From positions 2,445,406 through 2,509,405 of the forward strand of contig NZ_CP120653.1 of assembly GCF_030545015.1 (NCBI RefSeq): 64,000 bases of DNA, read 5' to 3'. The DNA is from Myroides sp. JBRI-B21084 (GTDB lineage Bacteria; Bacteroidota; Bacteroidia; Flavobacteriales; Flavobacteriaceae). Below the pieces are notes generated by a model. The model searched no databases and was not told the origin of the DNA. It saw only the letters and a list, made by a program, of their open reading frames with translations. Within the stretch, counting starts at the first letter, position 1; the number at the start of each line of letters is the position of its first letter. Positions 1-64,000 of the stretch are shown piece after piece. The position numbers and the translations under genes are program-made.

Positions 1-519
1 AAAGACAGAGTAATCTCTGCTTTAAAAGAAGAATTCGGTTACAAGAACGTAATGCAAGTTCCAAAACTTGAGAAAATTGTTGTAAGCCGTGGAGTTGGTG
101 CTGCAGTTTCTGATAAAAAATTAGTTGATCACGCTGTTGAAGAACTAACAAAAATTACAGGACAAAAAGCAGTAGCTACTATTTCTAAAAAAGACGTTGC
201 TTCTTTTAAATTAAGAAAAGGGATGCCAATTGGTGCAAAAGTTACTTTACGTGGTGAAAGAATGTACGAATTCTTAGACCGTTTAGTTACATCTGCATTA
301 CCACGTGTACGTGATTTCGCTGGTGTTAAATCTAATGGATTTGACGGAAGAGGAAATTATAACTTAGGTGTAGTTGAGCAAATTATTTTCCCTGAGATTG
401 ATATTGATAAAGTAAACAAAATTGCAGGTTTCGATATTACTTTTGTAACATCTGCTAACACAGATGCTGAAGCAAAATCATTACTTGCAGAATTAGGAGT
501 ACCTTTTAAAAAGAACTAG
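1..519 (+). CDS. rplE: 50S ribosomal protein L5 (5' end outside window)
   Basis: L5 binds 5S rRNA in the central protuberance of the large subunit. The frame is open from base 1. The 17 codons before the first internal ATG (base 52) read as L5 sequence ([17 protein letters not shown]), so the gene starts upstream and about 10-15 residues are missing. The visible part has the typical L5 segments [23 protein letters not shown] and [19 protein letters not shown]. It is followed after one base by rpsN, the normal spc-operon order. Confidence 0.97.
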
Positions 520-520
520 A

Positions 521-790
521 ATGGCTAAAGAATCAATGAAAGCCCGTGAGGCGAAAAGAGAAGCATTGGTAGCTAAGTATGCTGCAAAACGTAAAGCTTT
601 AAAAGAAGCTGGTGATTACGAAGCATTACAAAAATTACCTGCAAACGCTTCTCCTGTACGTTTACACAACCGTTGTAAATTAACAGGACGTCCAAGAGGT
701 TATATGCGTCAGTTTGGTATTTCACGTGTAACTTTCCGTGAAATGGCTAACCAAGGTTTAATACCGGGCGTTAGAAAAGCAAGTTGGTAA
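521..790 (+). CDS. rpsN: 30S ribosomal protein S14, zinc-free type
   Basis: S14 binds the head of the 30S subunit. The 89-residue length and the ending [20 protein letters not shown] are those of the longer class. Only one cysteine ([11 protein letters not shown]) remains where zinc-ribbon S14 has a CxxC...CxxC set, so this is the C-minus form that needs no zinc. It starts one base after the rplE stop and is probably translationally coupled to it. Confidence 0.97.
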
Positions 791-801
791 TAAATTTTTA
801 A

Positions 802-842
802 CTGGTTGAAGGTTCATAAACAACAATTGAAAACCACAACCG
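802..842 (+). promoter_or_regulatory. Candidate structured leader before rpsH
   Basis: The 65-base gap between rpsN and rpsH is much longer than most gaps in this operon (1-18 bases). It can form a nested hairpin: GGTTG (804-808) pairs with CAACC (837-841), then GGTT (811-814) pairs with AACC (832-835), with AA (809-810) opposite a single A (836). S8 is a primary rRNA-binding protein and a known autoregulator of spc operons in other bacteria. A regulatory role here is inference. Confidence 0.4.
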
Positions 843-855
843 CAAATCATACATT

Positions 856-1254
856 ATGTATACAGATCCTATTGCAGATTTTTTAACAAGAATTAGAAAT
901 GCATCGCGTGCAAACCACAGAGTGGTTGAAATACCTGCATCTAACTTCAAAAAAGAAATCACAAAAATTTTATTCGAACAAGGATATATTTTAAGCTACA
1001 AATTTGATGATTCTACAGTACAAGGATCAATCAAAATAGCTTTAAAATATGATAAAGACACGAAAGAGTCTGTTATCAAAGATATCCAAAGAATTAGTAA
1101 ACCAGGTTTACGTAAATATGCATCATCTGCAGATTTACCACGTATTTTAAACGGTTTAGGTATTGCTATTGTATCAACATCTAAAGGTTTAATGACAGGT
1201 AAAAAAGCTAAGCAGTTAAATGTTGGTGGTGAAGTAGTTTGTTACGTATACTAA
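856..1254 (+). CDS. rpsH: 30S ribosomal protein S8
   Basis: S8 is a primary 16S rRNA-binding protein needed early in 30S assembly, and in other bacteria it represses the spc operon. The 132-residue product has the family opening TDPIADFLTRIRNA and the conserved C-terminal block GLGIAIVSTSKGLMTGKKA ending GGEVVCYVY. The ATG at 856 begins exactly at the family start (MYTDPIADFL). It lies downstream of the 65-base structured gap and 17 bases before rplF. Confidence 0.98.
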   Translation: MYTDPIADFLTRIRNASRANHRVVEIPASNFKKEITKILFEQGYILSYKFDDSTVQGSIKIALKYDKDTKESVIKDIQRISKPGLRKYASSADLPRILNGLGIAIVSTSKGLMTGKKAKQLNVGGEVVCYVY

Positions 1255-1271
1255 TAAAATAGACGAGCGAA

Positions 1272-1814
1272 ATGTCAAGAATAGGTAAAAATCCAATCTC
1301 AATTCCTGCTGGCGTTACTGTTGAAGTTAAAGACGCAGTTGTTGTAGTTAAAGGAAAATTAGGAGAGCTTTCACAAACTTTTGATAAAGTAAACGTGAAA
1401 GTAGAAGACGGACAAGTAATCGTTGAGCGTTCATCAGATTTAAAAGATGAAAGAGCAAAACACGGTTTATACAGAAGTTTAATCAGCAATATGGTTGTTG
1501 GTGTATCTGAAGGTTTTACTAAACAATTAGAATTAGTGGGTGTTGGATACCGTGCATCAAATCAAGGTCAAAAACTTGATTTAGCTTTAGGTTTCTCTCA
1601 CAACATAGTTTTAGAAATTGTACCAGAAGTAACAGTTGAAACAGTTTCTGAAAAAGGTAAAAACCCTATCGTTAAATTAACATCTGCAGACAAGCAACTT
1701 GTTGGTCAGGTAGCTGCAAAGATTCGTTCTTTCCGTAAGCCTGAACCATACAAAGGAAAAGGTATCAAGTTTGTTGGTGAAGAGTTAAGAAGAAAAGCAG
1801 GTAAATCAGCTTAA
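1272..1814 (+). CDS. rplF: 50S ribosomal protein L6
   Basis: L6 sits near the factor-binding site of the 50S subunit and helps position the sarcin-ricin loop. The 180-residue length is typical. It starts [15 protein letters not shown] and carries the L6 signature [22 protein letters not shown] near the C-terminus, with two repeated alpha/beta domains. It lies in standard spc order between rpsH and rplR with short gaps and is presumably cotranscribed. Confidence 0.98.
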
Positions 1815-1825
1815 AAATTAAAGCC

Positions 1826-2176
1826 ATGTCATTAAACAAATCTGAAAGAAGACAAAGAATTCAATACAGAGTTAGAAAAACAATTAGCGGTACAGCTGCT
1901 AGACCACGTTTATCTGTATTTAGAAGTAATAAAGAAATCTATGCACAAATCATAGATGATGTGAACGGTGTAACTTTAGCTGCAGCTTCTTCTCGCGAAG
2001 CAGGTGTTGCTAAAGGAACTAAAATCGAAACTGCTGCATCAGTTGGTAAACTAATTGCAGAAAAGGCTTTAAAAGCGGGTATAGATACTATTTCTTTTGA
2101 TAGAGGTGGAAACTTATACCACGGTCGTGTGAAATCATTAGCTGAAGGCGCAAGAGAAGCTGGATTAAAATTCTAA
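1826..2176 (+). CDS. rplR: 50S ribosomal protein L18
   Basis: L18 binds 5S rRNA together with L5. The 116-residue product has the basic N-terminus [20 protein letters not shown], the [20 protein letters not shown] block and the C-terminal [24 protein letters not shown], all diagnostic. The gap is 11 bases after rplF and 12 before rpsE. Confidence 0.98.
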
Positions 2177-2188
2177 TTGTAATTAGTT

Positions 2189-2713
2189 ATGTATCAAAAT
2201 TATAAAAACGTAGAATATGTTAAACCAGCTGGTCTTGATTTAAAAGATCGTTTGGTTGCAGTTAATCGTGTTACCAAAGTAACTAAAGGGGGTAGAGCAT
2301 TTGGCTTTTCTGCTGTAGTTGTAGTTGGTGACGAAAATGGTGTAGTTGGTCATGGTTTAGGAAAATCTAAAGATGTTTCTGAAGCTATTGCCAAAGCAGT
2401 TGAAGATGCTAAGAAAAACTTAGTTCGTATCCCATTACATGGAACAACAATTCCACATGAACAAAAAGGTAAATTTGGTGGTGCTCGTGTATTTTTAATG
2501 CCAGCATCAGTAGGTACCGGAGTTATTGCTGGAGGTAACGTACGTGCAGTATTAGAAGCTGTAGGTATTCACAATGTATTATCAAAATCTCAAGGTTCTT
2601 CTAACCCTCATAACGTAGTTAAAGCAACTTTTGATGCTTTATTAAATATGAGAAGCGCTGCTACAGTTGCAAAACAAAGAGGAATTTCTTTAGAGAAAGT
2701 ATTTAAATCTTAA
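2189..2713 (+). CDS. rpsE: 30S ribosomal protein S5
   Basis: S5 contributes to decoding accuracy in the 30S body. The 174-residue product has the double-stranded-RNA-binding S5 domain (about residues 18-80: [21 protein letters not shown]) and the C-terminal domain with [19 protein letters not shown] and [17 protein letters not shown]. It sits in standard spc order, followed after 11 bases by rpmD. Confidence 0.98.
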
Positions 2714-2724
2714 TTTTGAGTAGT

Positions 2725-2907
2725 ATGTCAAAAATTAAAGTAAAACAAGTTAGAAGCAAAATCAATTGTCCAGAAGATCAAAAAAGAACATTAGCAGCTT
2801 TAGGTCTTCGTAAATTAGGACAAGTTGTTGAGCATGATAATACACCAGCTATTGTAGGAATGGTAAAAAAAGTTCAACATTTAGTTTCTGTAGAAGAAAT
2901 TAACTAA
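2725..2907 (+). CDS. rpmD: 50S ribosomal protein L30
   Basis: L30 is a small peripheral protein of the large subunit. The ATG at 2725 gives 60 residues, the usual L30 length, beginning MSKIKVKQVRSKINC. An in-frame TTG at 2716 would add only three residues and is not needed. The KRTLAALGLRKLGQVVEH segment is the family core. It is followed after 13 bases by rplO. Confidence 0.97.
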   Translation: MSKIKVKQVRSKINCPEDQKRTLAALGLRKLGQVVEHDNTPAIVGMVKKVQHLVSVEEIN

Positions 2908-2920
2908 TTTAATAGGAGTT

Positions 2921-3373
2921 ATGAATTTAAGTAATTTACAACCGGCAAACGGTTCTGTACATAATCAAAACAAAAGAGTAGGTCGTGGAGAAGGTTCTGG
3001 TAAAGGTGGAACTGCTGCACGTGGACATAAAGGTGCTAAATCTCGTTCAGGTTATTCTAAGAAAATTGGTTTTGAAGGTGGACAGATGCCTTTACAGAGA
3101 CGTGTTCCTAAATTTGGTTTTAAAAATATCAATAGAGTAGAGTATGTAGGTATTAATTTAGATACATTACAAACTTTAGTTGACAATGGAACAATAACTG
3201 ACGCATTAGATTTTAATGCATTAGTTGAAAACAGAATAGTTTCAAAAAATAGCTTAGTTAAGATTTTGGGTAGAGGAGAGCTTAAAGCAAAATTAAAAGT
3301 AACTGCTCATAAATTTACTGCAACAGCAAAAGCTGCTATCGAAGCGGCTGGTGGTGAGGCAATATCTTTATAA
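2921..3373 (+). CDS. rplO: 50S ribosomal protein L15
   Basis: L15 is an assembly protein of the 50S subunit. The 150-residue product begins MNLSNLQPANGSVHNQNKRV, followed by the glycine-rich basic stretch GRGEGSGKGGTAARGHKGAK that threads into rRNA. The FEGGQMPLQRRVPKFGF signature is present. A short GGAG-containing stretch lies just before the start. secY follows 18 bases downstream. Confidence 0.98.
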   Translation: MNLSNLQPANGSVHNQNKRVGRGEGSGKGGTAARGHKGAKSRSGYSKKIGFEGGQMPLQRRVPKFGFKNINRVEYVGINLDTLQTLVDNGTITDALDFNALVENRIVSKNSLVKILGRGELKAKLKVTAHKFTATAKAAIEAAGGEAISL

Positions 3374-3391
3374 AAAAATCACTAACAAGTT

Positions 3392-4738
3392 ATGAAGAAG
3401 TTTTTTGAAACTTTAGCCAGTATTTGGAATATCGAAGAACTTAAGAATAAAATCTTAATAACTTTAGGTATGTTGCTTGTGTATCGTTTTGGTGCACAAG
3501 TAACCTTACCAGGTATTGACGCTACAAAATTACATGCTTTATCAGATCAAACTGATCAAGGGATTGGATGGTTAATAAATGTGTTTACAGGAGGTGCGTT
3601 TTCGCAAGCTTCTATTTTTGCATTGGGTATCATGCCATATATCTCTGCGTCTATTGTAGTTCAGTTAATGGGTATAGCTGTACCTTATTTACAGAAACTT
3701 CAAAACGATGGTGAAAGTGGTAGAAAGAAGATGAATCAAATTACCAGATGGTTAACTATTGGTATTACCCTAGTACAAGGGCCAGGTTACATCTATAATT
3801 TGTACAAACAATTACCACCTGATGCATTCTTATTAGGTTTTAATTCTTTTTCTTTCTTGTTCTCTTCAGTATTAATCTTAACTACAGGAACAGTGTTTGC
3901 TATGTGGTTAGGTGAAAAGATTACTGATAAAGGAATTGGAAATGGTATTTCATTACTAATTATGGTTGGTATTATTGCTAAATTACCTATGGCTTTCTTA
4001 CAAGAAACGCAATCGCGTATGGTAGCAGGTAATGGTGGTCCAATGATGATAGTAATTGAGGTTATTATTTGGTTATTAATTATTATTGCATGTATATTTT
4101 TAACCATGGCAGTACGCAAAATTCCTGTACAATACGCTCGTAGAAGCGTTGCAGGTGAGTACGATGCGGCATCGGTTTCAGGAAACCGTCAATGGATTCC
4201 TTTAAAATTAAACGCATCAGGTGTAATGCCAATTATCTTTGCACAAGCAATAATGTTTATACCACCAGTAATTGCTGGGTTATCCTCTTCAGACAGTGCA
4301 CAAACTGTGACCACAATGTTTAGTAATATTTTTGGTTTAGAGTATAATTTAGTTTTTGCTTTGTTAATAATAATTTTTTCGTACTTTTACACCGCAATTA
4401 CGGTACCTACTAATAAAATGGCCGATGATTTAAAACGTAGCGGTGGTTTTATTCCTGGAATTAAGCCAGGACAAGAAACTGCAAGCTTTTTAGATCGTAT
4501 CATGTCATTAATTACGTTTCCAGGTTCGTTATTCCTTGCTGTAATTGCAGTTTTACCTGCAATAGCAGTATCGTTATTAGGAATACAACAAGGATGGGCT
4601 ATGTTTTATGGTGGAACATCATTATTAATCTTAGTAAGTGTTGTTATAGATACAATTCAGCAAATTAATGCTTATTTGTTAAACAAACAGTACGACGGTT
4701 TGATGAAAAGCGGAAAAAATAGAAAAGCAATTGCTTAA
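3392..4738 (+). CDS. secY: Protein translocase channel subunit SecY
   Basis: SecY forms the inner-membrane channel for Sec-dependent export and membrane insertion. At 448 residues with about ten hydrophobic segments it has normal length. Family marks are the plug and TM2 region (VFTGGAFSQASIFALGIMPYISASI), the cytoplasmic loop IPVQYARR, and NASGVMPIIFAQAIM. The SecY gene sits in its usual place between rplO and infA; no adk or map lies between secY and infA, as is common in Bacteroidota. Confidence 0.98.
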   Translation: MKKFFETLASIWNIEELKNKILITLGMLLVYRFGAQVTLPGIDATKLHALSDQTDQGIGWLINVFTGGAFSQASIFALGIMPYISASIVVQLMGIAVPYLQKLQNDGESGRKKMNQITRWLTIGITLVQGPGYIYNLYKQLPPDAFLLGFNSFSFLFSSVLILTTGTVFAMWLGEKITDKGIGNGISLLIMVGIIAKLPMAFLQETQSRMVAGNGGPMMIVIEVIIWLLIIIACIFLTMAVRKIPVQYARRSVAGEYDAASVSGNRQWIPLKLNASGVMPIIFAQAIMFIPPVIAGLSSSDSAQTVTTMFSNIFGLEYNLVFALLIIIFSYFYTAITVPTNKMADDLKRSGGFIPGIKPGQETASFLDRIMSLITFPGSLFLAVIAVLPAIAVSLLGIQQGWAMFYGGTSLLILVSVVIDTIQQINAYLLNKQYDGLMKSGKNRKAIA

Positions 4739-4741
4739 TTT

Positions 4742-4957
4742 ATGGCAAAACAATCAGCAATAGAACAAGACGGTTCAATTATAGAAGCATTATCAAATGC
4801 TATGTTCCGTGTAGAATTAGAGAACGGACATATAGTAATTGCTCATATTTCTGGTAAAATGCGTATGCATTATATCAAATTATTACCTGGTGATAAAGTG
4901 AAATTAGAAATGAGCCCTTACGATTTGTCTAAAGCAAGAATTACTTATAGATATTAA
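4742..4957 (+). CDS. infA: Translation initiation factor IF-1
   Basis: IF-1 occupies the A site during initiation. The 71-residue OB-fold protein shows the family blocks [38 protein letters not shown] and the end SKARITYRY. It begins 3 bases after the secY stop and precedes rpmJ by 11 bases, so it is part of the same transcript. Confidence 0.98.
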
Positions 4958-4968
4958 AGGCTGTTAAA

Positions 4969-5085
4969 ATGAAAGTAAGAGCATCAGTAAAGAAAAGAAG
5001 TGCAGAATGCATTATTGTACGTAGAAAAGGAAGATTATACGTTATTAATAAAAAGAATCCTAGATTTAAACAAAGACAAGGATAA
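4969..5085 (+). CDS. rpmJ: 50S ribosomal protein L36, zinc-free type
   Basis: This 38-residue protein begins [14 protein letters not shown] and ends [12 protein letters not shown], the full L36 length. Zinc-binding L36 has three cysteines and a histidine. Only one cysteine is left here, so it is the zinc-independent form. The ATG at 4969 lies 11 bases after infA, and rpsM starts two bases after its stop. Confidence 0.97.
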
Positions 5086-5087
5086 TT

Positions 5088-5462
5088 ATGGCAAGAATAG
5101 CAGGGGTAGATATACCTAAAAATAAAAGAGGAATTATTGCTTTAACTTACATTTTTGGTGTAGGTTTAAGTAGAGCAAAAGAGGTGTTGGCAACAGCTAA
5201 CGTAAACGAAGATAAAAAAGTTTCTGAGTGGAACGATGATGAAATCGGTGCTATTCGTGAAGCGGTATCTCATTACAAAATTGAAGGTGAATTACGTTCA
5301 GAAGTATCTTTAAACATTAAACGTTTAATGGATATTGGTTGTCAACGTGGTATCCGTCATAGAGCTGGTCTTCCATTAAGAGGACAAAGAACTAAAAACA
5401 ACTCTAGAACAAGAAAAGGTAAAAGAAAAACTGTTGCTAACAAGAAAAAAGCAACTAAATAA
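5088..5462 (+). CDS. rpsM: 30S ribosomal protein S13
   Basis: S13 lies at the head of the 30S subunit and contacts the P-site tRNA and 50S bridges. The 124-residue product has the H2TH N-terminal domain ([20 protein letters not shown]) and the C-terminal [20 protein letters not shown] signature with a lysine-rich tail. It opens the alpha-operon portion and is followed by rpsK after 8 bases. Confidence 0.98.
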
Positions 5463-5470
5463 TAAGTAGT

Positions 5471-5854
5471 ATGGCTAAAGCAAATACAAAAAAACGTAAA
5501 GTTATAGTTGAGTCTACTGGTGAAGCTCATATCAATGCAACATTTAACAACATCATTATTTCGTTAACAAACAAAAAAGGTGAAGTTATTTCTTGGTCAT
5601 CAGCTGGTAAAATGGGATTCCGTGGATCTAAAAAGAACACGCCTTATGCAGCACAAATGGCAGCAGAAGATTGCGGTAAAGTAGCTTTAGAGGCAGGACT
5701 TAAAAAAGTAAAAGTTTACGTTAAAGGACCTGGAAACGGTAGAGAATCTGCAATTCGTTCTATCCACAACAGTGGTATCGAAGTAACAGAAATCATCGAC
5801 ATTACTCCAATTCCTCACAACGGATGTCGTCCTCCAAAAAGAAGAAGAGTTTAA
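5471..5854 (+). CDS. rpsK: 30S ribosomal protein S11
   Basis: S11 forms part of the mRNA exit platform. The 127-residue product has the family core [20 protein letters not shown], the block [18 protein letters not shown] and the end [10 protein letters not shown]. It is followed by an 89-base gap holding a structured element and then rpsD. Confidence 0.98.
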
Positions 5855-5875
5855 TTTTATATTGTAGTATAACCT

Positions 5876-5940
5876 AAGGTAGGAAACGATTATCGGAGGA
5901 TGAGACCTGAATTCATAATCCCTACCTTTTTTATTTTTTT
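5876..5940 (+). promoter_or_regulatory. Structured leader or attenuator before rpsD
   Basis: AAGGTAGG (5876-5883) pairs with CCTACCTT (5921-5928). After an AAAC bulge (5884-5887), GATTAT (5888-5893) pairs with ATAATC (5915-5920). An apical AGG (5897-5899) can pair with CCT (5906-5908). A T-rich tract (5927-5940) follows directly, so the hairpin could also act as an intrinsic terminator or attenuator. Position before rpsD suggests an S4-binding autoregulatory leader. S4 leader motifs have been proposed for Bacteroidota, and I could not compare with those models. Confidence 0.65.
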
Positions 5941-5943
5941 AAA

Positions 5944-6549
5944 ATGGCAAGATATACTGGTCCACAAACAAAAATCGCTCGTAAATTCGGAGAAGCAATC
6001 TTCGGAGATGATAGAGCATTCGAAAAAAGAAATTACCCTCCAGGGCAACATGGTTTAGCTAAAAAGAGAGGTAAAAAATCTGAATACGCAATTCAGTTAA
6101 TGGAGAAACAAAAAGCTAAATACATCTATGGTGTTTTAGAAAAGCAATTCCGTAATATGTTTAAAAAAGCATCTGCTGCTAAAGGTGTAACAGGTGAAGT
6201 TTTAATTCAGTTATGTGAATCACGTTTAGACAATGTTGTTTACAGAATGGGTATCGCTCCTTCTCGTCGTGCAGCTCGTCAAATTGTTTCTCACAGACAC
6301 GTTACCGTTAACGGTGAGTTAGTTAACATTCCTTCATATCAATTAAAAGCTGGTGATAAAGTAGCTGTTCGTGAAAAATCAAAATCTTTAGATGCAATCG
6401 AACGTTCATTATCTAATTCTAGCGCTGTTTACGAATGGATTACTTGGAATAACGAAACGAAAGAAGGTACATTTGTAAGTGTTCCTGCTAGACTTCAAGT
6501 TCCAGAAAACATTAAAGAGCAGTTAATCGTAGAGTTGTACAACAAATAA
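5944..6549 (+). CDS. rpsD: 30S ribosomal protein S4
   Basis: S4 nucleates assembly of the 30S body and in many bacteria represses its own operon. The 201-residue product has the N-terminal segment [17 protein letters not shown] and the S4 RNA-binding domain (about residues 92-155: [32 protein letters not shown]). It follows the structured 89-base leader and precedes rpoA by 25 bases. Confidence 0.98.
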
Positions 6550-6574
6550 TAATTGACATTCAGTCGAAATACAC

Positions 6575-7567
6575 ATGGCAATATTTAATTTTCAAAAGCC
6601 CGACAAAGTTATCATGATTGATTCAACCGATTTTAAAGGGAAATTCGAATTTCGTCCTTTAGAACCTGGTTATGGATTAACTATTGGTAATGCACTAAGA
6701 AGAGTACTTCTGTCATCATTAGAAGGATACGCAATAACTTCGGTACGTATTGAAGGTGTTGAGCATGAGTTTTCTACTATTTCTGGTGTTGTTGAGGATG
6801 TAACAGAAATTATCTTAAACTTAAAACAAGTACGTTTTAAACGTCAGATTGAAGATGTAGATAATGAATCTGTTAGCATATCATTCACAGGAAAAGATCA
6901 ATTAACAGCAGGTGATTTCCAAAAATTTATCTCTGGTTTTCAAGTTCTAAATCCTGATTTAGTAATTTGTAACTTAGATAGTAAAGTAACTATTAATATG
7001 GAACTTTCTATTGAAAAAGGTAGAGGATATGTACCAGCAGAAGAGAATAGAAAGCCAAATGCACCTTTTGGAACAATTTATACAGACTCTATTTATACGC
7101 CTGTAAAAAATGTTAAATACGCAATAGAAAACTATCGTGTAGAACAAAAAACCGATTATGAAAAATTAGTTTTTGATATCGTTACCGATGGATCTATCCA
7201 CCCTAAAGATGCTTTAACAGAAGCTGCTAAAACTTTGATTCATCATTTTATGTTATTCTCTGATGAAAGAATCACTTTAGAGGCCGATGAAATTGCTCAA
7301 ACTGAATCATACGATGAGGAATCATTACATATGAGACAGCTTCTGAAAACAAAATTGGTAGATTTAGATCTTTCAGTAAGAGCATTAAATTGTTTAAAAG
7401 CGGCTGAAGTTGATACATTAGGCGATTTAGTTTCTTATAACAAAAACGATTTAATGAAATTTAGAAACTTCGGAAAGAAATCTTTAACTGAACTTGAAGA
7501 ATTAGTACAAGTTAAAGGTTTAACTTTTGGAATGGATCTATCAAAATACAAATTAGATAAAGAATAA
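6575..7567 (+). CDS. rpoA: RNA polymerase alpha subunit
   Basis: Alpha dimerises to start RNA polymerase assembly and contacts activators and DNA through its C-terminal domain. The 330-residue protein has the N-terminal domain with [20 protein letters not shown] and the C-terminal domain (about 255-325: [20 protein letters not shown], then [13 protein letters not shown]). The length is standard. It lies between rpsD and rplQ as usual. Confidence 0.98.
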
Positions 7568-7571
7568 ATTA

Positions 7572-7615
7572 CTTCATATTTTGCGCTCCTAATTATGGAT
7601 TGATGCAAGATGAAG
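7572..7615 (+). promoter_or_regulatory. Candidate structured leader before rplQ
   Basis: In the 64-base gap between rpoA and rplQ, CTTCAT (7572-7577) pairs with ATGAAG (7610-7615) and TTGC (7581-7584) pairs with GCAA (7605-7608). An inner TCC (7587-7589) can pair with GGA (7597-7599). There is no T-tract, so it is not an obvious terminator. It could be an L17-binding leader or a processing site. The role is inference. Confidence 0.4.
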
Positions 7616-7631
7616 CTAAAAAGAAGACGTC

Positions 7632-8120
7632 ATGAGACACGGAAAAAAAGTAAATCACTTAAGCAGACAAGCTAGTCACAGAAAAGCAATGTTAGCTAAT
7701 ATGGCTTGTTCTTTAATTGAACATAAGCGTATTAACACTACTGTTGCTAAAGCTAAAGCTTTAAAACAATTTGTTGAGCCTTTAGTAACTAAATCTAAAA
7801 CAGACGATACTCACAACCGTCGTATTGTTTTTTCTTACTTAAGAGATAAATATGCTGTAACTGAATTATTCAGAGAAGTAGCACCTAAAGTAGGAGATCG
7901 TCCGGGAGGATATACACGTATTATTAAATTAGGAAATCGTTTAGGAGATAACGCTGAAATGGCGATGATTGAATTAGTTGATTTCAACGAAATTTATAAT
8001 GCAGGTAAAAAAGAAGTTAAAAAAGCTACAACTAGAAGAGGTAGAAAAAAAGCTGAACCAAAAGCTGACGCTACCCCTGCAACTGAAACTTCTACTGAAG
8101 CTAATGAAACAAATGAATAA
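7632..8120 (+). CDS. rplQ: 50S ribosomal protein L17 with extended basic tail
   Basis: L17 lies at the peptide exit side of the 50S subunit. Residues 1-118 are a normal L17 ([20 protein letters not shown], the [19 protein letters not shown] block, [20 protein letters not shown]). Residues from about 125 to 162 form a low-complexity Lys/Ala/Thr/Glu tail, common in Bacteroidota L17. It is the last gene of the ribosomal superoperon and is followed by a terminator. Confidence 0.97.
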
Positions 8121-8150
8121 TTTATTTAACATACATTATTCTATTATATT

Positions 8151-8185
8151 AAAAGGACAAACTTTTAAAGTTTGTCCTTTTTTTT
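8151..8185 (+). terminator. Intrinsic terminator of the ribosomal superoperon
   Basis: AAAAGGACAAACTTT (8151-8165) and its complement (8166-8181) form a near-perfect 14-15 bp hairpin that runs into a long T tract. It lies 30 bases after the rplQ stop and separates the operon from carA. Confidence 0.93.
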
Positions 8186-8210
8186 ATGCTTTTTTTTAAA
8201 CTATTTGTAT

Positions 8211-8218
8211 TAATTTTG
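8211..8218 (+). promoter_or_regulatory. Candidate carA promoter, -7 element
   Basis: TAATTTTG matches the Bacteroidota -7 consensus TAnnTTTG, 25 bases before the carA start and just after the rplQ terminator. No clear TTTG at the -33 position was seen. Confidence 0.5.
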
Positions 8219-8243
8219 TACACCATAACAACATCAACAAACA

Positions 8244-9350
8244 ATGAAATATACTTCTAAAGATAAAGCAATCGTACTTTTAAGCGATGGCACTATTTTT
8301 TATGGAAAATCTGTAGGGATTAAAGGCACAACAACTGGTGAAATTTGTTTTAATACTGGAGTAACTGGTTATCAAGAAATTTTTACCGACCCTTCTTATT
8401 TTGGACAAATTATGTTATCTACCGTAGCACATATTGGTAATTATGGCGTGCATGAAGATGAAGTAGATTCTGACGGGATCAAAATTGCTGGTTTAGTTTG
8501 TAAAAATTTTAGTTCTAATTTTTCTCGTCCAGCTGCAAATGGTTCTTTATATGACTATTTTGAAAAGAAAAATTTAGTTGCAGTATCTGATGTAGATACA
8601 CGTGCGTTAGTAAGTTACATTCGCGATAATGGTGCTATGAATGCTGTAATTTCTACCGACGGTAAATCAATTGAAGAATTAAAAGAAATTTTAGCAGCTG
8701 TTCCTAACATGAATGGTTTAGAATTAGCTTCTAAAGTATCTACAAAAGAGCCTTACTTCTATGGCGATGAAAATGCAACGTACAAAGTAGCCGCTTTAGA
8801 TTTTGGTATAAAGACAAATATCTTGCGTTGCCTTGCAGCACGTGATTGTTATGTAAAGGTGTATCCTTACAACGCAACCCTTGAAGATTTAAATTCTTTT
8901 AACCCTGATGGCTATTTCTTATCTAATGGTCCAGGTGATCCACAACCATTAACCGAAGTTATTAAAACGGCTAAAGATATTATTGCAACAAATAAACCCG
9001 TTTTTGGAATTTGTCTAGGTCATCAAATTATTGCTTTATCGCAAGGTGTAAATACCTATAAAATGTTTAACGGTCACCGCGGTATTAATCATCCAATAAT
9101 GAACGCAATTTCAGGTAAGGGTGAAATAACGTCACAAAACCACGGTTTTGCAGTTGTGCGTGAAGAAGTGGAACAAAACCCAAATTTAGAAATTACGCAT
9201 TATCATTTAAATGACAATACCGTTGCTGGTATCCGTTTAAAAGATAAACAAGTTTTTTCGGTACAATACCACCCAGAATCTTCACCAGGACCAAACGATT
9301 CAAAATATCTTTTTGATGAATTTGTTTCGTATATGAAAGAACAAAAATAA
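8244..9350 (+). CDS. carA: Carbamoyl-phosphate synthase small chain
   Basis: CarA is the glutaminase subunit that releases ammonia from glutamine for carbamoyl phosphate, feeding arginine and pyrimidine synthesis. Residues 1-150 form the CarA N-terminal domain (CFNTGVTGYQEIFTDPSY). The class I amidotransferase domain follows, with the oxyanion and nucleophile region SNGPGDPQPL and GICLGHQII (catalytic Cys) and the His-Glu pair in VQYHPESSPGP. The large subunit carB is not in this window. The gene stands alone between two terminators. Confidence 0.97.
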   Translation: MKYTSKDKAIVLLSDGTIFYGKSVGIKGTTTGEICFNTGVTGYQEIFTDPSYFGQIMLSTVAHIGNYGVHEDEVDSDGIKIAGLVCKNFSSNFSRPAANGSLYDYFEKKNLVAVSDVDTRALVSYIRDNGAMNAVISTDGKSIEELKEILAAVPNMNGLELASKVSTKEPYFYGDENATYKVAALDFGIKTNILRCLAARDCYVKVYPYNATLEDLNSFNPDGYFLSNGPGDPQPLTEVIKTAKDIIATNKPVFGICLGHQIIALSQGVNTYKMFNGHRGINHPIMNAISGKGEITSQNHGFAVVREEVEQNPNLEITHYHLNDNTVAGIRLKDKQVFSVQYHPESSPGPNDSKYLFDEFVSYMKEQK

Positions 9351-9371
9351 GTTATTTAATATTTTACACAC

Positions 9372-9406
9372 AAAACCCTTTCAATTTATTTCTGAAAGGG
9401 TTTTTC
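9372..9406 (+). terminator. Intrinsic terminator after carA
   Basis: AAAACCCTTTC (9372-9382) pairs with GAAAGGGTTTT (9394-9404), followed by more T. It lies 22 bases after the carA stop. Confidence 0.9.
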
Positions 9407-9421
9407 TTAACTTTTTTATTT

Positions 9422-9739
9422 ATGAATATTACAGATTTACATAAATTACCTTTTTCTCATATATTGGGATATATTGATGATTTATACAACCACACACCAA
9501 CAGCTTTTAAAAACGGTGAATTACAAAATGCGGCTTCTGAAAATCAAGGTAGTGCAAAAATTTTTTATTTTGCCAAGATGAATAATTTATCTAAGAATGA
9601 TACCCTTTTGTTATTTTCAGAACATTATCAAGCAGTTTTAGATGATTTAGAGGGTACATCGCATCAAAATATTCGCAATTTTATGAAATTTGGTATAGAA
9701 GGACTTGTTTTTGAAAATGCTGCTTTACATTTAAAATAA
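9422..9739 (+). CDS. HopJ-type family protein
   Basis: The 105-residue soluble protein matches the pattern of the HopJ type III effector family (Pfam PF08888). Seen motifs are YNHTPTAFKNGE, then N-x-x-x-S-E-N-Q-G-S-AKIFYFAKM, LLLFSEHYQAVL and the end HQNIRNFMKFGIEGLVFENAAL. The family name comes from a Pseudomonas syringae effector, but members are widespread in free-living bacteria without type III secretion and their role is unknown. There is no signal peptide. It sits between terminators, so it is probably monocistronic; no convincing promoter was seen. Confidence 0.8.
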   Translation: MNITDLHKLPFSHILGYIDDLYNHTPTAFKNGELQNAASENQGSAKIFYFAKMNNLSKNDTLLLFSEHYQAVLDDLEGTSHQNIRNFMKFGIEGLVFENAALHLK

Positions 9740-9759
9740 CATTTCAATGATAAAAAAAG

Positions 9760-9790
9760 AAGGCTCGGATTTTTACATCCGAGCCTTTTT
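9760..9790. terminator. Bidirectional terminator between convergent genes
   Basis: AAGGCTCGGAT (9760-9770) pairs perfectly with ATCCGAGCCTT (9777-9787). A-rich sequence on the left and T-rich sequence on the right let it serve both the HopJ gene (plus) and the repeat protein (minus). Confidence 0.93.
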
Positions 9791-9809
9791 TATTGAAAAA
9801 AGAGTGATT

Positions 9810-11315
9810 TTATTTTTTAGTTAATTTAATTTCTAAAACTCCATCACCGTTTATTTTGTCAAATGTTATTATTGAAGTTTCAACATCAAAAACACTTAAT
9901 TTTAAAGCTTCAGTTTTAGGAACTTCTTTTCCATTAATAAGTACACGTTTAATACGAGTGTTACTAATACTTTTTTTGAAATCTTGTTCCAATTTGTTTA
10001 TAAAATCAGAATTGTAAGCTTCTTCCGCTTCGCGTTTAGCTTTTTCTTCGGCATCTCGTTTTGCTTTTTCTTCCGCTTCGCGTTTCGCTTTTTCTTCGGC
10101 TTCGCGTCTTGCCTTTTCCTCAGCTTCGCGTCTTGCCTTTTCCTCAGCTTCGCGTTTTGCTTTTTCTTCAGCTTCACGTTTCGCTTTTTCTTCGGCTTCA
10201 CGTTTCGCTTTTTCCTCAGCTTCGCGTCTTGCTTTTTCTTCCGCTTCGCGTTTCGCTTTTTCTTCGGCTTCGCGTTTTGCTTTTTCTTCGGCTTCTCGTT
10301 TTGCTTTTTCTTCGGCTTCGCGTTTTGCTTTTTCTTCAGCTTCACGTTTCGCTTTTTCTTCGGCTTCACGTTTTGCTTTTTCTTCGGCTTCACGTTTTGC
10401 TTTTTCTTCCGCTTCACGTTTCGCTTTTTCTTCGGCTTCGCGTCTAGCTTTTTCTTCAGCTTCACGTTTCGCTTTTTCTTCGGCTTCACGTTTTGCTTTT
10501 TCTTCGGCTTCACGTTTTGCTTTCTCTTCGGCTTCGCGTCTTGCTTTTTCTTCCGCTTCACGTTTCGCTTTTTCTTCGGCTTCGCGTTTTGCTTTTTCTT
10601 CCGCTTCACGTTTCGCTTTTTCTTCGGCTTCGCGTCTTGCTTTTTCTTCGGCTTCGCGTTTTGCTTTTTCTTCGGCTTCTCGTTTTGCTTTTTCTTCAGC
10701 TTCACGTTTTGCTTTTTCTTCAGCTTCGCGTTTCGCTTTTTCCTCAGCTTCACGTTTTGCTTTTTCCTCGGCTTCGCGTTTTGCTTTTTCCTCAGCTTCA
10801 CGTTTCACTTTTTCTTCCGCTTCACGTTTCGCTTTTTCTTCTACTTCGCGTTTCGCTTTTTCTTCCGCTTCACGTTTTGCTTTTTCTTCAGCTTCGCGTT
10901 TCGCTTTTTCCTCAGCTTCGCGTTTTGCTTTTTCCTCAGCTTCGCGTTTTGCTTTTTCTTCGGCTGCAATTTTTGCTTTTTCTTCAGTAAAATGTGTTAC
11001 CTTATCAATAATTGTTTGATCAACTTTAGTACTTTCAGATGCGAAATATTTGTTGCTATCGAATAATTTAATAATTATTGCCCCGTTACTTCCGATATCA
11101 CCAAAAAATTCAACCGCTTCTTTAGGTTCTAATTGAACAATACTTTCGATATACTCTGGTTTGATTTTCGCATAATCAACATACCTGATTTTGTAACCAT
11201 TTACAATTACTAAAGGGTTTTTTGGGATAACTTTGTGTGTGTTAATTGTTACTGATGCTGCTTGTAGATTTAAAGCAGCTATAGCACAACTGATAGATAG
11301 TACAATTTTTTTCAT
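9810..11315 (-). CDS. Exported protein with 40 EEKAKREA repeats and plug-like ends
   Basis: I do not recognise a named family. The ATG at 11315 gives 501 residues with a clear signal peptide ([20 protein letters not shown]). Residues about 30-95 ([11 protein letters not shown], then [16 protein letters not shown]) resemble the short TonB-receptor plug motif common in Bacteroidota. Residues about 110-430 are 40 tandem octapeptides EEKAKREA with few changes (ARREA, KREV, KVKREA, KRDA). The C-terminus ([24 protein letters not shown]) looks like a second plug-type fragment. The alternating Glu and Lys/Arg pattern predicts a long charged single alpha-helix or coiled coil. It starts one base after the upstream flavin-oxidoreductase stop, so the two are probably cotranscribed. 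Function unknown; a rigid envelope spacer is inference. Confidence 0.85.
10026..10985 (-). repeat. 24-bp tandem repeat array (40 units) inside a coding gene
   Basis: Exactly 960 bases form 40 in-frame copies of a 24-base unit encoding EEKAKREA on the minus strand. Units vary mainly at third codon positions, so the array has diverged silently while the peptide is kept. It is a coding minisatellite likely to expand or contract by slippage or recombination. Long open frames in other frames here are by-products of the repeat. Confidence 0.96.
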
Positions 11316-11316
11316 T

Positions 11317-12303
11317 TTAAATTTTTGAAATAATAGAAGCAAATTGCTCCATAGAATATAAACGTTTTTCCATTGAAAATATTGGACAAGACATCATAAT
11401 TTCATCAATTTCATAACGATTAATGAAATCTATCAAATTTCGAGCCACAGTTTCTTTATTGCCAATAAAACTTTGAGCTGTCATATGATTGATTTGAACT
11501 TCTTCAATAATTGTCCAATTGTCATAAAAATGTAAACTTGGCGGTTGTAATTTTGTTTTTACATTTCTTACTAATCCTAAAAACATATTGTATAAAGAGG
11601 AAGCTTGTAATTTAGCATCTTCTTCATTTTCGCCAATAATAATATTTACACATGCAATTTTATAAGGTTTCTTTAATGATCCTTTTGCTTTAAAATTGCT
11701 AGTATATAATTCAAAAGCATCTTTTAATAAATGTGGTGCAAAATGTGCAGCAAAAGTGTAAGGTAAGCCTTCGTTTGCAGCTAAAAGGGCACTATCGGTA
11801 CTTGAGCCTAATAAATAAATGGGTATTTCGGTTCCTTCGGCTACATATGCACGTATATTTTCTTCTGAACTTGTAGACGAAAAATATTTTTGAAGTTTAG
11901 CAACGTTAACAGGAAATTCGTGTACACCTTTTAAAAATGTTTCGTTTAATTCTTTTGCAGTATTCGGGTCGGTTCCTGGTGCGCGTCCTAAACCTAAATC
12001 AATTCTATTTGGATATAGTTGCGCCAAAGTACCCAGTTGTTCTGCAACGATTAAAGGGGAGTGATTAGGAAGCATAATTCCGCCAGATCCAACGCGAATG
12101 TTAGAAGTTTGTGAAGCAACATATCCCATTAAAACAGAGGTAGCATTACTAGCAACACCTTCCATATTATGGTGTTCAGCAAGCCAAAATCTATTAAAAC
12201 CTAAATTATCAGCTTGTTGGGCTGTTTTTTTAAGTTCAGCAAATGCATCTTGTACGGTGTTTTTTTCTTTAACGTAAACTAAATCAAGGTAGGAATAGTT
12301 CAT
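11317..12303 (-). CDS. LLM-class flavin-dependent oxidoreductase
   Basis: The 328-residue protein belongs to the bacterial luciferase-like monooxygenase superfamily (single-component group, TIM barrel binding FMN). Seen motifs are [45 protein letters not shown] and [14 protein letters not shown], typical of the YhbW/LLM subgroup. No substrate can be assigned. Its start ATG is at 12303, with a promoter-like element just upstream. The repeat protein begins directly after its stop. Confidence 0.93.
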
Positions 12304-12313
12304 AATTTTTTTT

Positions 12314-12321
12314 CAAAATTA
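12314..12321 (-). promoter_or_regulatory. Candidate promoter -7 for the LLM oxidoreductase
   Basis: On the minus strand this reads TAATTTTG, matching TAnnTTTG, 11 bases before the start codon. No -33 TTTG was found at the expected spacing. Confidence 0.45.
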
Positions 12322-12388
12322 CTACTTTTATTTCAACTATAATTTGATTTTATTTTTTAGCTTTAAGAAAATCTTTCTACCTTATCAT

Positions 12389-13012
12389 ATGGATCTTTTT
12401 TTAATCACATTTGCTGCACTTTTTTCGGTTATTAATCCGTTAGGAACTGTGCCTATCTTCTTAGGTTTAACGCAAGAAGATACCAAAGAAGTTAAAAATA
12501 AAACGGCTTTATGGGCATCTATCAATGTATTTATTATTCTAGTAATCTCTTTTTTTATTGGAAAAATTATTCTTAATTTTTTTGGAATTAGTATTGATGT
12601 GCTACGTATAGCTGGTGGTGTAGTTATTTGTTCGTCGGGTTTTGGTTTACTTTCAGGTAGTTTTAGTAAGCGAAGAGGGGTGAATAAAAAGGTAACTAAC
12701 GATGCCCAGCACCGAAATGACATAGCTTTAACTCCACTTGCCATTCCTATGATGGCAGGGCCTGGATCTATGTCGTTACTTATTGCTATGGAACAAGATA
12801 ACCCCGAATTAATTAATAAACTTTTAATTGTTGCAGCTATTTTTATGGTTGCAATTAGCGTTTTTTTGATTTTAAGGAGTGCCAATTATATCTCTAAATT
12901 ATTAGGAGCTGCAGGTATTGTTGCAATTTCTAGAATTATTGGCTTTTTAGTTTTAGCTATTGGTATTCAATATATCATTAATTCTATACTTGTAATTTTT
13001 AAAATGCAATAA
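12389..13012 (+). CDS. MarC family integral membrane protein
   Basis: The ATG at 12389 gives 207 residues with about six hydrophobic segments. Family motifs are FSVINPLGTVPIFLGLT in the first segment and TPLAIPMMAGPGSMSLLI in the middle. MarC proteins (also called NAAT family) were once linked to multiple antibiotic resistance. That link has been withdrawn and the substrate is unknown. An in-frame upstream start at 12344 would add a weakly supported 15-residue lead. The gene diverges from the LLM oxidoreductase and ends at a hairpin. Confidence 0.92.
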   Translation: MDLFLITFAALFSVINPLGTVPIFLGLTQEDTKEVKNKTALWASINVFIILVISFFIGKIILNFFGISIDVLRIAGGVVICSSGFGLLSGSFSKRRGVNKKVTNDAQHRNDIALTPLAIPMMAGPGSMSLLIAMEQDNPELINKLLIVAAIFMVAISVFLILRSANYISKLLGAAGIVAISRIIGFLVLAIGIQYIINSILVIFKMQ

Positions 13013-13036
13013 AGGTGTCTAATATAGAACACCTTT
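13011..13036 (+). terminator. Weak terminator hairpin after marC
   Basis: AAAGGTGT (13011-13018) pairs with ACACCTTT (13029-13036), overlapping the last bases of the marC stop codon. The T-tract after it is short (TTTATTA), so termination may be partial. Confidence 0.6.
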
Positions 13037-13084
13037 ATTAAAACTAAACAACAATTAACATACTAATATAAAATTACTTCAGTT

Positions 13085-13098
13085 TTTACTTAAGTAAA
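13085..13098. promoter_or_regulatory. Perfect 14-bp palindrome upstream of sulP
   Basis: TTTACTTAAGTAAA is self-complementary, and its flanks CAGT and ACTG extend the symmetry imperfectly. It lies 56 bases before the sulP start. It may be an operator for a dimeric regulator, which is inference. Confidence 0.35.
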
Positions 13099-13153
13099 GA
13101 TACTGTTTGTTTTTATTTAGAACTAATAAAAATAAACTTTATTTAATTTTTTA

Positions 13154-14669
13154 ATGAAAGAACTATTTAAAACGTACAGAATTGAAATTTTAGCTGGTTT
13201 AACGGTTGCAATGACTATGATACCAGAGTCGTTATCGTTTGGCTATTGTAGCAGGGTTACCACCATTAACAGGCTTATACGGCGCATTTATAATGGGAAT
13301 AATCACAGCTTTTTTAGGAGGTAGACCAGGAATGATATCGGGTGGAGCCGGAGCAACGGTTATTGTTATGATTGCTTTAATTGCTCAGTATGGAATTGAA
13401 TATTTTTTTGCAGCGGTAATTTTAGCTGGGTTAATACAAGTTTGTGTAGGGCTTTTTAAATTAGGAAAATTTGTGCGCTTGGTTCCACAGCCTGTAATGT
13501 ACGGTTTTTTAAATGGTTTAGCTGTTGTGATTTTTATGTCGCAAATAGATCAATTTAAAACTAAAAAAGGGCTTCATTTTGAATGGTTACAAGGTGAATC
13601 GTTAGTTGTAATGGCCGGTTTAGTTTTGGTAACCATTGCATTAATATATGTAATTCCAAAAATATCAAAAGCATTACCTACAACTTTAATTGCCATTGTA
13701 GTAGTTTTTGTTTTGGTACATCTTTTACAAATTGATACTAAAATGGTTGCAGATATTGCGGCTATTAGTGGTAGTTTACCGCCATTACATATACCAAATA
13801 TTCCTTTTAATATTCAAACGTTACAAATTATATTTCCGTATGCGTTAATAATGGCTGGTGTTGGTTTATTAGAAAGTTTACTTACACTAACTCTTGTTGA
13901 TGAAATAACAGAAACTCGTGGAAATGCTAATAAAGAATCGGTGGCACAAGGAATAGCTAATATAACCAACGGTTTTTTTACAGGTATGGGTGGCTGTGCT
14001 ATGATTGCGCAAACATTTGTTAACTTAAATGCTGGTGCACGCAAACGCATTTCGGCTATTGTAAGTGCTTTGGCAATTCTTTTAATAATTTTAGTTGGTG
14101 CTCCGGTTATAGAAATGATTCCTATGGCTGCCTTAGTAGGCGTTATGATGATGGTTGCAATTACTACATTTAGTTGGGGATTTTTAAAAAAAATGACTAA
14201 AATGCCCAAAAGCGATATACTTGTAACCATTATTGTAGCTGGTATCACCATTATTTTTCACAATTTAGCCGTTGCTGTTTTAATTGGAATTATTATTTCG
14301 GCATTGGTTTTTGCATGGGAAAGTGCCAAACGTATACGTGCAAGAAAATTTATTGACGAAAACGGCATGAAGCATTATGAAATTTACGGACCATTGTTTT
14401 TTGGATCGGTAGCTAATTTTAACGAAAAGTTTGATGTAACAAACGATCCAGACACCGTGATGATATCGTTTAAAGAAAGTAGAATTGCCGATATGAGTGG
14501 AATTGAAGCCTTAGACTTATTAACTAAAAAATACAACGATCGCAATAAAAAAGTAATTCTTACCCATTTAAGTTCTGATTGCCGTAGATTGTTAGAAAAC
14601 GCTTCGGCAGTTATACAAGTGAATATTGCTGAAGATCCTCTTTATAAAATACCGAGCGATTTGTTGTAG
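13154..14669 (+). pseudogene. SulP-family anion transporter with a one-base frameshift
   Basis: SulP proteins move sulfate, bicarbonate or other anions across the inner membrane. The ATG at 13154 reads MKELFKTYRIEILAGLTVAM then TMIPESLSF, a normal SulP first membrane segment. After TTT at 13238-13240 one extra base (the GG at 13241-13242) shifts the frame, and that frame stops at 13322-13324. From 13242 the other frame continues AIVAGLPPLTGLYGAF and runs intact to 14669 with about ten more membrane segments and a C-terminal STAS domain (about residues 390-475 of that frame). Removing one G restores a protein of about 504 residues. Either the gene is broken, it uses rare frameshifting, or the base is a sequencing error. 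Confidence 0.9.
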
Positions 14670-14673
14670 ATTA

Positions 14674-15468
14674 ATGAAAAACAATATGAGACTATCACAA
14701 TTACAAATATTATTAATCACAGTAAGTGGTTTTCTAATTAGTTGTAAAAAAGAAAATTTGAATTCTGTTAAAGCAGAGGAATCAACTAAATATCTTTTAG
14801 AGTCTCAATACAACTCAGCTTTTTTTGAAAAAACAACCTTTCAAATAGAAGAAGATAGTAGTTATATTTTTACTAAAGAAATTGATTTAGATCACGATAA
14901 TAGTTCTATAATTTCAAAGGGAAAAGTACGTATTCAAAATGACACCATCATTTTCAGATATCATGAATTTCCAATAAATCAAGCAAAGAAAGCAGTATTA
15001 AAAAATAATTTAATCATTTTTTTAAATGCTGAAAATCCATATCGCCTTCCAATTTCTAAAACTAAATTAGTTGTAAGGAATTATTATGATTTAGATAAAT
15101 TCAAAAATTATAGCACTTTTACATCAGAGGAATTTTTCTTGAAGTATTATTCTACGAAGGATTTTATTAATTATGAATTACGAAATAGTGATATGATACA
15201 ATTAGATAAAATTCTAAAGAAAATACTACAAGACAACAATGATAAATTGAGGAATTTTGGACAATATGTATTTCAATGTTGTGCTATTAAAAATGATAAA
15301 GAGGAAATTGAAGTTTTTATTAAAATTAATTGCGGTGATGAGACTACTGATGGAAGTTTTAAAATAGGTAAATTTTCAATGCTTGATGGCGGAAACTGTA
15401 ATGTAAGTCTAAAAATTAACCTAACAAAAAACACCTATTCGGATTTATCGATAGCTGAGGCTGTATGA
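14674..15468 (+). CDS. Lipoprotein of unknown function
   Basis: I do not recognise the family. The ATG at 14674 (a second choice is 14686) gives 264 residues with a lipoprotein signal: a hydrophobic run then FLISCKKE, the cysteine being the likely lipidation site. The rest is soluble and rich in Lys, Asn and Ile, with no repeats or membrane segments. It begins 5 bases after the sulP stop and may be cotranscribed with it. Base composition is slightly more AT-rich than its neighbours. It ends at a strong bidirectional terminator. Confidence 0.8.
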   Translation: MKNNMRLSQLQILLITVSGFLISCKKENLNSVKAEESTKYLLESQYNSAFFEKTTFQIEEDSSYIFTKEIDLDHDNSSIISKGKVRIQNDTIIFRYHEFPINQAKKAVLKNNLIIFLNAENPYRLPISKTKLVVRNYYDLDKFKNYSTFTSEEFFLKYYSTKDFINYELRNSDMIQLDKILKKILQDNNDKLRNFGQYVFQCCAIKNDKEEIEVFIKINCGDETTDGSFKIGKFSMLDGGNCNVSLKINLTKNTYSDLSIAEAV

Positions 15469-15481
15469 AATGAAAATATAC

Positions 15482-15513
15482 AAAAAACGCATTGATTTTC
15501 AATGCGTTTTTTT
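15482..15513. terminator. Bidirectional terminator
   Basis: AAAAAACGCATTGA (15482-15495) pairs with its perfect complement at 15499-15512, giving a 14-bp stem with a 3-base loop flanked by A and T tracts. It lies between the convergent lipoprotein and ctlX genes. Confidence 0.92.
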
Positions 15514-15520
15514 AGTTTTA

Positions 15521-16459
15521 TTATTCTTGTGGTAAAAACACTTCCGCCAGCATACAACGGGCACTTCCGCCACCGCATGCTTCAATAGTGTAAAGCGGTG
15601 CGTGAAGAATAGCACAATGTTTTTCTATAGCTTTAATCTGCACATCGGTTAAGCTTTCGTACGCCTGTGTGCTCATTACCATATACAATTGTCCATTTGC
15701 TCCTTCAACTTGCAACATATTTCCAGCAAAATGGTTTACCTGATCTTCGGTGATATAAATAATTTCTTTACCATCTTCTTTCAGGCTGTTTACAACCAAT
15801 TTGCGCTCTTGTTTATCATCAATACTATCGCCGCAAATAACAGCAAATGTTTCGGCAATACTCATCATTACATTGGTGTGGTAAATAGGTAAACGTTTGC
15901 CATCTACGGTTTGATAAGCTTCAAAAATTACTGGGTGCATATCGTTGTCTTCACAAAACTCTATTATCAGTTCTTCATCTGCACGAGGTGATAAAGCTGC
16001 ATAAACCTTAGCGTTTTCACGATCTATGATCATACTTCCGGTTCCTTCTAAAAAAATATTGTCTTCTTCGGCCGATGTATAATCGTTGATTTCGTTAATT
16101 ATAAACCCTTTTTCTTCTAAAATATCTAAAATATCTTCACGGCGCTCTAATCTGCGGTTTTCTGCAAACATTGGGTACAAAACTACTTCGGCGTTATCGT
16201 GAAATGAAATCCAGTTATTTGGAAAGATACTGTCTGGCGTGTCGCTTTCTTTAGTATCATCAACCACTACCACGTTTACACCAACCGATTGTAAACGTTC
16301 TACAAAACCATCAAATTCATCTTGCGCTTTTTGGTTTACGTTTGCAGGGGTTAATCCTTCTAATTTTTTTTGATAATAATTATTTACAGCCGTTTGTTCG
16401 TTCATACGAAATTGTACAGGACGAATCATTAATACGGTATTTGCAGCTTGTTGGCTCAT
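15521..16459 (-). CDS. ctlX: Citrulline utilization hydrolase CtlX-like
   Basis: The 312-residue protein has the amidinotransferase/deiminase fold (pentein). It shows SIFPNNWISFH, an acidic region with FLEGTGSMI, a probable catalytic histidine in PIYHTNVMMS and the nucleophile cysteine in GGGSARCMLAEVFLP near the C-terminus. These match the CtlX group linked to citrulline breakdown in Francisella and Flavobacteriia. The companion DDAH-like gene lies 72 bases upstream on the same strand, so both likely act on guanidino or ureido compounds. The substrate here is inferred from family. Confidence 0.85.
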   Translation of the reverse strand: MSQQAANTVLMIRPVQFRMNEQTAVNNYYQKKLEGLTPANVNQKAQDEFDGFVERLQSVGVNVVVVDDTKESDTPDSIFPNNWISFHDNAEVVLYPMFAENRRLERREDILDILEEKGFIINEINDYTSAEEDNIFLEGTGSMIIDRENAKVYAALSPRADEELIIEFCEDNDMHPVIFEAYQTVDGKRLPIYHTNVMMSIAETFAVICGDSIDDKQERKLVVNSLKEDGKEIIYITEDQVNHFAGNMLQVEGANGQLYMVMSTQAYESLTDVQIKAIEKHCAILHAPLYTIEACGGGSARCMLAEVFLPQE

Positions 16460-16467
16460 ATTTTTTT

Positions 16468-16495
16468 GTTTAAAGTTTAAAGTTCAAGGTTTAAA
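16468..16495. repeat. Tandem heptamer repeat GTTTAAA (4 units)
   Basis: Four 7-base units GTTTAAA, GTTTAAA, GTTCAAG, GTTTAAA stand in the gap between the two amidino-hydrolase genes. The last copy (AGGTTTAAA, 16487-16495) can pair with TTTAAACCT (16508-16516), forming a hairpin. From memory, similar GTTTAAA-rich intergenic repeats are common in Flavobacterium genomes. Confidence 0.7.
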
Positions 16496-16531
16496 ACGTT
16501 ACATAACTTTAAACCTGAAAACTAAATCAAT

Positions 16532-17446
16532 TTATTTTTCTCTAATCAAAGGTAAGGTTGAACATCGTAAAAGACCTTCTTGTTTTGAAATTTCGGCATA
16601 CGGAATTTCTTCAACAATAAAACCGTTTTCACGTAACCAATTGTTTAAACGCGTAAAGTTACGTTCAGATACCACCACATTTGTATCAATAGAAAAAACG
16701 TTTGAATTCATGTGGTACATTTCTTCGCGTTCGATATGAAACAGATTTTCTTTTCCGAATAAATTTACCAAATACATATAGTCTGCTTCTTCACGAAAGC
16801 CACTTTTGTAAATAATGCCTTTGTTTTTTCCAACCGGTTGAAAACAGCAATCTAAATGCAAGGCGTTATCGCGTGGTTCAATTTTTGATTTTACTAAATC
16901 AAATTCTTTTACAATTTTGTTCGGGAAAAGCTCTTTTATGTATTGCACACCTGCCATATTGGTACGCGCTGTAATAAAATCTTTGTAATCGCTTCCTTTG
17001 TAAGTACCTATAAAAATATGGTCGTTGTGTAGCATTACATCACCTCCTTCAATATGCACCTCTTCAGGCGGACGCACTACTTTTTTAGGATCTATTTTAT
17101 CAATAACGTATTGAATAGCATCTAGTTCACGTTCTCGATCGGGTAAAATATTTGCTTTAATAAAAATATCATCAATTACAAAACCAATATCTCTACTAAA
17201 AATTTGGTTATAATTTTCTATAATTTCAGGTCTGTAAACCGTAACGTTGTATTTTTTAAAAACTTCGTTAAAAGCTTCCATTTCGGCAATCATATCTTTT
17301 TCTAGGGGATAAGTACCTGCTTTAATATGTTCTAACGATTTTGGATCGTAAGCTTCGTCAATTGTTGGTGTTGGGCCATTGCTTTGGGCAGTTCCAAGAA
17401 TTACAGCTTTTAGTTTTGAAGTTTCGTTTGTTACATGTAAATTCAT
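16532..17446 (-). CDS. Dimethylarginine dimethylaminohydrolase (DDAH) family protein
   Basis: The 304-residue pentein-fold enzyme carries EGGDVMLHNDHIFIG, the catalytic-site histidine block ALHLDCCFQP and the C-terminal nucleophile EGLLRCSTLPL. Family members hydrolyse methylarginine or arginine-type guanidino groups to citrulline plus an amine. This fits its partner CtlX downstream, which would act on citrulline. Exact substrate preference cannot be read from sequence. A promoter-like element lies 22 bases upstream. Confidence 0.88.
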   Translation of the reverse strand: MNLHVTNETSKLKAVILGTAQSNGPTPTIDEAYDPKSLEHIKAGTYPLEKDMIAEMEAFNEVFKKYNVTVYRPEIIENYNQIFSRDIGFVIDDIFIKANILPDRERELDAIQYVIDKIDPKKVVRPPEEVHIEGGDVMLHNDHIFIGTYKGSDYKDFITARTNMAGVQYIKELFPNKIVKEFDLVKSKIEPRDNALHLDCCFQPVGKNKGIIYKSGFREEADYMYLVNLFGKENLFHIEREEMYHMNSNVFSIDTNVVVSERNFTRLNNWLRENGFIVEEIPYAEISKQEGLLRCSTLPLIREK

Positions 17447-17468
17447 ATAAATGTATTTTGATACACAG

Positions 17469-17476
17469 CAAATATA
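17469..17476 (-). promoter_or_regulatory. Candidate promoter -7 for DDAH-ctlX
   Basis: The minus strand reads TATATTTG, matching TAnnTTTG, 22 bases before the DDAH start. No -33 TTTG at the usual 19-20 base spacing. Confidence 0.5.
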
Positions 17477-17507
17477 AGAAGTAATTTGCTGTTATGCTAT
17501 TAAAAAC

Positions 17508-17542
17508 AACAAAGCCAAATCTGTTATTGATTTGGCTTTGTT
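17508..17542 (-). terminator. Terminator of gltA
   Basis: AACAAAGCCAAATC (17508-17521) pairs perfectly with GATTTGGCTTTGTT (17529-17542). In the minus direction it is followed by TTTTTAAT. It lies 20 bases after the gltA stop. Confidence 0.92.
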
Positions 17543-17561
17543 TATAATTTAGAACTAAAAA

Positions 17562-18845
17562 TTATCTTTGGTTCATATCTTTAAAAGGGCGTAATTGTTC
17601 ACCAACGTAAACTTGACGAGGACGACCAATTGGTTCTTTATTTTCACGCATTTCTTTCCATTGTGCTACCCATCCTGGTAAACGACCAATTGCAAACATT
17701 ACCGTAAACATTTCGGTAGGAATACCTAACGCACGGTAAATAATACCTGAATAGAAATCTACGTTTGGATACAAGTTACGTGATACAAAATATTCGTCTT
17801 TCAACGCCATTTCCTCTAAATCTTTAGCGATTTTTAAGATTGGGTCGTTTACACCTAATTCTGCCAATACTTCATCAGCAGCTTTTTTAATGATACGTGC
17901 ACGTGGGTCGAAATTTTTGTACACACGGTGCCCGAAGCCCATTAAACGGAACGGATCGTTTTTATCTTTTGCTTTAGCAAGGTATTTTTCAGCATCGCCA
18001 CCGTCTTTTTGAATTTCTTCTAACATTTCTAACACTGCTTGGTTAGCACCACCGTGAAGTGGACCCCAAAGAGCAGAAACACCAGCAGATATTGAAGCAA
18101 ATAAGCCTGCGTGTGATGAACCTACCATACGCACTGTTGATGTTGAACAGTTTTGTTCGTGATCGGCGTGTAAAATAAATAACTTATCAATTGCATTTAA
18201 AACTACTGGGTTTACTTTGTAAGGCCCTGTAGGTAATTTAAACATTAATTGTAAAAAGTTTTCAACGTATGGTAATGTGTTATCGTAATAATTTAATGGA
18301 TAACCGTTAATTTTTCTGTAAGTCCAAGTTGCAACAACTAAAAATTTACCCATAATTTTACAAACAGCTTCGTACATTTCGTTAGCGTTGTCTGTATTTA
18401 CAACTTTAGGGTTAAAAGCAGTTAAAGCACAAGTTAACGACGCTAAAATGCCCATTGGGTGTGCATGTTTAGGGAAGCCATCAATAATGCCTTTCATTTC
18501 TTCGTTAACTAAAGTGTATTTACGAATATCGTTTTCAAATTTTTCAATTTGTTGTGCAGTTGGTAATTCGCCAAAAATAACTAAATACGCTACTTCTAAA
18601 AAGTTCGATTTTTCTGCTAAATCTTCAATAGAATAGCCACGGTATCTTAAAATTCCTTCTTCGCCGTCTAAAAACGTAATAGCACTTTTACATGAACCCG
18701 AATTTTTATAACCCGGATCTAATGTAATAGCACCAGTTAAGGCTCTTAACTTTTCAATATCAATAGCTACTTCGTTTTCAGTTCCAACAATTACAGGTAA
18801 TTCAAACGTTTTGTCATCTAAAGATATAGTTGCAGTATTTGACAT
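17562..18845 (-). CDS. gltA: Citrate synthase
   Basis: The enzyme condenses oxaloacetate and acetyl-CoA to citrate, the first TCA step. At 427 residues it is the hexameric (type II) length. Active-site blocks are present: HADHEQNCSTSTVRMVGSSH, WGPLHGGANQAVLEML, MGFGHRVYKNFDPRA and the late aspartate in NVDFYSGIIYRALGIP. It is monocistronic by terminators on both sides, with enolase upstream on the same strand. Confidence 0.98.
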   Translation of the reverse strand: MSNTATISLDDKTFELPVIVGTENEVAIDIEKLRALTGAITLDPGYKNSGSCKSAITFLDGEEGILRYRGYSIEDLAEKSNFLEVAYLVIFGELPTAQQIEKFENDIRKYTLVNEEMKGIIDGFPKHAHPMGILASLTCALTAFNPKVVNTDNANEMYEAVCKIMGKFLVVATWTYRKINGYPLNYYDNTLPYVENFLQLMFKLPTGPYKVNPVVLNAIDKLFILHADHEQNCSTSTVRMVGSSHAGLFASISAGVSALWGPLHGGANQAVLEMLEEIQKDGGDAEKYLAKAKDKNDPFRLMGFGHRVYKNFDPRARIIKKAADEVLAELGVNDPILKIAKDLEEMALKDEYFVSRNLYPNVDFYSGIIYRALGIPTEMFTVMFAIGRLPGWVAQWKEMRENKEPIGRPRQVYVGEQLRPFKDMNQR

Positions 18846-18893
18846 ATATTTTTTTGTTTATTTTTTATTTTGTTTCAAGCGAATTTAATAAAA

Positions 18894-18914
18894 ATGTTTT
18901 ATTTAATAAAACAT
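18894..18914. repeat. Short perfect inverted repeat upstream of gltA
   Basis: ATGTTTTAT (18894-18902) and ATAAAACAT (18906-18914) form a perfect 9-bp inverted repeat with a TTA loop, 49 bases before the gltA start on the minus strand. It could be an operator or leader hairpin. The rest of the 276-base eno-gltA gap shows only AT-rich sequence and the eno terminator. Confidence 0.4.
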
Positions 18915-19075
18915 AAACAGATAAATAATTCTTATGCTTTATATAAAATATTTATAATAAATTTAATTGTTGATGCTTGTAGGGTGGTTATATTTTTAAA
19001 TAATTAAGATTAAATTTTGATATTCTTAATTTTTATGATTAGGATTTACGAAATTGTAAAAAAAAGGAATAAAAA

Positions 19076-19104
19076 ACAGAAAAGACGCCATGCGTCTTTT
19101 CTGT
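19076..19104 (-). terminator. Terminator of eno
   Basis: ACAGAAAAGACGC (19076-19088) pairs perfectly with GCGTCTTTTCTGT (19092-19104), a 13-bp stem with a 3-base loop. In the minus direction it runs into TTTTTT. It lies 18 bases after the enolase stop. Confidence 0.93.
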
Positions 19105-19121
19105 AATATTTTAAAAAAAAA

Positions 19122-20420
<1,299 letters not shown>

Positions 20421-20446
20421 TTAATTGTGTTGTATAATTTGTTGTG

Positions 20447-20454
20447 CAAATGTA
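20447..20454 (-). promoter_or_regulatory. Candidate eno promoter, -7 element
   Basis: The minus strand reads TACATTTG, matching TAnnTTTG, 29 bases before the eno ATG. Confidence 0.5.
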
Positions 20455-20469
20455 CTTATTTGATTGTTA

Positions 20470-20499
20470 AAAAAAAAGAAACTTATTCAGCTTCTTTTA
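20470..20499 (-). terminator. Terminator of murI
   Basis: On the minus strand AAAAGAAGC, a short loop and GTTTCTTTT form an imperfect stem followed by a run of T, 12 bases after the murI stop. Confidence 0.65.
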
Positions 20500-20510
20500 A
20501 ATTATCAAAT

Positions 20511-21290
20511 TTAAATTTTTATAAGTTTTGCAATGCCTTTTTGCTGAATAAAACTTTGCATAATTTCTACATTTTTAGTGGTGTAAAATTCTGAGATGCC
20601 TAATTTGTTATCAGTTTTAAGTAGGTTTTGTTGTTCTAATATTTTTTTAGTGTGTTTAGCAACAGCTAAGCCGGAATCTATAATTTTTATGTTTTGTGGT
20701 AAAATTTGTTGCAATATTGGGGTTAGGTAAGGGTAGTGGGTGCAACCTAAAACCAAATGATCTATGTTTTTTTCAACCATTGGCGATAGGTAGGTTGTTA
20801 ATAAATCTTTAAGTTCGGTTGAATACAATCCTCCTTCTTCAATAATTTGCACAATATTATACCCTATTTGGTTTATAAAAGTTACGTTTGGATATAAAGT
20901 TTGTGCTTCTGTATATTTTTTGCTTTGTAAAGTACCTTGAGTGGCTAGTACACCAACAACACCAGTTTGGGTGTTTAAAGCAGCAGGTTTTATAGCAGGT
21001 TCAATTCCAATTATAGGTACTTTGTAAGTGTTGCGTAATTCGGTAATGGCATTGGTTGTTGCGGTATTGCATGCAACAATTATTATTTTTGCGTTTTTAT
21101 TAAGCAACCATTCAGTGTTTTTTTTAGATAAGTGTATAATTTCTTCTTTCGTTTTTTGGCCATAGGGTGCGTTTAAACTATCACCTAAAAATAGGGTGTT
21201 TTCATTAGGTAAAATATTATTTACAGCTTGCCACACGGTGGTGCCACCTATACCAGAATCAAATAAACCTATAGGACGTGTATCGTTCAT
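20511..21290 (-). CDS. murI: Glutamate racemase
   Basis: MurI makes D-glutamate for peptidoglycan. The 259-residue protein has the two catalytic cysteines in IIVACNTATT and LVLGCTHYPYL, and the opening PIGLFDSGIGGTTVWQAV. Length is normal. It follows the outer-membrane assembly operon on the same strand but is separated from it by a terminator, and it carries a promoter element directly before its ATG. Confidence 0.97.
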   Translation of the reverse strand: MNDTRPIGLFDSGIGGTTVWQAVNNILPNENTLFLGDSLNAPYGQKTKEEIIHLSKKNTEWLLNKNAKIIIVACNTATTNAITELRNTYKVPIIGIEPAIKPAALNTQTGVVGVLATQGTLQSKKYTEAQTLYPNVTFINQIGYNIVQIIEEGGLYSTELKDLLTTYLSPMVEKNIDHLVLGCTHYPYLTPILQQILPQNIKIIDSGLAVAKHTKKILEQQNLLKTDNKLGISEFYTTKNVEIMQSFIQQKGIAKLIKI

Positions 21291-21294
21291 AAAA

Positions 21295-21302
21295 CAAATG
21301 TA
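21295..21302 (-). promoter_or_regulatory. Candidate murI promoter abutting the start codon
   Basis: The minus strand reads TACATTTG (TAnnTTTG) ending only 4 bases before the murI ATG. If used, transcription would begin at or next to the start codon. Confidence 0.4.
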
Positions 21303-21305
21303 AAA

Positions 21306-21336
21306 AAAAACTACCTTAAATTTTAAGGTAGTTTTT
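21306..21336 (-). terminator. Terminator of the bamA-skp operon
   Basis: CTACCTTAAA (21311-21320) pairs with TTTAAGGTAG (21322-21331), extended by flanking A and T runs to about 15 bp. In the minus direction it lies 22 bases after the stop of the last OmpH gene. Confidence 0.88.
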
Positions 21337-21358
21337 ATATTATTTTGTGAAAAACGAA

Positions 21359-21871
21359 TTAGTTCAAAATTTTTAATTCTTTTTTAACTTCAGCCATTAA
21401 ATTAGGACCATCGGCTAAGATAACCCCTGAGCCAATTGTAGAATCTAATACATATTTGTAACCTTTTGCACGCGCTACTTTGTGAATTGCTTGCTGTGCT
21501 TTAGTTAAAATTGGTTCAGATAAAGCCATTTCTTTTTTAGCCATTTCTTGTTGTGCATTTTGAGCAAACATACCAATGCGTTCTTCCATTTCTTGCATTT
21601 CTTTCATACGTGTTTGGTTTAATGCATCACCAGCTGTAGCAGCTTCTGATTGGTATTTTTGACCTTTAGTTTGAAAGTCCTTTTGCATTGTTTCCAATTC
21701 TTTTTTGTATTTGTCTTGCAATTTTGTTAATTCGTCTTTAGCTGTTTTAGACTCAGGCATTAAAGGAATTAACTCTGATACGTTAATGTGTGCTACTTCT
21801 TGTGCTTGTGCAGCCACGTTAAAACCTACAACCATTAATGCTGCCAAAAACAATTTTTTTAATTTTCTCAT
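21359..21871 (-). CDS. OmpH/Skp family periplasmic chaperone (short paralog)
   Basis: Skp-like chaperones hold unfolded outer-membrane proteins in the periplasm. The 170-residue protein has a signal peptide (MRKLKKLFLAALMVVGFNVA, cut after AQAQ) and the OmpH core: INVSELIPLMPE, a helical coiled-coil tentacle (about residues 45-120) and a return strand YKYVLDSTIGSGVILADGP. It is the last gene of the operon and lies 68 bases after its longer paralog. Confidence 0.93.
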   Translation of the reverse strand: MRKLKKLFLAALMVVGFNVAAQAQEVAHINVSELIPLMPESKTAKDELTKLQDKYKKELETMQKDFQTKGQKYQSEAATAGDALNQTRMKEMQEMEERIGMFAQNAQQEMAKKEMALSEPILTKAQQAIHKVARAKGYKYVLDSTIGSGVILADGPNLMAEVKKELKILN

Positions 21872-21939
21872 TTTAGAATTTTAATTTAATTTAACTTATA
21901 AAACCTTTGCGAAGGTACTTATTTTTTTAAAATTTATAT

Positions 21940-23061
21940 TTATATTTTTTTTCGATTTTCTATTTCTTTTAAACGATTTAGCTTTTCTTGTTGCATTTTT
22001 TTCTTGCGTTCTTCAATTTGTTGTTTGCGCTCTTTTAATGCTTTTTCTTTTTTTGCTAAAACCTCTTTTTTGCGTTCTTCTTGTTCCTTTTTTAGTTGTT
22101 GAACACGTTCAGAAACAGGTTTGTTTGTTGTTGTATTTGTTTGTTGCAATTTACCAGTAATCGCTTCTTCTCTTTTACGTATTGCTTCTTCCTTGGCTTT
22201 TTCGCGTGCTTGTTTTGCTTCTTCTTGTTTTTTTAGAATTTCGTTTTTACGTTTTTCTAAATCTTCAAGTTTTTTTTGTTTTATACGTTCGCGTTCAGCT
22301 TTTATTTTCTCAATTTGCTCTAGTTTTTCACGACGTAATTTTTCAGCAGGCGTTTCAGTTGGTGTGTTTAGATTTGCCTTATTTTGGTTTGCCAATTGTT
22401 GTTGTTGTTCTTTTTCTTCTTCTAACAAACGTTGGCGTTCTTCAAGTTCGTCGCGTTTTGAACGTTGACGCTCTTTAATTTCATTTTGGCGTTCTGCAAC
22501 TTCTAACTGTTCAACCTCTTTTTTGGTTAATTTGTTTTTGTTTCGCGATATTTCAAGTTTACGTAAAACTTGATCTGAAATTTCGTCTGAAGAATTGATA
22601 TATAACAAAGCTGCTTCACTACTTGCTGATTTATCAATAACTGAAGAATAGCGTTTTTTCTTGGCGATTTCTTCAACTATTGTTGAAATTTGATCTTGTA
22701 AGGGTTTCGCTAAGTTTAGTTTTTGTTTGAAATAATCACCGTCTTTACCAAATTTTTCGTGTTGATATTCTAACAGTTCTTTTTCAATTATTTGTATATC
22801 TTCTTCTTTTTCCTCTATTAATTGTTGGGTTAGCAAAGGACGTTCAACATTTAAGTTTTCTTTTAAATCTGTAATTTCCTTTTTTTTGCGTTCAATTACG
22901 GCTTCCCATTCAATTGTGCGTTTTTTTAATTCTTTATTAGCTTCGTCATATTCGGGCATTTTACTCATTATAAAATCTGAATCTATATAAGCAATACGAC
23001 CCTTTTGTGCAAAACCTGCCGTGCACATTGTTAGCAATAAAAAAGAAACTATTTTTTTCAT
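21940..23061 (-). CDS. OmpH/Skp family protein with long charged C-terminal helix
   Basis: Residues 1-170 are a Skp/OmpH domain: signal peptide (KKIVSFLLLTMCTAGFAQKG), IAYIDSDFIMSKMPEYDEA, coiled coil and RYSSVIDKSASSEAALLYIN. Residues about 180-373 are an added, highly charged Glu/Lys/Arg/Gln stretch predicted to be one long helix or coiled coil. The total length is about twice a normal Skp. It lies 30 bases after bamA and so probably aids delivery of proteins to BAM. The tail's role is unknown. Confidence 0.9.
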   Translation of the reverse strand: MKKIVSFLLLTMCTAGFAQKGRIAYIDSDFIMSKMPEYDEANKELKKRTIEWEAVIERKKKEITDLKENLNVERPLLTQQLIEEKEEDIQIIEKELLEYQHEKFGKDGDYFKQKLNLAKPLQDQISTIVEEIAKKKRYSSVIDKSASSEAALLYINSSDEISDQVLRKLEISRNKNKLTKKEVEQLEVAERQNEIKERQRSKRDELEERQRLLEEEKEQQQQLANQNKANLNTPTETPAEKLRREKLEQIEKIKAERERIKQKKLEDLEKRKNEILKKQEEAKQAREKAKEEAIRKREEAITGKLQQTNTTTNKPVSERVQQLKKEQEERKKEVLAKKEKALKERKQQIEERKKKMQQEKLNRLKEIENRKKI

Positions 23062-23091
23062 ACATTTAAATATTATTCAAAATGTGTGCCA

Positions 23092-25872
23092 TTAAAATTG
23101 TTGCCCCAGCACAAAGTGTGTTTGCCATCCACCTTTTTCGTTTCGGCCAGGTATTTTATCAAATCCATAACCAAAATCAATACCTAATAAACCAAACATA
23201 GGCATGTGAACACGAACACCTGCACCTGCCGAACGTTGCAATTTAAATGGGTTGTAGTTAGCAAAACCTTCGTATGCAGCACCTGCATCAAAGAATGTTA
23301 ACACATACGCACTCATTTGTCCTTTTAGTGATATAGGATAACGTAATTCTAATGAGAATTTATTGTACACGGTACCACCAATTTCTCTATTATATCCTAA
23401 TTCATTGTCATATTTTGATGGGCTTAGCGAGTTGTCACTGTAACCACGTAATGCTACATTTTCACGTCCGTCTAATGCACTCATCATCATTCCACTTCCT
23501 CCTAAATAAAAACGTTCAAATGGAATAATACCACGATCATTATTGTAAGCGCCTAAAAAACCAAATTGACCTTGAGAACGAAGTACTAATTTATCAAAAA
23601 TAGTAGTGTACCAATCTGCTTTAAAATTAATTTTATAATATTCTAACCAATTAAATTTCTTTTGGTTTAATTTATCTTGATCTACACGTGCATCTTGATA
23701 ATTAGCAACTGGTAAGCCTTGTTCATTTAGATACGAACCTGCTGGAATATCGGCACCAGTTACTGGGTTTGTTTGTACACTTGTAGTTTTGTATTTGTAT
23801 TCTTCTAAATTTTCAAGATTTTTATAATCTATATTGTTTACTAAAGAATATGGGAAAGTGAATTTACCCGATACGCTAAAAAAGGCACCTGATTGCGGAT
23901 AAATAGATGGCATTAAACCTCCACGATTATCACGTGATAATTCTACCGTATATGCTAAGTTACGTGAAGAACCGTTACGAAATGCAAAAAAGTTAGAATA
24001 ATAGTTATTTAGTTCATAATACTGGAAACTTAACGAATGTGATAATGTAAAAGCGTCATCTGGCACTAATAAACGTTTTGCAACACCTAAAGTTGCTGTT
24101 GTTATGTTTAATCCTTGATTACGGTCTATATCACGAGTTGTGAAGTTATATGATTTTTGACTTGTGTACGATACCGAACCGAATAACGATATTGGGCGAC
24201 GACCACCAAACCATGGTTCAGAAAAACTTAAACTATACGTTTTAAAGTACGATGCAGCTTGTAAACGTAACGACATTTTTTGCGCATCGCCCATAGGGAA
24301 AGGGGTATAAGCATCTTTATTAAAAATGTTACGTGCAGAAAAGTTATTAAACGATAAAGCTAATGTACCTATAAAAGTACCACCACCGTAACCACCTTGT
24401 ACTTCAACTTGCGATTGACCGTTTTCAACAACCGGAAAATCAACATCAACCGTTGCTGTTTCTGCATCGGCATTTTTAACATCAGGGTTTAAAGCCGAAG
24501 CATCGAAAATTCCCATACTACCTAAGCGGCGTACTGATTCAACCAAATCAGCTTTTGACCATTTTTGTCCTGGTAAAGTTCTTAATTCACGTAAAATAAT
24601 GTAATCATGTGTTTTGTCGTTTCCTGAAACGGTAATGTTATTAAAATGCGCTACAGGACCTTCAAAAATGCGTACATCAAAATCAATCGTATCGTTGTTT
24701 GTTGCTGTTTCAATTAAATTTACTTGTGACCATAAATACCCTGCATTTTGATACACGTTTTCAATATTCATAGCATCAGGGTTTGTAGGATCTTTAACGC
24801 GTTTTTCTAATAAAACACCGTTGTAAACTTCGCCTTTTTGTAATCCTAAAATGTTTCTTAAATTCTGACTTGGGTATTCGCTATTACCAATAAAACGGAT
24901 ATCGCCAATGTAATATTTATTGCCTTCTTCAAGATTAATATCTATTGCAACCGTATTGTTTTTAGGGTTATATGTTGCTTTTTCAGAAATGATACGTGCA
25001 TCGCGGTATCCTTTTTCCTTATAGGCATCTACAATATTTGATAAATCGTTTTTATATTCAGTTTCAATAAATTTCGACGGTTTAAAGATACGTATTGGAT
25101 TTAGTGGGCTTCGCAACTTTGTTTTTTTCATTGCTTTGCGCAATTTTGCATTTGCAAGTTGCTTGTTTCCTTCAAAATCAATATCAGAAATGCGTACTTT
25201 ATGGCCTTTGTTAATGTCTATAATTAAATCGGCAGTTTTGTTATCGCTGTGTAATTGTTTGGTAACGTTTACTTTAGTGTTGTAAAAACCTTCTTTGCGG
25301 TATTTGTTGGTTAAATAATTTTTTGTGTTTGCAATAAGGTTTTCGTTGATAATTTTACCTTCAACAATTTTAATTTTCTTGTCTTTAGTTGGTACTGTTG
25401 TATTTACTACCGGAGCAGATAATTGTAAATCTTTTAAAATTTCTTCTTTTTTAGATTTTTTAACGCCAGTAATTTGTACATCTTTTAAACGCGGAAGTTC
25501 GTTTAGATAAATTTCAAGGTTAATAACATCGTCTACAATCGAAGTTTGATAAACGTTAATATCGTTAAAATAACCTGTTTTCCATAATTTTTTTATAGCA
25601 TCTGAAATTTCTTCGCCAGGTAAATTAATTATTTGGCCTTTTTCTAAACCTGCATAGGTAGAAATAGTTAGTTCGTTAAAATGATGGTTACCGCTAACTG
25701 TAACAGTGCCTAAACGGTATTTTTTTTGTTGAACTGGTTGATCTTCTTGGTTTTGCAAGTTTTCTTTTGCATTATTATCGGTGTTGGCTGTATTGCCTGT
25801 TTGCGCTTTTACAGTGTTGACTGTAAAGCATACTAATAATGGAAAAAAGTATTTTAATTTTATGCGATGCAT
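23092..25872 (-). CDS. bamA: Outer-membrane protein assembly factor BamA
   Basis: BamA inserts beta-barrel proteins in the outer membrane. The 926-residue precursor has a signal peptide (LKYFFPLLVCFTVNTVKAQ), a low-complexity Asn/Gln linker, a series of POTRA domains (about residues 50-480; for example VTVSGNHHFNELTISTYAGL, ISDIDFEGNKQLANAKLRKA) and a C-terminal 16-strand barrel that begins near GGYGGGTFIGTLALSF and ends in a terminal Phe (FVLGQQF). It is longer than proteobacterial BamA, as usual for Bacteroidota. Neighbours uppS and two Skp-like genes support an envelope-assembly operon. Confidence 0.97.
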   Translation of the reverse strand: MHRIKLKYFFPLLVCFTVNTVKAQTGNTANTDNNAKENLQNQEDQPVQQKKYRLGTVTVSGNHHFNELTISTYAGLEKGQIINLPGEEISDAIKKLWKTGYFNDINVYQTSIVDDVINLEIYLNELPRLKDVQITGVKKSKKEEILKDLQLSAPVVNTTVPTKDKKIKIVEGKIINENLIANTKNYLTNKYRKEGFYNTKVNVTKQLHSDNKTADLIIDINKGHKVRISDIDFEGNKQLANAKLRKAMKKTKLRSPLNPIRIFKPSKFIETEYKNDLSNIVDAYKEKGYRDARIISEKATYNPKNNTVAIDINLEEGNKYYIGDIRFIGNSEYPSQNLRNILGLQKGEVYNGVLLEKRVKDPTNPDAMNIENVYQNAGYLWSQVNLIETATNNDTIDFDVRIFEGPVAHFNNITVSGNDKTHDYIILRELRTLPGQKWSKADLVESVRRLGSMGIFDASALNPDVKNADAETATVDVDFPVVENGQSQVEVQGGYGGGTFIGTLALSFNNFSARNIFNKDAYTPFPMGDAQKMSLRLQAASYFKTYSLSFSEPWFGGRRPISLFGSVSYTSQKSYNFTTRDIDRNQGLNITTATLGVAKRLLVPDDAFTLSHSLSFQYYELNNYYSNFFAFRNGSSRNLAYTVELSRDNRGGLMPSIYPQSGAFFSVSGKFTFPYSLVNNIDYKNLENLEEYKYKTTSVQTNPVTGADIPAGSYLNEQGLPVANYQDARVDQDKLNQKKFNWLEYYKINFKADWYTTIFDKLVLRSQGQFGFLGAYNNDRGIIPFERFYLGGSGMMMSALDGRENVALRGYSDNSLSPSKYDNELGYNREIGGTVYNKFSLELRYPISLKGQMSAYVLTFFDAGAAYEGFANYNPFKLQRSAGAGVRVHMPMFGLLGIDFGYGFDKIPGRNEKGGWQTHFVLGQQF

Positions 25873-25884
25873 TATCTATAAAAA

Positions 25885-26625
25885 TTATTTATTTAATTGT
25901 TCACTGGTTTTACCGTATCGGCGTTCACGGTTTTGGTAAACTTGTAAAGCCTGTAAAAGATGCTCGTTAGAAAAGTCGGGCCAAAGCACGTCGCAAAAGT
26001 ATAATTCGGCATAAGCAATTTGCCATAATAAAAAGTTACTAATGCGTTGTTCGCCGCTTGTACGTATCAACAAATCAACATCGGGTAAATTATTGGTGTA
26101 AAGATGCTCATTTATAATAGATTCATCAATAGCATCAATTGAAATTATATTATTTTTAACTTTGTTACATATTTCTTTTGTTGCTTCAACTAGTTCATTT
26201 CTAGACCCGTAGCTTAAAGCAAGCGAAAGTGTAAGGCGGTTATTGTTTTTTGTTTTTTCTAAAACTTCTGTTAATTCTTTACGAACAGAAGCGGGCAAAA
26301 GATTTAAATTACCAATTGCGTTTAGTTTAATATTGTTTTCGTGTAAGGTTTTTACTTCTTTTTTTAAAGCTTTTACTAAAAGTTTCATTAGCATATCAAC
26401 TTCAAACTGAGGGCGGTTCCAGTTTTCGGTTGAAAAAGCATAAAGTGTTAAATATGGTATTCCTAAACGTGCACATTGCTCTACAATTCGCTTCACAGCT
26501 GTAGCTCCGTTTTCATGACCTATAGTGCGTAAAAAACCTTTTTGTTTAGCCCAACGGCCATTACCGTCCATAATTATGGCTAAATGTTTGGGTAGTTTTT
26601 CAGGAATTATTGTGTTTTCTTTCAT
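25885..26625 (-). CDS. uppS: Isoprenyl transferase (undecaprenyl diphosphate synthase)
   Basis: This cis-prenyltransferase makes undecaprenyl diphosphate, the lipid carrier for peptidoglycan and polysaccharide. The ATG at 26625 (246 residues) is chosen because it lies right after the upstream stop and leads directly into HLAIIMDGNGRWAKQKG. Other family blocks are YLTLYAFSTENWNRP and DLLIRTSGEQRISNFLLWQI. A longer frame starting at 26721 would overlap the DUF6089 gene and is rejected. bamA follows 12 bases downstream. Confidence 0.97.
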   Translation of the reverse strand: MKENTIIPEKLPKHLAIIMDGNGRWAKQKGFLRTIGHENGATAVKRIVEQCARLGIPYLTLYAFSTENWNRPQFEVDMLMKLLVKALKKEVKTLHENNIKLNAIGNLNLLPASVRKELTEVLEKTKNNNRLTLSLALSYGSRNELVEATKEICNKVKNNIISIDAIDESIINEHLYTNNLPDVDLLIRTSGEQRISNFLLWQIAYAELYFCDVLWPDFSNEHLLQALQVYQNRERRYGKTSEQLNK

Positions 26626-26626
26626 T

Positions 26627-27316
26627 TTATCTTGGGGCGCAATAACATGGATTTTTACCAAAAGTGTACGATAAGCTAATACCCGAAAAAACATACCAAT
26701 CGTTGCTGTTGGTGTTGCCAAAAGCTACAATTGTAGTTGATGGTTTTGCAGGATTGTTCCCGTCTAAGTTATCGGTAAAGGAATAACGTGCGCCAATTTC
26801 GGCGCTAAGCACCATTTTTTTATTAAGTAAAGCTTTTATACCAAGAGTTATTGGTACAGCTAATGCATATTCAGTTTCTTTTTCAATTTGCTTATTAAAG
26901 TTGTTAAAGTACGTTTCGCGGTACGATAAGCCTGCTAAACCTGTGTGTAAATAAGGGGTAAAAGCAAACCAACTGTTGTGTAGGTCAAATTCAAAAAAGT
27001 TAAATTCTAGCCCTAACAGCAATTCGTTAATGGTGTTTTTTGTTGATAAATTACGAGCTTTTCTAAGAGGCATGTCCGATTCGGAATCTTTTCCAGTAAT
27101 AGGCATGTAAGTGTAATTTAAACGCCATGAATGTCTTGGGCTACGGTTCCATTTGTATTGAAAACCATATGCCATATCGGTTGGATTAATGTGTTTGGTT
27201 GATCCAATATCACCAATATAATTGGTTGCACCAACAGTTGGCCCAAGTTCGTGAATTTGACTTTGAGCTGTACAAGCACCTAAAATAGTTAATATGGTTA
27301 AAAGTTTTCTTTTCAT
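26627..27316 (-). CDS. DUF6089-type outer-membrane protein
   Basis: The ATG at 27316 gives 229 residues with a signal peptide (MKRKLLTILTILGACTAQSQ). What follows is an alternating beta-strand pattern with many aromatic residues (HELGPTVGATNYIGDIG, YGFQYKWNRSPRHSWRLNY, YTFGKNPCYCAPR), consistent with a small outer-membrane barrel. Its place as first gene before uppS-bamA is conserved in flavobacteria and matches the DUF6089 family. Function unknown; a role in envelope biogenesis is inferred from position only. Confidence 0.85.
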   Translation of the reverse strand: MKRKLLTILTILGACTAQSQIHELGPTVGATNYIGDIGSTKHINPTDMAYGFQYKWNRSPRHSWRLNYTYMPITGKDSESDMPLRKARNLSTKNTINELLLGLEFNFFEFDLHNSWFAFTPYLHTGLAGLSYRETYFNNFNKQIEKETEYALAVPITLGIKALLNKKMVLSAEIGARYSFTDNLDGNNPAKPSTTIVAFGNTNSNDWYVFSGISLSYTFGKNPCYCAPR

Positions 27317-27331
27317 TGTATGGATAATTTG

Positions 27332-27339
27332 CAAATATA
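27332..27339 (-). promoter_or_regulatory. Candidate promoter of the DUF6089-uppS-bamA-skp operon
   Basis: The minus strand reads TATATTTG, a full match to TAnnTTTG, 15 bases before the ATG of the first gene. Confidence 0.5.
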
Positions 27340-27391
27340 CTAATGTAAACGAATAATTTTTATATTTATGATGTATTTTACAAAAATGTGG

Positions 27392-28276
27392 TTAATTTCT
27401 TTTGTCTTCACCCCATAATAATTTACTTCGTAAGGTTCTTAAAAAAGTAACCGAAGGAAATTCAACCATATTTACTGTGTGGTTTGCTAAGGCAATTTCT
27501 ATTTCAGAATCGGTACTCACGGTGGCCATTTCAGAATCTAACGAAAGTAAAAAATGTGCTTCGCGGCTACTAATTTTCATTCTAATTTTACTTCTGTCGT
27601 TAATTATCAATGGTCTAGTAGTTAAGTTGTGTGGTGCAATTGGGGTTATTACCAAGCAATTGCTATCGGGCGTAATTATTGGTCCGCCACAACTTAAGCT
27701 ATAACCTGTACTGCCTGTTGGTGTTGAAATAATAATTCCATCGGCCCAATAAGTGGCTAAAAATTCATCGTTAATATAGGTGTCAACCGTTATCATTGAT
27801 GTGGTGTTTTTTCGTGTAACAGTAATTTCGTTCAATGCAAAATTTACATTAAAACTGTTTATAGCATGGTTTGGTGCATTAAGTTGTAATAAGGTGCGAC
27901 GCGATAATGTGTATTGGTTAGAAAACAAAAGCGGTATTAAAGCCGAAATAGCTTCTTGTTGTACATTTGCTAAAAAGCCTAATCTACCAGCATTTATACC
28001 AACTATTGGTATGTTTTTACTTTTAACAAAATTTGCTGCGCGCAATAAAGTTCCATCGCCACCAATGCTTATAAAAAAATTAGTATCATCGGCAATATCG
28101 TTATGCGATGAAAAAGTTTGGCAGGTAAAGTTTAGTACCTTGTTTTCGTTTAAAAGGTTGTAAAAATCGTTTTCAAAAATAATTTCGGCCTGATGTTCTT
28201 GTAAGGCAAAAACAATTTTATCTACAATGTTTTTGTATATTGGTTTGTAATTTTGAGCGTATATGGCAAATTTCAT
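27392..28276 (-). CDS. nadK: NAD kinase
   Basis: NAD kinase phosphorylates NAD to NADP. The 294-residue protein has the GGDGT motif (FISIGGDGTLLRAANF), the NExxxxR-like block ALNEITVTR and the glycine-rich TPTGSTGYSLSCGGPI. Length and motifs are normal. It starts 8 bases after the CBS-domain gene and is probably cotranscribed with it. Confidence 0.97.
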   Translation of the reverse strand: MKFAIYAQNYKPIYKNIVDKIVFALQEHQAEIIFENDFYNLLNENKVLNFTCQTFSSHNDIADDTNFFISIGGDGTLLRAANFVKSKNIPIVGINAGRLGFLANVQQEAISALIPLLFSNQYTLSRRTLLQLNAPNHAINSFNVNFALNEITVTRKNTTSMITVDTYINDEFLATYWADGIIISTPTGSTGYSLSCGGPIITPDSNCLVITPIAPHNLTTRPLIINDRSKIRMKISSREAHFLLSLDSEMATVSTDSEIEIALANHTVNMVEFPSVTFLRTLRSKLLWGEDKRN

Positions 28277-28284
28277 CTACTTAA

Positions 28285-28941
28285 CTAAATGTTTAAAAAT
28301 TTATCTAAATAAGCCGAACGATTTTTAAGTTCGTTTAAATAAGAATCTTCGTTGTGGTTTGATATAATTTCGTATCCAAACCTACGAAAAGTTTGAATAA
28401 TTTCGTTAATGTTACCAGCCGTAGCTTTTAGGGTAATTTGTGCAAAGTGATCTTCCATTTGCGATACAAATATGCCTAAAAGTTTACAATTATTGCTTTC
28501 AACAATTTGTGCTATTTCACTAATACTGTAATCTAAATAATGTTTTTGAACAACAAGTGCCAAACCAGCATCTTTCATAAAAGGCGTTTGGTTTAAAAAA
28601 GGCAAAACATCGGTATATAAAATATAGCCCATATAAGTGTTGTTTTCGTTTAAAACAGTAAGTAAATTACAGTCAAACTGTGCGAATTTTTCTAAAATTT
28701 CAAACCAACTGGCATCTTCCCTAATAAAATGAGGTAAAAGCGTGTATCGATATTCATTAATTGTTTTTGTTTTAGATGGAATAATATCAACCGTTGCAAT
28801 AGCGCCCATATAAACTCCGTTTTCAACCACCGGAAAGTGACTGAACTGGTTTTCTTCGGTAAACTGAAGCACGTCTTCAAATTTAGTATTAAAAGAAAAC
28901 GGCTTAGGTTTATGTTTTATTAGGTTTTGTATCGATTTCAT
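28285..28941 (-). CDS. CBS-domain protein
   Basis: The ATG at 28941 gives 218 residues; an in-frame ATG at 28956 is also possible. Residues about 5-120 form a CBS pair (FSHFPVVENGVYMGAIAT and NLLTVLNENNTYMGYILYTD), a module that usually binds adenosyl nucleotides. Residues about 130-205 resemble an ACT-like regulatory fold (ISEIAQIVESNNCKLLGIFV). Immediate cotranscription with nadK suggests a link to NAD(P) or adenylate sensing, which is inference. Confidence 0.85.
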   Translation of the reverse strand: MKSIQNLIKHKPKPFSFNTKFEDVLQFTEENQFSHFPVVENGVYMGAIATVDIIPSKTKTINEYRYTLLPHFIREDASWFEILEKFAQFDCNLLTVLNENNTYMGYILYTDVLPFLNQTPFMKDAGLALVVQKHYLDYSISEIAQIVESNNCKLLGIFVSQMEDHFAQITLKATAGNINEIIQTFRRFGYEIISNHNEDSYLNELKNRSAYLDKFLNI

Positions 28942-29000
28942 AACAAAAAAATTCATTGCAAAATAATTAAAATAATCGGTTTTACACCCAATTTACTTTG

Positions 29001-29008
29001 TATTTTTG
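29001..29008 (+). promoter_or_regulatory. Candidate pdxJ promoter, -7 element
   Basis: TATTTTTG matches TAnnTTTG, 19 bases before the pdxJ ATG in the divergent gap with the CBS gene. Confidence 0.5.
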
Positions 29009-29027
29009 TTGATAAATTACTTTACTA

Positions 29028-29741
29028 ATGACAAAATTATCTGTAAATATCAATAAAATAGCTACTTTGCGTAATGCGCGTGGCGGTAATGTGCCTAATT
29101 TGTTAAAAGTAGCTGCCGATGTACAACTGTTTGGCGCACAGGGGGTAACTATTCATCCTAGACCCGATGAACGACACATTCGCTACCAAGATGCTCGTGA
29201 TTTAGTTAAGGTTGTAACTACCGAATACAATATTGAGGGAAATCCAATGGACGATTTTATGAATTTGGTATTAGAATGCAAACCAACCCAAGTAACTTTA
29301 GTACCCGATGCAGTTGATGCAATCACATCAAACGCTGGTTGGGATACAGTTAAACATCAGGCTTATTTAAAAGAGGTAATTGCCGAATTTAAGCGCAATA
29401 ATATTAGAACTTCTATTTTTGTAGATCCTGTTTTATCTATGATTGAAGGTGCTAAAGAAACCGGAACCGATCGCATAGAATTGTACACCGAAGAATTTGC
29501 GCACCAATACGGTTTAGGAAACTTAAAAGCAATTGAACCATACGCAAAAGCAGCAGAATTGGCAAATGCATTAAGTTTAGGTATTAACGCTGGGCACGAT
29601 TTAAGTTTAGATAATATTGAATTTTTTAAACAGAATATTCCTGGTTTGTTAGAAGTTTCTATAGGGCATGCTTTAATTTCTGAAGCAATTTATTTAGGCT
29701 TAGAAAATGTAGTGTGTTTATACAATCAAAAGTTGCGCTAA
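29028..29741 (+). CDS. pdxJ: Pyridoxine 5'-phosphate synthase
   Basis: PdxJ condenses 1-deoxyxylulose 5-phosphate and amino-acetone phosphate to pyridoxine 5'-phosphate. The 237-residue TIM-barrel protein shows LSVNINKIATLRNARGG, the phosphate and catalytic block VTIHPRPDERHIRYQD and the C-terminal LEVSIGHALISEAIYLGLE. Its stop overlaps the start of the next gene by one base (TAATG), which suggests translational coupling. Confidence 0.97.
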   Translation: MTKLSVNINKIATLRNARGGNVPNLLKVAADVQLFGAQGVTIHPRPDERHIRYQDARDLVKVVTTEYNIEGNPMDDFMNLVLECKPTQVTLVPDAVDAITSNAGWDTVKHQAYLKEVIAEFKRNNIRTSIFVDPVLSMIEGAKETGTDRIELYTEEFAHQYGLGNLKAIEPYAKAAELANALSLGINAGHDLSLDNIEFFKQNIPGLLEVSIGHALISEAIYLGLENVVCLYNQKLR

Positions 29742-30511
29742 TGAACGATATTTTATACGCAAAAGTTGAAGGAGCTGGTAAGCCCTTACTTATTTTACAT
29801 GGTTTTTTAGGAATGAGCGACAACTGGAAAACCTTAGGTACTAAATATGCCGAAAATGGTTTTGAAGTTCATATGTTAGATTTACGCAACCACGGACGTA
29901 GTTTTCATTCAGATATATTCAACTATCATGTAATGGCTGAAGATGTAGTTGCATACTGCCAAACGAATAATTTGGCTGAAATAGATGTTATCGGCCACTC
30001 AATGGGTGGAAAAGTAGCCATGTATTTAGCAGTTAATTTTCCAAATTTGGTTCGTAAATTAATAGTAGCCGATATTTCACCCAAATATTACAAACCGCAC
30101 CATCAAGATGTTATGGCGGCTTTAAACGCAGTTGATTTTTCGCAAAATCCATCGCGTAATGAAGTGCAAGTAACTATTGAAAAACATGTAACAGAACCAG
30201 GTGTTGTTCAATTTTTAATGAAGAATGTTTATCGTGTTACACCCCAACAATTAGGTTTTCGCTTTAATTTAAACGCTTTTAATAACGATGATACGCTTAT
30301 TGGCGAAGCGTTACCTATTGATACTGTTTTTAATAAACCAACTTTGTTTTTAAAAGGAAGTAAATCGCATTATATAACAAATGCAGATGAAGAGTTGATA
30401 AAAAAGCACTTTCCATTAGCAACAATTGAAACCATTTCAAATGCTGGGCATTGGTTGCACGCCGATAATGCTGTTGAATTCTTTGAGAAATCAATCAATT
30501 TTTTAAAATAA
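29741..30511 (+). CDS. Alpha/beta hydrolase
   Basis: The ATG at 29741 overlaps the pdxJ stop by one base; a frame opening at 29714 would run into pdxJ. The 256-residue protein is an alpha/beta-hydrolase of the YbfF/abhydrolase group: LLILHGFLGMSDNWKTLG (oxyanion region), the nucleophile elbow VIGHSMGGKVAMY (catalytic Ser), and the late histidine in NAGHWLHAD. The substrate is unknown; an esterase is likely. The pdxJ-hydrolase coupling is a common arrangement in flavobacteria. Confidence 0.93.
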   Translation: MNDILYAKVEGAGKPLLILHGFLGMSDNWKTLGTKYAENGFEVHMLDLRNHGRSFHSDIFNYHVMAEDVVAYCQTNNLAEIDVIGHSMGGKVAMYLAVNFPNLVRKLIVADISPKYYKPHHQDVMAALNAVDFSQNPSRNEVQVTIEKHVTEPGVVQFLMKNVYRVTPQQLGFRFNLNAFNNDDTLIGEALPIDTVFNKPTLFLKGSKSHYITNADEELIKKHFPLATIETISNAGHWLHADNAVEFFEKSINFLK

Positions 30512-30607
30512 TATGCACGCATAATAAAAAAAACAAGCTTAAAATCAACTAAACGTAATAATTTAATAATTTTTAACACCAAGTTATTAAACTTTTGCAA
30601 AATGTTT

Positions 30608-30615
30608 TATATTTG
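30608..30615 (+). promoter_or_regulatory. Candidate promoter of the FadL-like porin gene
   Basis: TATATTTG matches TAnnTTTG, 28 bases before the ATG. The 132-base gap otherwise shows only AT-rich sequence. Confidence 0.5.
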
Positions 30616-30643
30616 AAATACTAACATTAATAAACGTTTAGTT

Positions 30644-31894
30644 ATGAAGAAAGTTTTATCTATTTCTTTATTGTCGTTAATCGCTGCAAATGCTTTCGCG
30701 GGTGGATACCGTATAAGTATGCAAGGTCAACGCCAATTAGCAATGGGGCATACAGGTGTGGCTGTGATTGGTCAAAATGCCGAAAGTTTGTTTTTTAACC
30801 CAGCCAGCGGTACTTTTTTAAAAAATAAGTGGAGTTTTTCAGCTGGTGCAACTGCATTGTTTTCCAATGTAAAATTCCAAAATTCGTTATACAATTGGTC
30901 TAACTCATCAGAAAACATGGGTACCCCTTTTTATTTGTACGGAAACTATCAAGTTTCTAACAAATTCTCAGTTGGTTTAGCGGTTTATACACCTTATGGA
31001 AGTTCTGTAGAATGGCAACAAGATTGGCCAGGTTCACATTTAGTAAATAATATAGACTTACAAGCAATTTTTGTACAGCCAACAGTATCGTATAAAATTA
31101 GCGATAACATTAGTTTAGGTGCTGGTTTAATTTATGTAAACGGTGGCGTTACTTTTAATAGAAACTTATCACGTAGCTTGGTAGATGAAAACGGAAACCG
31201 TTCTGATGTTACAATTGATGCGCAAGGTGTAAGCGCGTGGGGATACAACGTTGGTGTTACTGCACGTTTAGACGAATATGTTACTTTTGGGGCAAACTAC
31301 CGTTCACAAATTGATATGAAAGTAGAAGGTGGCGATGCAAGTTTTCATGATTTGCCAAGCTTTTTACAAGGGGCATATCCTAACGGAAAATTTAATGCAA
31401 CCATGCCTTTACCTGCAGAGTTAACAGTTGGTTTTTCTTACCAAATTAACAACAAATGGTTAGCTGCTGTTGATTACAACTATACTTTTTGGAAAGCTTA
31501 TGATAATTTAGTTATTGAATTTGATAACCCGTCAATTGGCAAATCGGTAAACCCAAGAAACTATAAAAGCAGTGCAACAATTCGCGGTGGTTTACAATTT
31601 GCTCCAACCGAAAAATTCTCTGCTCGTGTAGGTGGTTATTACGATATTTCTCCGGTTCAAGATGGATATTTTGCTCCAGAAACACCACGTAACAACGCGT
31701 TGGCAGGTACAGTTGGTTTTACATACCAAGTGTCGCCTAAATTGGGTATCGATTTTGCAGCAACTGCATTAAACTTTAAAGAAACCAATAATTCTTACAA
31801 CCACTATACAGAAGACGGTACACATGTATCTTTTGGAGGCGATTACCGTTCATCGGCATATTCATTAGGATTAGGTTTGTCGTATAACTTTTAA
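30644..31894 (+). CDS. FadL/OmpP1 family outer-membrane transporter
   Basis: This 416-residue protein has a signal peptide (KKVLSISLLSLIAANAFAGG) and then the OmpP1/FadL pattern: GGYRISMQGQRQLAMGHTGV, ESLFFNPASGTFL (the NPA motif), and a beta barrel ending in an aromatic residue (LGLGLSYNF). FadL proteins pass long-chain fatty acids and other hydrophobic molecules across the outer membrane. The SGNH esterase lipoprotein 9 bases downstream suggests coupled hydrolysis and uptake of lipids, which is inference. Confidence 0.93.
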   Translation: MKKVLSISLLSLIAANAFAGGYRISMQGQRQLAMGHTGVAVIGQNAESLFFNPASGTFLKNKWSFSAGATALFSNVKFQNSLYNWSNSSENMGTPFYLYGNYQVSNKFSVGLAVYTPYGSSVEWQQDWPGSHLVNNIDLQAIFVQPTVSYKISDNISLGAGLIYVNGGVTFNRNLSRSLVDENGNRSDVTIDAQGVSAWGYNVGVTARLDEYVTFGANYRSQIDMKVEGGDASFHDLPSFLQGAYPNGKFNATMPLPAELTVGFSYQINNKWLAAVDYNYTFWKAYDNLVIEFDNPSIGKSVNPRNYKSSATIRGGLQFAPTEKFSARVGGYYDISPVQDGYFAPETPRNNALAGTVGFTYQVSPKLGIDFAATALNFKETNNSYNHYTEDGTHVSFGGDYRSSAYSLGLGLSYNF

Positions 31895-31903
31895 TTTAGT
31901 AAC

Positions 31904-33457
31904 ATGAAAAAATATCAATCAATTATATTAGCAGCATGTGCAATAGGATTTGCTGCTTGTGAACCCGAATTTGAAAACGAAGTATCAAACGAAACCTATT
32001 CTAAAGGCGAAGCTGATTTTACAACTTATGTAGCATTAGGAAATTCGTTAACATCGGGTTTTATGGATGGAACAATGTATCGTTCTGGCCAACAGTATTC
32101 TTTTCCTAGTTTATTAGCAAAACAATTTGCAGTTGTTGGTGGTGGTGCTTTTACGCAACCTTCGTTTGAAGACGATACTAATGATATGGGAGGTTTGTTA
32201 TTTATGGGACAAAAAATAGCTAATACGCGATTAATTTTAAACATGGCTGTTGGTGGACCAGAAAACTTAAAAGGCAGTCCAACTATAGAAGTTAGCAGCT
32301 TACAAAAAATGGCTTACAATAATATGGGTGTTCCATTAGCAAAATCATTTCATTTGTTAGCACCAGGATATGGTAATATAGCAAATTTAGCAAATGGTAC
32401 AGCTAACCCTTATTTTGTACGCCATGCAACAACAGCTAATGCTACGGTTTTAGGTGATGCAATGAGTTTAAATCCTACATTTTTTACAAACTGGATTGGA
32501 TCTAACGATGTATTGTCATACGCAACTTCAGGTGGTGTTGGTGTAAACCAAGAGGGTAATTTAAACCCAGCAACGTATGGTGCTAATGATATTACAGATC
32601 CGCAAGTTTTTGCTTCGGCTTACAGCACCATTGTTAATACTTTAACAAGCAAAGGGGCAAAAGGGGTAGTTGCAACAATACCATATGTAACATCAATTCC
32701 GCATTTTACAACAGTGCCTTTTAATCCTTTAACTGCTGAGGCATTAGGCGGAGCAGCAACTGTTAACCAATTAAATGCACAGTTATTAGGACCAATTAAA
32801 CAAATTTTAACTGCAGTTGGGCAAGGTGATCGTATTCAGTTGTATTCTACAACAAATCCAAATCCACTTTTAATTACCGATGAAACTTTAACAGATATGT
32901 CAGCTGTTATTACAGGTGCTTTAATTGCAAATCAAATTCCTGCACAACAAGCTACAGCAATTGGGCAAGTATTTGGTAAGGCGCGCCATGCAACTAAAAA
33001 CGATTTATTTGTTTTAGGAACAAGTGCAGTAATAGGAAAAACGTCGTCTATGCCAGCTCCGTTAGATAAATTAGGGGTTACTTTTCCTTTAGAAGATAAA
33101 TACGCTTTAATTCCATCTGAACAAGAAAATATTAAAGAAGCTACCGATGCGTTTAATGATATTATTTGGGCTACTGCAAAATCTAAAAACTTAGCAGTTG
33201 CAGATATGAACGCTATTTTACGTTATTTAACGTCGGGTATTCGTTTAAACGATGGTCAAATTTATACAGCTAATTACTTTAATGGTAAAAACCTTAATAA
33301 AGTATTGTTTTCTTTAGATGGTGTGCATCCAAACCCACGTGGATATGCTTTTATTTCTAACGAAATTATTAAAGTAATAAACGAACATTACAAATCTAAA
33401 TTACCTTTATTAGTACCAGGTAATTATCCAGGTGTTACTTTAAAAGCATCTAATTAA
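31904..33457 (+). CDS. SGNH/GDSL-type esterase lipoprotein
   Basis: The 517-residue protein has a lipoprotein signal (IILAACAIGFAACEPEFENE; lipidated Cys in FAAC). SGNH hydrolase blocks are YVALGNSLTSGF (block I, serine nucleophile), a middle GGPE segment (possible block II), NWIGSNDVLSYA (block III, GxND) and DGVHPNPRGYAFISN (block V, Asp-His). The sequence between blocks III and V is longer than in small GDSL enzymes. It is probably a surface or periplasmic lipase/esterase, cotranscribed with the FadL-like porin. Confidence 0.9.
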   Translation: MKKYQSIILAACAIGFAACEPEFENEVSNETYSKGEADFTTYVALGNSLTSGFMDGTMYRSGQQYSFPSLLAKQFAVVGGGAFTQPSFEDDTNDMGGLLFMGQKIANTRLILNMAVGGPENLKGSPTIEVSSLQKMAYNNMGVPLAKSFHLLAPGYGNIANLANGTANPYFVRHATTANATVLGDAMSLNPTFFTNWIGSNDVLSYATSGGVGVNQEGNLNPATYGANDITDPQVFASAYSTIVNTLTSKGAKGVVATIPYVTSIPHFTTVPFNPLTAEALGGAATVNQLNAQLLGPIKQILTAVGQGDRIQLYSTTNPNPLLITDETLTDMSAVITGALIANQIPAQQATAIGQVFGKARHATKNDLFVLGTSAVIGKTSSMPAPLDKLGVTFPLEDKYALIPSEQENIKEATDAFNDIIWATAKSKNLAVADMNAILRYLTSGIRLNDGQIYTANYFNGKNLNKVLFSLDGVHPNPRGYAFISNEIIKVINEHYKSKLPLLVPGNYPGVTLKASN

Positions 33458-33465
33458 GTAGATAA

Positions 33466-33807
33466 ATGAAAATAATTATAAAATTAATAGCAACGGCAAT
33501 CATAGTATCCTTACTCTCGTATTTTTTACCAGGTGTAAGTGTAGATGGTTTTGGTTCATCAATTGTAGTTGTAATTGTATTGGCAATATTAAATTTTTTA
33601 GTAAAACCAATATTACAACTAATTGCAATGCCCATAAATATTTTAACCTTAGGTTTGTTTTTATTTGTAATAAACGCATTAATAATAATGTTGTGTGGCA
33701 GTATAGTAACAGGCTTTCAGGTAAATGGCTTTATTCCTGCGTTATTGTTTAGTTTAATCCTATCAATTTTACAATCGATACTAGATGGAATCATAGGTAG
33801 TGATTAA
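33466..33807 (+). CDS. Phage-holin-IV-type small membrane protein
   Basis: The 113-residue protein is almost entirely hydrophobic with four predicted membrane segments (IKLIATAIIVSLLSYFLPG, SIVVVIVLAILNFLVKPIL, LGLFLFVINALIIMLCGSIV, FIPALLFSLILSILQSILD). The pattern LNFLVKPIL followed by MPINILTLGLFLFVIN is that of the Phage_holin_4_2/YvlD family. These are chromosomal membrane proteins, not evidence of a prophage. It starts 8 bases after the esterase stop. Confidence 0.88.
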   Translation: MKIIIKLIATAIIVSLLSYFLPGVSVDGFGSSIVVVIVLAILNFLVKPILQLIAMPINILTLGLFLFVINALIIMLCGSIVTGFQVNGFIPALLFSLILSILQSILDGIIGSD

Positions 33808-33842
33808 TTTTTACTAATAATTAATATTCAATTATTTAAAAA

Positions 33843-33874
33843 TTTGATTGGCTTGTAAAAATAATGTATTTTTG
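33843..33874 (+). promoter_or_regulatory. Promoter of tig with consensus -33 and -7 elements
   Basis: TTTG (33843-33846), a 20-base spacer and TATTTTTG (33867-33874) fit the Bacteroidota sigma-ABfr pattern. The start codon of tig is 33 bases downstream. Confidence 0.75.
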
Positions 33875-33882
33875 CAAGCCAA
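33848..33882. repeat. Long inverted repeat overlapping the tig promoter
   Basis: Left arm 33848-33863 and right arm 33867-33882 are 16 bases each, match at 15 of 16 positions (one G-T difference) and are separated by ATG. The right arm begins exactly with the -7 element. It could be an operator or the terminator of the upstream gene set, and the T-tract after it is short. Confidence 0.75.
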
Positions 33883-33907
33883 TTTTAGTTAGAAAACAAA
33901 ATTTACA

Positions 33908-35230
33908 ATGAATATCACAAGAAATAATGTAGATGCTTTAAATGCAGTTATTACAATTGAAGTAACCAAAGATGATTACGCTACCAAAGTAGAAAATGTT
34001 CTTAAAGAATACAAAAAGAACGCTAATATACCTGGTTTTAGAAAAGGACAAGTACCTGCTTCATTAGTTAAAAAGCAATATGGTCAGGCAATTATGTTTG
34101 ATGAAGTAAACAAATTGTTGCAAGAAAGTTTAAACAACTATTTAAACGAAGAAAAAATTGATATTTTAGGTAATCCACTTCCGGTTGCTAAAGATATTGA
34201 TTGGGATGCAGATACATTAAGTTTTGATTTTGAATTAGGTTTAGCTCCTGAGTTTGCAGTAGATTTAGCTGCAGCTAAAAATACAACAAAATACCAAATT
34301 GTTGCCGATGAAGAAATGGTAAACGAACAGGTAGAATACATACAAAAACAATACGGAAAATTAGTTTCTAAAGAAAAAGTAGAAGAAGGTGATGATATTC
34401 GTGTGAAAGTTGCCAATACAGAAGAAGGTATTGAAAACGAAACTACATTTAACGTATCAATCATTCGTACTAAAACAAACCAAAAGAAATTTATTGGTAA
34501 AAAAGTAGGCGATGAGGTTGTAATTTCTACAAAAGGTTTATTTGAAGACGACCATAAATTAATGGACGTTTTAAAAGTTGATCACGATAAAGTACACGGT
34601 TTAGATGTTGAAGTCACTTTTACAATCGAAGAAATTTCAACTCAAGAAAAAGCAGAATTAAACCAAGAATTTTTCGATAAATTATTTGGCGAAGGAAAAG
34701 TAACTTCTGAGGACGAATTAAAAACACGTATTAAAGAAGATGCCGAAAAGCAATTTGCACAACAAGCAGATCAAAAATTCATGAACGATACAGTTGAAGC
34801 ATTAATTGAAAATACAAGCTTTGAACTTCCTAAAGAATTTTTAGTAAAATGGTTACAAACTGTTGGCGAAACTACTTTAACCGAAGAACAAGCACAAGAA
34901 GAATACACAAAATCTGAAAAAGGATTGCGTTACCAATTAATTGAAGGTAAAATTATTACCGATAATGAAATGCAAATTACTTTTGATGAAATTAAAGATT
35001 ATACTTCGGGCTTAATTAAAGATCAAATGGCACAATTTGGTCAGTTAGAGCCTTCTGAAGATGATGTAACTAACATTGTATCACGTGTTTTATCAAACCA
35101 AGACGAAGTAAAACGTATTTCGGAGCAGTTAATGAACGATAAAATGATGAAATTATTTGCAGATAAAGTAAATGCAAACGTTAAAGAAGTAACTTACAAA
35201 GATTTCGTTAAAGAAGTTTACGGAGAATAA
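33908..35230 (+). CDS. tig: Trigger factor
   Basis: Trigger factor is the ribosome-bound chaperone and prolyl isomerase for nascent chains. The 440-residue protein has the ribosome-binding domain with the signature PGFRKGQVP (residues about 40-48), a weakly conserved PPIase domain in the middle and a helical C-terminal chaperone domain. The PPIase region lacks the usual FKBP-type GxGxxxxG motifs, as common in Bacteroidota. It lies upstream of clpP-clpX, the normal arrangement. Confidence 0.95.
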   Translation: MNITRNNVDALNAVITIEVTKDDYATKVENVLKEYKKNANIPGFRKGQVPASLVKKQYGQAIMFDEVNKLLQESLNNYLNEEKIDILGNPLPVAKDIDWDADTLSFDFELGLAPEFAVDLAAAKNTTKYQIVADEEMVNEQVEYIQKQYGKLVSKEKVEEGDDIRVKVANTEEGIENETTFNVSIIRTKTNQKKFIGKKVGDEVVISTKGLFEDDHKLMDVLKVDHDKVHGLDVEVTFTIEEISTQEKAELNQEFFDKLFGEGKVTSEDELKTRIKEDAEKQFAQQADQKFMNDTVEALIENTSFELPKEFLVKWLQTVGETTLTEEQAQEEYTKSEKGLRYQLIEGKIITDNEMQITFDEIKDYTSGLIKDQMAQFGQLEPSEDDVTNIVSRVLSNQDEVKRISEQLMNDKMMKLFADKVNANVKEVTYKDFVKEVYGE

Positions 35231-35257
35231 TTCTTAGCAAAAAAATAAGTATATTTG

Positions 35258-35291
35258 AGCGTCGAACGAAGAGTTTCGACGCTTATTTTTT
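35258..35291 (+). terminator. Terminator between tig and clpP
   Basis: AGCGTCGAA (35258-35266) pairs with TTCGACGCT (35275-35283), followed by TATTTTTTAT. It lies 27 bases after the tig stop. clpP must have its own promoter or depend on read-through. Confidence 0.85.
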
Positions 35292-35314
35292 ATAACATTT
35301 TTAGAAAAAAAAAT

Positions 35315-35992
35315 ATGAATTACGGTAAAGAATTTAAAAAATATGCTACTAAGCACCACAAAGTAAACAATTTGTATTACGATAAAATGATTGCTGCAAT
35401 GACACCCGCAGCAAGTATGACTCCTTATATTATTGAAGAGCGCCCAATGAACATTGCTTCGATGGATGTTTTTTCACGTTTAATGATGGATCGTATCATT
35501 TTTTTAGGCTCTGGTGTTGATGATTATGTAGCAAATATTATTCAAGCGCAATTGTTATTCTTAGAAAGTGTTGATGCTTCTAAAGATATTTCAATCTACA
35601 TTAATTCACCAGGTGGTAGCGTTTATGCAGGTTTAGGTATTTACGATACCATGCAATTTGTAAAGCCCGATGTAGCAACAATTTGTACAGGAATGGCAGC
35701 ATCAATGGGTGCCGTATTGTTATGTGCAGGTGCCGATGGTAAACGTTCGGCATTACCTCACTCACGCGTTATGATTCACCAACCTTCAGGTGGGGCACAA
35801 GGTGTTGCAACCGATATGGAAATCAACCTAAAAGAAATGCTAAAATTAAAAGAAGAATTATATCAAATCATTGCAAAACACGCCAAACAACCATTTGATA
35901 AAGTGTATAAAGATTCTGAACGCGATTATTGGATGCGTGCCGATGAAGCTAAAGAATATGGAATGATTGATGAAGTTTTAACCAGAGAATAA
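35315..35992 (+). CDS. clpP: ATP-dependent Clp protease proteolytic subunit
   Basis: ClpP forms the double-ring protease core used by ClpX. The ATG at 35315 gives 225 residues; an upstream in-frame start at 35255 lies in the terminator hairpin and is rejected. The catalytic serine is in [14 protein letters not shown], the histidine in [13 protein letters not shown], and the aspartate follows in the third block. The family block [20 protein letters not shown] is intact. clpX follows after 5 bases. Confidence 0.97.
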
Positions 35993-35997
35993 TTAGA

Positions 35998-37227
35998 ATG
36001 AAAGAAGGATATAACTGTTCATTTTGTGGGAGACCAAAACCCGAAACAAATATTTTAATTGCAGGTATCGATGCCCATATTTGCGACCATTGTGTTGAAC
36101 AAGCGCACGGTATTGTACTAGAAGAATTAAAAGAACAAAACGGAACAGGATTGTCAGATGAGGTTTTGTTAAAAAAACCACATGAAATTAAAGCGTTTTT
36201 AGATCAATATGTAATAGGTCAAGATCAAACCAAAAAAGTGCTTTCGGTAGCTGTTTACAATCACTACAAACGTTTATTGCAACAAGATTTAAAAAACGAT
36301 GTTGAAATTGAAAAAAGTAACATTATTGTAGTTGGTCAAACAGGTACAGGTAAAACATTGGTTGCTAAAACTATAGCACGTATGTTAAATGTGCCTTTAG
36401 CAATTGTAGATGCAACCGTTTTAACCGAAGCTGGTTATGTGGGTGAAGATGTTGAAGGGATTTTAACTAAATTATTACAAGCAGCCGATTACGATGTTGA
36501 AAAAGCGCAACGCGGTATTATTTTTATCGATGAAATTGATAAAATTGCTCGTAAAAGCGATAATCCGTCAATAACCCGCGATGTAAGTGGCGAAGGTGTA
36601 CAACAAGCTTTGTTAAAACTTTTAGAAGGATCGGTTGTTAACGTACCGCCAAAAGGAGGTAGAAAACACCCTGATCAAAAATTCATCGAAGTAAACACTC
36701 AAAATATTTTGTTTATAGCAGGCGGTGCTTTTGATGGAATTGAACGCATTATTACCAAACGATTGAATTTTCATGCCGTAGGTTTTGGTTCATCAAAAGA
36801 AAACGAAAAAGCCGATAAAAACAATTTATTGCAATACATTATTCCAAAAGATTTAAAAGATTTTGGTTTAATACCCGAAATTATAGGGAGGTTACCTGTG
36901 TTAACGCACATGGATCCGTTAGATCGTGATACCTTGCGTTCTATTTTAACCGAACCTAAAAATGCATTGGTAAAACAATACCAAAAGCTTTTTGAAATGG
37001 ACGATGTTACCTTAACTTTTACCGAAGATGCTTTGTGGTATATTGTTGATAAAGCTTTAGAATACAAATTAGGAGCACGTGGATTGCGATCGTTATGCGA
37101 AGCTGTTTTAACCGATCCTATGTACGATTTGCCGGGATCTAACCAAACAAGTTTTGAAATTGATAAAGATTTTGTAAAGCACGCTTTAGATAAAAACTTA
37201 ATGAAGCGTTTGGCTTTAACCGTTTAA
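35998..37227 (+). CDS. clpX: ATP-dependent Clp protease ATP-binding subunit ClpX
   Basis: ClpX is the AAA+ unfoldase that feeds ClpP. The 409-residue protein has an N-terminal C4 zinc domain (CSFCGRPK...HICDHC), Walker [13 protein letters not shown], Walker [12 protein letters not shown], the pore loop GYVGEDVEG, sensor and arginine-finger region, and a C-terminal small domain with [11 protein letters not shown]. The ClpP-interacting loop is in the middle. It is cotranscribed with clpP. Confidence 0.98.
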
Positions 37228-37231
37228 TTAT

Positions 37232-37268
37232 ACAAACCCTTTCTATTTTGAAAGGGTTTTGTTTTTTT
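37232..37268 (+). terminator. Terminator of clpPX
   Basis: AAACCCTTTC (37234-37243) pairs with GAAAGGGTTT (37250-37259), followed by TGTTTTTTT. It sits directly after the clpX stop. Confidence 0.9.
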
Positions 37269-37299
37269 AAATTCTTTTTTTGTAGCTTTAAAACAAAAA

Positions 37300-38013
37300 A
37301 TGAAAAAATTGTTGTTACTTACTTTTATAAGTATTTGTACTGCTTCATGCACAAAAAAAATTGAATTATCGGGCGAAATTGTTAGTCAAAAGGTACAAGT
37401 TTCAAAGTACACTGCTTTATCAAACAACACCATTGCAAATATTGAATTAGATTCAGCAGTACCGCCAAATACTATACAAATTACGGGCGATAAAGCACTT
37501 ATTGAAAATTTGGGTATCACTACCCAAGGTGGTTCCTTAAACATATCAAACAAACAAGACCTATCCATTCAAAGCAATAAAGCGCCAGTTACCATTAAAA
37601 TCAACAATCCGCAATTACAAAAAATAGTAATAGCTGGTACTGGCTCATTAGTTACTAATAATGTTACATTGGTGAACGATGTTGAATTTCATGTTTCGGG
37701 AACTGGTGATATTAGCGTAAAACTTTTTAACAATAGTAGCACGGTTTTTGCAACAGGTACAGGAGATGTGCGTTTGCGTGGAATAAGTACCGAATTAAAA
37801 GCACATATTTCGGGTACAGGTAGTTTATTTGCGCAAAGTTTAAATAACAAGTTAGCAAATATTGAAATTACGGGCAATGGTGATGCTAGAATGAATACAA
37901 CAGACGAATTAAATATTAAGATATCGGGGGTAGGAAATGTATCTTATAAAAAGTATACCGACTTAAAAGTTTTTCAAAAAATATCGGGTATAGGTAGTGT
38001 GAATCCTTACTAA
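37300..38013 (+). CDS. Head-GIN domain (DUF2807) lipoprotein
   Basis: The 237-residue protein has a lipoprotein signal (LLLLTFISICTASCTKK). It is followed by the putative auto-transporter adhesin head-GIN domain, seen as repeated short beta-strand units with G-T/S-G turns (IAGTGSLVTNNV, VSGTGDISVKLF, ATGTGDVRLRG, ISGTGSLFAQ, ISGVGNVSYK). These form a right-handed parallel helix. The function is unknown. A second GIN protein lies 447 bases downstream. Confidence 0.9.
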   Translation: MKKLLLLTFISICTASCTKKIELSGEIVSQKVQVSKYTALSNNTIANIELDSAVPPNTIQITGDKALIENLGITTQGGSLNISNKQDLSIQSNKAPVTIKINNPQLQKIVIAGTGSLVTNNVTLVNDVEFHVSGTGDISVKLFNNSSTVFATGTGDVRLRGISTELKAHISGTGSLFAQSLNNKLANIEITGNGDARMNTTDELNIKISGVGNVSYKKYTDLKVFQKISGIGSVNPY

Positions 38014-38081
38014 AAAAAACGGAAAAACCAATTTTCATTTCCGTAATTTTATGGATAGATTTGTTTGTATTAAAAACAAAC

Positions 38082-38444
38082 ATGGGTACATTAGTAATAA
38101 GTAAAAAAGAAAACAACAGCTATAAATATACATACAATAACCGCAAGGGAAGTGTAATTTTTACAAGTAACAGTTATCAATCTAAAGCACATTGCTTAAG
38201 CGAAATAAATATTTTAAAACGCAATTTTGCATTAATTCAATTTATAAATTACAAAACGCCGTCGGGTAAATTATTTTTTAAAGTTAGTATCAACGATCAT
38301 GTAGTAGGAGTTAGCCGAAAGTTTACAACCCCACTACTTATGGAAAAAGGTTTAAACGATTTAAAAAATAATTTTTTAAAAACAGAAGTACTAGATTTTA
38401 CCGAAGAAATATTCGATTTTCAAGCGGCCGAAGCAGTGTTCTAA
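38082..38444 (+). CDS. YegP-like (DUF1508) protein
   Basis: The ATG at 38082 gives 120 residues. Two DUF1508-type units are visible: GTLVISKKENNSYKYTYNNR and about 50 residues later KLFFKVSINDHVVGVSRKF, which match the YegP tandem fold. There is no signal peptide. Its function is unknown. It lies between two head-GIN genes on the same strand, an unusual sandwich, and probably belongs to their operon. Confidence 0.75.
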   Translation: MGTLVISKKENNSYKYTYNNRKGSVIFTSNSYQSKAHCLSEINILKRNFALIQFINYKTPSGKLFFKVSINDHVVGVSRKFTTPLLMEKGLNDLKNNFLKTEVLDFTEEIFDFQAAEAVF

Positions 38445-38460
38445 CCTAATTATAAATAAA

Positions 38461-39186
38461 ATGAAGAAAATTTTAACAATGTTACTGGTTTCATTATTAA
38501 CAATAACCAGCTATTCACAAGTTCGAAAAATAAAAGGAAACGGAATTGTTCAAGAAAAAAACCGTCGTGTAGAAAAATACAACAAAGTAGTTATTGATGG
38601 CGATGTAACCGTTGAATTGTTAAACAATCCGTTTAAAAACACAATAAAAACAGCTGGTGATGGTAATTTACACCAATTGGTAAGCATTACCGTAAACAAC
38701 CAAGTGCTAACTTTAAAACGCAAGCCAGGATTTGAAATTTTAAGCGCTACACAACCTTTAGTAATTACGTTAACCACTAAAGATTTAAACGAAATAACTT
38801 TAATGGGCGATAAAGGTAGCATAACTAATTTAGCGGCTATAGAAACTGCTAGCTTAAAGTTAACCAATACTGGTTCTGGTTCAATGGATTTAAAGGTTAA
38901 AGTAGAACAATTAGAACTAAATACCGAAAACAACGCAGCTATTAAAGTAACAGGTAATGCAAATACAGTAAAAATAAAAAGCAACAGTACTGGCGATATT
39001 GACATGAAAGAACTATCGAATTTTTTTACAGAAGTTGAGGCAAACAATTCTGGAAATATTTTTACAAACACCGTAAATGGTATTGACGGCGCTTTAAACG
39101 GATCGGGAAATTTGTACTATCGTTTTACAAAAACAGTAAATGTTACCGAAAATGCAGATGGAAATGCGATAAAAGAAGAAATTTAA
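38461..39186 (+). CDS. Head-GIN domain (DUF2807) exported protein
   Basis: The 241-residue protein has a signal peptide (MKKILTMLLVSLLTITSYSQ) and a DUF2807 beta-helix (ITLTTKDLNEITLMGDKGSI, LTNTGSGSMDLKVK, NSTGDIDMKEL, NNSGNIFTNTV). Unlike its upstream paralog it has no lipobox and is likely soluble in the periplasm or exported further. It ends about 65 bases before the tRNA promoter; no clear terminator was seen after it. Confidence 0.88.
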   Translation: MKKILTMLLVSLLTITSYSQVRKIKGNGIVQEKNRRVEKYNKVVIDGDVTVELLNNPFKNTIKTAGDGNLHQLVSITVNNQVLTLKRKPGFEILSATQPLVITLTTKDLNEITLMGDKGSITNLAAIETASLKLTNTGSGSMDLKVKVEQLELNTENNAAIKVTGNANTVKIKSNSTGDIDMKELSNFFTEVEANNSGNIFTNTVNGIDGALNGSGNLYYRFTKTVNVTENADGNAIKEEI

Positions 39187-39250
39187 GTGGTTCAAAAACA
39201 GAAAGGTAAGTTTTTGTTTAAAAAAAAGTGGTTTTTTATTGCGATTTTTC

Positions 39251-39281
39251 TTTGCAAACATTAAAAATCTTTTTACATTTG
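39251..39281 (+). promoter_or_regulatory. tRNA-Met promoter
   Basis: TTTG (39251-39254), a 19-base spacer and TACATTTG (39274-39281) match both Bacteroidota promoter elements, 22 bases before the tRNA. Confidence 0.75.
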
Positions 39282-39303
39282 CAACCGAAATAAGAAACCA
39301 AAC

Positions 39304-39377
39304 GGCGAGGTAGCTCAGTTGGTTAGAGCGCAGGATTCATAACCCTGAGGTCACGGGTTCAACTCCCGTCTTCGCTA
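39304..39377 (+). tRNA. tRNA-Met (CAU)
   Basis: A full cloverleaf is visible. The 7-bp acceptor stem GGCGAGG (39304-39310) pairs with CTTCGCT (39370-39376) with two G-U pairs, and A77 is the discriminator. The D arm is GCTC...GAGC. The anticodon loop TTCATAA contains CAT. The T arm is ACGGG-TTCAACT-CCCGT. The top anticodon-stem pair is an A-C mismatch. CCA is not encoded. The features fit elongator methionine; initiator identity is less likely because its three G-C pairs below the anticodon are missing. Confidence 0.95.
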
Positions 39378-39380
39378 CAA

Positions 39381-39412
39381 AAGAGAATCAATTACTATTG
39401 GTTCTCTTTTTT
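39381..39412 (+). terminator. Terminator after the tRNA
   Basis: AAGAGAATCAAT (39381-39392) pairs with ATTGGTTCTCTT (39397-39408) with one mismatch and runs into a T tract. Confidence 0.88.
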
Positions 39413-39417
39413 TATAC

Positions 39418-39459
39418 ATTACATTCAAAATTTATTTCATCTTAAATTTTGAATGTAAT
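39418..39459. repeat. Perfect 16-bp inverted repeat between the tRNA and norC
   Basis: ATTACATTCAAAATTT (39418-39433) and its exact complement (39444-39459) flank a 10-base loop. There is no T-tract, so it is not an ordinary terminator for plus-strand transcripts. Confidence 0.85.
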
Positions 39460-39504
39460 TTAGTCTTCATCAATTAAATTATAGCACTAATATATTTTGT
39501 AAAG

Positions 39505-39520
39505 TATGATTTGCATCATA
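39505..39520. promoter_or_regulatory. Crp/FNR-family type operator upstream of norC
   Basis: TATGAT-TTGC-ATCATA is a perfect dyad of the TTGAT-N4-ATCAA class bound by FNR, DNR and NnrR-type regulators. Its centre (39512.5) is about 42 bases upstream of the expected start of transcription from the -7 element at 39543-39550. This is the class II activator position. The binding protein is not in the window. Confidence 0.65.
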
Positions 39521-39542
39521 ACAATTAACTTTTTTTAGTACT

Positions 39543-39550
39543 TACTTTTG
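39543..39550 (+). promoter_or_regulatory. norC promoter, -7 element
   Basis: TACTTTTG matches TAnnTTTG. No TTTG is present at -33, where the dyad operator lies instead, which fits an activator-dependent promoter. The leader to the norC ATG is about 50 bases. Confidence 0.55.
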
Positions 39551-39605
39551 TAACAAATTAAAAGATAAAAAAGTCTTTTATAATCTTAAAAAAAATCTAA
39601 AAAAT

Positions 39606-40040
39606 ATGTTATCAAAATCACAAGCACGAGCATTTTTTTTAGGCGGAACAGTAGTTACCTTTTTAGTCTTTATAGGCTTAACCATCTATTCGTTCATGCC
39701 TAAAAATGATCAAACTTATCATGATAAGATTGATGCAAAAGTTATTAGAGGTAAAGAACTTTGGGAATCGAACAATTGCATGGGATGCCATTCCATACTT
39801 GGTGAAGGTGGTTATTACGCACCCGAACTTACTAAAGTAATTGAACGTAGGGGCGAAGTTTATGTAAAAGCGGCATTACAATCACCAGTACCTTGGGGTG
39901 CACGAGGTAGAAAAATGGTGAAATATGAAATGAACGATGCCGATGCCGAAGCAATGATTGCTTATTTTAAATGGATAGGTAATATTGATTTAAATGGCTT
40001 TGATCGTGTGGTATCGCCTTTAGTAAAAGATAAAGAATAA
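39606..40040 (+). CDS. norC: Nitric oxide reductase cytochrome c subunit
   Basis: NorC passes electrons to NorB, which reduces NO to N2O. The 144-residue protein has one N-terminal membrane anchor (residues about 9-30) and a periplasmic cytochrome c domain. The heme motif is CMGCH at residues 58-62, followed by SILGEGGYYAPELT; the axial methionine is probably in GRKMVKYEMND. It is the first gene of the cluster and sits 17 bases before norB. Confidence 0.95.
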   Translation: MLSKSQARAFFLGGTVVTFLVFIGLTIYSFMPKNDQTYHDKIDAKVIRGKELWESNNCMGCHSILGEGGYYAPELTKVIERRGEVYVKAALQSPVPWGARGRKMVKYEMNDADAEAMIAYFKWIGNIDLNGFDRVVSPLVKDKE

Positions 40041-40057
40041 TCCAAAAAAATAGAAAT

Positions 40058-41398
40058 ATGAAATTTAAATCACAAAAAGTAGCTTATTGGTTCTTTGGAT
40101 TATGCATGTTGTTATTTGCATTACAAATTATCTATGGTTTTATCATGGGCTTTGCCCGAATTGGAATGGACGGTTTACACGACTTTATTCCTTTTAACAC
40201 AGCACGTGCCGTGCACACCAATTTATTAGTAGTTTGGTTGCTAACCGGCTTTATGGGGGCTGCATATTATATTATTCCTGAAGAAGCACAACGCGAATTA
40301 ATAAATGTAAAATTAGCGTACGTACAGCTTATATCGCTTGCTGTTGTTGGTGTTTTGGCAATTATTGGATATCATTTTAACATTTGGGAAGGTCGTAAAT
40401 TTTTAGAAATTCCTCGTGAATTAGATTATTTAGTGGTTGTTAATGTTTTACTTTTCTTAGGTTTAATTTTAGGAACTTTATACAAAGCCAAACGCCGAAC
40501 CACTACAGCATTAGTGCTTTCAATGGGCTTATTATTCGCAGCATTATTGTATTTGCCAGGTATGATTTGGTTTGATAGCCAAGTAACCGATTCATTTTTC
40601 CGTTGGTGGGTAGTGCATTTATGGGTTGAAGGTGTTTGGGAATTAATCATGGGTGGTATTTTATCGTACTTATTAATTAAATTAACCGGTGTTGATAGAG
40701 AAGTAATAGAAAAATGGTTGTATGTAATTGTTGGTTTAACTTTTTTGTCGGGAATTTTAGGAACAGGCCACCATTATTACTACATAGGTGTAAATAAAAT
40801 TTGGTTAATTGTAGGAGGAATTTTCTCTGCCCTAGAACCACTTGCATTTTTAGCCATGGCATTGTTTGCAGTGTATATGTATCGTAAAGGCGAAAAAAAT
40901 CACCCTAACAAAATAGCGTTGTTTTGGACCATAGGCGCATCAATTGTATCGTTTATAGGCGCAGGTTTGTTAGGTTTTGCGCATACTTTACCGCAAACAA
41001 ATATTTATACGCACGGTACATTAGTTACAGCAATGCACGGGCACTATGCTTTTTGGGGTGCTTATGCTATGATAGTTTTAGCTATTATTAGTTATGCCAT
41101 GCCTAATTTAACTGGCCGTAAATTGTATGATAGTACACGCGGACATTTAGCTTTTTGGTTCTCAAATGTAGGTATGTTAGGTATGACAGTAGCTTTTGGT
41201 GTTGCAGGTGTAGCCCAAGTATATATGGAACGCAAAATGAAAATGGATTTTATGGATGTGCAAAATGAAATTAAAGTTCACTTTATTGTACTTATACTTT
41301 GTGCAACTTTATTCACAGTCGGAATTATATGCTACATTTTAGAATTTATTAAATACGGTAAACCAACCGATGAAGCGTTAATAAAAGATAATAATTAA
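40058..41398 (+). CDS. norB: Nitric oxide reductase catalytic subunit (cNOR type)
   Basis: NorB reduces two NO to N2O at a heme b3/non-heme iron site. The 446-residue protein has about 12 membrane helices. Conserved residues seen include the heme ligand His in ARAVHTNLLVVW, the FeB His and Glu region WVVHLWVEGVWELIMGG, the FeB His pair in GTGHHYYYIG and the heme His pair region LVTAMHGHYAFWG. It is the short cytochrome-c-dependent class, with no N-terminal quinol-oxidase extension, in agreement with norC next to it. Confidence 0.97.
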   Translation: MKFKSQKVAYWFFGLCMLLFALQIIYGFIMGFARIGMDGLHDFIPFNTARAVHTNLLVVWLLTGFMGAAYYIIPEEAQRELINVKLAYVQLISLAVVGVLAIIGYHFNIWEGRKFLEIPRELDYLVVVNVLLFLGLILGTLYKAKRRTTTALVLSMGLLFAALLYLPGMIWFDSQVTDSFFRWWVVHLWVEGVWELIMGGILSYLLIKLTGVDREVIEKWLYVIVGLTFLSGILGTGHHYYYIGVNKIWLIVGGIFSALEPLAFLAMALFAVYMYRKGEKNHPNKIALFWTIGASIVSFIGAGLLGFAHTLPQTNIYTHGTLVTAMHGHYAFWGAYAMIVLAIISYAMPNLTGRKLYDSTRGHLAFWFSNVGMLGMTVAFGVAGVAQVYMERKMKMDFMDVQNEIKVHFIVLILCATLFTVGIICYILEFIKYGKPTDEALIKDNN

Positions 41399-41407
41399 CA
41401 TTTTACC

Positions 41408-41458
41408 AACCGAAACCAACAGCTTTACATTTTTAAAGTTTTGGTTTCGGTTTTTTTT
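41408..41458 (+). terminator. Intrinsic terminator between norCB and norQD
   Basis: AACCGAAACCAA (41408-41419) pairs with TTGGTTTCGGTT (41441-41452), with an inner CTTTA/TAAAG stem, followed by eight T. It sits right after the norB stop and 10 bases before the norQ start. Confidence 0.85.
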
Positions 41459-41467
41459 AGAAGAATT

Positions 41468-42250
41468 ATGACACAAACAGAAACTATTTTTTACAAAGCT
41501 GTTGGCAACGAAATAGAGGTTTTTAATCACATTAATCAACTTAAATTACCATTGTTATTAAAAGGTCCTACCGGTTCAGGTAAGTCGCGTTTTGTTGAAT
41601 TCATGGCAATCACCCTAAATAAAAAATTGTATACCATTAGTTGTCACGAAGAAACATCGGCAACTGATTTAATTGGTAGGTATATTATTAAAGGTGCAGA
41701 AACTATTTGGATTGATGGTCCTTTAACAACCGCAGTAAAAAACGGTTACATTTTGTATTTAGATGAGGTTGCCGAAGCGCGCCCCGATGTAATTGTTGCC
41801 ATTCACTCACTTACCGATCACCGTAGAGAACTTTTTATTGATAAATTAGGTGAAACCATTAAAGCGCATCCCGATTTTATTTTGGTAGCATCATTTAATC
41901 CTGGTTATCAAAAAGGATTTAAAGAACTAAAACCTTCAACAAGGCAACGTTTTGTGGCTCTTTCATTTAATTATCCCAATCCAAAAACCGAAGCCGAAAT
42001 ATTAGTGAATGAAACCGGTATAGCTGCCGAAATTGCTATAAAATTGGTAACAATTGCTTCAAAAATTAGAAATTTAACCGAATTAGGTTTAACCGAAACC
42101 GTTTCAACACGTTTGTTGGTTGATGCTGCTAAGTTAATTACCAACGGTTTACCTAAGCGCTTAGCGGTTCATGTAGCGGTTATTGAGCCTTTAACCGATG
42201 AATTAGATACAATTCAGGCACTTAAAGATTTATGTGATTTAATGATTTAA
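41468..42250 (+). CDS. norQ: NorQ/CbbQ-type AAA+ ATPase
   Basis: NorQ is a MoxR-group AAA+ ATPase that with NorD inserts the non-heme iron into NorB. The ATG at 41468 gives 260 residues; an earlier in-frame start at 41441 lies inside the terminator. Walker A is GPTGSGKSRFVEFMA, Walker B LYLDEVAEARPD, and sensor 1 is in FILVASFNPGYQ. norD starts 6 bases downstream. Confidence 0.95.
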   Translation: MTQTETIFYKAVGNEIEVFNHINQLKLPLLLKGPTGSGKSRFVEFMAITLNKKLYTISCHEETSATDLIGRYIIKGAETIWIDGPLTTAVKNGYILYLDEVAEARPDVIVAIHSLTDHRRELFIDKLGETIKAHPDFILVASFNPGYQKGFKELKPSTRQRFVALSFNYPNPKTEAEILVNETGIAAEIAIKLVTIASKIRNLTELGLTETVSTRLLVDAAKLITNGLPKRLAVHVAVIEPLTDELDTIQALKDLCDLMI

Positions 42251-42256
42251 TAAAAA

Positions 42257-44029
42257 ATGGGATTTGAATTAGATGAATTTCTATATAAAAAAGTACTAAA
42301 GTATTTTAAAAATAAACGAAATAATAATGCCGAACTGTTAAAAAAACAAGTTGTTTTAGCAGATATAAAACCGCGTTTAACACTTTTTGCTCGTGCTATT
42401 TGTGGCGAAGCTATTGAAATTTATCCAGCCGAAAGGGAAGGAGGGTACAAAAACAAAAACTTTTTTTTACCCATTAATTGTGCGCTTTTTGAAACGTATC
42501 AAGAAAATTTAAAATTTTATTTTTTTAGAATTTTGTATTTGCATCAACAACGCAATTTAAATTTTAATTGGCAAGCTAACAGTGCAAACACAACCCATCA
42601 ACAAGCATTAGAAAAAGCATACGAAACGGCACCTATTGTTTTAGAAAATCTTTTTAAAAATTTTCCTGCAATGCAAGTTGTTTATAACGAAATGTACGCG
42701 CAATTACCTTTGCTTAAAAATACCAATACCCCCGATTTATCTTGGTTGTACGGTAAATGGATGAAGAATGCTGATGCAGAAGATGAAAAAGATTTTTTAC
42801 AAAATTTTAACGATAAGGTTTACAAAAATCAACCCAATTTAACACCCGAAACTACTTTAAAAACAAAGGCGGTTGAAGAAATTGAATCGTTAATGATTGA
42901 TAAAAAACAGCAAGAAGATTATGTTTTAATGCACAGTTTTGAAAAAATTGAAACGGCAGAAGAATTCAACGGCAATTGGCGCGATTTTGATGGGCGTGAT
43001 GAATTAGAAGACCACCAAGAAGCTTTAGAAGAAATGAATATGCGTTTTACGGTTCGGGTTGATGATCTAACACATTCGGTATATCAAGCAGATTTTGTTG
43101 AAAACACATCGGTTGCAGAAAGTGCCGAAGCCGAAGAAACTGGTGTTTGTTATGAATACGATGAATGGGATTTTAAAAAACGCAAATATTTAACTCAGTT
43201 TTGTAAAGTTTACACTAAAAATCAAAAGCAAACCAGTCCAAATTATTACAAAAATACACTTATAAAATATAAAGCAACTTTAAGCGGTTTGCGTAAAATG
43301 TTAACAAGTGTAAATAATAAAATGCAACAACAACGCAAGCAATTACAAGGCGATTCGTTTGATTTAGATGCATTAACCGATTTGTACACCGATATTCATT
43401 CAGGAAAATCGCCCGACGAACGTGTGTATCTATCCAAACGCAAGCAAAATAAAGATCTTGCTATATTGGTTTTGTTAGATATTAGTTTGTCTAGTGATGG
43501 ATATGCTGCAGGTAACAGAGTTATAGATGTGGAAAAAGAAGTTTCTATTTTATTTGGCGAAATTTTAAACGAATTTCAAATAGATTTTGCAATAGATGGA
43601 TTTTATTCAAAAACTCGAAATTTTAATACATACCTCACTTTAAAAGATTTCAATGAAAATTGGAACTCCGCAAAAAATAAAATTGGAGCAGTTGAACCAA
43701 ACGGATATACACGTATAGGTCCGGCTTTAAGACACGCAGGTGCTCGTTTAAATAAATTAGATGCTAAAAATAAATGGATTATTGTACTTTCTGATGGAAA
43801 ACCTAATGATTACGATAAATACGAGGGGCAATATGGTATAAATGATGTAAAACAAGCCTTACGCGAACTTAATGAACAAAAAATAAATTCATACGCTTTA
43901 GCAATAGAAGCGCAAGCAAAATATTATTTACCACAAATGTTTGGTCAAAATCATTATCAAATATTAACATCGCCCAACGCATTAATAAAAGCAATGGTAA
44001 AGTTGTACGAAAAAATTAAACATCAATAA
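42257..44029 (+). CDS. norD: NorD-like VWA-domain protein
   Basis: The 590-residue protein has a divergent N-terminal region rich in acidic and aromatic residues and a C-terminal von Willebrand A domain (about residues 385-590). Its MIDAS is intact: LVLLDISLSSDG (DxSxS), the threonine in NGYTRIGPALRHAG and the aspartate in VLSDGKPNDYDKYEG. It is the partner of NorQ in assembling active NorB. Its length is close to known NorD proteins. Confidence 0.93.
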   Translation: MGFELDEFLYKKVLKYFKNKRNNNAELLKKQVVLADIKPRLTLFARAICGEAIEIYPAEREGGYKNKNFFLPINCALFETYQENLKFYFFRILYLHQQRNLNFNWQANSANTTHQQALEKAYETAPIVLENLFKNFPAMQVVYNEMYAQLPLLKNTNTPDLSWLYGKWMKNADAEDEKDFLQNFNDKVYKNQPNLTPETTLKTKAVEEIESLMIDKKQQEDYVLMHSFEKIETAEEFNGNWRDFDGRDELEDHQEALEEMNMRFTVRVDDLTHSVYQADFVENTSVAESAEAEETGVCYEYDEWDFKKRKYLTQFCKVYTKNQKQTSPNYYKNTLIKYKATLSGLRKMLTSVNNKMQQQRKQLQGDSFDLDALTDLYTDIHSGKSPDERVYLSKRKQNKDLAILVLLDISLSSDGYAAGNRVIDVEKEVSILFGEILNEFQIDFAIDGFYSKTRNFNTYLTLKDFNENWNSAKNKIGAVEPNGYTRIGPALRHAGARLNKLDAKNKWIIVLSDGKPNDYDKYEGQYGINDVKQALRELNEQKINSYALAIEAQAKYYLPQMFGQNHYQILTSPNALIKAMVKLYEKIKHQ

Positions 44030-44031
44030 AT

Positions 44032-45018
44032 ATGGAAACTCCCAATATATTTTCATCAATACCTTCAGGACATCCAATTAATACGTATTTAAAGGAAACC
44101 GAATTAATAAAACAGTTAATTAATGAAATTCTTTCTATTAATCCAGCCGAAGAATTTCAAAAGTTTTATAATATTTTTAATCATTTGGCAACGGTTGAAA
44201 GAAGGTTTGAACGCAAAGAAAACCAACTTTTTCCTTATTTAGAACAAAAAGGATGGACCGGACCATCAAGAAATATGTGGTCGTTTCACGATACCATTAG
44301 GGAAATGTTTCGGGTTGTGCGTAAAAATATCGATGAAAACGATTTTTCTTCAATTCAAAACAACACCTATCTGTTGGCTCAAAATATTATGCGATTGCTT
44401 CAAGTTGAAGAAAATGTATTATTTCCAAATGCTCTTGAAATGTTAACGCAAACTGATTGGGTTACCATGCGTAAAGGCGAAGATGAAATAGGTTGGATGT
44501 TGGCCGATAAACCTTTAACATACCCCAATGAACCAGATTACGTTCATCCATCATTAGATACTGAACGCCGAACCAATGTTGTTTACAACGAAAATGCCTT
44601 ACATTACGATGAGGGTTTTATGACGGTTGAACAAGTAAATCTTATGTTTAAAACGTTACCAATTGATTTAACGTATGTTGATGAAAACGATAAAGTTATT
44701 TTTTACAACAGAGGCGAAGAACGCGTTTTTCCGCGAAGTGCTGGAATTATTGGTCGTGAAGTGCGATTTTGTCATCCACCCAAAAGTGTAGATACCGTGT
44801 TACAAATCTTAGAAACTTTTAAAAAAGGAGAACAAAACGAAGCATCTTTTTGGATTAATTATAAAGAACGCCTAATTTATATTAGATATTTTGCTGTACG
44901 CGATGCAGAGAAAAATTACAAAGGTGTAATAGAAATGTCGCAAGACATAACCGAAATTCAGCAAATAACAGGCGAACGACGATTATTAGAATGGGATATT
45001 AATTATGAAAGGCTATGA
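44032..45018 (+). CDS. Hemerythrin-PAS (DUF438-like) protein
   Basis: The 328-residue cytosolic protein joins a hemerythrin-like helical bundle (about residues 15-145; NHLATVERRFERKENQLFPY, WSFHDTIREMFRV, VEENVLFPNALEML) to a C-terminal PAS domain (about 205-310; LPIDLTYVDENDKVIFYNRG, GREVRFCHPP). DUF438 proteins of this build occur beside nitrogen-oxide and anaerobic metabolism genes. Iron-site residues are present, so it may bind O2 or NO. A sensing or iron-handling role for the nor cluster is inference. It begins 2 bases after norD and overlaps the carbonic anhydrase gene by 4 bases. Confidence 0.85.
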   Translation: METPNIFSSIPSGHPINTYLKETELIKQLINEILSINPAEEFQKFYNIFNHLATVERRFERKENQLFPYLEQKGWTGPSRNMWSFHDTIREMFRVVRKNIDENDFSSIQNNTYLLAQNIMRLLQVEENVLFPNALEMLTQTDWVTMRKGEDEIGWMLADKPLTYPNEPDYVHPSLDTERRTNVVYNENALHYDEGFMTVEQVNLMFKTLPIDLTYVDENDKVIFYNRGEERVFPRSAGIIGREVRFCHPPKSVDTVLQILETFKKGEQNEASFWINYKERLIYIRYFAVRDAEKNYKGVIEMSQDITEIQQITGERRLLEWDINYERL

Positions 45019-45677
45019 GAATTATAAGTACTATTTTATTCAGCATTTTTAGCATCTTACTTTTTTCTTGTGAAACTGTTGAACATCGTCATGCTCCAAA
45101 AACTGCAGATGAAGCTTTAAAAGAATTGATTGAAGGAAACCAGCGCTACGTAAAGAATGTATCTATACATCATAATTTTATTGATGAAGCACACCATTCC
45201 GAAAAAGAACAACATCCACATACTTTTGTGTTGTCTTGTATTGATTCACGTGTGCCACCTGAAATTGTTTTTGATCAAGGAATTGGAAATTTATTTGTTG
45301 CCCGAGTAGCTGGAAATATCGAAGATCCAAATATTTTAGGAAGTATGGAATATGCCGTTCAAGTAAAAGGTACTAAACTGTTAGTAGTGTTAGGACATTC
45401 CAATTGTGGAGCGGTTCAAGGCGCAATTGATAATGTGAATTTGGGACATTTAACTCAATTAACCAATCAAATCAAAGTAGCATTTAATGAACACAGAACG
45501 TATCCATTGCCCGAGCATATATCAGATGAAACAGGTCGATTAAACGTGCTTTCCACAATAGATGATATTCTCTTTTCAAGCAAAATTATTAGAGATTTGG
45601 TTAATCAAGAAAAAATAAAAATAGTAGGAACATTTTACGATTTACATACAGGTAAAATTGAAATTTTAAAATCATGA
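45015..45677 (+). CDS. Lipoprotein beta-carbonic anhydrase
   Basis: The 220-residue protein has a lipoprotein signal (ILFSIFSILLFSC, Cys19) and a beta-class carbonic anhydrase domain: LKELIEGNQRYVKN, the zinc and catalytic CxDSR motif at Cys75 (LSCIDSRVPPE), and the second zinc pair in GHSNCGAVQGAI. It therefore interconverts CO2 and bicarbonate in the periplasm. Start and stop overlap both neighbours (ATGA with norE), so it is embedded in the nor operon. Its reason for being there is unclear. Confidence 0.93.
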   Translation: MRIISTILFSIFSILLFSCETVEHRHAPKTADEALKELIEGNQRYVKNVSIHHNFIDEAHHSEKEQHPHTFVLSCIDSRVPPEIVFDQGIGNLFVARVAGNIEDPNILGSMEYAVQVKGTKLLVVLGHSNCGAVQGAIDNVNLGHLTQLTNQIKVAFNEHRTYPLPEHISDETGRLNVLSTIDDILFSSKIIRDLVNQEKIKIVGTFYDLHTGKIEILKS

Positions 45678-46243
45678 CTAGCTCAAAATCAATATACTAT
45701 CCGCCAGGTGGCCTTTTAATTTGGATTGTAATTTATCTAGAATTAATAACATTTGGTATGGCAACCTTAGCATTGGCATATTATGGTTCACAAAATCGAT
45801 CAGAATTTCACGCCGATAGTTTGTTATTAAACAAAACAGTTGCTACCATAAATACAATTGTTTTGTTAACCAGTGGTTATTTTGTAGCCATTGCCATAAA
45901 GCATTTTAAAGCGCAACAACTACCAAAAACCTTACAGTTTTTAACTTGGGCTATTTTATGTGGAACTTTATTTTTGGTATTAAAAGGTTATGAATATTAC
46001 GAAAAAATAGAAGCTGGTTTAACCATGGGCAAAAGCGATTTTTTTAATTATTATTGCTTGCTTACTGGTTTTCATTGGCTACATGTTTTAGTTGGAATTG
46101 TAATTTTACTTTTTTTTAGATTTAATATAGCCAAAAAGCAAACAGTAGCATCGTTAGAAGATTTTGAAGCCGGTGCCGCTTTTTGGCATATGTGCGATTT
46201 AATATGGCTGTTTTTGTTTCCTATTTTATATTTAATGTTTTAA
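45674..46243 (+). CDS. norE: Cytochrome c oxidase subunit III-like protein (NorE)
   Basis: The 189-residue protein has about five membrane segments and COX3-family motifs: YLELITFGMATLALAYYG, GFHWLHVLVGIVILL and FEAGAAFWHMCDLIWLFLFP. NorE proteins accompany cNOR gene clusters and improve NO reductase activity without being essential. It starts inside the carbonic anhydrase stop region (4-base overlap). Confidence 0.92.
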   Translation: MTSSKSIYYPPGGLLIWIVIYLELITFGMATLALAYYGSQNRSEFHADSLLLNKTVATINTIVLLTSGYFVAIAIKHFKAQQLPKTLQFLTWAILCGTLFLVLKGYEYYEKIEAGLTMGKSDFFNYYCLLTGFHWLHVLVGIVILLFFRFNIAKKQTVASLEDFEAGAAFWHMCDLIWLFLFPILYLMF

Positions 46244-46251
46244 AAAAGCTT

Positions 46252-46491
46252 ATGAGAATTACTTTAACCCAAACCTATATTTTACTTGTTTTTTTAACGG
46301 TAGTAACAGCAATAACCGCTATTTTTGGAAATTTTAACGTAGGTGTAAAATTTATTATTTTATTAGCAATTATAAAGTTTTGGCTTGTTGGTTTTCAGTT
46401 TATGGAACTAAAAAAAGCAAATAAGTTTTGGAAAATAACTTTAATTAGTTTTGGTTGCATAATTGGTTTTTTTTACACTGTTTTACTGTGA
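46252..46491 (+). CDS. norF: Small membrane protein, cytochrome oxidase subunit IV-like (NorF)
   Basis: The ATG at 46252 gives 79 residues with three membrane segments (TYILLVFLTVVTAITAIFG, KFIILLAIIKFWLVGFQFME, ITLISFGCIIGFFYTVLL). An upstream in-frame start at 46183 would overlap norE and is rejected. The central IKFWLVGFQFMELKKA is the hallmark of the COX4/NorF family. It is the last gene of the cluster. Confidence 0.85.
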   Translation: MRITLTQTYILLVFLTVVTAITAIFGNFNVGVKFIILLAIIKFWLVGFQFMELKKANKFWKITLISFGCIIGFFYTVLL

Positions 46492-46522
46492 AGTTTTCAA
46501 AAAATTAATAAAAAATATTCTA

Positions 46523-46554
46523 TTTGTTTAGTTGTAATTTCAAAAATAAATTTG
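46523..46554 (+). promoter_or_regulatory. Promoter of the DoxX gene
   Basis: TTTG (46523-46526), a 20-base spacer and TAAATTTG (46547-46554) fit the Bacteroidota promoter consensus, 35 bases before the ATG. Confidence 0.75.
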
Positions 46555-46589
46555 TTACCTTAGTATAACACATTTTAAACAACAAACAA

Positions 46590-46961
46590 ATGAAAATTTT
46601 TAAAACAATACTTTTTGTTCTTTTTGGCTTAATGTTTGCAAATGCTGGCTTAGATAAGTTTATACACTACATGCCAATACCCGAAATGGATAATGCCATG
46701 CAAGAAATTTTTAAAGCAATGGATACTTTAAAATGGTTAATACCTTTAGTTGGTTTTGCTGAATTATTGGGTGGTATTTTAGTTTTAATTCCTAAAACCA
46801 GATTTTTAGGTACTTTAATTATCTTTCCTGTATTAATAGGTATTATTTGTCATAATGCAACTTTTGCACCCGAAGGTTTACCAATTGCAGGCGTTTTGTT
46901 GCTAATAACTTTGTGGATTTTTTACGATAATTTAGGAAAAATTAAGCACATTTGTTGCTAA
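46590..46961 (+). CDS. DoxX-family membrane protein
   Basis: The 123-residue protein has four membrane segments, a short extracytoplasmic loop (HYMPIPEMDNAMQEI) and the DoxX-type block LVGFAELLGGILVLIPKTR. DoxX-like proteins are small membrane subunits sometimes tied to redox systems. The function here is unknown. It has its own promoter and terminator, so it is not part of the nor operon. Confidence 0.85.
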   Translation: MKIFKTILFVLFGLMFANAGLDKFIHYMPIPEMDNAMQEIFKAMDTLKWLIPLVGFAELLGGILVLIPKTRFLGTLIIFPVLIGIICHNATFAPEGLPIAGVLLLITLWIFYDNLGKIKHICC

Positions 46962-46972
46962 TTTTTTAATTT

Positions 46973-47004
46973 AAAAGTGAAGGTTTTACTTCACTTTTTT
47001 TTAG
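46973..47004 (+). terminator. Terminator after the DoxX gene
   Basis: AAAAGTGAAG (46973-46982) pairs with CTTCACTTTT (46989-46998), followed by T. Confidence 0.88.
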
Positions 47005-47044
47005 TTTATAAATTTTTGTAATTTTAAAATAATTCAATTGAAAT

Positions 47045-47860
47045 ATGAAAAGAGGCGTAGTTTTTATGGGTACTGTAATGGCTATCTTAATGGTGTTAAT
47101 TGTACCTATCTTGGCCTATTTGTTTACACATAAAAGTTGGATTATTGATTTAACTGGAAAAAATGAATTAGGCGATGCCATTGGCGGAACAACTGCACCT
47201 ATTATTGGCGTTTTTAGTGTTGTTTTTACATTTATGGCGTTCTATATTCAATATGAATTTAATAAACGCCAAAACGAAATTTTGCAACTTCAAGTTAAAA
47301 TTAATATTCGTCAATCATTAGAACCCTATTTTATCTATTTAATTGATAGTTTAAAAAAGTTTAAATTAGAAAATAATTCCAATAAAAAAGTAACTTATAA
47401 TGGCGACTATATAGAACCTGTTAGTCAAGGCGATTTGTTAAAATTAAAATTTCAGGTAGCAAATGTTTTTGCAGGTATTATAAATTTTAAAGAAACTCAT
47501 CACACTATAAAAAAATTACAACTAGCTGATTTATTCGCTTATGAAAAGCATATTTATTTTGATGAACATGTAATTGACGATTACGTTTTTCATGTTAATA
47601 CAATTTACAATTTTTTAAGCTTTAATATTGAAATAGATAATGGCGAAGATAAAAATGAAATTATTCAAGAGTTTTTGTTTAAATATTTGTCAAGTTTATC
47701 AATAAATGAAATTTATTTTAATATTTATTATCTAATTATTTTTCATACCGATTTTGCAAGTATTTGTAAAGAAATTGTTCTAAAATCAATAGAAAATTTA
47801 CCAACTGATCGTAAAAAGGAGTTTTTATTAATGGTTTTTGAATATAAATTTCAAAACTAA
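47045..47860 (+). CDS. putAbiC-like membrane protein, possible abortive-infection factor
   Basis: The 271-residue protein has two N-terminal membrane segments (about residues 8-30 and 50-72), the second within GDAIGGTTAPIIGVFSVVFT and followed by QYEFNKRQNEILQLQVK. A large cytosolic helical domain follows. This architecture, with the G-D-x-x-G-G-x-x-x-P signature before the second helix, is that of the putative phage abortive infection family (Pfam putAbiC). The C-terminal domain is AT-rich and poorly conserved. Antiviral function is not shown by sequence. It stands alone, with a terminator before it. Confidence 0.6.
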   Translation: MKRGVVFMGTVMAILMVLIVPILAYLFTHKSWIIDLTGKNELGDAIGGTTAPIIGVFSVVFTFMAFYIQYEFNKRQNEILQLQVKINIRQSLEPYFIYLIDSLKKFKLENNSNKKVTYNGDYIEPVSQGDLLKLKFQVANVFAGIINFKETHHTIKKLQLADLFAYEKHIYFDEHVIDDYVFHVNTIYNFLSFNIEIDNGEDKNEIIQEFLFKYLSSLSINEIYFNIYYLIIFHTDFASICKEIVLKSIENLPTDRKKEFLLMVFEYKFQN

Positions 47861-47872
47861 TTAAAAAAAACA

Positions 47873-47904
47873 ATTGCAGTTGCTTTTTATTAGTACTATT
47901 TTTG
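47873..47904 (+). promoter_or_regulatory. Promoter of the DUF5715-like gene
   Basis: TTG (47874-47876), a 20-base spacer and TATTTTTG (47897-47904) fit the consensus, 16 bases before the ATG. Confidence 0.7.
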
Positions 47905-47920
47905 TGCTAAACAACGCCCA

Positions 47921-48487
47921 ATGTATTACATAAAATTGCCCTTTTTATTTGTATTATTTTCTATTACAACATTTGCCCAAACAAAACCCACTAAAGAATA
48001 TTTAACACATTTAAATGCTGCTCAAAGTCATAAAGTTGGCTTAGTTAAAGATAAAAGGCATTTAAATAAGTTGGTACAACAAGGAAAATTAGTTGCTATA
48101 AAACAGCGTGGATACGGGTATCGTATAGATAAGCTAACTCATAGCCATGCATTTTTAGTACCTAATGGCAGATCTGTTTTAAATTCCTTAGCATCTGATT
48201 TTGTTAAAGCTACAGGCCAAAATTTTTTCGTTGTAACTTCCCTAACGCGTACAGAATATGACCAAAATAGGTTGCGCAGAGTAAATTCTAATGCTTCGTC
48301 AAATGATAGTTCACATTGTTTTGGAGGTGCAATTGATATTTCTTATGTACGTTTTAACCACCATTTAGGGCCTAATTTTAAACTAGAAAAAAAATTAGAA
48401 AATCTTTTAGAACTGTATCAAAAACAAGGGAAAATTTATTTTGTAAAAGAAAGACATTCCCGATGTTTTCATATTATTTTTAGATAA
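47921..48487 (+). CDS. DUF5715/M15-like putative peptidoglycan peptidase
   Basis: The 188-residue exported protein has a signal peptide (YYIKLPFLFVLFSITTFAQ). Its central block FVVTSLTRTEYDQNRLRRVN continues into SSHCFGGAIDISYVRF, and the end is HSRCFHIIF. The S-H-x-x-G-x-A-x-D pattern is the zinc site of peptidase family M15 (D-Ala-D-Ala carboxypeptidases) and the final His fits the third ligand. It is likely a cell-wall amidase or peptidase. It lies 100 bases before a GH25 lysozyme gene. Confidence 0.8.
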   Translation: MYYIKLPFLFVLFSITTFAQTKPTKEYLTHLNAAQSHKVGLVKDKRHLNKLVQQGKLVAIKQRGYGYRIDKLTHSHAFLVPNGRSVLNSLASDFVKATGQNFFVVTSLTRTEYDQNRLRRVNSNASSNDSSHCFGGAIDISYVRFNHHLGPNFKLEKKLENLLELYQKQGKIYFVKERHSRCFHIIFR

Positions 48488-48540
48488 ATTTTAGTTTTAA
48501 AAGCGTTTAGAAAAATTATAAAAAGTATGTTTCTACGGCT

Positions 48541-48570
48541 TTTGGTTGTTTGTGAAAAAAACGTAATTTG
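48541..48570 (+). promoter_or_regulatory. Candidate promoter of the GH25 gene
   Basis: TTTG (48541-48544), a 19-base spacer and TAATTTG (48564-48570) form a near-consensus pair (one base short in the -7), 17 bases before the ATG. Confidence 0.5.
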
Positions 48571-48587
48571 CACCACAAAATGTACAA

Positions 48588-49442
48588 ATGACTGCTATAA
48601 AACAACGAAAAAGTAATCGCAGAAAAATTAGTAGAAAACCAAAAAAATGGGCGCCATGGAAATGGCATTTGTTAGCCTATACTATTTTGTTGTTTTCTTT
48701 TTTAACTTTTCATTACCGCGATGGAATTGTATATTTTATAGCCGACTGCTACGAAAGTATCTTTAAAAATCATAAAAAAAACGAAATTACCATTCATGAT
48801 ATTCGTGCCGTTGAAATTTTAGATAAGCATAAAAAGCATCTTTTTGGATTTGATGTATCTCATTATCAAAGTGATATTAATTGGAAAGAAATTGATTCGT
48901 TGTACAATAAATTCGCAATAGATTATGTTTTTTTACGCTCAACGATGGGGGTAGAGGGAATCGATACAAAATTCAAATACAATTTTAAAAAAGCTAAAAG
49001 TAGGTTGTTGGTACGTGGCGCATATCACTATTACCGACCTGATGAAAATAGTACACTGCAAGCGCAAAATTTTATAAAAAACACACCTCTAGAGCCTGGT
49101 GATTTTTTCCCGGTTTTAGATATTGAAGAATTACCTAAAGAGCAATCAAAAGATAAAATGCGTGAAGGTTTAACAAATTGGTTGCGTTTAGTGGAAAAGC
49201 ATTACGGTGTTAAACCTATTATTTATTCTGGTGCAAATTTTTATGAATTACATTTAAAAGAACATTTTCCAGAATATAAAATTTGGATCGCGAAGTACAG
49301 TTTGTTCAACGAAAAAATGAATAACGATTGGCATTTTTGGCAGTTTACAGATAAAGGTACTGTAAATGGTATTGAAACTAAAGTAGATCTAAATATTTTT
49401 AAAGGTGACCGTTACGATTTAAAGCAATATGTTATTCAGTAA
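48588..49442 (+). CDS. Glycoside hydrolase family 25 lysozyme
   Basis: The 284-residue protein has a very basic N-terminus, one membrane anchor (residues about 27-45) and a GH25 muramidase domain from about 85 on: FGFDVSHYQSDINW (catalytic Asp89 region), VRGAYHYYRP, FPVLDIEELPKEQ (catalytic DxE), KPIIYSGANFYE and WHFWQFTDKGTVNGI. It would cut the glycan backbone of peptidoglycan in the periplasm while bound to the inner membrane. Confidence 0.95.
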   Translation: MTAIKQRKSNRRKISRKPKKWAPWKWHLLAYTILLFSFLTFHYRDGIVYFIADCYESIFKNHKKNEITIHDIRAVEILDKHKKHLFGFDVSHYQSDINWKEIDSLYNKFAIDYVFLRSTMGVEGIDTKFKYNFKKAKSRLLVRGAYHYYRPDENSTLQAQNFIKNTPLEPGDFFPVLDIEELPKEQSKDKMREGLTNWLRLVEKHYGVKPIIYSGANFYELHLKEHFPEYKIWIAKYSLFNEKMNNDWHFWQFTDKGTVNGIETKVDLNIFKGDRYDLKQYVIQ

Positions 49443-49477
49443 AAAAAATAAGGTAGTTTTTAGCTACCTTATTTTTT
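49443..49477. terminator. Bidirectional terminator
   Basis: AAAAAATAAGGTAG (49443-49456) pairs with CTACCTTATTTTTT (49464-49477) with a 7-base loop, between the convergent GH25 and SRPBCC genes. Confidence 0.92.
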
Positions 49478-49481
49478 ATTT

Positions 49482-50018
49482 TTAAAAATACTGTTTAGTA
49501 TTGTTTTCAATAGTAGTTTTAAGTTTTGTTAAGTTTGTTTCTTCTTGTGCCTTTAAAGTACTACTAATTATAGCCATAATTGATTTTGAAATCATTCCAT
49601 TACCTTCAGCCATTGTTGTTGAACTTATTTTTGTTTGATTATTTGGTAATGAATTAAACGTAATTGTATAATGCATGTCCATAAAGTCAGATTCGTATAC
49701 CATAGAAATAGATTTATTTGGAATTATTTTGGTTATGGTTTCTTTAATAATCATGGTTTCACCATTGTTATCAAAATAAACATTAGAAACAGCACCAACT
49801 TGCCCTTTTGTGCCACTTACATGTTCAAATTTTTTAAAACCAGTTAACCAATCTGGTAACTTTTCAACGTCATTCATAACAGCCCAAGCTTCGTTAGCTG
49901 GTTTAGCAACCGTAATTTCACTATCATAAGTTACTTTAGGCGTTATAAAGCCAATTGCAACAAAACCAATAGCTAATGCTAAAAGTAAAACAACAAAAAA
50001 TTTAATAAACTTCTTCAT
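49482..50018 (-). CDS. Membrane-anchored SRPBCC (START-like) protein
   Basis: The 178-residue protein has an N-terminal anchor (FFVVLLLALAIGFVAIGFI) and a START/SRPBCC ligand-binding domain: AKPANEAWAVMNDVEKLPDW, HVSGTKGQVGAVSNVYFDNN, TSSTTMAEGNG. Such domains bind hydrophobic ligands, and none can be assigned. It lies 21 bases after the Rossmann-fold gene and is likely cotranscribed with it. Confidence 0.88.
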   Translation of the reverse strand: MKKFIKFFVVLLLALAIGFVAIGFITPKVTYDSEITVAKPANEAWAVMNDVEKLPDWLTGFKKFEHVSGTKGQVGAVSNVYFDNNGETMIIKETITKIIPNKSISMVYESDFMDMHYTITFNSLPNNQTKISSTTMAEGNGMISKSIMAIISSTLKAQEETNLTKLKTTIENNTKQYF

Positions 50019-50039
50019 TTTTTCTAAAATTTAAATGTA

Positions 50040-50693
50040 TTATTTGGCTAAAATAATAATATCATTCACTTCTATAGTATTTTTTGGATATTTTTTTTGT
50101 ACACTGTTAATCATTGCCATACCTACCTCTTGGAGTGTACAAGCATAGTTTGGAGCTATTTTTTTTATAAACGGATAGAAAACTGTAGCTAATTTTAAAG
50201 CATCGGGTATGTTCTTTTGATTTTTCATTGGTTTCATTAAACCGGGTCTAAAATTGTAAACTGCCGTAAAAGGTAATTTTAATAAGGCATTTTCTGTTTT
50301 GCCTTTAACACGCGCCCACATTGTTTTACCGTTTTCAGTACTATCAGTCCCTTTGCCAGAAACATATGTAAATACTAAATTTGAATTTATTTCAGAAAGA
50401 GCTGTTGCAAAAGGAACTACTAATTGATACGTTTTTCTGTAAAAAGATGCTTCGTTTTCACCAATTGATGAAACTCCTGCACAAAAAAAGCAAGCGTCAA
50501 TCGCGCCAATTTGCTCTTTTATTTGATTTACTTCATTAAAATCTTTAAGTATAATTTCTTGAAGTTTTTCGTGTTTTAAGCGGATGGATTTTCTGCTTAA
50601 ACTAATCACATTTGTTACGGCGTTGTTTTGTAAACATGCCAACAAAACACCTTCGCCTACCATTCCAGTTGCCCCTGTAATTAATACGTTCAT
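50040..50693 (-). CDS. NAD(P)-binding Rossmann-fold protein
   Basis: The 217-residue protein starts with the dinucleotide-binding motif MNVLITGATGMVGEGVLLAC and has the atypical SDR layout of the NAD(P)H-binding/NmrA group (FFCAGVSSIGENEASFYRKT, FTYVSGKGTDSTENGKTMWA, FRPGLMKP). The active-site Tyr-x-x-x-Lys of classic SDRs is replaced by YRKTYQ-type sequence, so catalysis is unsure. The substrate is unknown. Confidence 0.88.
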   Translation of the reverse strand: MNVLITGATGMVGEGVLLACLQNNAVTNVISLSRKSIRLKHEKLQEIILKDFNEVNQIKEQIGAIDACFFCAGVSSIGENEASFYRKTYQLVVPFATALSEINSNLVFTYVSGKGTDSTENGKTMWARVKGKTENALLKLPFTAVYNFRPGLMKPMKNQKNIPDALKLATVFYPFIKKIAPNYACTLQEVGMAMINSVQKKYPKNTIEVNDIIILAK

Positions 50694-50773
50694 TATAATA
50701 TTTTTTTTAAAAATACATAAATAAATTGTATTTCAATACTTTTAAAAAAAAGTTCAGTAAATGTTTGTAAGAA

Positions 50774-51877
50774 TTATCCTTTTACATCTAAAGCATCGCG
50801 AAGGGCATTACCAATCATCATAAAGGCAACCACCACCAAACACATTGCAATTCCAGGAATTAACGCTAAATAAGGTTTTCCTAAAATAATATAATTGTAG
50901 TGTTCTTTCATCATGCCACCCCAGCTAGGAACAGGAACTTGTGCACCTAAACCTAAAAAGCTTAAACCACTTTCAACCAAAATAGCCGATGCAAAATTAG
51001 CCGCAGATATTACAATAACCGGAGCCATAATATTTGGAATAATGTGTTTGAAAATAATACGAAGATCTGAAAAGCCTAACGCACGCGCAGCGGTTACATA
51101 TTGCATTTGCTTTACGCTTAAAACTTGGCCACGTACCACACGTGCCACTTCAACCCACATGGTTAAACCAACTGCAATAAAAACTTGCCAAAAGCCTTTG
51201 CCTAAAGCTAATGTAATTGCGATAACTAATAAAAGGGTGGGGATAGACCAAATTATATTTATTAACCAAAGTATTAAAGCATCGGTTTTACCACCAAAAT
51301 AACCAGCTAATGCACCTAAAGTTATACCAATTAATAAGGATATAAATACAGCAACAAAACCAATTGCTAATGATACACGTGCACCAATTAATAATCTACT
51401 TAAGTAATCGCGCCCTTGATTATCAGTACCTAGCCAATAAGTTTTTGTTTTAATATAGTTGGTTTTAATTGCAGTTTCATTTTTTGTAGGAAATACATTT
51501 TTTAAAATATATTTAGTTTGAGCTATTTTTGGATCTACCGAAAATTCTTTATAAAACAACGTATCGCCAACAAACTTATGAGATAAAATAGGAATAAATT
51601 GTTCGGTAATTGGTTTGCCTGTAAAATAATTTAAAAAACTACTTTTTACCTTTTTTTGTAACGGAATAGATAATACGGTAACAGAAAAACCTGGTTTTTG
51701 GGTACTTATAGAAACATCGCCGTTATTTGCATTTATTGTAGAATCGGGTGATAATACATACGCAAACAAGGCTATTAAGCTTAATAAAACGATAAAGACT
51801 AATGAAAAAACGCCCCAATAATTTTGTTTAAATTTTTGGAGCGCTTTTTTATTTGCCGAAACAAATTTTTTAAACAC
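50774..51877 (-). CDS. ABC transporter permease, OppC/DppC type
   Basis: The 367-residue inner-membrane protein has the OppC_N segment (LVFIVLLSLIALFAYVLSP), a periplasmic insert (residues about 45-135), and five more helices with the EAA-type loop AARALGFSDLRIIFKHIIPN that docks to the ATPase. Such permeases work with an OppB partner, ATPases and a binding protein, none of which are in this window. It starts 5 bases after the prc stop and is coupled to it. Confidence 0.93.
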   Translation of the reverse strand: MFKKFVSANKKALQKFKQNYWGVFSLVFIVLLSLIALFAYVLSPDSTINANNGDVSISTQKPGFSVTVLSIPLQKKVKSSFLNYFTGKPITEQFIPILSHKFVGDTLFYKEFSVDPKIAQTKYILKNVFPTKNETAIKTNYIKTKTYWLGTDNQGRDYLSRLLIGARVSLAIGFVAVFISLLIGITLGALAGYFGGKTDALILWLINIIWSIPTLLLVIAITLALGKGFWQVFIAVGLTMWVEVARVVRGQVLSVKQMQYVTAARALGFSDLRIIFKHIIPNIMAPVIVISAANFASAILVESGLSFLGLGAQVPVPSWGGMMKEHYNYIILGKPYLALIPGIAMCLVVVAFMMIGNALRDALDVKG

Positions 51878-51882
51878 TTTTA

Positions 51883-54000
51883 TTATTTTTTAAGAGTTTT
51901 AATATCGGTTAAAACATTCACAGCTTCCTCAACATACACATCAGTATTTAAATTTTTATGCCAACGTTTGCGTTTGTTTTGTAACACGGTGTCGTTTTTA
52001 AATAATGCTTCGTCGTATGGTAACGATTTAAAAGTTAAGTTGTTTTTGTAATCTTTTAACGCATTAAATTTTTTAGATTGTTCTTCTAATTGTTTTGATT
52101 TTGCTAAATAGTCTTCGTATTTTAAAGAAAATGTATTATCTTCTTGTTGCGATTTTACCCATTTAGCACTTTCATCAATTAACTTAAATTCTTTATTAGT
52201 GGCAACGCGTTTTTTACTTTTATCAATTACCGTAGCAAAGTTATTGTTGAAACTTGTGAATTTAGACATGGCAATTTTATCCCAATTCATAGCGTTATCG
52301 TTATCGCGTTCGCCTGTATCAATATATAAAAATCGATCTGGTAAAACAATATCACTTTCAACACCTTTTAGCTGGGTTGATCCACCATTTACTCTATAAA
52401 ATTTTTGACTAGTGAATTTCATTGCACCTAAATCGCCAATTTTTTTATCGCCAAAACGGTTTAAATCTAATAAATTTTGAACGGTTCCTTTACCAAATGA
52501 ATGTTTAGACCCCAAAATTAAACCACGGTTATAATCTTGAATTGCTGCAGCAAAAATTTCTGAAGCCGACGCCGAATAATTGTTAATTAAAACAACTAAA
52601 GGACCTGTCCATTGGGTTTTGTTGTCTCTATCATATAAAACCTCGCTATTGCCCGATTTTGCCTTTACTTGCACTACGGGACCTTGCGGTATAAATAAAC
52701 CAACCATGTCAACTACGGTTTGTAAAGATCCACCGCCGTTGTTACGTAAATCTATGATAATACCTTCAACGTTTTGTGCTTTTAAATATTCTACTTCTTT
52801 TGCTACATCTTTAAAAGCGTCGCGGTTTTCTTTATTTTCAAAATTAATATAGAATTTTGGTAAATGAATCATTCCGTATGTGCCTTGTGGTGTTTCAATT
52901 ACAGTTGATTTTGCAAAGGTGTCTTCAATCTCGAATTTATCGCGTGTAATTGAAATAATCTTAACAGAACCATCAACTTTTTTAACGGTTAAATTAACAA
53001 CAGTACCTTTTTTACCTTTAATCATTTTTACAACTTTATCTAAACGCATGCCAATAATATCAACTGGTTGTTCGTTGCCTTGACCTACTTTTAAAATAAC
53101 ATCGCCGTTTTCTAATTCGCCTTGACGCATAGCTGGACCACCAGGAATAATTTCGGTAATTTCGGTATTTTGGTCTTTCTTACGTAATTGCGCACCAATT
53201 CCTTCCATAGATCCTGTCATACTTTCATCAAACTTTTGTTTATCGTCTGGAGCTAAGTAGTTTGTATGCGGATCAAATTGTTCTAACAAAGTATTTATGT
53301 ACATAGAAAGCCAATCTTCGCGAGAAATTTCTTCAAAAAATTCAAAAAACTCATTTAAAGATTTTAAAGATGTTTCGCGGGCTTCTTTTTCTAATTCTAC
53401 AAACGTTTTTTTAGGTAATTTGTTTAAAGAATCGTTTTCTTGAATCTTTAGATTATCTTCAATAGTAGATAAAACACTTAATTTAAGTTGTTTGCGCCAA
53501 CGGTCTTTTAATTCTTCTTTATTTTTAGCCCACGGTTGTTTTTCGTAATCCGTATTTATCGATTCGTTAACTGTAAAATCTAAAGGTTTTGCTAAAATTT
53601 CTTTATAAAAAGTTTTTGCTTCTTGTATTCTAGTTTCAACCAAAGGGTAACTTTTGTTAAAAAAATCAATACGTTGCGCTTTAAACTCGTCGTCTAATTC
53701 GGTTTTAAATTTGTTTAATTCATCAATATCACTTTGTAATAAATAACGTTTATTACCATCAATAATATTTAAATAATTGGTATATACTTTTTCAGAAAAA
53801 GTATCATTTAAATCGGCAGGGTGGTAGTGCGCATTTTGTAAAACAAAATTTAAAACCCCCATTAAAAATGCTTCTTTTTCTGGATTTGGGTCATTAGCCT
53901 TTTTAAAAGGCACAAAACTCCACAATGCTGCAGCTAAAGCTACAACAAGTAATATAACTTTATAATTTCTTTTCATAAATTGCCAAATAGCAGTCATCAA
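51883..54000 (-). CDS. prc: Carboxy-terminal processing protease (Prc/Tsp)
   Basis: The 705-residue protein has an N-terminal membrane anchor or signal (YKVILLVVALAAALWSFVP), a Tsp N-terminal domain, a PDZ domain (about 240-330: GIGAQLRKKDQNTEITEIIP) and an S41 protease domain with the catalytic Ser in ASASEIFAAAIQDYNRG and the Lys in SKHSFGKGTVQNL. A DUF3340-type C-terminal region follows. The start at 54000 is used; an in-frame ATG at 53976 (MKRNYK) is also possible. It degrades or trims periplasmic proteins. Confidence 0.95.
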   Translation of the reverse strand: MMTAIWQFMKRNYKVILLVVALAAALWSFVPFKKANDPNPEKEAFLMGVLNFVLQNAHYHPADLNDTFSEKVYTNYLNIIDGNKRYLLQSDIDELNKFKTELDDEFKAQRIDFFNKSYPLVETRIQEAKTFYKEILAKPLDFTVNESINTDYEKQPWAKNKEELKDRWRKQLKLSVLSTIEDNLKIQENDSLNKLPKKTFVELEKEARETSLKSLNEFFEFFEEISREDWLSMYINTLLEQFDPHTNYLAPDDKQKFDESMTGSMEGIGAQLRKKDQNTEITEIIPGGPAMRQGELENGDVILKVGQGNEQPVDIIGMRLDKVVKMIKGKKGTVVNLTVKKVDGSVKIISITRDKFEIEDTFAKSTVIETPQGTYGMIHLPKFYINFENKENRDAFKDVAKEVEYLKAQNVEGIIIDLRNNGGGSLQTVVDMVGLFIPQGPVVQVKAKSGNSEVLYDRDNKTQWTGPLVVLINNYSASASEIFAAAIQDYNRGLILGSKHSFGKGTVQNLLDLNRFGDKKIGDLGAMKFTSQKFYRVNGGSTQLKGVESDIVLPDRFLYIDTGERDNDNAMNWDKIAMSKFTSFNNNFATVIDKSKKRVATNKEFKLIDESAKWVKSQQEDNTFSLKYEDYLAKSKQLEEQSKKFNALKDYKNNLTFKSLPYDEALFKNDTVLQNKRKRWHKNLNTDVYVEEAVNVLTDIKTLKK

Positions 54001-54095
54001 TAAATTTTCAACTAAAGTAAATAAAATCTACTTACAAAGGCAAATTCTACATAAATAAAATTTTGTTAAGGTGTTTAACCAGCTGTTTATTTTAA

Positions 54096-54125
54096 TTTGC
54101 ATTTTGTTTTAATTGCTTACTTTTA
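54096..54125 (+). promoter_or_regulatory. Candidate surE promoter
   Basis: TTTG (54096-54099), an 18-base spacer and TACTTTTA (54118-54125), one base off TAnnTTTG, lie about 40 bases before surE in the divergent gap with prc. Confidence 0.4.
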
Positions 54126-54166
54126 CATAGATTTTAAAAGATTTAATTTTTTAAGCAGTTTTAATA

Positions 54167-54934
54167 ATGAGAAAACCAGTGATTTTAGTAACTAATGACG
54201 ATGGCATTACTGCACCTGGCATTAGAACTTTAATTAATATAATGAAAGAAATTGGCGATGTTGTAGTTGTAGCGCCCGATAGCCCTCAATCGGGTATGGG
54301 GCATGCAATTACGGTAAATAACGCGCTTTTTTTAGAACAAGTTTTTATAGATAACCAAGAAAGTAAAGAGTATGCTTGCTCAGGCACACCAGTTGATTGC
54401 GTAAAAATTGCTATAGATCAAATTATAAAAGCAAAACCAGATTTATGTGTTTCGGGTATTAACCATGGATCTAATTCATCTTGTAATGTAATTTATTCTG
54501 GAACCATGTCTGCAGCTGTAGAAGCGGGTATGAGTGGTGTGCCTGCTATTGGTTTTTCACTGCAAGATTTTAGTTGGAATGCCGATTTTGAACCTATTAA
54601 AAAGTTTGTAAAGCAAATTACGCTTGAAACTTTAAAAAAAGGCTTACCTGAAGGAGTTGTTTTAAACGTGAACTTTCCTAAACTTTCCGAAAATGAAATT
54701 AAAGGCATTAAAGTTTGTAGGCAAGCTAATGCTACTTGGGTTGAAAAATTTGACGAGCGTACCAATCCACATGGTAAAAAATACTATTGGTTAACAGGTA
54801 CATTTGTGAACCATGACAAAGGCGAAGATACTGATGAATGGGCACTAGCAAACGGATACATTTCTGTGGTGCCAGTTCAGTACGATTTAACAGCTTATCA
54901 TGCAATGCAACAACTAAATACATGGGAATTATAA
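54167..54934 (+). CDS. surE: 5'/3'-nucleotidase SurE
   Basis: SurE is a metal-dependent phosphatase acting on nucleoside monophosphates, involved in stationary-phase survival. The 255-residue protein has the metal site VILVTNDDGITAPGI (Asp-Asp), VVVVAPDSPQSGMGHAIT, the serine in SGINHGSNSSCNVIYSGTMS and VDCVKIAID. Its stop overlaps the next start by one base (TAATG). Confidence 0.97.
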   Translation: MRKPVILVTNDDGITAPGIRTLINIMKEIGDVVVVAPDSPQSGMGHAITVNNALFLEQVFIDNQESKEYACSGTPVDCVKIAIDQIIKAKPDLCVSGINHGSNSSCNVIYSGTMSAAVEAGMSGVPAIGFSLQDFSWNADFEPIKKFVKQITLETLKKGLPEGVVLNVNFPKLSENEIKGIKVCRQANATWVEKFDERTNPHGKKYYWLTGTFVNHDKGEDTDEWALANGYISVVPVQYDLTAYHAMQQLNTWEL

Positions 54935-55209
54935 TGAATAAATTTTTAAAATTTTTATTGGGAACTTTAGCTGCATTATTGGTTTCATTTGTGATAGGTA
55001 GCGTAGTTTTTAGATTGTTTACAGGCTTAAATCCGTTTGTAGAAATGGCAATTTTTAGTATGGGAAGTGTTTCATCTAAAGCTTTTTCCATAGGAGCCAT
55101 ACCAAATATAGGGTTGTTTTATCTTTTTTTAAATCGCAACAACTACTACAGTGCGCGCGGTGTTATTTTCTCATTCATTATAATTGGTTTCTACATTATT
55201 TTTAGTTAA
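54934..55209 (+). CDS. Small membrane protein between surE and lpxB
   Basis: The ATG at 54934 gives 91 residues with two or three membrane segments (FLLGTLAALLVSFVIGSVV, NIGLFYLFLNRNNYYSA, GVIFSFIIIGFYIIFS). I do not recognise a named family. One-base overlaps on both sides (TAATG at surE and at lpxB) make it a tightly coupled member of the surE-lpxB operon. A role near lipid A synthesis is inferred from place only. Confidence 0.8.
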   Translation: MNKFLKFLLGTLAALLVSFVIGSVVFRLFTGLNPFVEMAIFSMGSVSSKAFSIGAIPNIGLFYLFLNRNNYYSARGVIFSFIIIGFYIIFS

Positions 55210-56327
55210 TGAAATATTATATAATAGCAGGCGAAGCTTCGGGTGATTTACACGGAGCAAATTTAATGAAAGCGCTTTTTAAGGCAGAACCTAATGCACA
55301 AGTACGTTTTTGGGGCGGCGATTTAATGCAGCAAGTAGGTGGTACCTTAGTAAAACATTATCAAGATTTAGCTTTTATGGGTTTTGCCGAAGTACTTGCA
55401 AACTTAAAAACCATATTAAAAAACATTGCGTTTTGTAAAAAGGATATCGCCAAATTTAATCCAGATGTAATTATTTTTATTGATTATCCTGGATTTAATA
55501 TGCGCATTGCTAAATGGGCAAAAAAGCAAGGTTTTGATACACATTATTACATATCGCCACAAATTTGGGCATGGAAAGAAAGTCGCATTAAAGCAATAAA
55601 GCGCGATATTAACCATATGTACACCATTTTGCCTTTTGAAAAGCCATTTTACGAAGAAAAACACAATTATAAAGTAGCATATGTTGGGCATCCGCTTTTA
55701 GATGCTATTGAACAATTTAAACAAAAAACACACGAAGATTTTAGAATAAAACATAAACTTGATAACCGACCAATTATAGCACTTTTACCAGGTAGTAGAA
55801 AACAAGAAATAAGTAAATTACTTACCGAAATGTTGCAAATTGTAAGTAGATATCCTGATTATCAATTTATTATAGCTGGAGCGCCAAGTTTAAGTGAATT
55901 GTTTTATAAGCCGTTCATACATACAAAAAATGTTCAATTAATTTTAAACGATACCTATAACTTGTTAAATAATGCATATGCAGCAATTGTTACATCGGGT
56001 ACCGCTACTTTAGAAACAGCTTTGTTTAACGTACCACAAGTTGTTGTTTATAAAGGAAATGAACTATCGTATCAAATTGCAAAACGCATCATTAAATTAA
56101 AGTATATTTCTTTGGTGAATTTAATTATGGATGAAGAAATTGTTACCGAATTAATTCAAAATGAATGCAATACAAACCGAATACAAACCGAATTTGAAAA
56201 AGTTATTAACAATCCTGGTCGTAGCAAAATGCTTGAAAAGTACCATGAATTAAGGGATGTTTTAGGTGGAGGTGGTGCAAGTGAGCAAGTTATTAACAAT
56301 ATTAAGAAAAATTTAAGAGAAAATTAG
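55209..56327 (+). CDS. lpxB: Lipid-A-disaccharide synthase
   Basis: LpxB joins UDP-2,3-diacylglucosamine and 2,3-diacylglucosamine-1-phosphate to form the lipid A disaccharide. The 372-residue GT-B protein shows the start YYIIAGEASGDLHGANLM, IIFIDYPGFNMRIAKWAKKQ, HYYISPQIWAWKESR, IALLPGSRKQEI and the UDP-sugar site TSGTATLETALFNVPQVVVY. It shows that the organism makes lipopolysaccharide-type lipid A. Confidence 0.97.
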   Translation: MKYYIIAGEASGDLHGANLMKALFKAEPNAQVRFWGGDLMQQVGGTLVKHYQDLAFMGFAEVLANLKTILKNIAFCKKDIAKFNPDVIIFIDYPGFNMRIAKWAKKQGFDTHYYISPQIWAWKESRIKAIKRDINHMYTILPFEKPFYEEKHNYKVAYVGHPLLDAIEQFKQKTHEDFRIKHKLDNRPIIALLPGSRKQEISKLLTEMLQIVSRYPDYQFIIAGAPSLSELFYKPFIHTKNVQLILNDTYNLLNNAYAAIVTSGTATLETALFNVPQVVVYKGNELSYQIAKRIIKLKYISLVNLIMDEEIVTELIQNECNTNRIQTEFEKVINNPGRSKMLEKYHELRDVLGGGGASEQVINNIKKNLREN

Positions 56328-56351
56328 TACTGTTAAGAAAATTAAAAAACA

Positions 56352-56359
56352 TATATTTG
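56352..56359 (+). promoter_or_regulatory. Candidate promoter of the NlpC/P60 gene
   Basis: TATATTTG matches TAnnTTTG, 49 bases before the ATG and 24 bases after lpxB. No -33 TTTG. Confidence 0.45.
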
Positions 56360-56408
56360 TGATATACCATAAGCAAAGATTATAAATTCTATATCAAAAT
56401 ATTAATTA

Positions 56409-57020
56409 ATGAAAAATTTAGCTTTAACGTTAGTGACGTTGTTTACAGTATGTTTGAGCGCAAATGGAGTAGCACAAACTGCTAAAAAAAGTCCAATTGT
56501 TACAACAACATCACAAAAAGCAAAAGAAGCTGCAGAACTTGCTAACATTAACAAAAAAATGAACGCAATTGATGACGAGTTAGATAATAAGTCATCTAAA
56601 AAAGCAGAAAAGCAAAAATATTGTTATTTAACAGAGCAACTACTAAATGTTGCCAATGATTACAGAGGAATTAGATATCAATGGGGTGGAATGTCACGAT
56701 CAGGTATGGATTGCTCAGGATTTGTAAAAAATGCTTTTAACCAATTTCACATAGATTTACCTAGAACTTCAAAAGAAATGGCTTCACGTGGCGAACGCGT
56801 TTCTGTTGCAGATGCTAAACCAGGCGATTTAATTTTCTTTAAAAACGGTGGTTCAAGAGTTATTAATCATGTAGGTATAGTGATTGAAGTAAACGGCGAC
56901 GATGTAAAATTTATACATTCGGCTACTTCAAAAGGGGTTTCTGTCAATTCAACAAAAGAAGCTTATTACAGTAAAGGTTTTGTACAAATAAACCGTGTTT
57001 ATGACAGACAAGTTTTATAG
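56409..57020 (+). CDS. NlpC/P60 family cysteine hydrolase
   Basis: The 203-residue exported protein has a signal peptide (NLALTLVTLFTVCLSANGVA), a Lys-rich helical linker (about 30-75) and a C40 peptidase domain: YRGIRYQWGGMSRSGMDCSG (catalytic Cys in DCSG), PGDLIFFKNG, INHVGIVIEVNG (catalytic His) and IHSATSKGVSV. It cuts peptide links in peptidoglycan. Confidence 0.95.
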   Translation: MKNLALTLVTLFTVCLSANGVAQTAKKSPIVTTTSQKAKEAAELANINKKMNAIDDELDNKSSKKAEKQKYCYLTEQLLNVANDYRGIRYQWGGMSRSGMDCSGFVKNAFNQFHIDLPRTSKEMASRGERVSVADAKPGDLIFFKNGGSRVINHVGIVIEVNGDDVKFIHSATSKGVSVNSTKEAYYSKGFVQINRVYDRQVL

Positions 57021-57059
57021 TTAGTTATTTAATATTCAATTTTCATACCTTTTAGTTTT

Positions 57060-59057
57060 ATGATTAAGGTAATGAAATATCCAATTTATCCCATTACATT
57101 ATTTTATGTTAGTGGGATTTTTTGTGCTTATTTTTCATTGATTCCATTTAAATGGGGTGTTTTTTTGTCAATTTTAGGTTTGCTTGTTTTTGCAGTAAAC
57201 TTGTTTGTAAAACCTTTTAAAGGATTCAGTTTTAAACGTAATTTAATAGCATTATCTTCATTGGCGGTTGTTTTTGGATCTTTAGGTTTTTTGTCGTATT
57301 ATGAATCAAACAAAAAGGACGACATTACAAATTTAAACGAAACGGATTTTGTTGTAAAAGTTACCGATGTTTTAAAACCAAATGCATACGCACATAGGGC
57401 CTACGCGCAATTAATTTCGCATGAAAAGCAACCAAAAGTATTGGTTACCTATCCTATTAATCAAACTACTCCTACAATAGGTTCGGTGTATCGTATTATT
57501 GGATCTATTTCAGAAGTTCCAAATACATCAAATCCATCAGATTTTAACTATAAAACATATCTTCAACATAAAAAGATATATTATCAAATTACAAGTTATC
57601 ATAGTGTTTTTAAAATAGGTGAGGAGCCCAATTTTCAATCAAAATTAGTAGCGTTTAGAAACAATTTAATTTACCAATTTACAAAAATGGGGTATAGCAA
57701 CAAAACAAAAGGATTTATTGAAGCTTTACTTTTTGGCGTTAAAACAAATTTAGACGGCAGTTTACAACAACAATTTAAAGATTTTGGTATTATGCATGTT
57801 TTGGCAGTTTCGGGCATGCACGTTGTAATTCTTTTCTCTACCATTACTTATGTTTTAAATAGATTAAGGGTTTCAAAAAAAGTCTTAACCATTATATTAA
57901 TACTTTTTTTAATTGTTTTTAGTTTCATGGCTGGACTGTCGGGTTCAGTGGTGCGAGCATCTTTAATGTGCTTGTTGGCAATTATAGGTAATGTATCTGG
58001 CAGAAGAACGCACACTTTTAATTTATTAGCAGGTAGTATGTTTGTAATTTTACTTTTTGAACCTAATTATTTATTTGATATAGGTTTTCAGTTAAGCTAC
58101 GCAGCCGTTTTTTCTATCTTATTTTGTTATCCAGTAGTGCAAAAGTATTTTACGTTTAAAAATGCAGTTTTAAATTATTTTGGACAATTAATTGGTGTAT
58201 CGTTAATTGCACAATTAGGTGTTTTACCTATAAGTATTTATTATTTTAAACAAATTCCACTTCTTTTTTTAATAGGTAATTTAATTGCAATTCCTATAAC
58301 AACTGTTTTGTTGGTAGCTTGGTTTGTACAATTACTAATAAGTTATTTATGGTTAAAAGCTGCTGTTTTTCTTACGTTTTATTTAAATTTATTAAGTGAC
58401 TTTTGCTTTAATACATTAGCATATTTAAATACTTTTTTTACAATAAAATCTTTTTCTACACACGTTACGATAGGACAATGTTTATTGATGTTAGCTGTTA
58501 TTTATAGTGCTTTTTGGTATTTTAAGAAGAAGGATTTTTTTAAAATATACATTGTTTTTACCTTGATAATATTGTTACAATTTGTAAGTATTTATAAAAT
58601 ATATCAAGACAAAACAACTAATGAAGTGGTGTTGCTTACTGACGCAGCTAGTGTAGTTTTCTTAAATAGACAAGGTAAATTAGTAGAGCAATACGGAAAA
58701 TCTAAAAACCGTGAATCAAGTATTACTAATTATTTATTACAAGCAAATGCTGCAATTATAAAAGTTGATACTCTTGTAAATAGTTTTAAAATAAATAATA
58801 AAAGTTGGTTAATTGTTGATAGTTTAGGAGTATACCCTATTCAAAAAACTGATTATGTGGTAATACAACAAAACGCAAAAGTTAATATAGCGCGTTTAGT
58901 TGCTTACACGCAACCTAAACAAGTTATTTTACATAACAGTAACAATAAGTTTTTAAATAACGAATATACGATGTATTTGCAAAAAGCAAAAATCCCTTGC
59001 TACGATATGCGAAACAAGGGAAGTTTTGTTATAGATTATAGTTCTGGTAACAACTGA
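57060..59057 (+). CDS. comEC: ComEC/Rec2-type DNA uptake channel
   Basis: The 665-residue protein has an N-terminal DUF4131 region (about 1-190), then the competence domain with several membrane helices: the core FGIMHVLAVSGMHVVILF, GLSGSVVRASLMCLLAIIG and FDIGFQLSYAAVFSILF. The C-terminal soluble part (about 510-665) is not a clear metallo-beta-lactamase domain, as HxHxDH motifs are absent. This short form is common in Bacteroidota. It is involved in single-strand DNA uptake in competent bacteria. A second ATG at 57072 is a possible start because a TACCTTTT promoter-like box lies at 57046-57053. Its 3' end overlaps the convergent thioredoxin gene by 22 bases. Confidence 0.93.
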   Translation: MIKVMKYPIYPITLFYVSGIFCAYFSLIPFKWGVFLSILGLLVFAVNLFVKPFKGFSFKRNLIALSSLAVVFGSLGFLSYYESNKKDDITNLNETDFVVKVTDVLKPNAYAHRAYAQLISHEKQPKVLVTYPINQTTPTIGSVYRIIGSISEVPNTSNPSDFNYKTYLQHKKIYYQITSYHSVFKIGEEPNFQSKLVAFRNNLIYQFTKMGYSNKTKGFIEALLFGVKTNLDGSLQQQFKDFGIMHVLAVSGMHVVILFSTITYVLNRLRVSKKVLTIILILFLIVFSFMAGLSGSVVRASLMCLLAIIGNVSGRRTHTFNLLAGSMFVILLFEPNYLFDIGFQLSYAAVFSILFCYPVVQKYFTFKNAVLNYFGQLIGVSLIAQLGVLPISIYYFKQIPLLFLIGNLIAIPITTVLLVAWFVQLLISYLWLKAAVFLTFYLNLLSDFCFNTLAYLNTFFTIKSFSTHVTIGQCLLMLAVIYSAFWYFKKKDFFKIYIVFTLIILLQFVSIYKIYQDKTTNEVVLLTDAASVVFLNRQGKLVEQYGKSKNRESSITNYLLQANAAIIKVDTLVNSFKINNKSWLIVDSLGVYPIQKTDYVVIQQNAKVNIARLVAYTQPKQVILHNSNNKFLNNEYTMYLQKAKIPCYDMRNKGSFVIDYSSGNN

Positions 59058-59497
59058 TCTGGAGTACGGTAACCTAAAATATCTTTTGTTTTTTTACCGT
59101 CTTTATCAATAATAATCATATCAGGATAAGCTTGAACACCAATAAACATTGCAAATTCATGCATGCCATTTCTAGAGTTTTTTCGAGCTTCTTGATAATT
59201 TGGATTTTTGTATAATTTACCACCAAATTGAATTTCTTCGTTTCCTTCGGCATTAAACTTTACAGGGTTGTATTTTTCATTTATAACCTTAATCACTTTT
59301 TCATCAGAAAAGGTGTTTTTATCTAACATTCTGCACGGACCACACCAAACAGTATAAGCATCAATAAAAATAGGTTTTTTGTTTTTTTTCTGAGCTGTTA
59401 GTGCATCTTTCATGCTCATCCATTTAATTTCCTTATTTTGTGCTTGGCTAATAAAACAAGCCATTGTAAACAACACTAATAAAATGCTTTTCTTCAT
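59036..59497 (-). CDS. Periplasmic thioredoxin-family protein
   Basis: The 153-residue protein has a signal peptide (KKSILLVLFTMACFISQAQN) and a thioredoxin fold with the active site WCGPC (in FIDAYTVWCGPCRMLDKNTF) and the cis-proline region VQAYPDMIIIDKDG. It reads as a periplasmic thiol reductase or oxidase. Its last 22 bases overlap the end of comEC on the other strand. Confidence 0.93.
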   Translation of the reverse strand: MKKSILLVLFTMACFISQAQNKEIKWMSMKDALTAQKKNKKPIFIDAYTVWCGPCRMLDKNTFSDEKVIKVINEKYNPVKFNAEGNEEIQFGGKLYKNPNYQEARKNSRNGMHEFAMFIGVQAYPDMIIIDKDGKKTKDILGYRTPDQLLPEL

Positions 59498-59528
59498 AGT
59501 TTTAAAATTAAGTATGTAAATATAAAAA

Positions 59529-59556
59529 AAATCCGATAGTAAAAACTATCGGATTT
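59529..59556 (-). terminator. Terminator after the POT transporter
   Basis: AAATCCGATAGT (59529-59540) pairs perfectly with ACTATCGGATTT (59545-59556); the minus-strand continuation is T-rich. It lies 20 bases after the POT gene stop. Confidence 0.9.
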
Positions 59557-59576
59557 CATATTTTCAAAAATTATGC

Positions 59577-61001
59577 CTATTTTACTCCGTGCATTAATTT
59601 TAAGATAACTTTGTTTAATAAAATTAATAAAACACCAAATATCATAACCGATATTGCAATATAAGTGAAAACTTCGCCTGCACCTAAGGTTTCAACAACT
59701 GAAGCTAAATAACCACCAATAAAATTAGCAACAGATGTAGCTAACATCCAAACAGCCATTAATATTGAAGCTAGTTTTACAGGTGCTAGTTTTGTTACAA
59801 CAGATAAACCAACTGGCGATAAACATAATTCGGCAATTGTGTGTAATAAATACGTCATAATTAACCACATTAATGCTGCTTTGTTAGCTTCATCGGCAAC
59901 GTCTCCATTTGCTACACGTTCTGCTACGGCACCTAACATAAATAAGAAACCTAAACCTAAAATTACCAATCCTAACCCCATTTTTACCGGTGTTGTTAAT
60001 TTTCTTCCTAATTTAGAGTTCCAAAATATTGCAAATAATGGTGCTAAAGTAACAATGAAAATTGGGTTAACCGATTGAAACCAAGAGGTTGGTATTTCAA
60101 AGCTACCAATTGTTCTATTAATAAATTTATCGGTATATAATGATAACGAAGATCCTGCTTGTTCAAAACCAGCCCAAAAGAATACAGCAAATGCAAATAA
60201 AATAAAAATAACACTTGTTCTTTGTTTTTCTTGTGCCGCTGTAAGCACTTCACCTGTTTCTGGGTTTGTTGAAGTAGTTACTTCACTTTCGTTTGCGTTT
60301 GTATTATTAGTGACTGGTTTTTTACCTAAATCACCTAAATATTTTTGTGCAAATCCATTAAAAATTAACTGACCCAATAACATACCAATACCTGCAGCTA
60401 AAAAGCCCCAACGGTAACCAAATGCAATTGTACCATCAACATTTGTTGTTTTAAATAAGTTATCGGTAAAATAACCAATTACAAAAGGTGCTAAAAGCGC
60501 GCCTAAGTTAATTCCCATGTAAAAAATAGAGAATGCAGAATCTCTTCTACTATCACCATCTTTATACAACCCACCAACTAACGTTGAAATGTTAGGTTTA
60601 AAAAATCCGTTACCTATAATTAATAAAAACAAGCCAATGTAAAGGCCACTTAAAGTATTCATACTAAAAAGGGCAAACTGGCCAACCATCATAGTAATAC
60701 CACCAATGGTAATAGCTAAACGTTTTCCAAGATATTTATCAGCAAGCCAACCACCAATAAGTGGGGTAAAATATACCAAACCGGTAAAATAACCATATAA
60801 TAAGGTAGCTTGCGAAGCTTCAATTCCTAAACCTCCTTCAACTAATTTTTTTGTAAGGTATAAGATAAGAATGGCACGCATCCCATAATAACTAAAGCGT
60901 TCCCACATTTCTGTGAAAAACAATAAAAACAACCCTTTTGGGTGTCCAAACCAGGTTCCGTGTTTTTCTGATGGATTAATTATTTGACTATCGTTTGTCA
61001 T
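59577..61001 (-). CDS. POT-family peptide MFS transporter
   Basis: Proton-dependent oligopeptide transporters take up di- and tripeptides. The 474-residue protein has the POT start GLFLLFFTEMWERFSYYGMRA (ExxER-type motif), PLIGGWLADKYLGKR, GNGFFKPNISTLVGGLY and FYMGINLGALLAPFVIGYF, with about 12-14 membrane helices. It is one of three tandem transporters on the minus strand. Confidence 0.95.
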   Translation of the reverse strand: MTNDSQIINPSEKHGTWFGHPKGLFLLFFTEMWERFSYYGMRAILILYLTKKLVEGGLGIEASQATLLYGYFTGLVYFTPLIGGWLADKYLGKRLAITIGGITMMVGQFALFSMNTLSGLYIGLFLLIIGNGFFKPNISTLVGGLYKDGDSRRDSAFSIFYMGINLGALLAPFVIGYFTDNLFKTTNVDGTIAFGYRWGFLAAGIGMLLGQLIFNGFAQKYLGDLGKKPVTNNTNANESEVTTSTNPETGEVLTAAQEKQRTSVIFILFAFAVFFWAGFEQAGSSLSLYTDKFINRTIGSFEIPTSWFQSVNPIFIVTLAPLFAIFWNSKLGRKLTTPVKMGLGLVILGLGFLFMLGAVAERVANGDVADEANKAALMWLIMTYLLHTIAELCLSPVGLSVVTKLAPVKLASILMAVWMLATSVANFIGGYLASVVETLGAGEVFTYIAISVMIFGVLLILLNKVILKLMHGVK

Positions 61002-61044
61002 TTAAAATAAAATTTTAATTTAAGAATTCTCGAAGATAAATAAA

Positions 61045-62796
61045 TTATTTAATTCCGTGCATTAATTTTTTAATTAATGGATTTAAAAACATGACCAATA
61101 ACCCTGCGGCTGCTGGAATTGCGGTAAATAGGAAAAAGAAATGGCTTAACGAGTATTCTTTTTGAATGGTTTCAACCTGACCACCTAAAACTGCTGCTAC
61201 TTTTTGTGCTATTGCAATTGCTAAATACCAAATACCAAACATAAATGCTAACATACGTGCAGGCACTAATTTTGAAACATACGATAAACCAACTGGTGAT
61301 ATAAATAATTCTCCCAAAGTGTGAAATAAATAGGTTAGTACTAAAAATACCATTGAAATTTTTACCCCTTCAGATATATTTAAGGCACCTAAACCTAAAA
61401 TTAAGAATCCAATAGCCACTAAAATCAATCCAAAACCATATTTAAATGCAGCTGACGGGTTGTATTTTGATTCCCATAATTTAGATACCGTTGATGCTAA
61501 AGCAATAATAAAAAACGAGTTTAAAGTTGAAAACCAAGAAACGGTGATTTCTGAAGCTTCTTTAGAAAATTCGTTTTTAAGCATCCATAATGCAGCTCCC
61601 CAAATTAAAACAAAACACAAAATAAGTACCATGTTTGATAAAGCAATTTTTTTCCAAGTACTAAGCGCTAATTTTACCAATACCCAAGAAATTATTGCTA
61701 AAGGAACAATGGTTAGTAACCCGTTAACAATATTAAAAGTTGTTAAAGCAGATCCAACTAAAGTTCTATCGATGTAATCACGAGCTACTAAAACTAAAGA
61801 CGTTGCGCCTTGTTCAAAACTCATAAAGAAGAAAATCAAGAAAAATGCCAATAAAACAACCGCAAACATTCTATCACGAACCACTTTGTCATATCTAGTA
61901 ATTCTAGAAACTATTAAAGTTATAAATAAAGCTAAGGCTATAAAAATCATTATGTATTGACCGCGAAGAAACGGAGTATCCATGAATGAAAAGATATCAA
62001 CAATTTTATTTTTTGATAAAGGATCGTTAAAAGCATACAAAAAGCCAATAATTCCCACAACTACTATTAATAAATAATCAATACTTGTAAAAGGATTGCG
62101 TTTATCAGTATCAGCTGCGTTTTTAGCAGCTACAGCTTCCACTGATTTGTCTAAAATCCCTAAATTACCCATTAAAGGTTTAGCAAAAGCAAACTGTAAA
62201 GTACCTAAAAACATAAAAATACCAGCTAAACCAAAGCCCCAATGCCACCCTTGTGTTTCGGCAATGTATCCACAAAGCATCATTCCAAAAAAGGCACCTG
62301 CATTTACGCCCATGTAAAAAATAGTATAAGCACCATCTTTTTTCTCAGGTAAATCTTTATACATTTCACCTAAAATAGATGGCATATTTGGTTTAAAAAA
62401 TCCGGTACCTATAACCAAACAAGCTAAACCAATAAAAAACATTACAGGTGTATCAAAAGCCATTGCTGCGTGACCAATGGTCATAATAATAGCACCAATA
62501 ATTACAGCCATTCGCGACCCGATGTATTTATCGGCAATTATTCCACCAAAAATAGGTGTTAAATAAAGCATCATTGCGTACGTTCCGTATAAAGCACCTG
62601 CTTGTTCAGCTGTCCAAGCCCATCCCGATTTAGGGTCGCCTGAAATTACTGCTGCGGTTAAAAATTGTATTAATAAAACGCGCATTCCGTAAAATGAAAA
62701 GCGTTCCCACATCTCAGTAAAGAAAAGAACAAACAATCCAGACCTTTGCCCCAATACGTTTGATTTGTAAAATTCTGTTTGTGCGGTATTTGCCAT
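61045..62796 (-). CDS. POT-family peptide MFS transporter (longer paralog)
   Basis: The 583-residue protein has the same POT signatures (FVLFFTEMWERFSFYGMRVL, PIFGGIIADKYIGSRMAVII, GTGFFKPNMPSILGEMY, FYMGVNAGAFFGMMLCGYI, SFEQGATSLVLVARDYIDRT). It is about 110 residues longer than its downstream paralog because of extra helices and loops in the middle. The two genes end alike (PLIKKLMHGIK and VILKLMHGVK), which suggests an old duplication. It starts 43 bases upstream of the shorter paralog. Confidence 0.95.
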   Translation of the reverse strand: MANTAQTEFYKSNVLGQRSGLFVLFFTEMWERFSFYGMRVLLIQFLTAAVISGDPKSGWAWTAEQAGALYGTYAMMLYLTPIFGGIIADKYIGSRMAVIIGAIIMTIGHAAMAFDTPVMFFIGLACLVIGTGFFKPNMPSILGEMYKDLPEKKDGAYTIFYMGVNAGAFFGMMLCGYIAETQGWHWGFGLAGIFMFLGTLQFAFAKPLMGNLGILDKSVEAVAAKNAADTDKRNPFTSIDYLLIVVVGIIGFLYAFNDPLSKNKIVDIFSFMDTPFLRGQYIMIFIALALFITLIVSRITRYDKVVRDRMFAVVLLAFFLIFFFMSFEQGATSLVLVARDYIDRTLVGSALTTFNIVNGLLTIVPLAIISWVLVKLALSTWKKIALSNMVLILCFVLIWGAALWMLKNEFSKEASEITVSWFSTLNSFFIIALASTVSKLWESKYNPSAAFKYGFGLILVAIGFLILGLGALNISEGVKISMVFLVLTYLFHTLGELFISPVGLSYVSKLVPARMLAFMFGIWYLAIAIAQKVAAVLGGQVETIQKEYSLSHFFFLFTAIPAAAGLLVMFLNPLIKKLMHGIK

Positions 62797-62815
62797 AGTT
62801 TAATTTGTTTTAGTT

Positions 62816-64000
62816 TTAATTTTTATTTTGTTTTTCTAATGGTTTAATAATAAAGCGGTCGTAAATAGTAAGGGTAATAATTGAAAACACACCTATGCCT
62901 ACAATTACCCACCAAATTTTGTTTGGGTTGTAGGTATCCCACAACATATTTGTCATTTCCCAATGGTTCATGCCTAATTTTTGTTCGGCCAAAGCAAAAT
63001 ATTCATTTTTTGAAAATGGAAAATGAATGTGGTTGATGTTGATGCCTTTTGAAACAGCAATTTCGGTAAATGAATGTTTTACCTGGCTCCAATCAATATG
63101 TTCTGATTTTAATTGAAATTGGTTTTCAAAAGTGGAAATGGGCATGTTTAAAGCTTTAGAGCCTTCTTCAATAAATTGTTCTTTTGTAACTACTTCGGGC
63201 ATTGCTATATTTCTGCCAGCCATTTCTTTTTTTAATAATGATAATTTATCTGACCATGATTGATATAAACTTCCCGATATAAAACTTGTTACAAAGTAAC
63301 TTGCCGCTACGGGTAAAAAATAAGTTCCTTGGTACAAGCCTTCTTTACCTTTTGGAGTAATTAATGCAATAAACGATGAAACGGTAGGGCTACTCATCAT
63401 TTCGCCAATAGCAAAAATCATGGTTCCAATAATAGTAAACCATACATTACCTGAGTAAAATGTTAAGCCAATACCAATGGTAGCAATTACCGCGCCACGA
63501 ATTACGGCATTAATATGGCGCATTTTAATTACAAAAAACGAAATGCTTATTTGGAAAAGAATAATCATTAAAGCATCGATATTTGTAAACCATTCTGGTT
63601 TTACTTGTCCGTCTTGTGTTAATAAGGTCGCTAAAGCAGGTGTATTTTGGTTTAACCAATTGCTTATAGATGCTGAATTTACCCAATCTTCGATAAAATT
63701 TGGAAGGGTGTTGAATAATTGATTGAACATAGTCCAGAAACCAATCATTAAAAGCAGTAAAATACCTAAACGAATATCTTTTAAAGCTTCAATAATTCCT
63801 AAAATTGATTCTTTAATGGCTGCGCCAATAGAATCTTTAGGTTTTTCAACTTTAGGTTCTTTATAAAAAAACAATAATACCAATAAGTTAATTGCAATAA
63901 CAACGGCTGCTTGTATAAAAATAATTTTCCAACCGTAGGTAGTTCGTAAGCCCGATGACATTGCAGGGCCAATAAAGCCACCAATATTAACCATCATATA
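62816..64000 (-). CDS. MFS/POT-type transporter (N-terminus outside window)
   Basis: The frame is open to the right edge and the visible 393 residues begin inside a transporter (MMVNIGGFIGPAMSSGLRTT, the POT TM5 region), so about 120-150 N-terminal residues are missing. Nine or so membrane segments remain. A long soluble stretch (about residues 245-350 of the visible part, with KEQFIEEGSKALNMP) is inserted before the last helix, unlike the two paralogs. The substrate is unknown. It starts upstream of, and probably shares a transcript with, the two POT genes. Confidence 0.85.
   Translation of the reverse strand, partial: YMMVNIGGFIGPAMSSGLRTTYGWKIIFIQAAVVIAINLLVLLFFYKEPKVEKPKDSIGAAIKESILGIIEALKDIRLGILLLLMIGFWTMFNQLFNTLPNFIEDWVNSASISNWLNQNTPALATLLTQDGQVKPEWFTNIDALMIILFQISISFFVIKMRHINAVIRGAVIATIGIGLTFYSGNVWFTIIGTMIFAIGEMMSSPTVSSFIALITPKGKEGLYQGTYFLPVAASYFVTSFISGSLYQSWSDKLSLLKKEMAGRNIAMPEVVTKEQFIEEGSKALNMPISTFENQFQLKSEHIDWSQVKHSFTEIAVSKGININHIHFPFSKNEYFALAEQKLGMNHWEMTNMLWDTYNPNKIWWVIVGIGVFSIITLTIYDRFIIKPLEKQNKN

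Follow-up and report, generated by a model that had tools for sequence, protein, structure and literature searches.

The window (the whole stretch of 64,000 nucleotides of Myroides sp. JBRI-B21084 DNA that was analysed) carries, at positions 39606-46491, a cNOR-type NO reductase cluster in the order norC-norB-norQ-norD-HPAS-CA-norE-norF. The norD-norE slot of this putative operon would have been enlarged by two genes, one for a hemerythrin-PAS protein (HPAS) and one for a beta-carbonic anhydrase (CA). We tentatively read the locus as a nirK-bearing, Flavobacterium-type cNOR operon with two accessory genes, in which CA would buffer the periplasm and HPAS would serve as an iron/redox accessory. 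The features on which this reading draws are:

39506..39519, + strand: Crp/Fnr-type palindrome ATGATTTGCATCAT, 100 bp upstream of norC
39543..39550, + strand: possible Bacteroidota -7 element TACTTTTG (TAnnTTTG), read from the sequence
39606..40040, + strand: norC, cytochrome c subunit of cNOR (Cytochrom_C Pfam match, CxxCH present)
40058..41398, + strand: norB, catalytic subunit of cNOR (COX1 Pfam match)
41408..41452, + strand: terminator/attenuator-like hairpin in the norB-norQ gap (12-bp outer stem, then a U run)
41468..42250, + strand: norQ, MoxR-type AAA+ ATPase (AAA_5 and CbbQ_C Pfam matches)
42257..44029, + strand: norD, VWA protein (VWA Pfam match)
44032..45018, + strand: HPAS, hemerythrin-PAS protein (Hemerythrin and PAS_10 Pfam matches)
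45015..45677, + strand: CA, beta-carbonic anhydrase (Pro_CA Pfam match, lipobox-like LFSC)
45674..46243, + strand: norE, COX3-like membrane protein (COX3 Pfam match)
46252..46491, + strand: norF, small COX4-like membrane protein (COX4_pro Pfam match, corrected start)

All eight genes lie on the + strand with matching Pfam domains, in the order and over the span that the initial annotation had given. Cytochrom_C and COX1 fall on separate proteins and norB has no fused cytochrome-c-like N-terminal domain, whereas in ten qNOR comparison proteins PF22085 is fused to COX1; the accessory genes norQ (MoxR AAA+), norD (VWA), norE (COX3-like) and norF (COX4-like) are all present. The cluster is assigned to the cNOR type, NO reduction being the activity predicted from its genes. 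The norQ start is most likely the ATG at 41468, and that of norF most likely the ATG at 46252, 8 bp 3' of the norE end, rather than the mechanical TTG at 46183. The two extra genes had been described as joined by 4-base overlaps, which is correct for HPAS-CA and CA-norE; norD and HPAS are separated by a 2 bp gap. The HPAS-CA overlap is peculiar to the window, its 8 nearest CA-bearing relatives having gaps of 7-20 bp, and the 4-base CA-norE overlap is kept in all 8 of them.

The Cys-His-Cys residues, which we take to be the Zn ligands, and the Asp-Arg pair, whose role we likewise assume, are kept in all 18 aligned nor-slot CAs, including the fused domain of L063, a Bacteroidetes MAG. In the main subfamily, C-x-D-S-R and GHxxC are conserved in 17/17 nor-CAs and a hydrophobic N-terminal segment is present in the same 17, with a simple lipobox pattern in 8 (window included). 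This segment is absent from four other Bacteroidota CAs that were checked (two paralogs from the same genome and two from other genomes); L140 lies outside nor in the same large CA clade, yet has it. CA is thus probably an exported, membrane-tethered beta-carbonic anhydrase, with a predicted localisation and a putative role in CO2 hydration. Its dN/dS of 0.05-0.18 (7 pairs) indicates purifying selection. An apparent CA-NorE fusion (P0020, 361 aa), whose middle part does not match the NorE N-terminus, was set aside as, by eye, a frameshift artefact on one metagenome contig.

In the genus sample, a CA match (E<=1e-50) was found in 19 of 388 genomes. Since 18 of these 19 (the window's own genome among them) sit between norD and norE, the placement of CA in the nor slot is above chance; the 19th lies behind a Sulfate_transp gene, and within this sample the CA subfamily itself is found only in the nor slot. 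Both extra genes also recur in the named-species, NorB-anchored sample (the best 80 of 151 loci, skewed to close relatives): the slot is visible in 69 of the 80, the other 11 being dropped, and holds HPAS in 41 (L071 scored from an 82 aa piece), CA in 16 and both in 14, with L011 and L086 probably representing one organism. A second sample of 17 loci, which overlaps the first and includes two parts of one genome and two qNOR loci, left 8 with a visible slot after 9 were dropped, with CA in 1/8 and HPAS absent from 6/8. The expectation that related nor clusters would carry both genes therefore fails for CA in most clusters (absent from 53/69 and 7/8), and HPAS is missing from 28/69 in the named-species sample. 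A tblastn search over 97 loci found no CA beyond those already in the slot. Carriers such as F. yafengii and F. sandaracinum have close relatives (F. urumqiense and F. xueshanense) with none, and because CA is patchy even at this distance it is dispensable for cNOR.

The NorB tree requires 10 changes for CA, at least 6 of them forced by supported branches, and a single gain with stable inheritance is unsupported by it; there may have been one gain with several losses, plus a separate gain in L063, which is of another lineage and has its nor slot occupied by a SulP-CA fusion. The topology of that fusion presumably leaves its CA domain in the cytoplasm, unlike the CA of the window. In the CA tree, clustering of metagenomic sequences with the window CA is expected, as 36 of them were drawn from the 120 best matches to it, and label counts, with gene context lacking for the metagenomic rows, are uninformative on the number of gains. 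At 8 nor loci outside Bacteroidota, neither CA nor HPAS was found within 7 kb, norE directly following norD in only 2 of the 8. No CA was found near qNOR at 10 loci, a weak contrast because these come from 9 genomes and 8 of the loci from genomes picked for solo HPAS. Most cNOR clusters are without CA too, which also limits the qNOR contrast.

HPAS (328 aa) combines a degenerate hemerythrin-like domain at about residues 15-137 with PAS_10 at 203-307; its N-terminus is not hydrophobic by eye, and the protein is probably cytoplasmic. The label "DUF438-like" that it had been given suits its kin (DUF438 is present in L116, the single full-length relative tested) and not HPAS itself, in which DUF438 (PF04282) gave no match up to E 0.01; the domain is absent from the solo relative L190 as well. 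We take COG2461 to be the family name of the DUF438 hemerythrin-PAS proteins. In the predicted structure, helices span residues 15-34, 55-72, 79-101 and 105-137, with block means of pLDDT of 77-98 there, and the domain so modelled is a four-helix bundle; the whole model is moderate (mean pLDDT 78.9, pTM 0.53). H14, E63, H86 and E126 are retained in all 58 nor-linked HPAS sequences, and R58 and L122, each in 58/58, replace the histidines of the RIC HxxxE motifs. The first RIC motif aligns with R58 and K62, E63 being adjacent (this alignment is short and from one MAFFT run), and the second with L122 and E126. HPAS lacks the full His/Glu set of di-iron ligands. Since H58 is kept in 23/23 full-length DUF438 relatives, its loss is specific to the nor-linked group.

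HPAS lies outside the nor cluster in 9 of the 22 HPAS genomes of the family sample, and a restriction of HPAS to cNOR function was rejected on this ground. Seven of these nine solo-HPAS genomes have NOR elsewhere (qNOR in 7/7, cNOR also in one), the presence of qNOR being by itself no evidence of linkage; two gave no NOR match at E<=1e-20, and one of these is 88% complete. HPAS is often located behind norQD. The picture of a single extended module, as first proposed for the two extra genes, has lost ground: a probably cytoplasmic HPAS and a predicted exported CA look like separate add-ons, HPAS occurring without CA in 27/69 named-species loci and CA without HPAS in 2/69.

A Crp/Fnr-type site (<=1 mismatch, <=300 bp upstream of norC) is found in 56 of 93 loci including the window, against 4.1 expected from mononucleotide shuffles, although these 56 loci are related and hence not independent cases. 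One-mismatch copies of the norC site lie upstream of the RIC, azurin-like and nirK genes of the same genome; two more one-mismatch matches in the 15-kb stretch L200 are both within genes. That the site accompanies HPAS everywhere found no support, with <=1 mismatch at 2/9 solo HPAS genes (0.38 expected) and 1/21 full-length relatives. The possible -7 element matches TAnnTTTG, which we take to be the Bacteroidota -7 motif, and was missed by a stricter two-box promoter pattern. The norB-norQ hairpin (-21.8 kcal/mol, z -7.4) separates the structural from the accessory genes and may hold CA levels well under those of norCB. A similar stem is present in L028, L034 and L036, L028 and L036 being identical in sequence there. 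The simple terminator scan, with a loop limit of 8, did not list this hairpin, and neither sigma-70-type promoters nor terminators turned up more often than in shuffled sequence.

The same genome carries nirK, an azurin-like gene, SCO and a RIC that scores over the curated cut-off and is distinct from HPAS. Many relatives have nirK in their nor clusters, and some nosZ. The locus therefore belongs to a denitrifying context that goes beyond NO defence, and its original description as an NO-defence module was too narrow.

Several other explanations have to be weighed. An exported CA could serve carbon retention, forming bicarbonate that SulP would take up again for anaplerotic carboxylation in anoxic growth, the nor location only coupling its expression to denitrification. 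The genome has a Sulfate_transp gene adjoining two further CAs (39% and 25% identical to the nor CA), and in L063 the nor slot itself is filled by a SulP-CA fusion. We nevertheless regard this as distinctly unlikely, as a long distance separates the SulP-CA locus (about 2.26 Mb) from the nor operon (about 2.49 Mb) and the idea leaves unexplained why the cNOR slot, not the vicinity of SulP, holds the CA in 18/18 genus-sample subfamily matches. Less probable again is that the two extra genes ride as loosely selected passengers in a recombining norD-norE region that gathers genes useful in hypoxia, with no direct action on NOR. The patchiness of CA on the NorB tree, a CA divergence out of step with neighbouring genes in some pairs, and the occurrence of HPAS outside nor clusters would all fit such a region. 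Yet the genes recognised in the slot by the ORF surveys (covering loci other than L001-L010) were limited to HPAS and CA, plus a RIC-like gene at four loci of the family sample; furthermore, CA is under purifying selection with its norE overlap kept, and is near-exclusively nor-linked in the genus sample. Peroxynitrite arises from NO and superoxide and reacts with CO2, so that a CA lowering local CO2 might lessen this reaction at oxic/anoxic edges. Only the setting, an NO-handling operon with a predicted exported CA, speaks for this highly improbable reading: CA does not change the equilibrium CO2 level, and among the recurrent neighbours, few of whose small clusters carry an annotation, none was recognised as a gene for superoxide or peroxynitrite.

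For HPAS, the competing view is that of an NO-binding, RIC-like protein with roles in NO sensing or buffering and in the repair of iron centres. Precedents can be found: the hemerythrin-like NorA of Ralstonia is reported to work together with NorB (PMC9045102), Aquabacterium has ytfE upstream of norCB, RIC-like genes stand beside HPAS in the slot at 4 family-sample loci, and PG_0686, a hemerythrin-PAS10 protein with one usual histidine only, is reported to contain iron (PMC10101095). Because the RIC-type site histidines are missing, simple NO binding by HPAS is doubtful, and the initial suggestion that the hemerythrin senses or buffers NO is weakened. The loss of H58 in the nor-linked group, set against its retention by the DUF438 relatives, and the separate RIC already in the genome also count against this view, which we consider unlikely.

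We therefore return to the operon with a periplasmic buffer and an iron/redox accessory. cNOR is described as taking up its protons from the periplasm in a non-electrogenic manner (PMC9976466, PMC3431322), and qNOR is reported to draw them from the cytoplasmic end (PMC6713497). Since cNOR protons come from the periplasm, a periplasmic CA would be a sensible partner. CA would speed the CO2/bicarbonate buffer on the side of the membrane where cNOR and NirK use protons, respiratory CO2 leaving the cell being converted to bicarbonate and H+ near the proton inlets, with less local alkalinisation as a result. By a stoichiometric estimate, about 0.5 CO2 per 2 electrons would compare with the 3 H+ that the reduction of one nitrite to N2O takes; since only a share of the protons could come from this source, the role would be buffering and kinetic rather than bulk supply. 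HPAS might handle iron, or sense the redox/NO state, around the NorQD-driven insertion of FeB, and bulk carriage of NO or O2 is less likely given R58 and L122 at the RIC histidine positions. A bolder version, which we hold to be somewhat unlikely, would have a NOR-dedicated "proton-feeding" periplasmic CA evolve in denitrifying Flavobacterium, HPAS act as an iron/NO-state accessory of NorQD, and the L063-type SulP-CA fusion reach a similar end in another lineage.

If true, a CA inside a cNOR operon connects N2O formation with the CO2/bicarbonate buffer, and periplasmic proton supply as a limit on NO reduction becomes testable through one gene. CA could also mark the operon in one group of nor clusters from Flavobacterium. 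HPAS becomes a candidate for a step of iron handling around NorQD; two papers on NorQD make no mention of an iron donor or iron source.

Among the papers judged by title and abstract opening, from searches on carbonic anhydrases at nor clusters and on the DUF438/COG2461 family, none names such a cluster. The F. enshiense genome paper (PMC9867689) reports nor genes and does not mention carbonic anhydrase; another F. enshiense genome (L107) has the CA. The window shares all six genes and their domains with the norCBQDEF cNOR cluster as described in PMC13036017 and differs from it by two more genes between norD and norE. HPAS resembles the NorA/RIC proteins (YtfE, ScdA, DnrN; PMC9045102) in its hemerythrin-like domain and tie to NOR and NO, but has PAS_10, no ScdA_N match and neither of the HxxxE histidines. 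It is closer in build to the DUF438/COG2461 proteins PF0695 (PDB 3cax) and PG_0686 (PMC10101095), sharing a hemerythrin-like domain, PAS_10 and a CHPP motif; 3cax is its best sequence and fold match, at a whole-chain TM-score of only 0.45. Compared with its DUF438/COG2461 relatives in the phylum, to which it is 32-42% identical, HPAS lacks DUF438, is shorter (328 aa versus 404-505 aa in 21/23) and has R58 in place of their H58. Finally, CA belongs with the bacterial beta-carbonic anhydrases of the Pro_CA family (PRK15219 group; PDB 1ym3) by its catalytic residues, with a PRK15219 score of 201, under the curated cut-off of 221. Its subfamily is set apart from other beta-carbonic anhydrases by its link to nor and by a lipobox or N-terminal anchor with which it is predicted to be exported.

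The window is a terminal portion of one 2,509,405-base contig (G000:C1:2445406-2509405), and among the best 80 of 151 named loci its nearest named NorB relatives are from Flavobacterium. The ORF list and a Pfam scan together give eight nor-cluster genes, here set out with neighboring features:

39304-39378, tRNA-Met, ahead of the cluster
39606-40040, + strand, norC
40058-41398, + strand, norB
41408-41452, strong hairpin with a trailing U run, in the norB-norQ gap
41468-42250, + strand, norQ
42257-44029, + strand, norD
44032-45018, + strand, HPAS (hemerythrin-like and PAS_10 domains by Pfam)
45015-45677, + strand, CA (beta-carbonic anhydrase, predicted to be exported)
45674-46243, + strand, norE
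46252-46491, + strand, norF
46590-46961, DoxX-like gene, behind the cluster

Both 4-base overlaps described in the initial annotation (HPAS-CA and CA-norE) are present. The anatomy and the association of these genes are solid, while the mechanisms by which CA and HPAS would act in the operon of a cytochrome-c-type NO reductase (cNOR) are ones we infer.

HPAS and CA form a real, recurrent extension of the cNOR operon. The slot between norD and norE is visible in 69 of the 80 named loci sampled by NorB (best 80 of 151); 14 of these contain both genes, 27 only HPAS, 2 only CA and 26 neither. The pairing proposed as an extended NO-defence module thus recurs among relatives, but CA is found in only 16/69 slots and 26/69 lack both genes. 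Seventeen unnamed loci from a phylum sample of 395 genomes show the slot in eight cases, with HPAS in 2/8 and CA in 1/8. By tblastn over all 97 of these loci, CA occurs in the 17 already counted (16 named, 1 unnamed) and none besides, and HPAS in 46, including clusters whose slot is only partly visible. A CA match at E<=1e-50 is present in 19 of the 388 genomes of the genus sample. In 18 of them, window counted, it lies between norD and norE; the nineteenth, 44% identical, comes after a Sulfate_transp gene. Across the phylum sample, 66/395 genomes have a match at E<=1e-40, with at least 50% identity in only two, the window and G068, both in nor clusters; G216 (49%) and G087 (43%), which rank next by E-value, are outside nor clusters. 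Two copies, norQ of F. covae (L056:14684-15464) and norE of another locus (L180:917-1497), are each split into two ORFs and may be broken or contain sequencing errors.

In an 87-row tree, in which the long branches L083, L140 and L063 are of unsure placement, every nor-linked CA apart from L063 belongs to a single clade of 54 rows with full support. Since this clade also contains 36 metagenomic proteins and the non-nor CA of G216, CA is shown to be nor-dedicated within the genus sample and not across the whole clade. On the NorB tree (78 rows), CA presence requires 10 changes, 6 of them forced by supported branches, versus 16.4 in shuffles. CA is under purifying selection, as dN/dS is 0.05-0.18 across seven pairs. 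Its divergence disagrees with that of the flanking genes in several pairs (window 45015-45677 versus L028-L038): synonymous differences from L036 are fewer than in the neighbors, and dN is higher in L028/L036 and L034/L038. This mismatch hints that CA may have passed between species by gene exchange. The slot of a Bacteroidetes MAG (L063:8495-10699) encodes SulP fused to a beta-CA (Sulfate_transp and Pro_CA in one protein), placed in a different part of the tree and most likely an independent recruitment, known from this one MAG.

Catalytic residues are intact in all 18 aligned nor-slot CAs, and an N-terminal hydrophobic segment is present in all 17 members of the nor-CA subfamily; 8/17 match a simple lipobox pattern, a few more have a similar SC or GC site by eye, and the rest appear anchor-like. 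The genome's own SulP gene adjoins two more CA genes (G000:C1:2259855-2262872; L201:5856-8873), and neither of these paralogs has an export signal or the hydrophobic segment. Excerpts of PMC9976466 and PMC3431322 place the source of cNOR protons and electrons in the periplasm, and a portion of PMC6713497 places that of qNOR protons at the cytoplasmic end; CA may thus provide buffering and protons to cNOR. CA and HPAS are absent from 10/10 qNOR loci (all PF22085 plus COX1) within the stretch fetched. This fits the proton reading only weakly, because 8/10 come from genomes picked for solo HPAS and most cNOR clusters also lack CA.

The closest solved relative of HPAS is 3cax, and the AlphaFold model of HPAS shows four helices well within an overall moderate prediction (mean pLDDT 78.9, pTM 0.53). 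In an alignment of 58 nor-linked and 9 solo sequences with 23 from phylum relatives (90 in total), H14, E63 and E126 are present in all but two, which have gaps at H14; H86 is kept in 58/58, 8/9 and 16/23, respectively. Aligned with the genome's own RIC, a hemerythrin-like iron-repair protein, HPAS has R58 and L122 for the two HxxxE histidines and K62, adjoining E63, for the first Glu, so the classic NO/O2 site is not intact. Since R58 (with L122) occurs in 58/58 nor-linked proteins versus H58 in 23/23 phylum relatives, this group has lost a histidine that the parent family keeps. HPAS occurs in 22/397 family-sample genomes, 13 times in a nor cluster (one, L185, with only norE and norF within the stretch) and 9 times elsewhere; 7 of these 9 genomes have NOR elsewhere. 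In four loci (L183, L186, L187, L188), three of which belong to the same genus, norD and HPAS are separated by a RIC-like gene with 26-31% identity to RIC; in a broader region of one such genome (L199), its ScdA_N and Hemerythrin matches are below Pfam cut-offs. As NorQD inserts FeB into NorB (excerpts of PMC9976466 and PMC13036017), an iron role for HPAS beside norD would be attractive, and HPAS might provide an iron or NO-state service.

Many relatives carry nirK, nirV-like and SCO genes within or adjoining the nor cluster, where RIC, nrdDG or nosZ is often present as well; labels come from sequence clusters, profile-checked for nirK, the nirV-like FGE-sulfatase protein, SCO, RIC, nrdD and a nosZ piece. 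Here a denitrification island on the same contig (G000:C1, about 17.6-25.5 kb; L200) contains RIC, globin, azurin-like cupredoxin, Crp-family regulator, nirK, nirV-like, SCO, an unnamed 415-aa protein and Rrf2, with nirK ~38 kb from the nor cluster provided the contig is circular. The palindrome ATGATNNNNATCAT sits 100 bp 5' of norC; copies with no more than one mismatch are present within 300 bp upstream of norC in 56/93 loci, which are related and so not independent, versus 4.1 expected from mononucleotide shuffles. In this genome, RIC, the azurin-like gene and nirK are each preceded by a one-mismatch copy. The 15-kb stretch L200 has two more, both intragenic, and one other occurs across the full 64-kb window. 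Given these Crp/Fnr-type sites, the nor cluster most likely belongs to a Crp/Fnr-type denitrification regulon. The norB-norQ hairpin, similar in three relatives (L028, L034, L036; identical in two of them), is likely an attenuator that would reduce norQD-HPAS-CA-norEF relative to norCB.

Outside Bacteroidota, 241 plasmid records have a NorB match, and CA and HPAS are absent within 7 kb in all eight loci compared (seven Pseudomonadota, one Thermus, out of 40 matches listed). There norE directly follows norD in only 2/8, and ytfE lies upstream of norCB in 1/8. Azospirillum brasilense p3 has another iron protein adjoining norD, a ferritin-family gene directly 3' on the opposite strand (L241:11206-12105). 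The titles and opening lines of abstracts found by the literature searches do not mention this extension of the cNOR operon. The cNOR cluster described in excerpts of PMC13036017 has six genes compared with eight in the window, and on this small sample of sequences the eight-gene cluster looks like a Bacteroidota variant.
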